The notes beneath the pieces are model-generated. The model searched no databases. It was not told the DNA's origin and saw only the letters and a program-made list of their open reading frames with translations. From Candidatus Gastranaerophilales bacterium (GTDB taxonomy: Bacteria > Cyanobacteriota > Vampirovibrionia > Gastranaerophilales > Gastranaerophilaceae): DNA of 32,399 nt. The position numbers were made by a program, and so were the translations under genes. Where the stretch lies: assembly GCA_947631645.1 (NCBI GenBank), contig CANRMD010000021.1, positions 1-32,399 of the forward strand. Reading direction: 5' to 3'. Positions 1-32,399 of the stretch are shown in pieces. The first letter of the stretch is position 1. Every line of letters begins with the position of its first letter.

Positions 1-3000
1 TGGAATTTATTGTTGAAAATGCCTTTATTATTGTATTTCTTACTTCCTCAGGTTCTATTGAAGTAAAAGGTTTATCAACATTTTCTTTAACAAATTTAAT
101 ATACTCTTCATCTGTCATATTTAGAGCTTCTTTTATCAGATTTGATATGTATTTTCTGTCAGATTCTCTGTAACCGCCGAAAATATAGTCCTGTTTAAAA
201 ATATCCAAGTTTTTACCGCACCCCGAACCCGCGTCGGTTTCTCCGCCGCCGTGCATATATTTTGTCGGAGTATTTAACAGAACCCCTTGTGTCCTAAAGA
301 AACGATATTTACTCTCGGGACGCTCCGCATAGCTTACAGATAATAATGCGTCAGAGTCAGGCAGAGCAAAAGCATCAAACTTTGCAAGCTGATTAGAAAA
401 ATCTAACCCGTGAACAAAAAATTTAATATTTCCTGTATTTACTTCTTCCGTCGATTTTAATTCCCCTTGAACCGAAGAAAGCCCCAAAGCATCAATACCC
501 CTTGATATTGAGCCTTTGGGAAATCCTATTTTTTCCCAGGTGTCATTTTCTACCTCATTATATTTTATTATTATCATTCCGTTTTTATCTTTATATACGC
601 CTTTAAAGTTTGTCGAGCCGTCTGCATTCACTTGTGTAATAGCTTCATTTATTTGGCTTGCTTTTGGTATCGGGGTTACAGGCATTATTGGCTGCGTTTT
701 CTTTAATTCTTGTATATTAGCGTTAATTTCCTTTGAATGTGTTTCAAAGTCATTTTTAAACTTATCATAAAACTCATCATCTTTTTTTACTGATTTAAGG
801 TCTGCAATTGTAAACAATTTTGCCATATCAAACAAATTGTCATATTGAAGGTCAAATGCTACAGATTGTTGTTTTTTCTCAACGGGCAATGTGTATAATG
901 TATTGTTATTTACATAGCCAAGCCATTCATGATGTTTTATCAAGGAATATATTTTAATTTTCTCTTCTTTAGGTAAATTAAGTTTATTAATTATATAGAA
1001 TGCATCAAAAGCACTTTCTTCCGCATGAATTTTATCCGTAAAGCCTTCTGTTTTATTACCGTCATGAAATAAAGCACAAATTAGCATTACTTTTTTATGA
1101 GACTCTGAAAGCTTATCAAATTCGGGGTTTTGTACTATTTTTTGCATAACTTTTAAAGAATGTTTCATTATATCGTATTGATGAGCTCCATGCTGAACTC
1201 TTTCTATTTGTGTTCTCAGCTCGGGGAATGTTCTAACTATGTTATTTAACAATAATTTAATTTGAGAATTATTACACAAAATCTTATTATTCTGAGAAAA
1301 TTTAATGACCTTTTCTCTTAATTCTTCTACAACCGCCTTTGTATTCGGATCTGTAATCTGTGCAAGTTTTTTACCGTTATTTAAATTTACCGGATAACCC
1401 GTAATACTGAATGAGTGTCTGGGGTTATCATCAACTTGGGTTCCTTTTGGATTATGATGAAGTTCAAAACCAAAATAGTCATATACTTTTTGGCGTTCTT
1501 GAGGTGTTAAATCTTTCACTATACTAAAGGCATCTTTTATAAATTCTGACTTAGGATATTCTTGCGAAATTTGAATATTAGCATATTCACTGTCTGACAT
1601 ATTTTTTAAAGTATCAGCTAATGATATCAATGCAGTATTAAATACACTAACTTCTTCTTCTGATAATGTATTTGTCTCAATACCTAAAGACCTTACTAAT
1701 GCCGGCAATAAAGTACAATATTCTTCCTGAGTCTTTGGTAAAAGAGGAAAATATTTTCTAAGCTTTTCACTTATATTAAATAACCCTGTGTTGCTTGCTA
1801 CCAGTTTTCTTAATACATCTTTTTTCTTATTTATGGGAATTTCGTTTATATTTTGTTTATTACAAACATCTTTAAATTGTACGGCACAAACCAATTCATC
1901 AGGAGTTAAAGTTTTTACTATGTCCTTTCCCATTATTCGTTCTAATTGTCTTACGTCTTGTAATGTAATTTTATTTTCTTCATTTATAATCGTAAACAAA
2001 TATTCTTTTGGTATTTCGCCTTCCTTAAATAATTTAATTAATTTTTGTAATTCAGAAATTTTTTCAGAATTATTATTATAAGAATTATATTTATAAATAA
2101 TATTTTTTATTTCTTCATCAGTTAATGTTTTATCAAAACTTTGTATCACATCTATTGCAAATTCTCTTTTTTCTCTGTTAGGGGAGGAAATTAAATTACG
2201 CAAAGTATATTTATCAAACCCGAATGAATTTTGTGCAAACAACATTGCAAATGCTATTTTATCTTTATTAACTAATGATTTTTTAGAATCATTCTCATTG
2301 AAAGCCGAATAATCTTTTGTAGCACAAATTATTTCATGCATATCATTATAAGAATATCTTTTATCTTTTGGAGCTTCCAGCATCTTTTTCATTAATTCGA
2401 CAGTTTCAACTTCCGCTTCTTCAACTGTTTGACAATACTCGTTTATATCTATGTCACTATTTTGAGATAAATCCACTAAATATTTTGCAAAATCTAATTT
2501 AACTTTATCAATTTCGGGTTTGTTAATGTAATCCCATCCTCGATAGTTTATTGTTGCTTGAATAATTTTGCACATTACATCAGGATTGAATCTTTTTTCT
2601 TTTGGCATATCAAGCATTTTATTTATCAATTCTATATTATCTTCTTGAGCAAGGTTAATAATACCTATATAATCTTCTAATTTTATTTCATCTTTTTCAT
2701 ACAAATCTATCAAATGATTTGCTATATCAATTTTTATATCATCAAAAGATGTCTTGAGTATTATATCTGATATCGTATCAGCACTAATTCTCTTATCTCC
2801 TTTAAAGTTTATTAAACGTTGTGCAATACTCTGATTTTTATCATTTAAAGTATATGTTGATAAAATTTGAGATTTTTCTCTATTATCATAATTGTCATTT
2901 TGTTTAATTAATTTTTGAACGAAATCAAATGTTTGGCCCTTTGCCGTAAAAAGTATAGGAGCAATATCTTTTGGTTTAAATCTGTTTTCTGAAGTATCAG

Positions 3001-4027
3001 TTACTAAATCCAAAGCTAAAGATTGATTTTCTTCATTTACATGATAAAGAATATTTACAATTTCATCCGTATTATATTCTTGATTTTGGTTATATAACAG
3101 CTTTTGTGCAACTATTAAATTCTCTTTTTTGAATGTTCTTATTATTTTTGTTAAATCTTCCGCATTATAATTTAAAGTATCATCTGCTAATACTTTTCTG
3201 ACAAAGTCTATTGTATGTTCATTTGTACCTTGTAATATTCCTCCAAATTGACGGGTATTATATTTTGAATTTTTCATTTCAATTAATTCTTGTGCCAAAG
3301 TAACATTCTCCGGAGTTAAAAATCTTAAAATCGATGTTTTATCCTCCTCCGGGAACTTATCCTCAGGTTCATTTAATATTTGTTTTATAACATCTCCCGT
3401 TTCTTTCGTATAAGCAGGCATAATATCCGAAAGCTGTTTTACTCCGTATTTTTTACTATCATCATTTAATAATTCTTTAGCAAAAGGTAAACTATCCTCA
3501 TTTATAGTAATTAAAACCGTAGCAATACTGCATTTATCATCAAAACTAACATTTTTTTCATGCATATATTTAACAAAATCAATAACGTCTTGAGGGTTAT
3601 CAATCAAAAAATCTTTTGATTTCTTCACATATTGTACTAATTCTTCATTTTCTTTTTCTTGAACATCTTCAATTTTTTCACCTAATTCGTTTTCGATAGA
3701 ATCAACATCAGCCCCGATATATAAAAATGCACAAGCCAAAGCAAATTGAAAACCTGTAATGTTTATTAACTTTTTAATTTCGTCTTTATCAGTAATGCCA
3801 AGCAAATTTATTATATTTAATCTGCTTTCCGGCGGAACATCAATCTCGGAGGAATCAATCTTCCCTTTAAAACTGCACGAATTTACCTGTGCCATCCCAT
3901 AGGAAGCTAAAGCATTCAATGAATTTGCTTCAACCGTCTTACTCTCAACAGTTTTTGAGGTTGAATTTTTCTGAATACTTACCTTTTCTTTTACAACAGG
4001 CGAGATATTATTATTATGAATTTCCAA
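1..4027 (-). CDS. Giant repeat protein with central HD domain and unknown C-terminal module (3' end outside window)
   Basis: I translated the minus strand by hand and found one uninterrupted frame from 4027 to the window edge (1342 codons, no stop inside). The upstream stop in frame is at 4051-4049. The most likely start is TTG at 4027, with CGGAG about 7 bases upstream; no ATG lies near the start. Residues 53-55 are FKG, followed by a moderately hydrophobic stretch. About residues 110-560 form roughly twelve 31-36-residue helical repeats, probably an alpha-solenoid. About residues 945-1080 carry an HD-superfamily pattern: KHSLKV, then LFHDGNK (HD at 1061-1066), KHHEW and a late Asp in IADL. 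The last 200 visible residues contain HGLDFSN and HGGGETDAGSGCGK and match no family I can name. It follows recN by 67 bases on the same strand. Known: HD domains are usually metal phosphohydrolases. Substrate and role here are unknown. Confidence 0.85.
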   Translation of the reverse strand, partial: MEIHNNNISPVVKEKVSIQKNSTSKTVESKTVEANSLNALASYGMAQVNSCSFKGKIDSSEIDVPPESRLNIINLLGITDKDEIKKLINITGFQFALACAFLYIGADVDSIENELGEKIEDVQEKENEELVQYVKKSKDFLIDNPQDVIDFVKYMHEKNVSFDDKCSIATVLITINEDSLPFAKELLNDDSKKYGVKQLSDIMPAYTKETGDVIKQILNEPEDKFPEEDKTSILRFLTPENVTLAQELIEMKNSKYNTRQFGGILQGTNEHTIDFVRKVLADDTLNYNAEDLTKIIRTFKKENLIVAQKLLYNQNQEYNTDEIVNILYHVNEENQSLALDLVTDTSENRFKPKDIAPILFTAKGQTFDFVQKLIKQNDNYDNREKSQILSTYTLNDKNQSIAQRLINFKGDKRISADTISDIILKTSFDDIKIDIANHLIDLYEKDEIKLEDYIGIINLAQEDNIELINKMLDMPKEKRFNPDVMCKIIQATINYRGWDYINKPEIDKVKLDFAKYLVDLSQNSDIDINEYCQTVEEAEVETVELMKKMLEAPKDKRYSYNDMHEIICATKDYSAFNENDSKKSLVNKDKIAFAMLFAQNSFGFDKYTLRNLISSPNREKREFAIDVIQSFDKTLTDEEIKNIIYKYNSYNNNSEKISELQKLIKLFKEGEIPKEYLFTIINEENKITLQDVRQLERIMGKDIVKTLTPDELVCAVQFKDVCNKQNINEIPINKKKDVLRKLVASNTGLFNISEKLRKYFPLLPKTQEEYCTLLPALVRSLGIETNTLSEEEVSVFNTALISLADTLKNMSDSEYANIQISQEYPKSEFIKDAFSIVKDLTPQERQKVYDYFGFELHHNPKGTQVDDNPRHSFSITGYPVNLNNGKKLAQITDPNTKAVVEELREKVIKFSQNNKILCNNSQIKLLLNNIVRTFPELRTQIERVQHGAHQYDIMKHSLKVMQKIVQNPEFDKLSESHKKVMLICALFHDGNKTEGFTDKIHAEESAFDAFYIINKLNLPKEEKIKIYSLIKHHEWLGYVNNNTLYTLPVEKKQQSVAFDLQYDNLFDMAKLFTIADLKSVKKDDEFYDKFKNDFETHSKEINANIQELKKTQPIMPVTPIPKASQINEAITQVNADGSTNFKGVYKDKNGMIIIKYNEVENDTWEKIGFPKGSISRGIDALGLSSVQGELKSTEEVNTGNIKFFVHGLDFSNQLAKFDAFALPDSDALLSVSYAERPESKYRFFRTQGVLLNTPTKYMHGGGETDAGSGCGKNLDIFKQDYIFGGYRESDRKYISNLIKEALNMTDEEYIKFVKENVDKPFTSIEPEEVRNTIIKAFSTINS

Positions 4028-4094
4028 TACAATACTCCGAATTAATATTTATATCGGTATAAAAACGTAAAACTTTAAATAATTTAAAAAATAT

Positions 4095-5747
4095 TTACAC
4101 ACCTAAAAGATTTTTTGCAAAATTTTCTGACTCTGAGTTTATTTCTCCCGCCGCAAGAAGAGCTATAGCCTTAATTCTGTTTTCAGCTTCAAGATTATAT
4201 ACTTTTACCTTTGTTACGTCAGTTTGTTCTTTTTTTACATAATAATGTTTATCTGCTTTTGCGGCAATTATAGGTTGATGGGTTATTAATATTATCTGAT
4301 GAGTTTTTGATAAATCAGCTATAGCATCAGCAACAGACTGTGAAGCTTTACCGGAAATCCCCGTATCTATTTCATCAAAAATAACAGTATTTGTATCATC
4401 AGCTTGAGCAAATATTGTTTTTATCGCAAGCATTATTCTTGATATTTCTCCGCCTGAAGCTGTCTTTGCTAAGGGTTTTACATCTTCCGATACATTTGTT
4501 GATATTAAAAATTCAACCTTGTCTTTCCCTCGTTCATTCATTTGACATTCTTGGATACTAATTTCAAAACGTGATTTAGGAAGTTCTAATTTCTCTAATT
4601 CTTCCGTTACGGCTTTTGATAACACCCTCGCCAGTTCTATTCTTGCTTTAGATATTATATCGGAAAGTTCATTTAAATTAATTTCCAATTCCTTTTCTTC
4701 TTTTTCAAGCCTTATTACATCATCTTGTGAAAATTCAATATTATTAAGTTCTTCAGATAATTTTTCATAAGTATTTAATATTTCTTTTAAACTACCGCCG
4801 TATTTGCGTTTTAATTTTTCCAGCAAGCTTAAACGCTCACCGATATAGTCCATTCTTTCGTTATCATTTTCTTTGCTTTCCGAATAATTTCTTAGCTGAG
4901 AGGAAATATCCTTGAGAGTTTCATAAGCATTAATAAAATCTTCTTCAATAGGTTTTATTTCCTCATCAGTCGCACTTAACTTTGAAAGATTTGACTTTAC
5001 ACTGCCCAATGCACTTAATATATTTTCATTTTCTCCGTTTAATACGGAATACGATGAAAAAGAAAGTTCTTTTAATTTTTCAACATTTGATAAAACTTCA
5101 AGTTCTTTTTCAAGTTTTTCACATTCTTCTTCGTCCTCAATTTGAGCGTCTTCTATTTCTTTTAATTGAAATTTTAAAAACTCCTCCTGCTGATTAGAAT
5201 TTTCAACAATTGACCGAGCATTTTCAAGTTGTTTTTTTATTGATAAAAGTTTACTATATTTTTCTCCGAATGTATTAACATTATCCCTATGAGCTTTAAG
5301 GGCAAAATTATCCAATAAAATTATATGATTTTTTGTTTGCAGATAGTTATAACTTTGATGCTGGGTATGAATATCAAGGAATTTTTCTCTTATTTCTCTT
5401 ATAAAATCTTGCGTTACTAGTACACCGTTAATCCTAAATCTTGATGAAGAAGCAAGTATTTCACGTGAAATTATTATTTCATTATCAATTATTTCAATGC
5501 CGTTATCCGTTAAAATCTTTTTATTAAAATCAGGTTTTAATTCAATTACCAATTCTATATAAGCTCTATCCGAGCCGGTTTTAATAACTTCTTTATTAAC
5601 TTTTGCCCCGAATGCAGCATCAATTGCTCCGATAATTATACTTTTCCCGGCTCCCGTTTCTCCCGTAAAAACATTAAACCCTTTATCAAACTCCAGAGTT
5701 ATTTCATCAATCAATATATAATTCTTTACGCTGACTGACTTAATCAT
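4095..5747 (-). CDS. recN: DNA repair protein RecN
   Basis: SMC-like ATPase that gathers broken DNA ends during double-strand break repair and recombination. The 550 residues match the usual RecN length. The Walker A motif GETGAGKS is at residues 29-36, followed by long Glu/Lys-rich coiled-coil arms (about 160-370), then a C-terminal ABC head with the signature TASGGEISRIMLA, Walker B VIFDEIDTGISG and the switch ILITHQP. Its ATG begins one base after the nadK stop, so the two are translationally coupled. A nadK-recN pair is common in bacteria, which supports both calls. The giant repeat gene follows downstream on the same strand. Confidence 0.96.
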   Translation of the reverse strand: MIKSVSVKNYILIDEITLEFDKGFNVFTGETGAGKSIIIGAIDAAFGAKVNKEVIKTGSDRAYIELVIELKPDFNKKILTDNGIEIIDNEIIISREILASSSRFRINGVLVTQDFIREIREKFLDIHTQHQSYNYLQTKNHIILLDNFALKAHRDNVNTFGEKYSKLLSIKKQLENARSIVENSNQQEEFLKFQLKEIEDAQIEDEEECEKLEKELEVLSNVEKLKELSFSSYSVLNGENENILSALGSVKSNLSKLSATDEEIKPIEEDFINAYETLKDISSQLRNYSESKENDNERMDYIGERLSLLEKLKRKYGGSLKEILNTYEKLSEELNNIEFSQDDVIRLEKEEKELEINLNELSDIISKARIELARVLSKAVTEELEKLELPKSRFEISIQECQMNERGKDKVEFLISTNVSEDVKPLAKTASGGEISRIMLAIKTIFAQADDTNTVIFDEIDTGISGKASQSVADAIADLSKTHQIILITHQPIIAAKADKHYYVKKEQTDVTKVKVYNLEAENRIKAIALLAAGEINSESENFAKNLLGV

Positions 5748-5748
5748 C

Positions 5749-6597
5749 TTAGCCTTTCCAAGATAATCCCCAATGTAATTTTTCTTTTAAAACGGAATAA
5801 AATGAATTCTTTTGAAGATTTAATAACACCAATTTTGCACAATAATCACTTTTTTTAATTACTATTTCTTCATTCATTCCGATATTTAGAGTTTTTTGTC
5901 CGTCTGCGGAAATTTTTAGCAATGGTTTATTTTGACTTGATGTAACTTTAATAACTTCATAAGACGGGATTACAATAGGTCTTGCATTCATTGTATGAGG
6001 ACATATAGGAACTATAACAATAGCATCCAATACAGGGGATAAAATCGGCCCGCCCGCAGATAATGTATATGCCGTTGAACCTGTAGGTGTTGATATTATT
6101 ATTCCGTCAGCAAGATAATCACAAACAATATTATCGTTAATATGAACATAAAGCCTTGATGTTCTTGAAAAACTGTCTCCTTTTATAACAATATCATTCA
6201 GAGCATTTAACTTGCCGTCCATAGCTGTCAACATTATTCTGTCTTCAACTTTAAATGCACCTTTTAAAATATATTCAACAGCTTCATCGGCTTGAGTTTC
6301 TTTTGCTTGAGATAAAAAGCCAAGTCTGCCTAAATTTATACCCAATATCGGAACTTGATATTGTGAATAATATCTGGCTGTTTTTAATATCGTTCCGTCA
6401 CCGCCTAACACTATCGCAAATGTTACATCCGTATTATATTCATCGGTTGTAAGTATTTTGGCTTCTATTTTTTTTAATTTCAATATATTATCAATTTTAG
6501 CAGCGACATAATGTGCCTTTTGATTATCTTTATTATAAAAGATGCCTATTTTATTTAAATTTATTTCATCACCGTATACAGATTTAACAATGCTCAA
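5749..6597 (-). CDS. nadK: NAD kinase
   Basis: Phosphorylates NAD to NADP in the cytoplasm, the only route to NADP(H). It is 282 residues long, normal for the family. The ATP/NAD-kinase signature GGDGT is at residues 65-69, followed by GINLGRLGFLS and the NAD-binding loop DGIIISTPTGSTAYTLSAGG. It sits between the O-methyltransferase (10 bases upstream) and recN (one-base gap) in the minus-strand chain that starts at grpE. Confidence 0.96.
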   Translation of the reverse strand: MSIVKSVYGDEINLNKIGIFYNKDNQKAHYVAAKIDNILKLKKIEAKILTTDEYNTDVTFAIVLGGDGTILKTARYYSQYQVPILGINLGRLGFLSQAKETQADEAVEYILKGAFKVEDRIMLTAMDGKLNALNDIVIKGDSFSRTSRLYVHINDNIVCDYLADGIIISTPTGSTAYTLSAGGPILSPVLDAIVIVPICPHTMNARPIVIPSYEVIKVTSSQNKPLLKISADGQKTLNIGMNEEIVIKKSDYCAKLVLLNLQKNSFYSVLKEKLHWGLSWKG

Positions 6598-6607
6598 AAG
6601 ATATCTC

Positions 6608-7159
6608 CTATAACTTATATGCCATCAAAAGACCGTCGGGTAAATCCAGTATTTGAACCTGATATTCATCATTATTGGATATTGCACTTACAAAAGGCTC
6701 AACTTTTTTTGCATGGGAAGTAACATTATCAGCAAGAATAATTCCGCCTTTTTTTAACAAGGGGTGTATAACTTCAAAGAATTTTATATACTCTTGCTTA
6801 TTTGCATCTATAAATACAAGGTCAAACTGTTCATTTATTTCATCTTTTATTATATCATAAGCTTGCCCGATTTTAAATGTAACATAATCGGATAATCCGC
6901 ATTCATTTATATATTTACGTGCCAAACATTGTCTTTTTTCCCAAAACTCAATAGTTGTAAGATGACCGTTTGTATATTTCAGAGCATCAGCTATCCACAA
7001 TCCGGAATACCCGTTTGAAGTACCCAGCTCCAAGACATTCTTTGCTCCTGTCGCTTTTATAAGCATACTTATAAAATTACCTGTCTGATGAGATATATTC
7101 CAATATTCTTCAGAGGTTGCTTCAAGTTTTTCCAATATAAGAGTCGTCTTACTGTCCAT
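6608..7159 (-). CDS. SAM-dependent O-methyltransferase, COMT/YrrM-like
   Basis: A 183-residue class I methyltransferase. Motif I is VLELGTSNGYSGLWIA (about residues 40-55), followed by an acidic residue after beta-2 (TTIEFW). DLVFIDANKQEY and ILADNV supply the Asp/Asp-Asn set that binds a divalent metal in the catechol/caffeoyl-CoA O-methyltransferase family. It is short for that family and has little N-terminal substrate lid. Bacterial relatives include YrrM/TrmR, which methylates 5-hydroxyuridine in tRNA; that or a small-molecule target is possible and the sequence does not decide. The start overlaps the end of the beta-propeller gene by 11 bases, indicating coupling. Confidence 0.85.
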   Translation of the reverse strand: MDSKTTLILEKLEATSEEYWNISHQTGNFISMLIKATGAKNVLELGTSNGYSGLWIADALKYTNGHLTTIEFWEKRQCLARKYINECGLSDYVTFKIGQAYDIIKDEINEQFDLVFIDANKQEYIKFFEVIHPLLKKGGIILADNVTSHAKKVEPFVSAISNNDEYQVQILDLPDGLLMAYKL

Positions 7160-8780
7160 TTTTTCTATCCAATATTGTTATTGAATTTATATACTCGCTT
7201 ATAGGGAGAGTTTGTATTGCTTTTTCTTTATCCATATCATATACAACATACTTTAAATCACCCATATTTGTAATTACGGCTAAACTTGAACCGGTTATGG
7301 GCGTAAATGATTTAGAAAAACCTTCTACCGGCAATTTAGTACCTGTGAGCTTATCTTGCTTAGGATCTATAGTGTATACGGTATTATCTCCCGCACATAA
7401 TACATATATTTTTTTATTATATTCGTACATATCAACGGGTTTTGTGCCGATATTTACATCTTTTATACTTGTTGAATACATTTTTCCGTTTTGAACTAAA
7501 TCGCTTTCACTGTCTTCATCTTCATCAATGTCATCATATACCGTAAATAAGTCGGACGTTACCATATCCGCATTATCTTTTTTATTTTCTTCTTTTCTCA
7601 GCTTATTTTGCTTCTTTTCTTTTTTTGTTTTTGATACGGTATTATCCTGGAATAAATCAAATTCAACCATTCTAAATTTTGGCGAAGTTCTTGCTATCAT
7701 ATATATAAGATTATTTTTTAAAATCAGTTTGGTTGTATTCGGATAATTTGTAATAAGTTTATTTTCATAACCGTTTTTTAAATCTAAAACATAAATATTG
7801 GAAGTTTTCATATCTAAATATGCAAGCATACTGCCGTCAGAGGATATAGAAAGTCTTTGCGGAGAACCGGCCAGCTGAATTTTTTCCTTCATCGTCATTG
7901 TTGTTAAATCAATTACGAATAAAGATTCATCTGCCGTACTTGCAACATAAGCTTTATTATCAACCGGATCAACGGCAATTTCAGAAGGAACTGCCGTTAA
8001 ATCTATATGTTTTGATACATATTCATTATCAACATCAATAACATCTATATTTTTTTTATTTTGAGAAGCAGCAAGTAAGTATTTACCGCCAAGTACAGGT
8101 TTTATATCTTTTATTACCCCTGTTGTTTTTAACGAGTATAAAGGTTCTGTGACAGAAGCAGAGTATACTTGAATATATTCGGTTTGAAAATTATTTACGA
8201 AAAATAATTTGTCTTTTAATGCAGACGGTATTGAATAATTTTTTGTATCAGCATTTCTTTTTCCCGTGGGAAGCGGTGCTATTTTTCTTCCCGTTATAAA
8301 AGTTGCTGTTTTTGCACTTCCCAATAAAGGAACGCTTACATCTCCCAAAACACCCGCCAAGCTTTCAGGCAGAACCAATCCTCTGGGCACCATTAAGTCT
8401 TGAGGAATAACACCCGTTTTAACTTCAATCGGAAACTCCGGTATATCTCGCACGGTAAGAGTATCTTCTCCAACCCTTATAACTTTTAACAAAGCCAAAT
8501 TATTATTAAATAAAATCATATCCGGAAAGTTATCCAATTTTTGATTTTGAGGATATGTCTTTACAATTTGAATTTTATCAACTTCTTGAGGATATGCGGG
8601 CAAAATAGGTATATACATAACATTTGAGTTATATACAACAACCCCGTCATATCTTATTGACGGCACTTTCTTTTGCGAAAGCAAATAATCTTTCAAATCT
8701 TTTGGAAGCTGCGTTGCCTGAGCATTCATTGCCATCGTTAAAAATATTATTAAGCTTATTATAAGTGACTTTATTTTCAT
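7149..8780 (-). CDS. Exported YVTN-type beta-propeller protein
   Basis: I place the start at ATG 8780, not 8807: AGGGG lies just upstream, the longer version would overlap dnaJ, and only the shorter one begins with a clean signal peptide (MKIKSLIISL..., probable cleavage after AQA near residue 21). The 543-residue protein has WD/YVTN-like blades, for example PSEIAVDPVDNKAYVASTAD and SPQRLSISSDGSMLAYLD. A highly charged Lys-then-Asp/Glu insertion (coded near 7500-7650) interrupts the blades. Such propellers usually serve as periplasmic or surface binding scaffolds; no catalytic motif is visible. It lies 10 bases after dnaJ. Confidence 0.75.
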   Translation of the reverse strand: MKIKSLIISLIIFLTMAMNAQATQLPKDLKDYLLSQKKVPSIRYDGVVVYNSNVMYIPILPAYPQEVDKIQIVKTYPQNQKLDNFPDMILFNNNLALLKVIRVGEDTLTVRDIPEFPIEVKTGVIPQDLMVPRGLVLPESLAGVLGDVSVPLLGSAKTATFITGRKIAPLPTGKRNADTKNYSIPSALKDKLFFVNNFQTEYIQVYSASVTEPLYSLKTTGVIKDIKPVLGGKYLLAASQNKKNIDVIDVDNEYVSKHIDLTAVPSEIAVDPVDNKAYVASTADESLFVIDLTTMTMKEKIQLAGSPQRLSISSDGSMLAYLDMKTSNIYVLDLKNGYENKLITNYPNTTKLILKNNLIYMIARTSPKFRMVEFDLFQDNTVSKTKKEKKQNKLRKEENKKDNADMVTSDLFTVYDDIDEDEDSESDLVQNGKMYSTSIKDVNIGTKPVDMYEYNKKIYVLCAGDNTVYTIDPKQDKLTGTKLPVEGFSKSFTPITGSSLAVITNMGDLKYVVYDMDKEKAIQTLPISEYINSITILDRKNGQ

Positions 8781-8790
8781 ACTGCCCCTA

Positions 8791-9915
8791 TTAATTATGA
8801 AGTACATTTTTCATTTTATCAATGAATTTTGAAGAAGTCTTTTTGTTACAATTAATTTCATAGAGCTTTTTGTAAAGCTGTTTTTCTTCCGCAGTTAAAT
8901 TTTGAGGGGTTTTAATCTTAACAATAAAGTTATGATTTCCTCTTTTTGAAGCATTACCTAAATATGGCACGCCCAAACCTTTTAACTGTAATATTTTATC
9001 CTGAACAACACCTTGAGGAATAATAAGTTCTTTTTTTCCGTCTAAAGTATCAACTTGAATAGTATCCCCCAAAGCAGCTTGAGGAAAAGTAATTTCAACC
9101 GGTGAAAATATATCAAAGCCTTCACGTTTAAACTTTTTATGTTCTTTTACATAAATCACAACAAGTAAATCACCTGTTCTGCCTCCGTTTTTACCGCAAT
9201 TACCTTCTGAGGAAAGTCCTATTCTTGAACCGTTATCAACTCCGGCGGGAATATTTATGGTAAGGGTTCTTTCCACTTCGATTCTGCCGTCACCATGACA
9301 TTTAGGACAAGGTTTATCTATTACTTTCCCTTGACCGTGACATTTCGGGCATGTTGTTATTTGACTGAAACTACCCAAAGGTGTTTGTGTAACTTGCTGA
9401 ACTCTGCCCGTTCCTCCGCATGTCGGACATACTTGAGGTTTACTGCCTTTTTGAGCACCTGTACCGGAACATTCATCACATGTTTCAAGGTGAGTGATTT
9501 TTACTTCTTTTTTAACCCCGAAAACGGCTTCTTCAAAATCTATTTGTATATTAAGCCTTAAATCAGCACCGTTTTGAGGGCTGTTAGGATTGGTAGCTCT
9601 TCCCGAGCCGAAACCGAAACCGCCAAAAAAACTTTCAAATATATCGTTTAAATCTCCAAAACCGGCATCAAAAGGTCCTGCTGTAGAATATCCCGCATTC
9701 TTTAAACCGTCTTCACCGTATCTGTCATATGTTGCCCTTTTCTCATCATCCATTAAGGTTTCATACGCTTTACCTATTGCTTTAAATTTTTCTTCCGCAT
9801 CAGGGGCTTTATTTACATCAGGGTGATACTCTTTTGCTTTTTTTCTGAATGCCGATTTTATTTCTTCTTTTGTAGCATTCTTATCTATCCCTAATATTTC
9901 GTAATAATCACTCAT
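8791..9915 (-). CDS. dnaJ: Chaperone protein DnaJ
   Basis: Hsp40 co-chaperone that delivers unfolded proteins to DnaK and stimulates its ATPase. This is a full type I architecture in 374 residues: J domain with HPD at residues 31-33, a Gly/Phe-rich linker (FESFFGGFGFG), a zinc domain of four CxxCxGxG repeats (CDECSGTG, CPTCGGTG, CPKCHGQG, CPKCHGDG), and the substrate-binding C-terminal domains. It follows grpE by 25 bases. No dnaK or hrcA lies in this cluster. Confidence 0.97.
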   Translation of the reverse strand: MSDYYEILGIDKNATKEEIKSAFRKKAKEYHPDVNKAPDAEEKFKAIGKAYETLMDDEKRATYDRYGEDGLKNAGYSTAGPFDAGFGDLNDIFESFFGGFGFGSGRATNPNSPQNGADLRLNIQIDFEEAVFGVKKEVKITHLETCDECSGTGAQKGSKPQVCPTCGGTGRVQQVTQTPLGSFSQITTCPKCHGQGKVIDKPCPKCHGDGRIEVERTLTINIPAGVDNGSRIGLSSEGNCGKNGGRTGDLLVVIYVKEHKKFKREGFDIFSPVEITFPQAALGDTIQVDTLDGKKELIIPQGVVQDKILQLKGLGVPYLGNASKRGNHNFIVKIKTPQNLTAEEKQLYKKLYEINCNKKTSSKFIDKMKNVLHN

Positions 9916-9940
9916 TTCTTCCGCTCTCTGTTATTAATGT

Positions 9941-10576
9941 TTATTTTACCGCTACCGCAACTCTTGCGGGTCTTAAAACTTTATCTCCCAATTTATACCC
10001 TTTTTGAAACTCCTGTATAACTGTTTCTTCCGGATATTCTTCCGTTTGTGTCTGCATTATAGCCTCGTGTAAATTCGGGTCAAATTTTTCCCCTACACTT
10101 TTTATTTGTTCTAAACCTAATTTTGCTAATGATTCTGTTAACTGTTTATTTAAAACAAAAAATGATTCTTTCATTTTATCTAAATCTTCAATTTTATTAA
10201 CCATTTCAGAAGCTCTGTCAAAATTATCAACAACTTCAATTACTTTTTTCATACACTCTTGTGCACCGTATTTTAAAAGTTCTTCCCGTTCCTGAGCTTG
10301 TCTTTTACGGTAGTTGTCAAAATCAGCTGCAAGCCTCAAATACTGACTGTTTAAGTTTTCAAAATCTTGTTTTAATTTATCAGCTTCCTGTTCGGTATTT
10401 TCAGTATTCTCGGTATTTTCTTCACCTGCTGTTTCTTCAATTTTTTCTTCGGTTTCTTCTACTATTTCTTGTTGTGTATTTTCTTCAGCCATGGTTTCTT
10501 TTTGTTCTCCCTTTTCCGTTTCTTGATTTACAAACGGGTTATTTTTATTTAATTTTTTTTCAAAAAAATTTTTCAT
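9941..10576 (-). CDS. grpE: Nucleotide exchange factor GrpE
   Basis: Releases ADP from DnaK. I prefer ATG 10576 (211 residues) over the GTG at 10594, because GAGGA sits 4-5 bases before the ATG. The N-terminal third is a long, disordered Glu/Thr-rich tail, including a run of short TEN/TEE-type repeats. The conserved GrpE core follows: the long coiled helix with LRLAADFDNYRKR, then VIEVVDNFDRA, and the C-terminal beta domain with GEKFDPNLHEA and VLRPARVAV. It is the first gene of the minus-strand chain. Confidence 0.95.
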   Translation of the reverse strand: MKNFFEKKLNKNNPFVNQETEKGEQKETMAEENTQQEIVEETEEKIEETAGEENTENTENTEQEADKLKQDFENLNSQYLRLAADFDNYRKRQAQEREELLKYGAQECMKKVIEVVDNFDRASEMVNKIEDLDKMKESFFVLNKQLTESLAKLGLEQIKSVGEKFDPNLHEAIMQTQTEEYPEETVIQEFQKGYKLGDKVLRPARVAVAVK

Positions 10577-10601
10577 ACAATCCTCGACTCTCACTACATA
10601 T

Positions 10602-10629
10602 ATTATAAAATATCAATTTCGATACTCAA
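10602..10629 (-). promoter_or_regulatory. Promoter of the grpE-dnaJ gene chain
   Basis: On the minus strand, TTGAGT (10629-10624) and a perfect TATAAT (10607-10602) are separated by 16 bases. The -10 box ends 25 bases before the grpE ATG. No CIRCE-type inverted repeat overlaps it. Confidence 0.7.
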
Positions 10630-10646
10630 TATTTATTTATTTTTTC

Positions 10647-10675
10647 TTAACTATTTATCTAAAATAAGTTATAAT
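10647..10675 (+). promoter_or_regulatory. Promoter of the GNAT-like gene
   Basis: TTAACT (10647-10652), a 17-base spacer and a perfect TATAAT (10670-10675), 22 bases before the ATG at 10698. It is divergent from the grpE promoter, and the two share a 121-base intergenic region. Confidence 0.6.
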
Positions 10676-10697
10676 TAAAATACGGGAACTAAATCTA

Positions 10698-11693
10698 ATG
10701 GCAAAAATTAAGAAAATCAGCTATAGTGATATACTTCATGTTAAAAAACTCATCTCCGTTGTTTTAAGTGATAATGTTATGAGTTACAGACGTTTATTTT
10801 TTCTTTCCGTTCCTGTTACTTACATTCAAAATTTTATTTATGACGTAAGATTGAGATTATTTCCTGAAACTTACGTAGTTTCGGATAATTTTAAAAACCT
10901 TAAAGGAGTTATAACAGTAAAACCGCAATACGGCAACCCGTATAAATGGCAGATTAAACGATTATTTTTTGCAAAAAATGCTTATGAGGAAGGTAAACAG
11001 CTTATTGAATATATTATTGCAAAGTTTGGTGCTCGTGCGGTGGATACTTTTTACGTTTCTATTGATGATAATCAAACAGAGCTAATCGACTTATTTGTTA
11101 AAGGATGCGGGTTCAGATATTGCTCAAGTGAATCTCTTTGGATGGTTTCAAACCTTAATTTTATTTCTGATAACATTGATGAATCTTTATTCAGACCATT
11201 TAAAAATTCAGATAATAAAAATTCTGCCGACCTTTTTAATGATACGCTAATTACACATTACAAGTACTCTCTTTCTAAGGATAAAAATGAATTTAATGAT
11301 ACATTTATTCAAGGCTTTAATTCTGAAACCGTTTTTAAATATGTAATGGAAGATAAAGACTCTCACAATTTTAAAGCATTCATTGAAATTAAAACAATTG
11401 ATAATAAAAATTACTTTTTAGATACAGTTATTCCTCCTCAAAATATTGAACTTTTAAATGTAATTCTATCTTATGCGGTTAAAAAGATTTCAAAAAGAAA
11501 TAAAAATTTCAAACTATATATTAAAAACAGAAAATATCTGCAAACAGGTGAAGCCCTTGAAAATTTCTTCAGAGAAAATCGTTTTGAACAGCTTCAAAAT
11601 AATGCAATACTCGTCAGAGATTTCTTTAAATGTATTAAAGAAGAGAACAATTCTTTCAACAATGCAATAGTTTTCAGCGGTTTTGAAATTTAA
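10698..11693 (+). CDS. GNAT-like acetyltransferase-fold protein (tentative)
   Basis: A 331-residue protein without a signal peptide or membrane segment. Residues about 75-150 read like a GNAT core: a beta-strand KGVITVKP, then WQIKRLFFAKNAYEEGKQLIEYII resembling the acetyl-CoA-binding beta4-alpha3 region, and DNQTELIDLFVKGCGFRYCSSESLW resembling the GNAT C-terminal 'neighbour...GF' element. The second half (about 190-310) may be a second, degenerate GNAT repeat. The canonical R/Q-x-x-G-x-G/A loop is not evident, so acetyltransferase activity is unproven. It is a single-gene unit whose stop abuts the stop of the radical SAM gene on the other strand. Confidence 0.5.
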   Translation: MAKIKKISYSDILHVKKLISVVLSDNVMSYRRLFFLSVPVTYIQNFIYDVRLRLFPETYVVSDNFKNLKGVITVKPQYGNPYKWQIKRLFFAKNAYEEGKQLIEYIIAKFGARAVDTFYVSIDDNQTELIDLFVKGCGFRYCSSESLWMVSNLNFISDNIDESLFRPFKNSDNKNSADLFNDTLITHYKYSLSKDKNEFNDTFIQGFNSETVFKYVMEDKDSHNFKAFIEIKTIDNKNYFLDTVIPPQNIELLNVILSYAVKKISKRNKNFKLYIKNRKYLQTGEALENFFRENRFEQLQNNAILVRDFFKCIKEENNSFNNAIVFSGFEI

Positions 11694-12680
11694 TTATAAT
11701 TTCAGTAAATACTTAGCTCTGTCGCATATTTCAAGCCGATAAAATCTCATTTCTCGTGTTTTTTGTACAACGTATTTTATTAATTCTATTATTTTTTCAT
11801 CGGGTTTATCTTGTCTGTATCGCGTTAACCAACTGTTTTCAATATCAATTACTACAATTTGAATATTATTTTCTTTATTAAACTTCAGCCAATTATCTAT
11901 CTCTTCTTTATTATCGTTTACTTCGGGAATAATTATATATTTACTAATAACATTAAATGTATTTCTTTGAGCTTTTGCATATTTTTTTAAATTATTACAA
12001 ACCGTCTTAAAAGCATCAACTTGTTTGATTTTTTTGTATGTTTCTCTTGAAGAACTGTCTATTGAAACAACAACGGAGAGCTGTCCCGTTGTTATACCTT
12101 TTTCTATAACTTTAGAATATTTAATTCCCGAAGAAGGCACTCTCATATCATCAAAACCGTTTTTGAGAAATAAAGTTATTAATTTATCAAACTCCGGAAG
12201 AATTGTAGGCTCTCCGCCGCCAAAACCAATAGCCCCGCCTCGTCTTATTATTTTTTTATCAAACATTTCTTTTACTATGGGGTATATATTATAGGTTTTT
12301 AAATTGTTGTAGCCTTTTTTATCTTCCTCTGTATAACAATACTTACAGGCACAGTTACATTTTGTAAAATGGTCAAAAATAATATTATCAATGTAGTTTT
12401 CCTGAAGCCAGTCTTTCTCTTCCAAAAAAACACAGCCTTTACAGCCTTCTACTGTTGAACCTGACTTTTGTATGCTTCTGTATTCATTTTTTATTTGAAA
12501 AAACTTATTCCAGTCTATTTTTTCTCCGTGATAATTCTCAAAAATCATAGAATTACCGCCGCCCGGGGCACTCATATAACAGCACAACTTAACATTTGAG
12601 CCGTATACTCCGTTATCAAAACACACTCCTGACTCTAACCACTTACAACTTATATATCTTTCATATTTTTTTTCTTGCAT
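11694..12680 (-). CDS. Radical SAM protein with N-terminal cysteine module (paralogue A)
   Basis: A 328-residue radical SAM enzyme. The [4Fe-4S]/SAM motif is C108-x3-C112-x2-C115, followed by GFGGGEPT (GGE motif, about 152-159), SIDSSSRETYKKIK and a late strand VVIDIE. Ahead of the core, residues 10-85 hold CKWLE (C12), C20, KLCCY (C33, C34) and GCKGC (C80, C83), spaced like a SPASM/twitch-type auxiliary cluster module but on the N-terminal side. No SPASM region follows the core. It shares the CKxLE, CC, CxGC and RETYKKIKxVDAF blocks with the protein at 29410-30399. It is the third gene of the GGDEF-radical SAM operon, six bases after the previous stop, with an AGGT ribosome site. The substrate is unknown. 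Confidence 0.85.
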   Translation of the reverse strand: MQEKKYERYISCKWLESGVCFDNGVYGSNVKLCCYMSAPGGGNSMIFENYHGEKIDWNKFFQIKNEYRSIQKSGSTVEGCKGCVFLEEKDWLQENYIDNIIFDHFTKCNCACKYCYTEEDKKGYNNLKTYNIYPIVKEMFDKKIIRRGGAIGFGGGEPTILPEFDKLITLFLKNGFDDMRVPSSGIKYSKVIEKGITTGQLSVVVSIDSSSRETYKKIKQVDAFKTVCNNLKKYAKAQRNTFNVISKYIIIPEVNDNKEEIDNWLKFNKENNIQIVVIDIENSWLTRYRQDKPDEKIIELIKYVVQKTREMRFYRLEICDRAKYLLKL

Positions 12681-12686
12681 AATTAC

Positions 12687-13661
12687 CTATTTAAAATTGC
12701 AATTAAGAAGTCTGCAATTCATTTTACAATTTAATATTTGTTCTCTGATTTGTTCCGCTTTATCACTATACCATAAATCTTGAGGCAGTGACTCTTTTAA
12801 GTTGCCTATAGGTTCTTTACAAAAACATATTCTGCAATTGCCGTAAGGATCTATTGCAAAGTTATTTTCTCCTACCATACAAGGCATAGTTGTAATATCT
12901 TCAGGAGTATCAATTAACACTTTAAAGGCTTTTAACTGACTGTATCCGTTACAAACAGGGTATCCTTCGTTTTTTAATTCTATCATTTCATCAATTGCAT
13001 TTAGAGCTGCCGTCTTTATATCGGTTCCGTAAATTTGACTGTCTTTATTAACTGCAGTAGAAAAGGCATCTCCGTTATCCATCAGCTGATAACTTACACC
13101 TATTCCCTCAAGCTTGCAAAATTCCGCTATAGGTCTTATTTCCGTTAAATTTGACGGCATTACAACAGTTGAAAGAAATATATTTTTCCACTTATGATTA
13201 CCTTGATGCTTATTCTTATATATCAAGTTTTGCAACGCATTCATTGTTCTTTCAAAAGCATCATCTCTGCCTCTTGAAATATTGTGTATTTTCGGGGCTT
13301 TAACTGCATTAAGAGAAAATGTTATATTTGTAAAAGCACTGTGTAGAACCCTATCAAGTTTATCAGGCAATGCAAGTCCGTTTGTAACAATATTTACCGT
13401 ATCACCAAGGTCCGAAGCATACTGTGCCATATCAAATACATCATCACGAATAAAAGGTTCTCCGCCTGATACTATAAACTGATAATTTCCCATCCAGTTG
13501 TGTATATTTAATAATATTTTTTTCCACTCATCAAGAGTTAACTCTTGATTTTGAACCTCAGCGGGAGTCTTCCATCCGTTACAGGTTATACATCTTGATT
13601 GACAACGCTCCGTATTATTATATGAAAATGATACCGGTTTTTTATCCCTTTGCATTACCAT
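12687..13661 (-). CDS. Radical SAM protein with C-terminal SPASM-like domain
   Basis: A 324-residue radical SAM enzyme. C20-x3-C24-x2-C27 binds the SAM cluster; VSGGEPF (GGE at 66-68), TNGLALPD and SFSLNAV-type strands complete the half-barrel. The C-terminus has the SPASM pattern: CMVGENNFAIDPYGNCRIC, then FCKEPIGNL, then NCKMNCRLLNC, enough cysteines for one or two auxiliary clusters. Relatives act on peptides or in cofactor and sugar pathways; nothing here fixes the substrate. The start (ATG 13661, or ATG 13655 two codons on) comes one base after the GGDEF gene's stop. Confidence 0.88.
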   Translation of the reverse strand: MVMQRDKKPVSFSYNNTERCQSRCITCNGWKTPAEVQNQELTLDEWKKILLNIHNWMGNYQFIVSGGEPFIRDDVFDMAQYASDLGDTVNIVTNGLALPDKLDRVLHSAFTNITFSLNAVKAPKIHNISRGRDDAFERTMNALQNLIYKNKHQGNHKWKNIFLSTVVMPSNLTEIRPIAEFCKLEGIGVSYQLMDNGDAFSTAVNKDSQIYGTDIKTAALNAIDEMIELKNEGYPVCNGYSQLKAFKVLIDTPEDITTMPCMVGENNFAIDPYGNCRICFCKEPIGNLKESLPQDLWYSDKAEQIREQILNCKMNCRLLNCNFK

Positions 13662-13662
13662 T

Positions 13663-14541
13663 TTAATAATCCAAATTCATTTGAGAGAATAATACAATTC
13701 TGTTTTTACCGCGTTTTTTAGCATTATATAAAGCGTGTTCCGCGTATCTTATTATAGAATTTGCATTTTCATCAACATTATCCATATAAGGAAATGATGC
13801 AATCCCGCCTGAAACTTTAACAGGGTGTCTTTCTTCTTCACCCGCCGGTATAAATTGCATTCTTTCAACATCACGTCTAAATCTTTCGGCAAAAACAAAA
13901 GCATTTTCTTCGCTTGTATCAGGCAAAACAACCATAAATTCTTCATCACCGTAGCGGGTTACGATATCCTCTTTTCTTGCAAGATTAGCAAGCATTTCTG
14001 CGACTTTTTTAAGAAGGACATCACCCCACTCATACCCGTACATATCATTAACCACCTTAAAGAAATCAAGGTCAAATAATATACAAGATACATTTGACTT
14101 ATATCTCTTTGCTCTTGACATTTCAGATTCCAATCTTTCAAGAAGATATTTTCGGTTGTGAAGTCCTGTTAATTCATCTGTTGTTGATATATTACCTATT
14201 TTTGATTTTAATTCTTTTATTTTTATAAGATTTTTTAATCTTGTTGAAAATTCGTACTCGTTAACGGGAGAAAGTACAAAATCATAAGCCTCGCCTCTTA
14301 GAGTAATATCTGAGGGAACTTCTTGAGCAACTATTAATGCAGGCAATGAAAATTTTATTACCATTGATATATTTTTTAATATCTCTTTCGGAATATCAAG
14401 AACGGCCGCCATTGCTTTTTCGGTTTCCATTTCTTTCATTTCTTCCGATTTTTTTACAATGACCTCCAGTTCCGTATTTCTTTTACACAAATCAATTACA
14501 GAAGAGTTTTCATTGTCGGTATAAATAATTATGCTGCTCAT
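13663..14541 (-). CDS. GGDEF-domain protein with degenerate receiver and GDEEF active-site motif
   Basis: 292 residues. Residues 1-115 resemble a receiver domain. Asp49 (AVLDIP) could be the phospho-acceptor, but the usual Lys after beta-5 is replaced (LSP, Ser91), so it is probably degenerate. Residues 120-290 are a GGDEF domain: DELTGLHNR, metal-site FDLDFFK (D157), an inhibitory-site RKED (189-192), and RYGDEEF in place of RYGGDEF. The second Gly of the signature is Asp, which is unusual in active diguanylate cyclases, so it may sense c-di-GMP rather than make it (inference). AAAGGA lies 8 bases before the ATG. It heads the operon with the two radical SAM genes. Confidence 0.85.
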   Translation of the reverse strand: MSSIIIYTDNENSSVIDLCKRNTELEVIVKKSEEMKEMETEKAMAAVLDIPKEILKNISMVIKFSLPALIVAQEVPSDITLRGEAYDFVLSPVNEYEFSTRLKNLIKIKELKSKIGNISTTDELTGLHNRKYLLERLESEMSRAKRYKSNVSCILFDLDFFKVVNDMYGYEWGDVLLKKVAEMLANLARKEDIVTRYGDEEFMVVLPDTSEENAFVFAERFRRDVERMQFIPAGEEERHPVKVSGGIASFPYMDNVDENANSIIRYAEHALYNAKKRGKNRIVLFSQMNLDY

Positions 14542-14566
14542 TTATAAGTCCTTTCGTATTGTTTTC

Positions 14567-14595
14567 ATTTTATCAAATTTATTAAAAAAGTTCAA
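14567..14595 (-). promoter_or_regulatory. Promoter of the GGDEF-radical SAM operon
   Basis: On the minus strand, TTGAAC (14595-14590), a 17-base spacer and TAAAAT (14572-14567), 25 bases before the ATG at 14541. Confidence 0.55.
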
Positions 14596-14609
14596 AATTT
14601 TTTACATAA

Positions 14610-14638
14610 TTGCAGTAATAAAAAATTATAAATATAAT
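14610..14638 (+). promoter_or_regulatory. Promoter of the beta-lactamase-like gene
   Basis: TTGCAG (14610-14615), a 17-base spacer and a perfect TATAAT (14633-14638). Transcription would begin near 14645, downstream of the ATG at 14641, so that ATG cannot be used from this promoter. This supports the TTG start at 14659. Confidence 0.7.
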
Positions 14639-14644
14639 ATATGC

Positions 14645-14652
14645 AGGAGGAG
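14645..14652 (+). promoter_or_regulatory. Shine-Dalgarno that decides a TTG start
   Basis: AGGAGGAG lies just downstream of the first in-frame ATG (14641) and 6-8 bases upstream of an in-frame TTG (14659). It can serve only the TTG. Confidence 0.75.
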
Positions 14653-14658
14653 TCAAGA

Positions 14659-15810
14659 TTGCCGGAACCTAATTTTAAATATAACAATAATGATTTATAT
14701 ACAACAATGTACAAGCAGTATTATTTTAAAGATACGCCCGTAAGAAAATTAAAACCCGTTAAAAGAAAAGCGGTAAAGAAAAAATCTCCTTTGGGCAGTA
14801 TTGTTTTATTTTTTATTGCATTTCTTATGCTGTTTTATATATTGCCATATTCGTTTAAAACTTTTATAGGCAGTATATTACCTCCGACAAAGAAAGTTCT
14901 TGTTAATGTTGATTATAATAAATTAATGTATCCGACAAGTGTATATTTAAATCAGGATTTATTCTTAGGTAAATTTGTAATAAAAGAACATCACTACAAA
15001 AAGCCGTTAATGGTAGATATTAAAGAATCAACAGAAAGAACTCAATTAAAAAACCGTTTAATTGCACTTGCAAAAAAATATAACAGAATTATCCCCTCCG
15101 TTTATGTATGGGAATACAGCGGAAAATCTTATGTCAATATAAATGCGGATGTGGCGTACCCTGCCGCAAGCATTATAAAAGTTCCTGTTCTTATTGAAAT
15201 GTTTAGAGAAATTGAGAGCGGAAAGTTTAAATTAAACGACACAATGATATTAGAAGACTATTATAGAGCTTCAGGTTCGGGCAAATTGCAATATACAAGC
15301 AGCGGAGTAGCTCATACAATGGATTATTTGGCAAGAATTATGATACAAAATTCAGATAATTCTTCAACAAATATGATTATGTCAAAAATCGGCGGAATGC
15401 CTGAAATGAACAGAGCTTTAAAACGCTGGGGATTAAAAACCACAAGAATTAATGCTTGGCTTCCTGATTTACAAGGAACTAATATTACTACTGCAAGAGA
15501 AATGGCTAAAATGCTTTATAATATCGACAATACAAATATTTTGTCTAATACATCAAAAGTACGAATATCTGATTATCTTTCTCATGTTAAAAATAACCGT
15601 CTTTTACAAGCGGGCCTGCCTCGTGAAGCTATTTTACTGCACAAAACCGGAGATATTGGTTTTATGCTCGGTGATGCAGGCATAGTTAAAACGGCTAACG
15701 GCAAAAAGTATATTGTTGTTATTTTAGTGAAAAGACCTTATAACAATCTTCAGGGTAAAGAGTTCATTGTTGAGGCCTCAAAACTAATATATAACAACAT
15801 GTCGTATTAA
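14659..15810 (+). CDS. Membrane-anchored class A beta-lactamase-like serine hydrolase
   Basis: 383 residues from TTG 14659. A Lys/Arg-rich cytoplasmic tail is followed by one membrane helix (about 45-67), so the catalytic domain should face the periplasm. The serine-hydrolase set is present: S171-I-I-K, the SDN loop at about 232-234 (SDNSST), and K329-T-G. The omega-loop region reads LPDLQGTNITTAREMAKML; the alignable TTxxxMA part is there, but the ExxLN glutamate that deacylates penicillins in true class A enzymes is not visible. It may therefore be a peptidoglycan-active or penicillin-binding hydrolase rather than a resistance enzyme (inference). It is divergent from the GGDEF operon and upstream of the symporter. 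Confidence 0.8.
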   Translation: MPEPNFKYNNNDLYTTMYKQYYFKDTPVRKLKPVKRKAVKKKSPLGSIVLFFIAFLMLFYILPYSFKTFIGSILPPTKKVLVNVDYNKLMYPTSVYLNQDLFLGKFVIKEHHYKKPLMVDIKESTERTQLKNRLIALAKKYNRIIPSVYVWEYSGKSYVNINADVAYPAASIIKVPVLIEMFREIESGKFKLNDTMILEDYYRASGSGKLQYTSSGVAHTMDYLARIMIQNSDNSSTNMIMSKIGGMPEMNRALKRWGLKTTRINAWLPDLQGTNITTAREMAKMLYNIDNTNILSNTSKVRISDYLSHVKNNRLLQAGLPREAILLHKTGDIGFMLGDAGIVKTANGKKYIVVILVKRPYNNLQGKEFIVEASKLIYNNMSY

Positions 15811-15860
15811 CTTTTATTTAGTTTTGTCATAAAATCTGTAATTTAATTATATTTTTCTGC

Positions 15861-15866
15861 TATAAT
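15861..15866 (+). promoter_or_regulatory. Possible -10 box of the symporter gene
   Basis: A perfect TATAAT 20 bases before the symporter ATG, with no convincing -35 box at 16-18 bases. It overlaps the alternative TTG start at 15866, arguing against that start. Confidence 0.4.
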
Positions 15867-15886
15867 TGTCACAGGAACAATTAATT

Positions 15887-17236
15887 ATGAAAATGTCAAG
15901 ATTAACTTTATATATATTCATAAGTTTAATTGCGGGTATATTTGTCGGTTGGAAATTTCCTGAATTTGGTAAACAAATGCAGCCCTTAGCTCATATTTTC
16001 TTAAATATGATTAAAATGATTATTGCTCCTTTATTATTTTCAGTTGTCGTAACCGGTATTGCTTCTCACGGCAACATTAAATCGCTTGGCAAGTTGGGAG
16101 CTAAAACATTAATATGGTTTGCAAGTGCAACTTCATTTGCATTGGTAATCGGTTTAAGTGTGGGATTAATTTTTAAACCCGGCAAGGGATTTTCCACAAG
16201 CATTTCGGAGAATATGATTAATACCGCCACGGTAATGGCATCTCAAAATACTCATGAGTCTGCCATTGATATGATTGTAAATATATTTCCTACCAGCATA
16301 ATAAAATCAATGGCAAATGGTGATTTGCTGCAAATTGTAGTATTCTCCATCTTTTTTGCTCTTGCAATTTGTGCGGTCGGACAAAAAGCAAAACCTGTTT
16401 TAGATTGCGTTTCTTCGCTTTCCGAAATAATGTTTAAATTTACTCAGTTTGTTATGAATTTTGCTCCTATCGGAGTTTTTGGTGCCATTTCATATACTAT
16501 TGCCGAAAGCGGCATGGGTATTATGATGAATTATGCAAAGATTATCCTTTCCCTATACTTTGCATTGTTCTTGTTCTTATTTGTCATTTTAAATATAGCT
16601 TGCAGAATAGTCGGAATATCTGTTTTCTCTTTATTAAGAGCAATAAGAGAACCCGCAATGCTGGCATTTACCACTTCAACTTCTGAAGCGGCATTGCCTC
16701 AAGCCATGAAAATTATGGAAAATTTCGGTGTTTCAAAAAATATTGTAGGCTTTGTTATGCCGACAGGCTACACATTTAACCTTGACGGTTCTACTTTATA
16801 CCTTGCTCTTGCAATGCTTTTTTCTCTGCAAATAAGAGATATAGAAGTCAGCACTTTTCAATTGCTCTTTATAATGGGTACTTTAATGCTGACAAGTAAA
16901 GGCATAGCCGGAGTTCCGAGAGTCGCATTGGTTGTTCTTGCCGGCACTCTGTCAAGTTTCGGGTTCCCTATAATTGGCGTTGCTATTTTGCTTGGGGTTG
17001 ACCAAATTCTTGATATGGGCAGAACCACAGTTAATCTTATAGGCAACTGCATTGCTACCGTTGTTATCGCTAAATGGGAAAACGAATTTAACTATACTAA
17101 AATGGAATTGTTTAATAAACAATTTAAACGTACTACAAGAGAAGAATTAAGAGTATACAGCAACGAAATTTTATCCAGAGTTTCTATTGAAGAACACTCT
17201 CAATACGGGACAACAGAAAATAAAGAAAACGTTTAA
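15887..17236 (+). CDS. Dicarboxylate/amino acid:cation symporter (GltP-type, probable Glu/Asp uptake)
   Basis: 449 residues from ATG 15887. An AGGAA ribosome site sits 9 bases before it, whereas a TTG at 15866 falls inside the -10 box. This is a full-length DAACS/SLC1 elevator transporter with eight membrane helices and two re-entrant loops. Loop 1 has TTSTSEAALPQAM, helix 7 has GYTFNLDGSTLY, and helix 8 has DMGRTTVNLIGN. The Asp and Arg that in GltPh (D394, R397) hold the amino group and side-chain carboxylate are kept, suggesting glutamate/aspartate. The Na1-site Asp (D405 in GltPh) is Asn here, as I recall for proton-coupled relatives, so coupling is probably H+ (inference). The C-terminal tail is soluble. 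Confidence 0.9.
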   Translation: MKMSRLTLYIFISLIAGIFVGWKFPEFGKQMQPLAHIFLNMIKMIIAPLLFSVVVTGIASHGNIKSLGKLGAKTLIWFASATSFALVIGLSVGLIFKPGKGFSTSISENMINTATVMASQNTHESAIDMIVNIFPTSIIKSMANGDLLQIVVFSIFFALAICAVGQKAKPVLDCVSSLSEIMFKFTQFVMNFAPIGVFGAISYTIAESGMGIMMNYAKIILSLYFALFLFLFVILNIACRIVGISVFSLLRAIREPAMLAFTTSTSEAALPQAMKIMENFGVSKNIVGFVMPTGYTFNLDGSTLYLALAMLFSLQIRDIEVSTFQLLFIMGTLMLTSKGIAGVPRVALVVLAGTLSSFGFPIIGVAILLGVDQILDMGRTTVNLIGNCIATVVIAKWENEFNYTKMELFNKQFKRTTREELRVYSNEILSRVSIEEHSQYGTTENKENV

Positions 17237-17237
17237 A

Positions 17238-20200
17238 TTATAATTCCGAAAAAGACGGCAGTTCTTCTTGTTTTTCTGCCGAAGCTTCTTCCTGTGGCAA
17301 TGTCCACACAAATGAATTTATTGCATTTAATGAATTTATATCGCCGTAAATATTAACTTTAAATGTATTTGTCAAATCATTAGATTTTTTATATAAAGGC
17401 GGAATTTTATCCGATATTTCACTTGGAATTTTTACAATCGTATTTTTCTTTTCTTGTTTTGTCGTTGAATTCATCATATCTGATATTGAAACATTTCCGA
17501 AAGAACCCAATTTATTTCTTATATCATCTGATATTCTGCCATATATATTTAAATTTGCCTGATTTGTCAACAAATTATGTCTGCCTGTCATATATAAACT
17601 CATATTTACGCCCGTTGTAGTCAAATTATCCGTAATTAAATATCCGTTTTCAAAGGTCAGATTCCCTTTTGACTCTTTAAAATAAGAAGTATTATCTCTT
17701 ACTATTGCATTTGCTACACGGTTCAAAGTTGTATTTAAAAAGCCATGATACAATAAGTTTTTAGCATAAAGGTAATATTCAAATTTTCCTAAAGTTCCCA
17801 TTTTACCGTTTTGAGCCGTATAATTAAACTTACCTTTTAATGACTTTAATACCTCTTTTTCCGTTCCTGTTAACAGTGATATATCAGCGGTAAAATCAGC
17901 TCTTCCGCCTAAATTATCCTCTATTTTACACAAATCATATAATGATGTTTTTACATCAAGACCTTTTCCCGTCATATTTATATCCAAATTATGATGACGT
18001 ATATTATAATCTATTTTCCCTTGAACTTGACCCGAATATGCACTTGCATTTATATTTGACAGTTTTATTATACTATTTTCTATTTTAAAATCACTTACAA
18101 TATCTTTTGCTTTTAAATCTAAAACTTTAAAATTATTTATAACGGCACTTCCCTTTTTTACGGTCAATACCAAATTATCAAATTGACTTTGCAGTGAAAA
18201 AAGTGAATTTAAATCTAAATTTAAAGAATTAACCTGAGCATTATTAACGATTACATTTTTAAAATTTAAATCATTAGCAGCATCTAAAATAACATTAAAC
18301 GCAGAATCATTAACAACAACATCAGGTGCGGTTATTTTTATATTGTTTTCACCAAAATTAACATCTGCATTTTTTATAGACGTCAAATATTTTTTTATAT
18401 TGTATTTATGTATTTTTGCACTGCCGGTTATTTTTGGTTTATCAATAGTATTATTTAACGTTAAATCTGCATTTAATGAAATTTCTTCTCCTCCGAAAAA
18501 GTTCATAGCTGCACTCAATGATGAGGGAATTTGAACTCTCAGATTTTTAAATACAGGTGTTTTTTCATTTATTATCTCACCCGTTATATTTAAGATTTTC
18601 GAAGCATTTTCTTTATTTTCCGCCAGCGATAAATCTTTTATAGTAACTGTTTTATCTTTTATTTCCGCATCAATAGCCAATATGGAAGGCTTATTAAGTA
18701 TTTCTTTTATAACCAAATATGAAATATAATTGTCTTTATTTGCTTTTAATTGAGCTTTTATTTTTGCAATATTATCTTTTATAATTAAATTTCCGTCGGT
18801 TTTTATAATCCCAAGTGCCTTATATGGTTCTTTGACAAAATCGGACAACAATAAGCCCATATCTTTTGAATTAATATCCGCATTATAATTAATATTTACA
18901 TCAGGACTTTGAAGATAATTTTTTATAACACCTGAGATTTTTATCGGAGAAGAATTAAATAAAATTTCTTTTTGAGGAATTTTTATTTCTTTTTCATTGA
19001 AAGAAAATCCAAAGTCTTTCATAATAATTTGAGATTTCTTATATTTTGCACTGCCGGAATATTCAACATCCCCAAAGTATTTATTTTTATCGGTTTTAAG
19101 TGTTATTAGTGCATCATTTATACTTACGGGAATTTTTTGAGTTTTTTCAACAAAGGCTAAACCGTATGTATTTATTTTTGTATCAGATAACAGAGTTTTG
19201 TTTAAATTCCCCTTAATTTCGGATACAAACGACAATTTCCCTTTTAATATGTTAACGGGAAGTTCTTGTTCTTTTAAAAACATTAAAACTAACGGTTTTA
19301 TATCAAGATTTTCTGAAGTTGCTTTTAAATCAACGGTTACATCTTGATTTATTACACCCGATAATTTAACGGGAGTTGAATTTACTTTTAATTCTGCATT
19401 TTCAATTTTTATTTTATTATCATTAAAATTCACATCAGCATTTATTTGATTTATGTTATAAGGGAGTTCATTAATCTTAACTAAGGCATTCTTGATTTTT
19501 GCACTGCCCTTTGATTTGAGCTTTTTAAAATCAGAATTAACACTGAAATCAGCATTTAAAAGCCCTTGTATTTTCATATCTTTTATAGGGTTTTCAATAT
19601 TTAAGGCTTTTGTAAGTTCGCTTGTTATTTTGCTTAAAGTTGCCAAATTAATATTCAAAGCCGATACGTGCATATCAATCAAGCGTTTTTTGCCGTACGA
19701 AAATTTTCCGTTTAATTCAACTTTGTCTTTTAAAGAAGTATGTAATACAGAATTTATTTGAACTTCTTCTCCTTTAAATACAAGGTTTGCCGAATTATTT
19801 TTTAAATATGTATCGTCTACTTTTATGGATAAGTCATTTATTTGAACATTTCCCGTTATATTTTTATTTTTATTGATTTTTACATTACCCGTTATATTTC
19901 CCTTTAAATCTGATTCATAAATTGATTTAAACGGAGAAAAAGTAAATGGTTTTTTTTCGTTGTTTAACAAGGTTATTAAGTTTAAATCATACTTTAAATA
20001 TTCTTTTTTATCCTGAAAAAGAGCACCTTTTATTATTATATGGGCACTTTCATTCAGTTTTAAATTTTTTAAAAGAAGTTCATCTCCCTCCAAATAAAAC
20101 TCTTTATTTACAGAGTAATCAAAAATTTTAAGCTTATAATTTTTACATAAAGTATCAGAAATAAGTGCATCTAAATTAAAACCGTTTGTTTTAAATGTTT

Positions 20201-20612
20201 TATTCATATCAATATATTTTTCAAAAGAAGTTGTAAAATCTTCATACAAAGTAAAATTAATAATCGGTCTTGTTAATTGTGCATCTTTTATTTCAACTTT
20301 TTTAAACAATAAAGGGAGTATTTTAACTCTTAAATCAGCTTCTTTGATTTTCAGAAAAACACTTTCATCAGGATATAAAACAATAGTATGATACATATAT
20401 ATTTTTAAATAGGGTGAAAAATTGCGTTTAAATTGAATATTTTCACAACTAACTTTAAATCCCGATTCTTTTTCTATCTGTGCGGAAAAATCATCTTTAT
20501 ATTTATTTAAATCAATTACATTAGGTAAAGCAAACAAAGCTGTGCAATACATAACAGTGCAAACTGCCATGCTAAGCACTACACATATAATTGTTTTTTT
20601 TAATACAGACAT
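17238..20612 (-). CDS. AsmA-like inner-membrane-anchored lipid-transfer-type protein
   Basis: 1124 residues. One N-terminal membrane helix (about 6-28) is followed by the AsmA start pattern (LNKYKDDFSAQIEKESGFKV, then KIKEADLRVKILPLLFKKVEI) and a very long beta-rich body of alternating short strands with many 'IKGxL', 'ISGVI' and 'VKLSGVI' turns. The C-terminal AsmA-like region runs about 860-1090 (SGQVQGKIDYNIRHHNLDI, then GRISDDIRNKLG). The tail is Glu-rich. Known: AsmA/YhdP/TamB-type proteins are hydrophobic grooves that bridge the periplasm for phospholipid transport to the outer membrane. It starts 3 bases after the ATP synthase gamma stop, so it is probably co-transcribed with that operon. 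Its stop faces the symporter stop one base away. Confidence 0.78.
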   Translation of the reverse strand: MSVLKKTIICVVLSMAVCTVMYCTALFALPNVIDLNKYKDDFSAQIEKESGFKVSCENIQFKRNFSPYLKIYMYHTIVLYPDESVFLKIKEADLRVKILPLLFKKVEIKDAQLTRPIINFTLYEDFTTSFEKYIDMNKTFKTNGFNLDALISDTLCKNYKLKIFDYSVNKEFYLEGDELLLKNLKLNESAHIIIKGALFQDKKEYLKYDLNLITLLNNEKKPFTFSPFKSIYESDLKGNITGNVKINKNKNITGNVQINDLSIKVDDTYLKNNSANLVFKGEEVQINSVLHTSLKDKVELNGKFSYGKKRLIDMHVSALNINLATLSKITSELTKALNIENPIKDMKIQGLLNADFSVNSDFKKLKSKGSAKIKNALVKINELPYNINQINADVNFNDNKIKIENAELKVNSTPVKLSGVINQDVTVDLKATSENLDIKPLVLMFLKEQELPVNILKGKLSFVSEIKGNLNKTLLSDTKINTYGLAFVEKTQKIPVSINDALITLKTDKNKYFGDVEYSGSAKYKKSQIIMKDFGFSFNEKEIKIPQKEILFNSSPIKISGVIKNYLQSPDVNINYNADINSKDMGLLLSDFVKEPYKALGIIKTDGNLIIKDNIAKIKAQLKANKDNYISYLVIKEILNKPSILAIDAEIKDKTVTIKDLSLAENKENASKILNITGEIINEKTPVFKNLRVQIPSSLSAAMNFFGGEEISLNADLTLNNTIDKPKITGSAKIHKYNIKKYLTSIKNADVNFGENNIKITAPDVVVNDSAFNVILDAANDLNFKNVIVNNAQVNSLNLDLNSLFSLQSQFDNLVLTVKKGSAVINNFKVLDLKAKDIVSDFKIENSIIKLSNINASAYSGQVQGKIDYNIRHHNLDINMTGKGLDVKTSLYDLCKIEDNLGGRADFTADISLLTGTEKEVLKSLKGKFNYTAQNGKMGTLGKFEYYLYAKNLLYHGFLNTTLNRVANAIVRDNTSYFKESKGNLTFENGYLITDNLTTTGVNMSLYMTGRHNLLTNQANLNIYGRISDDIRNKLGSFGNVSISDMMNSTTKQEKKNTIVKIPSEISDKIPPLYKKSNDLTNTFKVNIYGDINSLNAINSFVWTLPQEEASAEKQEELPSFSEL

Positions 20613-20615
20613 AAG

Positions 20616-21536
20616 CTATTTATTTAAAGCGATTGTTCCGCCTACTATTTCAGTTAACTCTTGAGTTATCATCGCTTGACGAGCTTTATTATAATCAATT
20701 GTTAATTTTTGAATCATTTCTTCAGCATTATTACAAGCTGCACTCATAGCCGTCATTCTCGATGCCAACTCACTTGCTATTGATTCTAGCATAGCTTGAA
20801 AAATTATACTTGATATAAATAGAGGAACTAATTCCGATAAAACAGAAGATTGACTCGGCTCAATTTCAAAATCGGTAATTTCTTCCTTTGTATAATCAAA
20901 ATCAATGTCATCAAGCGGAAGAATATCCCATTTTTCTACCGAATACGACATCATATTTCTGAACCGGGTAGTAATAATTTCCATAGAATCAATATCACCG
21001 TTTACAAAAGATTTTGCCATATCCGAAGCTACAAGCCTGGCTTGAGAAGAATTAGGAGTTTCACTAAAGGTTAAATATGTTTGAATAATTTTAAAACCAT
21101 ACTCATCAACTTCACGTTTTAAAGCATTATAACCTTTTTGTCCTATAATAAAGAGTTCACATTTAACACCTCTTTTTCCATATTCTTGAATTGTTCGCAA
21201 GGTATATCTAACGACATTTGCATTAAACGCACCCGACAAACCTTTATTTGAAGTCATAACAAGAATACCGACAGTTTTAATATCCCTTTTTTGTAAGAGT
21301 ATCGGATAATTATTTAACGGTTCTTTGAAGTGAGCCTGTTTAGACTCTATATCCGTTACTGATTTTAAAAGTCTGTAAAACATTTTTTCAAGCTCAAAAG
21401 TAAACGGTCTTGATGCTTTAACTTTGTTTTCAAACTTTTTTACCTTTGCAGATGCAACCATCTTCATTGCACGAGTAATTTTTTGCGTGCTTTTTATTGA
21501 ATTTATTCTTGTTCTTATTTTTTTCAGATTTGCCAT
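20616..21536 (-). CDS. atpG: ATP synthase subunit gamma
   Basis: Central rotor shaft of F1, 306 residues. The N-terminal helix MANLKKIRTRINSIKSTQKI and the C-terminal helix RMTAMSAACNNAEEMIQKL...YNKARQAMITQELTEIVGG are classic. The segment joining PLDDIDFDYTKEEITDFEIEPSQS to LSELVPL is short: the roughly 30-residue insertion typical of gamma from photosynthetic cyanobacteria and chloroplasts is missing. It is the last ATP synthase gene in the operon; beta and epsilon are not nearby. Cyanobacterial papers call this gene atpC. Confidence 0.96.
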   Translation of the reverse strand: MANLKKIRTRINSIKSTQKITRAMKMVASAKVKKFENKVKASRPFTFELEKMFYRLLKSVTDIESKQAHFKEPLNNYPILLQKRDIKTVGILVMTSNKGLSGAFNANVVRYTLRTIQEYGKRGVKCELFIIGQKGYNALKREVDEYGFKIIQTYLTFSETPNSSQARLVASDMAKSFVNGDIDSMEIITTRFRNMMSYSVEKWDILPLDDIDFDYTKEEITDFEIEPSQSSVLSELVPLFISSIIFQAMLESIASELASRMTAMSAACNNAEEMIQKLTIDYNKARQAMITQELTEIVGGTIALNK

Positions 21537-21547
21537 TTTTTTACCGA

Positions 21548-23068
21548 TTATTGTTTAAAGAAATTAGTTTTATAATTATTAAGTTTTTCTTTCAAATTAC
21601 TCATATCTTCATCAGAGAGCTTATCTCCGTCATTAAGTTTTTGAGCCAATTCTTTCATATTAGCATCAAAGAATTCAAACCATCCCGATTTAAAATCTCT
21701 GATTTTAATATTATCAATATCATCTAAAATACCCTCATTAGCAGCAAACAGAATACTGATTTGCTTTGCAACGCTTAAAGGAGCATACTGCGGTTGTTTT
21801 AGGACTTCCGTAAGCTTTTGTCCTCTTGTCAATTGGTCTTTTGTTGCTTTATCAAGGTCGCTTGCAAACTGAGCAAAAGCTTCAAGTTCTCTAAATTGAG
21901 CAAGGTCAAGTCTTAATTTTCCGGCAACTTGTTTAATACCTTTTGTTTGAGCATTACCCCCGACACGAGAAACCGAAATTCCCGCATTAATTGCAGGTCT
22001 AACACCAGAGTTAAATAAGTTAGATTCTAAAAATATTTGACCGTCAGTAATTGATATTACGTTAGTAGGAATATATGCCGAAACATCACCCGCTTGAGTT
22101 TCAATTATAGGCAATGCGGTAATGCTTCCTCCGCCCAATTCATCATTCAATTTACATGCTCTTTCAAGTAACCTTGAATGTAAATAGAATACATCGCCGG
22201 GGTACGCTTCACGTCCTGACGGGCGTTTCAATAACAAACTCATTGCCCTGTATGCCTGAGCATGTTTAGACAAATCATCATATATTATTAAACAATGTTT
22301 TCCTTGCTCCATAAATTCTTCCGCAATTGCACATCCAGCGAATGGTGCTATATATTGCATAGGAGCAGACTCATTAGCCGGAGCCGATACTATTATTGAA
22401 TATTCCATTGCCCCAAAATTTTCCAATGTTTTAGCCAGCTGTGCAACGGTTGAGGTTTTTTGTCCGATTGCCACATATATACAAATAACGTCTTTGCCTT
22501 TTTGGTTAATAATTGTATCAATAGCGATAGCTGTCTTGCCAGTTTGTCTGTCACCGATTATAAGTTCTCTCTGCCCTCTGCCTATAGGAGTTAAAGCATC
22601 TATTGCAGTCAAACCCGTTTGAAGAGGCTGAAATACAGATTTTCTCGTAACAATCCCGGGAGCTACACGTTCTATTGCTCTTGTTTTTTCATAGTGTATA
22701 TCCCCGTTTCCGTCAACAGGTACACCTGTCGGATCAATAATTCTGCCAAGCAGTCCTTCTCCTACAGGAACTGATGCAATTCGTCCCGTAGTTCTAACCG
22801 TCATACCTTCTTTTATTTGAGTATATTCTCCTAATATTACAACCCCGACATTATCTTCTTCAAGGTTTAAAACTATTCCAAGCGTGCCTTTTCCGTCATC
22901 AAATTCTACAAGTTCTGATGACATTGCATCACTTAAACCGTATATTCTTGAAATACCGTCTGCGACTTCTAATACGGTACCTACATTTTTTACCTCGAGT
23001 TTCGACTCATAATTTTGAAGTTTTTCTTTTATTACGGATGTGATTTCATCAGGATTAATTGTTGCCAT
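21548..23068 (-). CDS. atpA: ATP synthase subunit alpha
   Basis: Regulatory nucleotide-binding subunit of F1, 506 residues. The P-loop GDRQTGKT, the [26 protein letters not shown] region and the signature [14 protein letters not shown] are all intact. The C-terminal helical domain is complete. The start overlaps the end of the delta gene by 14 bases. Confidence 0.98.
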
Positions 23069-23627
23069 ATCTGTTTCCCTTTGTTAATTCTTTTTTCATA
23101 TCATCAAATTTTGATTTTAAGCTAAAATCAAGCGTTTTATCTTCTATTTCTATTACTAACCCGCCAATTATATCGGGATTAACCAAATAATCGGGTTTTA
23201 TTGTTTTTAAAAGTTTCTCTTTTAATTTTTCAACTATTTTATTCTTTTGATTTTCATCTAAATCTACTGCCGATATAATTAAAGGCGTTATAATATTATT
23301 AATTTTATTATAAGTTTTTAAATATTGATTTAATGTTTCATCAAGGGCATTAATTCTGTTGTTGTCCAAGAGAAGCAGTATAAAATCGAGTGTAATTTTA
23401 TCAACACGATTATTCAATAATTTTGTCATAATATCTTTTTTATCATTTAAACTTACAACAGGACTGTACAGAAGCGTTGACAATTCGGAGTTTGTATTAA
23501 TTAACTCTTTTACAAAGAATAAATCATCCAAAACATTTTGACACTTATTTGCATCTTTTGCGGTACTTATAAGTGCATTTGAATATGTTCTTGATATTTT
23601 TTTATTTTTTATATCTCCTACTATCAT
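23055..23627 (-). CDS. atpH: ATP synthase subunit delta
   Basis: Peripheral-stalk subunit joining F1 to the b/b' stator, 190 residues. The N-terminal helical domain begins [18 protein letters not shown], and the C-terminal end has [41 protein letters not shown], the conserved delta/OSCP close. It overlaps the b gene by 4 bases (ATGA) and alpha by 14, both signs of translational coupling. Confidence 0.94.
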
Positions 23628-24124
23628 AAATTTATTCTTTCAAGCTCCTTTATAGCTTCATCTATATAAAGATTATGCAGTTCTTTATTTTGGTTCAATT
23701 GTTCAAGGGCGTTATCCCTCGCCAATTCAACCGATTTTTCACTCAATATGTTTATCAATTTTGAATGAAATTTTTTAGTTTCTAAGTTTAAAAGTCTTTG
23801 TGCATTATTTTCAATATCTTTTTTGCGGTCTTCAATTTCAGATGCTATTTTTAGCTCAATATTATTAACGCTTGTTTGTGTATCTTTTTTAATTGCATCA
23901 ATATCTGAGGGGAGTTTATTAACCGCATCTTGAGATTTTACAAGTTCTTTTTTTGCAAGCTCTTTTTCATTTTCCGCATTATCAACGTAAGATTTTATAT
24001 CATTTCTGAGGTTTTCAAGTTTTTGCTTAACATTAAATTTATAAAAAAGAAAAGCTAAAACTCCAGCGACAATAATAAAGTTTAAAGTATTTGATTTTAT
24101 TATAATATCAAAAAATTCAGCCAC
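23624..24124 (-). CDS. atpF: ATP synthase subunit b
   Basis: Stator subunit, 166 residues. A short periplasmic N-terminus and one membrane helix (about 12-29, LNFIIVAGVLAFLFYKF) precede a long, charged coiled coil reaching to the C-terminus. A second stator gene (b') lies immediately upstream, so this F0 probably uses a b/b' heterodimer as in cyanobacteria and chloroplasts. Confidence 0.93.
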   Translation of the reverse strand: MAEFFDIIIKSNTLNFIIVAGVLAFLFYKFNVKQKLENLRNDIKSYVDNAENEKELAKKELVKSQDAVNKLPSDIDAIKKDTQTSVNNIELKIASEIEDRKKDIENNAQRLLNLETKKFHSKLINILSEKSVELARDNALEQLNQNKELHNLYIDEAIKELERINL

Positions 24125-24125
24125 T

Positions 24126-24587
24126 TTAACTCTCCTTTATATCCGATTTATCAATAAAAGAAGAATTTATACTGCTGCCCAAGAGTTTAGAAGAAATATT
24201 TTTGGCTATGTCCACAACATTATCTTTTAAAACTTCTTTAGCAGCTAATGCCGAGTTTTTTAAATCTTCTTTTTCTTTAGCGATATTACCGAAAAGCTCT
24301 TCTTTATATTCACTAACCTTTTGTGCACACTCTTTTTTCAAGGCTTGCGACTTTTGAGCAATAATTTCCTGAGCTTCTTCTCTTGATTTTTGAAGTTCAT
24401 CTTCTCTGTATTTGATGTTTTCTTCCGTTTTTAATTTAACATTTTTTGCCTCAGTATAATTTTGAGCAACAAAATCTTGCCTGTCTTTCATTATTTTCAA
24501 AACAGGAGCATAGAAAATTTTATTCATCAAAAAGACAAATACTATAAAACTGATTGCCGCGAATAAAAAAGTTGCATCAAATTCCAT
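24126..24587 (-). CDS. atpF2: ATP synthase subunit b' (second stator subunit)
   Basis: 153 residues. The N-terminus MEFDATFLFAAISFIVFVFLMNKIFYAPVL matches the FDATL...Q-FxxLxxxLNxxFYKP pattern of b' subunits, and a Glu/Lys-rich coiled coil follows. Called atpG in cyanobacteria. It sits between c and b, exactly the cyanobacterial order. Confidence 0.9.
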   Translation of the reverse strand: MEFDATFLFAAISFIVFVFLMNKIFYAPVLKIMKDRQDFVAQNYTEAKNVKLKTEENIKYREDELQKSREEAQEIIAQKSQALKKECAQKVSEYKEELFGNIAKEKEDLKNSALAAKEVLKDNVVDIAKNISSKLLGSSINSSFIDKSDIKES

Positions 24588-24598
24588 AATTTAATCCG

Positions 24599-24823
24599 TT
24601 ATTTACCGATAAGCATAAAGGCGATAAGTAAACCATAAATACCGCAAGCTTCGGCAAGAGCTGCACCAATAATGAAGAAACCTACAAGTTTACCCGATGC
24701 TTCAGGCTGTCTTGCAATACCTTCCATTAAACCTTTAGTGGCAATACCAAGCCCGAGCCCCGCTCCAAGCCCTGCCAATCCTATAGCCAACCCTGCTCCT
24801 AATGTTGCTAATTCAGTTGCCAT
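24599..24823 (-). CDS. atpE: ATP synthase subunit c
   Basis: 74-residue rotor-ring hairpin: a Gly/Ala-rich helix 1, the polar loop ARQPE (about 37-41) and helix 2 with the ion-carrying Glu58. The residues that complete a sodium site (Gln in helix 1, Ser/Thr after the Glu) are Leu and Ala here, so the ring most likely carries protons. The leader RBS AAAGGAG precedes the ATG. Confidence 0.97.
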   Translation of the reverse strand: MATELATLGAGLAIGLAGLGAGLGLGIATKGLMEGIARQPEASGKLVGFFIIGAALAEACGIYGLLIAFMLIGK

Positions 24824-24839
24824 TTTATTCTCCTTTCGA

Positions 24840-25514
24840 TTAATGTTCTTCCGATACCGATGTCAATATATACGCAATTGTAAGCATCATAAATACAAAT
24901 GCTTGCAAGAATGCTACAAATATTTCAAAAAACATAACCGGTATAGGTGCCGCTATTGCCGAAATTCCAAGCATAACCGATACCAATATTTCGCCCGCTA
25001 AAATATTTGCAAAAAGACGGACTGCCAAGCTTAACGGTCTTGTAATCATTTCTAATAAATCAACCAACGTTGTTATTATACCCGTAATACTTAACCCGTG
25101 ATAAATATACTTAATACCCTTTGCCTTAAAACCTTGATACAAATAATAAATCAAAACAATAACAGCCATTGCTGCAGTCATATTAATATCATTTGTAGGA
25201 GAGGCAACTTCTCCCTGTTTTAACTGTATAAGTCTTAAAGGTAATTGCCCCATTAAGTTTGCAACAAGTATAAACAAAAACAAAGATGCAACAATAGGTA
25301 TATGTTTTTCGCCGTTTTTTATTTCAGCTAAGTTACCCAAAAAGAATTTTATTATGCTTTCTGCGGCTGCTTGCATCTTTGACGGTATTATCTCAAGCTT
25401 TCTTGTCAATATAAAAGCAGCCAACAATACAAACGCCATTGCACACCACATTGTTAATAATGTGTCAAAATGTACATGAAAGCTGCCAATATACCCTACC
25501 CAGTGTTCGCCCAT
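24840..25514 (-). CDS. atpB: ATP synthase subunit a
   Basis: Membrane stator channel of F0, 224 residues with about five or six membrane helices. The helix with PLSLAVRLFANILAGEI carries the essential Arg that faces the c-ring Glu. The last helices read FEIFVAFLQAFVFMMLTIAYI. It is the first gene of the operon in this window; no atpI lies ahead of it. AAGGA is 8 bases before the ATG. Confidence 0.96.
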   Translation of the reverse strand: MGEHWVGYIGSFHVHFDTLLTMWCAMAFVLLAAFILTRKLEIIPSKMQAAAESIIKFFLGNLAEIKNGEKHIPIVASLFLFILVANLMGQLPLRLIQLKQGEVASPTNDINMTAAMAVIVLIYYLYQGFKAKGIKYIYHGLSITGIITTLVDLLEMITRPLSLAVRLFANILAGEILVSVMLGISAIAAPIPVMFFEIFVAFLQAFVFMMLTIAYILTSVSEEH

Positions 25515-25607
25515 TTATTTTTCCTTTTACAAGATACTTTTATGTTACCACATTAACCTAAAAAAGAGAATTTTTTTTATTAATCAATCGGGTAATTAAA
25601 AAATTAT

Positions 25608-25635
25608 TTGCAAAATATTAATTTAATGTTATAAT
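25608..25635 (+). promoter_or_regulatory. Promoter of the small membrane protein-hydE pair
   Basis: TTGCAA (25608-25613), a 16-base spacer and a perfect TATAAT (25630-25635), about 32 bases before the chosen ATG at 25668. Confidence 0.65.
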
Positions 25636-25667
25636 AATATACCCACTTTAGGGAAGGAATGTTTATT

Positions 25668-26123
25668 ATGAAAGTTAATGCAATCAGACTTAATAATTTT
25701 AATACTGTAGTTTTCGGTTCTCAAAAAAATGATAAAAGAGAATCAAACAAGCATCTTTGTGACAATTGCACAAAATTAAAATTAGGTTTATGTGCCCTCG
25801 GTGTACTTGGTGCCGCAGCAGTCGGGTATGGTGTATTAAAAAAACACAATATCAATTCTTTCAGTGAAATAAAAAATTCTCTGAGTGACGTTAAAAATAT
25901 TTTTTCAAACAAGCCTCCGATTGATAAAATAACAAGAAAGTTAAACGGAAAACGTGATAAGGAAGCTGTTAAAATCTACCAAAATATTATGGCGAAAGAA
26001 AAATTAGCATCTTTACAGAATAAAATTTTAAACGGTGATTTTGACGGTAAATCAAAAAAAGTCTTTGAACATATAAGAAATAATGAAAGATTATTACAAC
26101 AACAAGCAAGCTTTGCTATCTGA
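25668..26123 (+). CDS. Small FG-motif single-span membrane protein
   Basis: 151 residues from ATG 25668. GGGAAGGA lies 9 bases before this ATG but directly touches the one at 25659, so the second is chosen. I do not recognise a family. Visible features: N-terminal VVFGS (FG at 16-17), a charged linker with a CxxC pair (C31, C34), one membrane helix (about 38-57, ending in KK), then a charged helical tail. The same order (FG motif, basic linker, helix ending in KK, 'SxIK') occurs in the protein at 28078-28692. The 3' end overlaps hydE by 41 bases in another frame. Confidence 0.7.
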   Translation: MKVNAIRLNNFNTVVFGSQKNDKRESNKHLCDNCTKLKLGLCALGVLGAAAVGYGVLKKHNINSFSEIKNSLSDVKNIFSNKPPIDKITRKLNGKRDKEAVKIYQNIMAKEKLASLQNKILNGDFDGKSKKVFEHIRNNERLLQQQASFAI

Positions 26124-27138
26124 AATCATTAATAAAGCGGAAAATGAGCGTATTCTTAATAAAGAAGAAATCATTGCATTATTAAATTCTGACGGCAATT
26201 TATTATGCGAAAGTGCTGATAAAATAAGGAAAAAATATAAAGGTGATTTTGTTCATCTTAGAGGTTTAATTGAATTTTCTAATATTTGTCGTTGTAATTG
26301 CTTTTATTGCGGACTGAGAGCCGAAAATAAAAAGCTTGATAGATACAGATTAAAAGAAAATGAAATACTGCAATGTGTAAAATTTGCAGTTAATTCAGGA
26401 TACAAAACAGTTGTACTTCAAAGCGGAGAAGACTTGTATTGGACAAGCGAAAAGTTATGCACACTTATAAAAGAAATAAAAAAGCATGATATTGCCGTGA
26501 CTTTAAGTATCGGAGAAAGAAGTTTTGAAGAATATCAGGCATATAAAAATGCGGGAGCTGACAGGTTTCTTTTAAGAATAGAAACGACTGACAAAAATCT
26601 TTATAAGCATCTCCACCCTGATATGAGTTTTGAAAACAGAATACAGTGTCTTAAAAATCTTAAAAAACTCGGATATGAAACAGGAACAGGATGTTTAGTC
26701 GGATTGCCGAACCAAACAATTGAATCTTTAGCAGATGATATTATATTTTTTAAAGAACTTGATGCCGATATGGTTGGTATCGGGCCTTTAATCCCTCATC
26801 CTGACACGCCGTTAGCAAACGCAAATAAAGATAATTTTGATATGGCATTAAAAGTTATGGCTATAGTTCGGCTTTTAATGCCCGATATTAACATTCCTGC
26901 AACCACGGCAATGGAAAGTATCAGGCAAAACGGCAGAATTATTGCCTTAAACTCGGGGGCAAATGTTGTAATGCCAAATATGACACAGGGCGAATATCGA
27001 AAAAAATACGAAATTTATCCGAATAAAATCTGCATAAATGACTCGCCCGAGAAATGTATAAACTGCATTAAATCAAAAATAGAAAGTATCGGAAGAAAAA
27101 TATCAGAAACAAAAGGATACAGAAAAGACGCCCGATAA
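26083..27138 (+). CDS. hydE: [FeFe]-hydrogenase H-cluster maturase HydE
   Basis: Radical SAM enzyme that, with HydF and HydG, builds the diiron subcluster of [FeFe]-hydrogenase. 351 residues. GLIEFSNICRCNCFYCGLR holds the Cx3Cx2C motif typical of HydE and biotin-synthase-like enzymes; VLQSGED, the GPLIPHPDTPLA loop and MPNMT are HydE hallmarks. The C-terminal C-x7-C-x2-C set (in ICINDSPEKCINC) matches the accessory cluster site of Thermotoga HydE. No hydF, hydG or hydrogenase gene is in the window. The ATG at 26083 lies inside the upstream gene and has no clear ribosome site, suggesting coupling. The stop codon is in the loop of the hairpin at 27124-27149. Confidence 0.94.
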   Translation: MKDYYNNKQALLSEIINKAENERILNKEEIIALLNSDGNLLCESADKIRKKYKGDFVHLRGLIEFSNICRCNCFYCGLRAENKKLDRYRLKENEILQCVKFAVNSGYKTVVLQSGEDLYWTSEKLCTLIKEIKKHDIAVTLSIGERSFEEYQAYKNAGADRFLLRIETTDKNLYKHLHPDMSFENRIQCLKNLKKLGYETGTGCLVGLPNQTIESLADDIIFFKELDADMVGIGPLIPHPDTPLANANKDNFDMALKVMAIVRLLMPDINIPATTAMESIRQNGRIIALNSGANVVMPNMTQGEYRKKYEIYPNKICINDSPEKCINCIKSKIESIGRKISETKGYRKDAR

Positions 27139-27149
27139 CGGACGTCTTT
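27124..27149 (-). terminator. Terminator of tpiA, embedded in the 3' end of hydE
   Basis: Stem AAAGACG-c-CCG / CGG-a-CGTCTTT around the loop ATAA. On the minus-strand RNA the odd pair is U-G and the stem is unbroken, followed by UUUUCUGUAU. On the plus strand it is a C-A mismatch. The minus direction (tpiA) is therefore the better reading; it may work weakly for hydE too. Confidence 0.7.
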
Positions 27150-27165
27150 CTTATAAAAAAATAAA

Positions 27166-27942
27166 TTACATAGCTCCTTTTACTATTTGAGCGAAACTGT
27201 CAACTTTTAAGCTTGCACCGCCGACTAATGCACCGTCTATATCAGATTGAGCCATTTGTTCTTTAATAGTTTCCGGTTTTACGCTGCCGCCGTATAATAT
27301 TCTGATGGAATCAGCAGTATTTGCGTCATATAAACCTTTTACTACGTTTCTTATCATTGCAATAACTCTGTTAGCTTCCGTGCTGTCGCAGGTTTTACCT
27401 GTTCCTATTGCCCAAATCGGTTCATAAGCTATAATTGATTTTGCAGCTTCTTGAGCAGTTAAATCTCTTAATGCTTTAGTTATTTGTGAAGCTATATGAT
27501 AATCTGTTACCCCTGATTCTCTTTGTTCTAAAGATTCACCGCAGCAGATAATCGGAACTAAGCCGTTTGCTAAGATAGCTTTAGCTTTTTTATTAACCAT
27601 TTCATCTGTTTCACCGAAGTATTGGCGTCTTTCTGAGTGTCCGATAATTATATATTCACAGCCTGTATCCTTGAGCATTTGAACGGAGCATTCACCGGTA
27701 AATGCACCTTTTTCTTCAAAATAGCAGTTTTGAGCGGCTAATCTTACTTTTCCGCATCCGCAATCTTTTAATGCTTTATTTGCGGCATATAACGATGTAA
27801 ATGTAGGGGCAATAATAACTTCCGGTAATGCAGCCTTATCAATTTCTTTTAATGCCTGCATAACTCCGTTTGTTAAATCAATTGCTTCCTGCTGCAGGTT
27901 ATGCATTTTCCAGTTCCCTGCAATAACGGGTCTTCTTGACAT
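27166..27942 (-). CDS. tpiA: Triosephosphate isomerase
   Basis: Interconverts dihydroxyacetone phosphate and glyceraldehyde 3-phosphate in glycolysis. 258 residues. Active-site residues are visible: Asn10 and Lys12 (AGNWKMH), the catalytic His in IIGHSERR, and Glu in AYEPIWAIGTGK, followed by the phosphate-binding ILYGGSVKP and GALVGGASL. GAAGGT precedes the ATG by about 7 bases. Transcribed alone, ending at the hairpin 17 bases on. Confidence 0.98.
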   Translation of the reverse strand: MSRRPVIAGNWKMHNLQQEAIDLTNGVMQALKEIDKAALPEVIIAPTFTSLYAANKALKDCGCGKVRLAAQNCYFEEKGAFTGECSVQMLKDTGCEYIIIGHSERRQYFGETDEMVNKKAKAILANGLVPIICCGESLEQRESGVTDYHIASQITKALRDLTAQEAAKSIIAYEPIWAIGTGKTCDSTEANRVIAMIRNVVKGLYDANTADSIRILYGGSVKPETIKEQMAQSDIDGALVGGASLKVDSFAQIVKGAM

Positions 27943-28020
27943 AATTCTACCTTCTTTCTTTTGTAACTAACATATAGATATTAGTCAAAAAAAACTTTTT
28001 AATCAATATATTTTAAATAA

Positions 28021-28057
28021 AGAAAAGCCCGAATAAACTTTCGGACTTTTCTTTTTT
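28021..28057 (-). terminator. Terminator of the 28078-28692 gene
   Basis: A 13-position stem AGAAAAG-c-CCGAA / TTCGG-a-CTTTTCT with the loop TAAACT. As in the hydE/tpiA hairpin, the odd pair becomes U-G on minus-strand RNA. The tail there is UUAUUU. The plus-strand T6 tract is an alternative reading, but no plus-strand gene precedes it. Confidence 0.75.
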
Positions 28058-28077
28058 ATTTTATTTTCTGCTGTGAA

Positions 28078-28692
28078 TTATTGGATTTTTATACTTTTAT
28101 CGGGATTTATTGTTATAAATTGTCGTTTGATGCAATCACCAATGGTTATAGTTCCATCTTCTGCATAATCGTATGTTTTAAGCAATTTAAGAAACGGAGA
28201 ACCATCATAATGATTAAAATAATGATTAGTTACATCTTCTTGTACACTGCTTAATAAACCGTTTTCATAGTTAACAAGTTTAATTCGTCCGTCTTTACCA
28301 ACATTTTTTATTACCCCTGAAAATCCTTTACCGTCAATTAAGGCTTTGCCTTTATCAAAGGTACCGATTTTCTTAAAATCGTCAAAAGAATTAAAATGAT
28401 TTTTTGCTGCATTATTTACATCGTCTGCCGAGTTTTTTATGGCATTACCTATATCATCAGCTGACTCTTTTATTGCATCCTTAATCTGCGAATTATTTAA
28501 TTTTCCTTTTTTTACGGCAATAACAACACCTGCCGTTACGGCTCCTGCAACTGCTAAAGCCCCAAGAGCCAAGGCTAACTTTTTCTTTCCGTCTTTTATT
28601 TGTGCGGGTGTCTTTTTAGTTTTTACAGGTTGAGTATTTGCCCTTTCACCGAAAGATACATTCATCTTCCCGCTTACTTTTTCTACTGACAT
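28078..28692 (-). CDS. FG-motif single-span membrane protein
   Basis: 204 residues, no recognised family. N-terminal NVSFGE (FG at 14-15), a Lys-rich linker, one Ala/Gly/Val-rich membrane helix (about 39-60, ending in KK), an amphipathic repeat (IKESADDIGNAIKNSADDVNNAAKN), and a C-terminal beta-rich part reminiscent of MORN-like 'YxxGxLxSxxxD' turns (NYENGLLSSVQEDV, YAEDGTITIGD). The layout matches the protein at 25668. AAAGGA is 6 bases before the ATG. It is divergent from the XRE regulator and may be its target (inference). Confidence 0.75.
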   Translation of the reverse strand: MSVEKVSGKMNVSFGERANTQPVKTKKTPAQIKDGKKKLALALGALAVAGAVTAGVVIAVKKGKLNNSQIKDAIKESADDIGNAIKNSADDVNNAAKNHFNSFDDFKKIGTFDKGKALIDGKGFSGVIKNVGKDGRIKLVNYENGLLSSVQEDVTNHYFNHYDGSPFLKLLKTYDYAEDGTITIGDCIKRQFITINPDKSIKIQ

Positions 28693-28811
28693 AACTTATC
28701 CTTTCATAATATAAACTTTATATTCTGATTAAAACATGTAGATATTTTTAATTGCCAAATTTCTACAATTTAAAATACTAAAATAATCAAAATATTGAAT
28801 TTATAATACAT

Positions 28812-28839
28812 TTTTACTTCATAAAACTTAATATATAAT
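28812..28839 (+). promoter_or_regulatory. Possible promoter of the XRE regulator gene
   Basis: TTTTAC (28812-28817), a 16-base spacer and a perfect TATAAT (28834-28839), 49 bases before the ATG. Confidence 0.45.
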
Positions 28840-28887
28840 TACTTAAAATAGTAAAGTAGCATTAATAAAGAAATTATAATTGTATTT

Positions 28888-29217
28888 ATGGGTATTAAAA
28901 AAGAACTAGGAAAACAAATTAAAAGATTGAGGATGGCAAACGGCTATACTCAAGAAAAATTGTCTGAATTGATTGAAATTTCCCAAAGAGCATTAAGCAG
29001 TATTGAACTTGGTAATAATTTTGCCACGGCTGAAACTATTGATAAAATTATAAAAGTATTTAATATTACCGCAGAAGATTTATTTGCAACTGACTATCTT
29101 AAAGAAAGCACAGAACTTTTAAATATGATAAATAATAACATATCAAAAATTGGTAATAATCCTGAAAAATTAGAAATTATTTATAATTTGACGAAAAGTT
29201 TAAGCCGTAATCAGTAA
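28888..29217 (+). CDS. XRE-family HTH transcriptional regulator
   Basis: 109 residues. A Cro/CI-type helix-turn-helix fills residues about 8-62: GKQIKRLRMANGYTQEKLSELIEISQRALSSIELG, with the TQEKLSE and SxxxLSSIE recognition pattern, then TIDKIIKVFNITAEDLF. A short helical C-terminal tail may dimerise; there is no sensor domain or protease motif. It is likely a small DNA-binding repressor, possibly of its own gene and the divergent FG-motif gene; an imperfect inverted repeat at 28737-28767 is a candidate site. Confidence 0.9.
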   Translation: MGIKKELGKQIKRLRMANGYTQEKLSELIEISQRALSSIELGNNFATAETIDKIIKVFNITAEDLFATDYLKESTELLNMINNNISKIGNNPEKLEIIYNLTKSLSRNQ

Positions 29218-29310
29218 TTTATCTTTACAATTGTATACTAAACACTAGTCAAAGCATAAAAAGAGAGTTAAAATATCAAAAAGTGTTTTTTAGACAAAAG
29301 GGGTAAGTTG

Positions 29311-29409
29311 ATGAAGTTTGAATGTTTTATAGATTTTATTTTCAGCCTTTTATCAATAATTTTTCCTTGTAAGAAAGAAGAATATGTATTTGTACGTATT
29401 GAGAAATAA
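29311..29409 (+). CDS. 32-residue hydrophobic cysteine-containing peptide
   Basis: A small ORF with an unusually strong ribosome site: AAAAGGGG (29296-29303) 7 bases before the ATG. The peptide begins MKFECFIDFIF, has a hydrophobic centre (about residues 6-19) with Cys5 and Cys20, then a charged tail KKEEYVFVRIEK. It could be a tiny membrane protein, a toxin-like peptide or a substrate of the neighbouring radical SAM enzyme; none is shown. The stop TAA directly abuts the stop of that enzyme on the other strand. Only 32 codons, so chance remains possible. Confidence 0.45.
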   Translation: MKFECFIDFIFSLLSIIFPCKKEEYVFVRIEK

Positions 29410-30399
29410 TTAATATCTTTCTTTATCCAGTATTTTTTTTGTATATTCAGGGATATAAAAGCCTAAATTATATTTACTGGAATATTCTTTCGCAGTTTTA
29501 AATAATTCATAATAATGCGTAGGAATTATAAATACTGTTTCATGATTCATCATAGTATCACGAAAATCTATATCAATTACTATATCCTCTACTTTTAAAT
29601 CTTTTGCTATATTTAAAAAACCGGTTAATTCTTCAATATTATCGTTTATACCGTGAATAATTATATATTTTAAACAAAAATGCACATTTGTAGCATTTTT
29701 TAGGCGTCTTATATTACTAATAGTTTGTTCAAAAGCGTCTACATTTTTTATTTTTTTATATGTTTCTCTTGTTCCGGCATCAAGTGATACATCTATTACA
29801 CTTGAAGGATGATATTTTATTTTCTCTAATTTTTCAAGATAATTTATACCATTTATATTAATTATAAATTTATTACAATTGTGTTGAGTAAATTCATCAA
29901 TAACCGCATCGAATTCTTTCAACATTGTAATATTTCCACCTTGAAATTCTACTGTCAAATTTTCTTCATCAATTAATTTTTCACTATATAGTGCTTTAAT
30001 AAGAGGTAAAATTTCATATTTCTTGTAATGAGGATCTTGCAAATATTTTTGAGAACAATAAATACAACTACAATCACATTCTTTAAAATGACTTACAATA
30101 ATGTTTGAAATTTTGTAAGTTTTCTTTTTAAATAAAGAACTTAAATCAAAAAGACTTGTATTCTTTTCACTACATTCAGTATAATCAACACAACCTATAC
30201 ATTCTTTAGGGAGTATACCTTTTTCCAATTGTTTAATATATTTATTTTTGGCTTCTTTTATATTTGATTTTAAATTATCAAAATTAGTATCTTTTATATC
30301 AATACCCAAACCCTTTGTGTTACTGCAACAATACTTAATTTCCTTAGGCAAAAAATGCAAAGTGGTTTCAAGTTTTTTACATTTATATAATTTACTCAT
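29410..30399 (-). CDS. Radical SAM protein with N-terminal cysteine module (paralogue C)
   Basis: 329 residues, paralogous to the protein at 11694-12680. The radical SAM motif is C108-x3-C112-x2-C115, at the same residue numbers as the paralogue. The N-terminal module has C7 (CKKLE), C24-C25, C67 and C70 (ECIGC) plus C76. Shared blocks include LDAGTRETYKKIKNVDAF and KYIIIHGINDN. The usual GGE of the SAM-binding strand reads GGN (FQGGNIT, about 153-158), a departure from both the family and the paralogue. There is no SPASM domain after the core. It is a single gene under its own promoter; substrate unknown. Confidence 0.85.
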   Translation of the reverse strand: MSKLYKCKKLETTLHFLPKEIKYCCSNTKGLGIDIKDTNFDNLKSNIKEAKNKYIKQLEKGILPKECIGCVDYTECSEKNTSLFDLSSLFKKKTYKISNIIVSHFKECDCSCIYCSQKYLQDPHYKKYEILPLIKALYSEKLIDEENLTVEFQGGNITMLKEFDAVIDEFTQHNCNKFIININGINYLEKLEKIKYHPSSVIDVSLDAGTRETYKKIKNVDAFEQTISNIRRLKNATNVHFCLKYIIIHGINDNIEELTGFLNIAKDLKVEDIVIDIDFRDTMMNHETVFIIPTHYYELFKTAKEYSSKYNLGFYIPEYTKKILDKERY

Positions 30400-30422
30400 A
30401 ATTAATTTTCTCTTTTTAATTA

Positions 30423-30451
30423 ATTATACATTAAATGTAAATTAATGTAAA
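30423..30451 (-). promoter_or_regulatory. Promoter of the radical SAM paralogue C
   Basis: On the minus strand, TTTACA (30451-30446), a 17-base spacer and a perfect TATAAT (30428-30423), 23 bases before the ATG at 30399. The motif TTTACATT occurs twice, ten bases apart, in the spacer region. Confidence 0.7.
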
Positions 30452-30498
30452 AATTATATTTAAAATCATAAACTATTTTTATTTTAATGCCGATATCA

Positions 30499-30514
30499 AC
30501 CTTATGAATAAGGT
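30499..30514. repeat. Perfect 7-base inverted repeat
   Basis: ACCTTAT-GA-ATAAGGT, in the divergent gap between the radical SAM gene and the acidic protein gene. A possible operator; no T-run follows directly, so a terminator is less likely. Confidence 0.35.
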
Positions 30515-30577
30515 AAATTATATTTTTTTACTGATACGGCAGATAGTTCCATTACGTTTGATACTAACGGATTATAA
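30512..30577 (+). pseudogene. Possible 3' remnant of a lost gene
   Basis: Inside the 246-base gap before 30646, one frame reads GKLYFFTDTADSSITFDTNGL and a stop. It is more GC-rich and protein-like than its AT-rich surroundings, but has a stop immediately before it and no start codon. It resembles the end of a secreted or pilin-type protein only loosely. The rest of the gap shows nothing else coding. Confidence 0.2.
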
Positions 30578-30645
30578 ATGATTAATATATTAAAAATGCT
30601 TTAAATAAATATAAAAAATAACTAAAGAAAAAGAAAGGAAATAAA

Positions 30646-31509
30646 ATGGATATTTTTAATGTCAACTCATCAAAAAATTTAAATTTAGACAAAACAGAAT
30701 TAAAAACTTTTGAAAAACAAGATAATAAAGAAGAAGATATTTCAATCTTTTCAGAAGTTTTAGGAAAGTCAGATGATAAAAATTTAAATATATTTGAGTT
30801 TGAACCTAATATTCCTAATATTAATTCTAATGGGATAAGCGATGAAAAAATAGAAGAAATACTGAAAAAATATAAAGCTAAAAACCCAGAAGTAGATGAA
30901 ACTAATTCAATAAATGGTAAAACAAGAGATCGACTTAAAGAAGATAATGATGAGGCAAGACAAACACGTATAAACGAAAGAAAAGAGAAACTATCTGAAG
31001 CTGAACTTGCGGCTTATGAAAAATATGAAGCATATCTTGAAAAAAATGGTTTAAGTCAAGATGATATTTCAACAGAAAATATTATGAATTTGGATTTAGG
31101 AAATCATAATATATCTGATTTCATTGACAGTTTAAGTGATGAAGAACTGGGTAACTTTTTATCAGCCTATGATTATGTAAATGATGAAGAAGGAGGTATG
31201 GAAGCTCTTGTATTAGAATTATTTGATGGTAATACAAATGGTAACTCTGCTAAAAATATTAGAAGAATTGCAAATTTAATTTCGGACTCCGACAAAATGG
31301 CCATATTAGGAATGTATGCAGACCGTTTAAACGAAAGAAATTTACACAGATACGACAGATATACTCTGCCTAATGGAATTAAGCAGATGATATATATTCC
31401 TAAATATCCGGATTATTCTAAAAAACTTGCCTCTTTACTGGGAATAGACAATTCGATTTATTTAAATATTTTAAAACAAAATAACTCAAGTAACAAACAT
31501 GAACTGTAG
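30646..31509 (+). CDS. Acidic helical protein of unknown function
   Basis: 287 residues, no family recognised. It has no signal peptide or membrane helix. Residues about 1-110 are low-complexity and charged (probably disordered, with a Glu/Lys stretch IEEILKKYKAKNPEVDE). Residues about 110-150 are a helical segment (INERKEKLSEAELAAYEKYEAYLEKNG), and about 150-270 a compact helical domain (ISDFIDSLSDEELGNFLSAYDYV, then NGNSAKNIRRIANLISDSDKMAILGMYADRL). Cysteine is absent. A ribosome site AAAGGAAA precedes the ATG and a strong terminator follows, so it is a monocistronic gene. Asn/Asp/Lys-rich composition is like the giant protein at 1-4027. Confidence 0.7.
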   Translation: MDIFNVNSSKNLNLDKTELKTFEKQDNKEEDISIFSEVLGKSDDKNLNIFEFEPNIPNINSNGISDEKIEEILKKYKAKNPEVDETNSINGKTRDRLKEDNDEARQTRINERKEKLSEAELAAYEKYEAYLEKNGLSQDDISTENIMNLDLGNHNISDFIDSLSDEELGNFLSAYDYVNDEEGGMEALVLELFDGNTNGNSAKNIRRIANLISDSDKMAILGMYADRLNERNLHRYDRYTLPNGIKQMIYIPKYPDYSKKLASLLGIDNSIYLNILKQNNSSNKHEL

Positions 31510-31535
31510 TTAGATAATTAAAAAATTAATAAAAT

Positions 31536-31569
31536 GCTCTAAAATTAAAAATAATTTTAGAGCTTTTTT
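31536..31569 (+). terminator. Strong intrinsic terminator
   Basis: A perfect 11-base-pair stem, GCTCTAAAATT / AATTTTAGAGC, with the loop AAAAAT, followed by TTTTTTA. It lies 26 bases after the acidic protein gene and isolates it from PFOR. Confidence 0.9.
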
Positions 31570-31642
31570 ATACAACTTTCTTGTAATTTAACTATGTTTG
31601 GGATACATTTTTATTAACGAGGTATAAATAGTTAATGAGAAT

Positions 31643-31648
31643 GGAGGT
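31643..31648 (+). promoter_or_regulatory. Strong Shine-Dalgarno of PFOR
   Basis: GGAGGT, 8 bases before the ATG at 31657, is among the best ribosome sites in the window and fits a highly expressed central enzyme. Confidence 0.8.
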
Positions 31649-31650
31649 AG

Positions 31651-32399
<749 letters not shown>

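What the first reader, a model, noticed from the sequence alone, without database searches (positions are those of the whole stretch)
1..4027. Giant HD-domain repeat protein with TTG start, hidden by the window edge
One open frame of 1342 codons runs from 4027 off the left edge; the leftover base count agrees with an unbroken frame. It joins an N-terminal FKG motif, a helical solenoid, an HD phosphohydrolase-like domain and an unrecognised C-terminal module. I know no described protein with this combination. A nucleotide- or phosphoester-acting enzyme on a large binding scaffold is one reading.
Basis: partly seen in the sequence, partly recalled or inferred. Interest (0 to 1): 0.75.

Follow-up and report, generated by a model that had tools for sequence, protein, structure and literature searches.

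The report
HD plus ADP-ribosyltransferase-like repeat protein
A gut bacterium of the cyanobacterial sister order Gastranaerophilales carries a very large protein that joins a fast-changing binding scaffold to two predicted enzymes, a phosphohydrolase and an ADP-ribosyltransferase-like domain, and it is one of a large, uncharacterised, mix-and-match set of probable effector proteins in these bacteria.

Summary
The 1342-codon TTG-started frame is real. The 'window edge' is the end of the assembled contig, and a 60%-identical relative of 1400 aa shows that only about 60 aa are missing. The HD domain is confirmed: its ligand positions are kept in 59-60 of 60 aligned relatives, and the AlphaFold model (pLDDT 90) matches the HD region of solved tRNA-processing enzymes (Z 17.6). 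The 'unrecognised C-terminal module' is most likely an ADP-ribosyltransferase-like (ART) domain. Folded alone (pLDDT 90), every solved structure scoring Z>=2 was an ART-fold enzyme (CteC 5.9, Tpt1 3.4, DarT 2.9), and it has an invariant H...SxS-Y...E pattern plus a CteC-like four-helix insertion. The N-terminal half is a diversifying 31/35/39-aa repeat array. The family is confined, as far as searched, to Gastranaerophilales, is multi-copy and often tandem. Its N-terminal modules recur on proteins ending in other effector-type domains (an ADP-ribosylating exoenzyme, PRTase-CE, weakly calpain-like and zincin-like domains), and no conserved immunity-like neighbour was seen. Best reading: a polymorphic secreted-effector family in which a solenoid aims an HD+ART pair. 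Target, secretion route and chemistry are untested. New variant of a known kind.

The parts
2..4027 (-). HD-ART repeat protein, TTG start, 3' end cut off by the contig end (1342 of about 1400 aa)
   Evidence: SD-like GGAG and TTG conserved in L031
3857..4027 (-). N-terminal leader, residues 1-57, pattern SL(D/N)ALxxYGxAQVNxxSFKG; also present on proteins without HD-ART
   Evidence: alignment A5, genus search, non-HD-ART carriers, one ending in PF03496
2048..3580 (-). repeat array, about residues 150-660, period 31/62 aa, predicted helical solenoid; diverges fast between relatives
   Evidence: autocorrelation 62/31; identity 44% here against 71-79% in the C-terminal parts for the closest relative, 13-25% against 51-84% for most others
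1223..1885 (-). conserved neck region, residues 715-935 (NINEI...), helices and a small sheet in front of the HD domain
   Evidence: model m41746c1c51e0; conservation
773..1180 (-). HD phosphohydrolase-like domain; ligand residues H956, H988-D989, H1001, H1033, D1076
   Evidence: residues; PF01966 in 49 of 60 relatives at E<=0.1, best 2.6e-5; VIA Z 17.6 to 3wfo
2..700 (-). ADP-ribosyltransferase-like domain (233 of about 293 aa): H1206, S1230/S1232, Y1233, R1245, D1265, K1272, R1291; the expected catalytic Glu lies about 11 residues beyond the contig end
   Evidence: model mb39bf82f78ce, VIA rows all ART fold, conservation, CteC residues from PMC10810742
4095..5747 (-). recN-like gene directly upstream; same neighbour in L051-L053 and L056
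   Evidence: RecN by recognition of the sequence

Best explanation
The gene encodes a multidomain effector-type protein. A short N-terminal leader and a rapidly diversifying helical repeat array (inferred: target binding or positioning) carry a constant catalytic end made of a metal-dependent HD phosphohydrolase-like domain and an ADP-ribosyltransferase-like domain. Most likely the ART domain transfers ADP-ribose from NAD+ to a macromolecule recruited by the solenoid and/or the four-helix insertion, while the HD domain hydrolyses a related phosphoester (for example the ADP-ribose pyrophosphate, or a nucleotide). Shown here: open frame, family, HD fold and ligands, repeat array, predicted ART-like fold and conserved active-site-like residues, shared N-terminal modules with other effector-type proteins, no conserved immunity-like neighbour. 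Inferred: catalysis, secretion, target in a eukaryotic host cell or another microbe.
For: HD: ligand positions invariant in 59-60 of 60, PF01966 in relatives, Foldseek top ranks and VIA Z 17.6. ART: domain predicted at pLDDT 90.4, pTM 0.89; of 352 chains re-aligned the only entries with Z>=2 are CteC, Tpt1 and DarT. H96, S120, Y123, G159, K162, R181, K189 invariant in 78 of 78 and E243 in 77 of 77 ungapped; H and E, and mostly SxS, persist even in remote and stand-alone copies. Four helices lie between the fourth and fifth core strands, as in CteC, with spacings S-R-D-E 15/20/88 against 16/21/86 in CteC. Effector-like organisation: the leader also occurs on a 292-aa protein ending in PF03496 ADP-ribosylating exoenzyme (23.5 bits, cut-off 23.4); a roughly 550-aa core of the giant members also occurs on a protein ending in PRTase-CE (28.9, cut-off 27) and, with scores below cut-off, on calpain-like and M90-like proteases. 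Repeat arrays vary far faster than the catalytic end. The only recurrent downstream neighbour is a tandem paralogue. No PADLOC match.
Against: Foldseek alone gave no significant hit for the ART domain (best E 0.4), and VIA Z 5.9 is below the level at which a match is safe by itself. No Pfam, NCBIfam or PDB sequence match for it. First motif residue is H, not the R of CteC. The window's own copy lacks the Glu because the contig ends. No signal peptide was evident and no VirB4 or contractile-sheath genes were found in five genomes, so a secretion route is unknown. ART and HD modules also occur apart, so they need not act on one substrate.
Confidence: 0.55

Rival explanations
1. SidE-like two-step enzyme: the ART domain ADP-ribosylates a carrier (for instance ubiquitin or another small protein) and the HD domain cleaves the ADP-ribose pyrophosphate to leave or transfer a phosphoribosyl link, as the PDE and mART domains of Legionella SidE do.
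For: Same order of a phosphodiesterase-type helical domain followed by an ART on one chain (SidE layout from PMC8605245); HD ligands intact in 59 of 60 fused copies; best structural neighbour of the ART is the ubiquitin-modifying CteC, with a helical insertion at the same place.
Against: SidE PDE uses a His-Glu-His site and a phospho-histidine intermediate, whereas this HD domain has the metal-ligand pattern; one relative (L102/L045) has lost the HD motif but keeps the ART; separate HD and ART genes exist; no ubiquitin binding tested.
Confidence: 0.12
2. RNA end repair or tRNA-directed enzyme: HD domain opens or removes terminal phosphates as in tRNA nucleotidyltransferases, and the ART-like domain removes 2'-phosphate with NAD+ as Tpt1/KptA does.
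For: Closest HD structures are tRNA-processing enzymes (Z 17.6); Tpt1 is among the few structural neighbours of the C-terminal domain (Z 3.4).
Against: Conserved H-S-E pattern with an invariant Glu fits ADP-ribosyltransferases better (Tpt1 residue pattern from own knowledge); no nucleotidyltransferase domain; hypervariable scaffold, multi-copy expansion and sharing of leaders with exoenzyme, PRTase-CE and protease-like proteins do not fit a housekeeping RNA role.
Confidence: 0.1
3. Intracellular anti-phage defence or toxin-antitoxin protein whose solenoid senses an invader and whose HD/ART end depletes NAD+ or modifies nucleic acid.
For: DarT, a DNA-modifying ART toxin, is among the structural neighbours; fast-evolving repeats suit a sensor.
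Against: No PADLOC model; no conserved partner or antitoxin gene beside it; no match in 50,697 phage records, and one IMG/VR contig only.
Confidence: 0.13
4. Ordinary HD-domain giant protein in which the C-terminal domain is an unrelated non-catalytic binding module.
For: No sequence-level assignment of the C-terminal domain.
Against: Clustered invariant polar residues (H, S, Y, K, R, E) typical of an active site and only ART-fold rows in the structural second look.
Confidence: 0.1

Closest known systems
CteC, Chromobacterium violaceum ubiquitin Thr66 mono-ADP-ribosyltransferase (PDB 8htc, 8ux2; PMC10810742)
   Same: Best structural neighbour of the C-terminal domain; four-helix insertion between beta4 and beta5; similar spacing of Ser, Arg, Asp, Glu
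   Different: No detectable sequence similarity; first motif residue His instead of Arg; CteC is a small effector without HD domain or repeats
Legionella SidE family (PDE + mART on one chain)
   Same: A phosphodiesterase-type helical domain followed by an ART domain in one large protein
   Different: Different PDE active site (His-Glu-His), DUB domain in SidE, no 31/35/39-aa repeat array known there
HD region of the tRNA-processing enzymes 3wfo-3wfs (to my knowledge an A-adding tRNA nucleotidyltransferase)
   Same: HD region fold, Z 17.6 over 194 residues, 17% identity
   Different: The nucleotidyltransferase head is absent here; multi-domain context differs entirely
Polymorphic toxin systems (PMC3482391)
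   Same: Shared N-terminal modules joined to different C-terminal enzymatic domains, tandem paralogues, repeats
   Different: No conserved downstream immunity gene seen; in this family the catalytic end is the constant part

Membership tests
HD superfamily (PF01966) | H...HD...D metal-ligand pattern | tested here: met
   H956, H988-D989, D1076, plus H1001 and H1033, kept in 59-60 of 60 aligned relatives
HD superfamily (PF01966) | HD fold | tested here: met
   Model pLDDT 89.9; VIA Z 17.6 (rmsd 3.5 A over 194) to 3wfo, Z about 11 to PPX/GppA, about 10 to PDEs
HD superfamily (PF01966) | Score of the window protein above the Pfam cut-off | tested here: not met
   No PF01966 row for P0001 at E<=1; 49 of 60 relatives match at E<=0.1, best 2.6e-5
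HD superfamily (PF01966) | Metal binding and phosphohydrolase activity | not testable with these tools
   Needs purified protein
ADP-ribosyltransferase (ART) superfamily | ART fold | tested here: inconclusive
   Only ART-fold entries reach Z>=2, best 5.9 over 144 residues; Foldseek not significant
ADP-ribosyltransferase (ART) superfamily | H/R - S/T/Y - E active-site triad | tested here: inconclusive
   Invariant H, SxS/T-Y and E in relatives fit by order and spacing, but no residue-level superposition was possible; the Glu position is beyond the contig end in the window's copy
ADP-ribosyltransferase (ART) superfamily | NAD+ binding or transfer | not testable with these tools
   Needs biochemistry
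CteC family | R-S-E motif with Arg first | tested here: not met
   His in 78 of 78 at the corresponding place by order and spacing
CteC family | Four-helix insertion between beta4 and beta5 | tested here: met
   Helices 164-171, 178-192, 196-206, 217-228 between strands 148-151 and 244-246 of the model against PMC10810742
CteC family | Sequence homology | tested here: not met
   Profile A3 finds no PDB chain at E<=10, although CteC entries are in the PDB
SidE family | PDE with His-Glu-His catalytic residues | tested here: inconclusive
   The pattern found is that of a metal-binding HD domain; no structural superposition on SidE was made
SidE family | Phosphoribosyl transfer of ubiquitin | not testable with these tools
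   Needs biochemistry
tRNA nucleotidyltransferase | Class II nucleotidyltransferase head domain | tested here: not met
   No poly(A) polymerase head family in P0001 at E<=1; the structural match covers chain residues 217-448 only
Polymorphic toxin | N-terminal module shared with different C-terminal effector domains | tested here: met
Polymorphic toxin | Adjacent immunity gene | tested here: not met
   83 ART genes: no recurrent downstream gene except a paralogue
Polymorphic toxin | Secretion route | tested here: inconclusive
   VirB4 and contractile sheath not found in five genomes, one secretin present in each; other routes not tested

The most novel reading that the evidence does not exclude
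The HD and ART domains work in sequence on one substrate, as a convergently built counterpart of Legionella SidE: the ART attaches ADP-ribose to a carrier and the HD domain trims or transfers it as phosphoribose, with the diversifying solenoid choosing the target, in abundant gut commensals rather than a known pathogen.
Probability: 0.1. Interest if true: 0.9.

Novelty: new variant of a known kind. Interest (0 to 1): 0.6.

Why it matters
Gastranaerophilales are common, mostly uncultured gut bacteria of the cyanobacterial lineage. A multi-copy family of large effector-type proteins with a diversifying scaffold, an HD domain and an ART-like domain, sharing leaders with other enzyme-bearing giants, would mean that these supposed quiet fermenters carry an arsenal for acting on host or microbial cells. 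The HD-ART fusion also makes a concrete biochemical question testable: whether ADP-ribose transfer and phosphoester cleavage are coupled outside Legionella.

Tried and rejected
FKG as a general secretion motif: a first count showed FKG as the most N-terminally enriched tripeptide, but that set was dominated by this family; with family members removed the loose motif is near background and in 432 kb of the own genome there is no clear excess. Defence system: no PADLOC match. Phage origin: no match in phage records, one IMG/VR contig. Sequence routes to the C-terminal domain: Pfam, NCBIfam, PDB sequences, BFVD and Foldseek all gave nothing convincing; weak rows such as enterotoxins (E 0.4, TM 0.17) and the PHROG flavodoxin row (E 0.001) were discarded as chance. 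The structural second look only re-ranks Foldseek's own candidates, so other folds are not excluded. Rest of the gene in the own genome: not found. A few calls failed on coordinates or files.
Full report
What is there. The frame 4027..2 on the minus strand is open for 1342 codons. It starts at TTG with a GGAG box 7 nt upstream; both are conserved in the relative L031. The window is an entire contig of a 1.87-Mb, 77-contig draft genome, so the frame is cut by an assembly break. The nearest full-length relative (L031 = L051; rabbit-gut Gastranaerophilales assembly) has 1400 aa and 60% identity over the whole length, so about 60 aa are missing here. Contigs of several relatives also end inside this gene or its tandem copy, which suggests that conserved ends of paralogues break assemblies (inference).

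Family. In the genus 35 of 41 genomes have a match, one with 13. In the order 113 of 192 sampled genomes match a profile of the C-terminal half, and across a phylum sample the C-terminal domain was found only in the window's own family. A scan of about 85,000 species genomes returned 79 loci, nearly all labelled Gastranaerophilales or unclassified gut MAGs from rabbit, deer, goat, horse and rumen. Members run from about 820 to more than 6,200 aa. Tandem copies are frequent and recN is the upstream neighbour in the window and in L051-L053 and L056.

HD domain. Residues H956, H988-D989, H1001, H1033 and D1076 form the HD ligand pattern; in 60 aligned relatives these positions are kept in 59 or 60. 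PF01966 matches 49 of 60 relatives at E<=0.1, best 2.6e-5, though not the window protein itself. An AlphaFold model of the C-terminal half of L051 with 60 sequences has mean pLDDT 89.9; the HD part matches solved tRNA-processing enzymes 3wfo-3wfs at Z 17.6 (194 residues, 3.5 A), then PPX/GppA and cyclic-nucleotide PDEs at Z 9-11. The nucleotidyltransferase head of the former is absent.

C-terminal domain. Sequence searches are blank. Folded alone with 78 sequences it gives pLDDT 90.4 and pTM 0.89. Foldseek finds nothing significant, but in the VIA second look the only nine entries of 352 chains listed at Z>=2 are all ADP-ribosyltransferase-fold enzymes: CteC (5.3-5.9), yeast Tpt1 (3.4) and DarT (2.8-2.9). 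Z is modest, so this is a lead supported by three further points. First, residues expected of an active site are invariant: H96, S120, Y123, K162, R181, K189 in 78 of 78 and E243 in 77 of 77 ungapped (numbering of L051 5832-6710; window H1206, S1230, Y1233, K1272, R1291; the Glu would lie about 11 residues past the contig end). H and E, mostly with SxS, persist in remote and stand-alone copies. Second, the model has four helices between the fourth and fifth core strands, where CteC has its ubiquitin-recruiting four-helix insertion. Third, the spacing Ser-Arg-Asp-Glu is 15/20/88 here against 16/21/86 for S97-R113-D134-E220 of CteC (assignment by spacing, not by superposition). The first triad residue is His instead of Arg, so this is not a CteC family member by the tests made.

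N-terminal half. The window protein has a 31/62-aa periodicity; relatives have 31-, 34-, 35- or 35/39-aa units, some nearly identical within one protein with variability concentrated at a few positions. Identity to the closest relative is 44% in the array against 71-79% in the C-terminal parts; for most others 13-25% against 51-84%. One relative has an enlarged array. This is the pattern of a diversifying binding scaffold (inference).

Modular context. The leader with SL(D/N)ALxxYGxAQVN..SFKG also starts proteins that lack HD-ART, including one of 292 aa ending in Pfam ADPrib_exo_Tox (23.5 bits, cut-off 23.4) and others with unassigned C-termini. A core of about 550 aa with glycine-rich hydrophobic stretches, present in giant HD-ART members, also occurs on proteins ending in PRTase-CE (28.9 bits, cut-off 27) or, below cut-off, calpain-like and M90-like domains; HExxH motifs occur in several. 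Among 83 genes with the ART domain no downstream gene recurs except a paralogue, so an immunity gene, expected for a self-intoxicating antibacterial toxin, was not seen. VirB4 and contractile-sheath genes were not found in five genomes; each has one secretin. The route out of the cell is open.

Mechanism. Most likely the solenoid positions the protein on a target, the ART-like domain transfers ADP-ribose from NAD+, and the HD domain cleaves a phosphoester. Whether the two act in sequence is unknown. The layout recalls SidE (PMC8605245), but the HD site has metal-ligand residues rather than the SidE His-Glu-His, one relative has lost the HD motif while keeping the ART, and the two modules also occur apart. 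Rivals (SidE-like coupling, RNA end repair, defence) are listed with their tests.

Novelty. In the paper library no work joins Melainabacteria with ADP-ribosyltransferases except an unrelated sirtuin review, and a search for HD domain with ADP-ribosyltransferase fusions gave no such protein among the titles and abstracts listed. The parts are known folds; the combination, the diversifying scaffold and the lineage are new to me.

Noticed in passing
L177 930-1808 (-): 292-aa protein with the same SLxAL..A leader as the window protein, ending in a Pfam ADP-ribosylating exoenzyme domain (PF03496, just above cut-off).
   Followed up: partly
L187 1041-5957 (+), L184, L182, L180, L185: Giant Gastranaerophilales proteins sharing a roughly 550-aa core with HD-ART giants but ending in PRTase-CE, calpain-like or HExxH zincin-like domains: a wider mix-and-match effector set.
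   Followed up: partly
L172 493-2271 (+), L173 877-2646 (-): Leader-bearing proteins whose C-termini resemble a degenerate protein-kinase glycine loop and lysine (GTFGTVYQ...ALKIFH); Pfam gives no match.
   Followed up: no
L170 513-3071 (-), L171 421-2979 (+), L174 484-3393 (-): Leader-bearing proteins of about 850-970 aa with a shared C-terminal domain of unknown kind (conserved CC and FN..EL stretches).
   Followed up: no
L130 1943-3238, L131 1631-2926, L132 2332-3687: Stand-alone ART-like proteins of about 430-450 aa without HD domain, with a conserved helical-looking N-terminal half.
   Followed up: partly
L045 6425-9181 (= L102): Relative that has lost the HD motif (HD to GN, H to Q) but keeps the ART pattern.
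   Followed up: partly
L190 (IMG/VR 3300011989_000363): A contig filed as viral carries a 66%-identical ART domain; it may be a mis-binned bacterial contig or a mobile copy.
   Followed up: no
window 25659-26123 and 28078-28692: Small proteins with an N-terminal VxFG-type stretch followed by one hydrophobic segment; function unknown.
   Followed up: no
window 20616-25514: F-type ATP synthase operon, followed on the plus strand by a HydE-like radical-SAM gene (26083-27138); assigned by recognition only.
   Followed up: no
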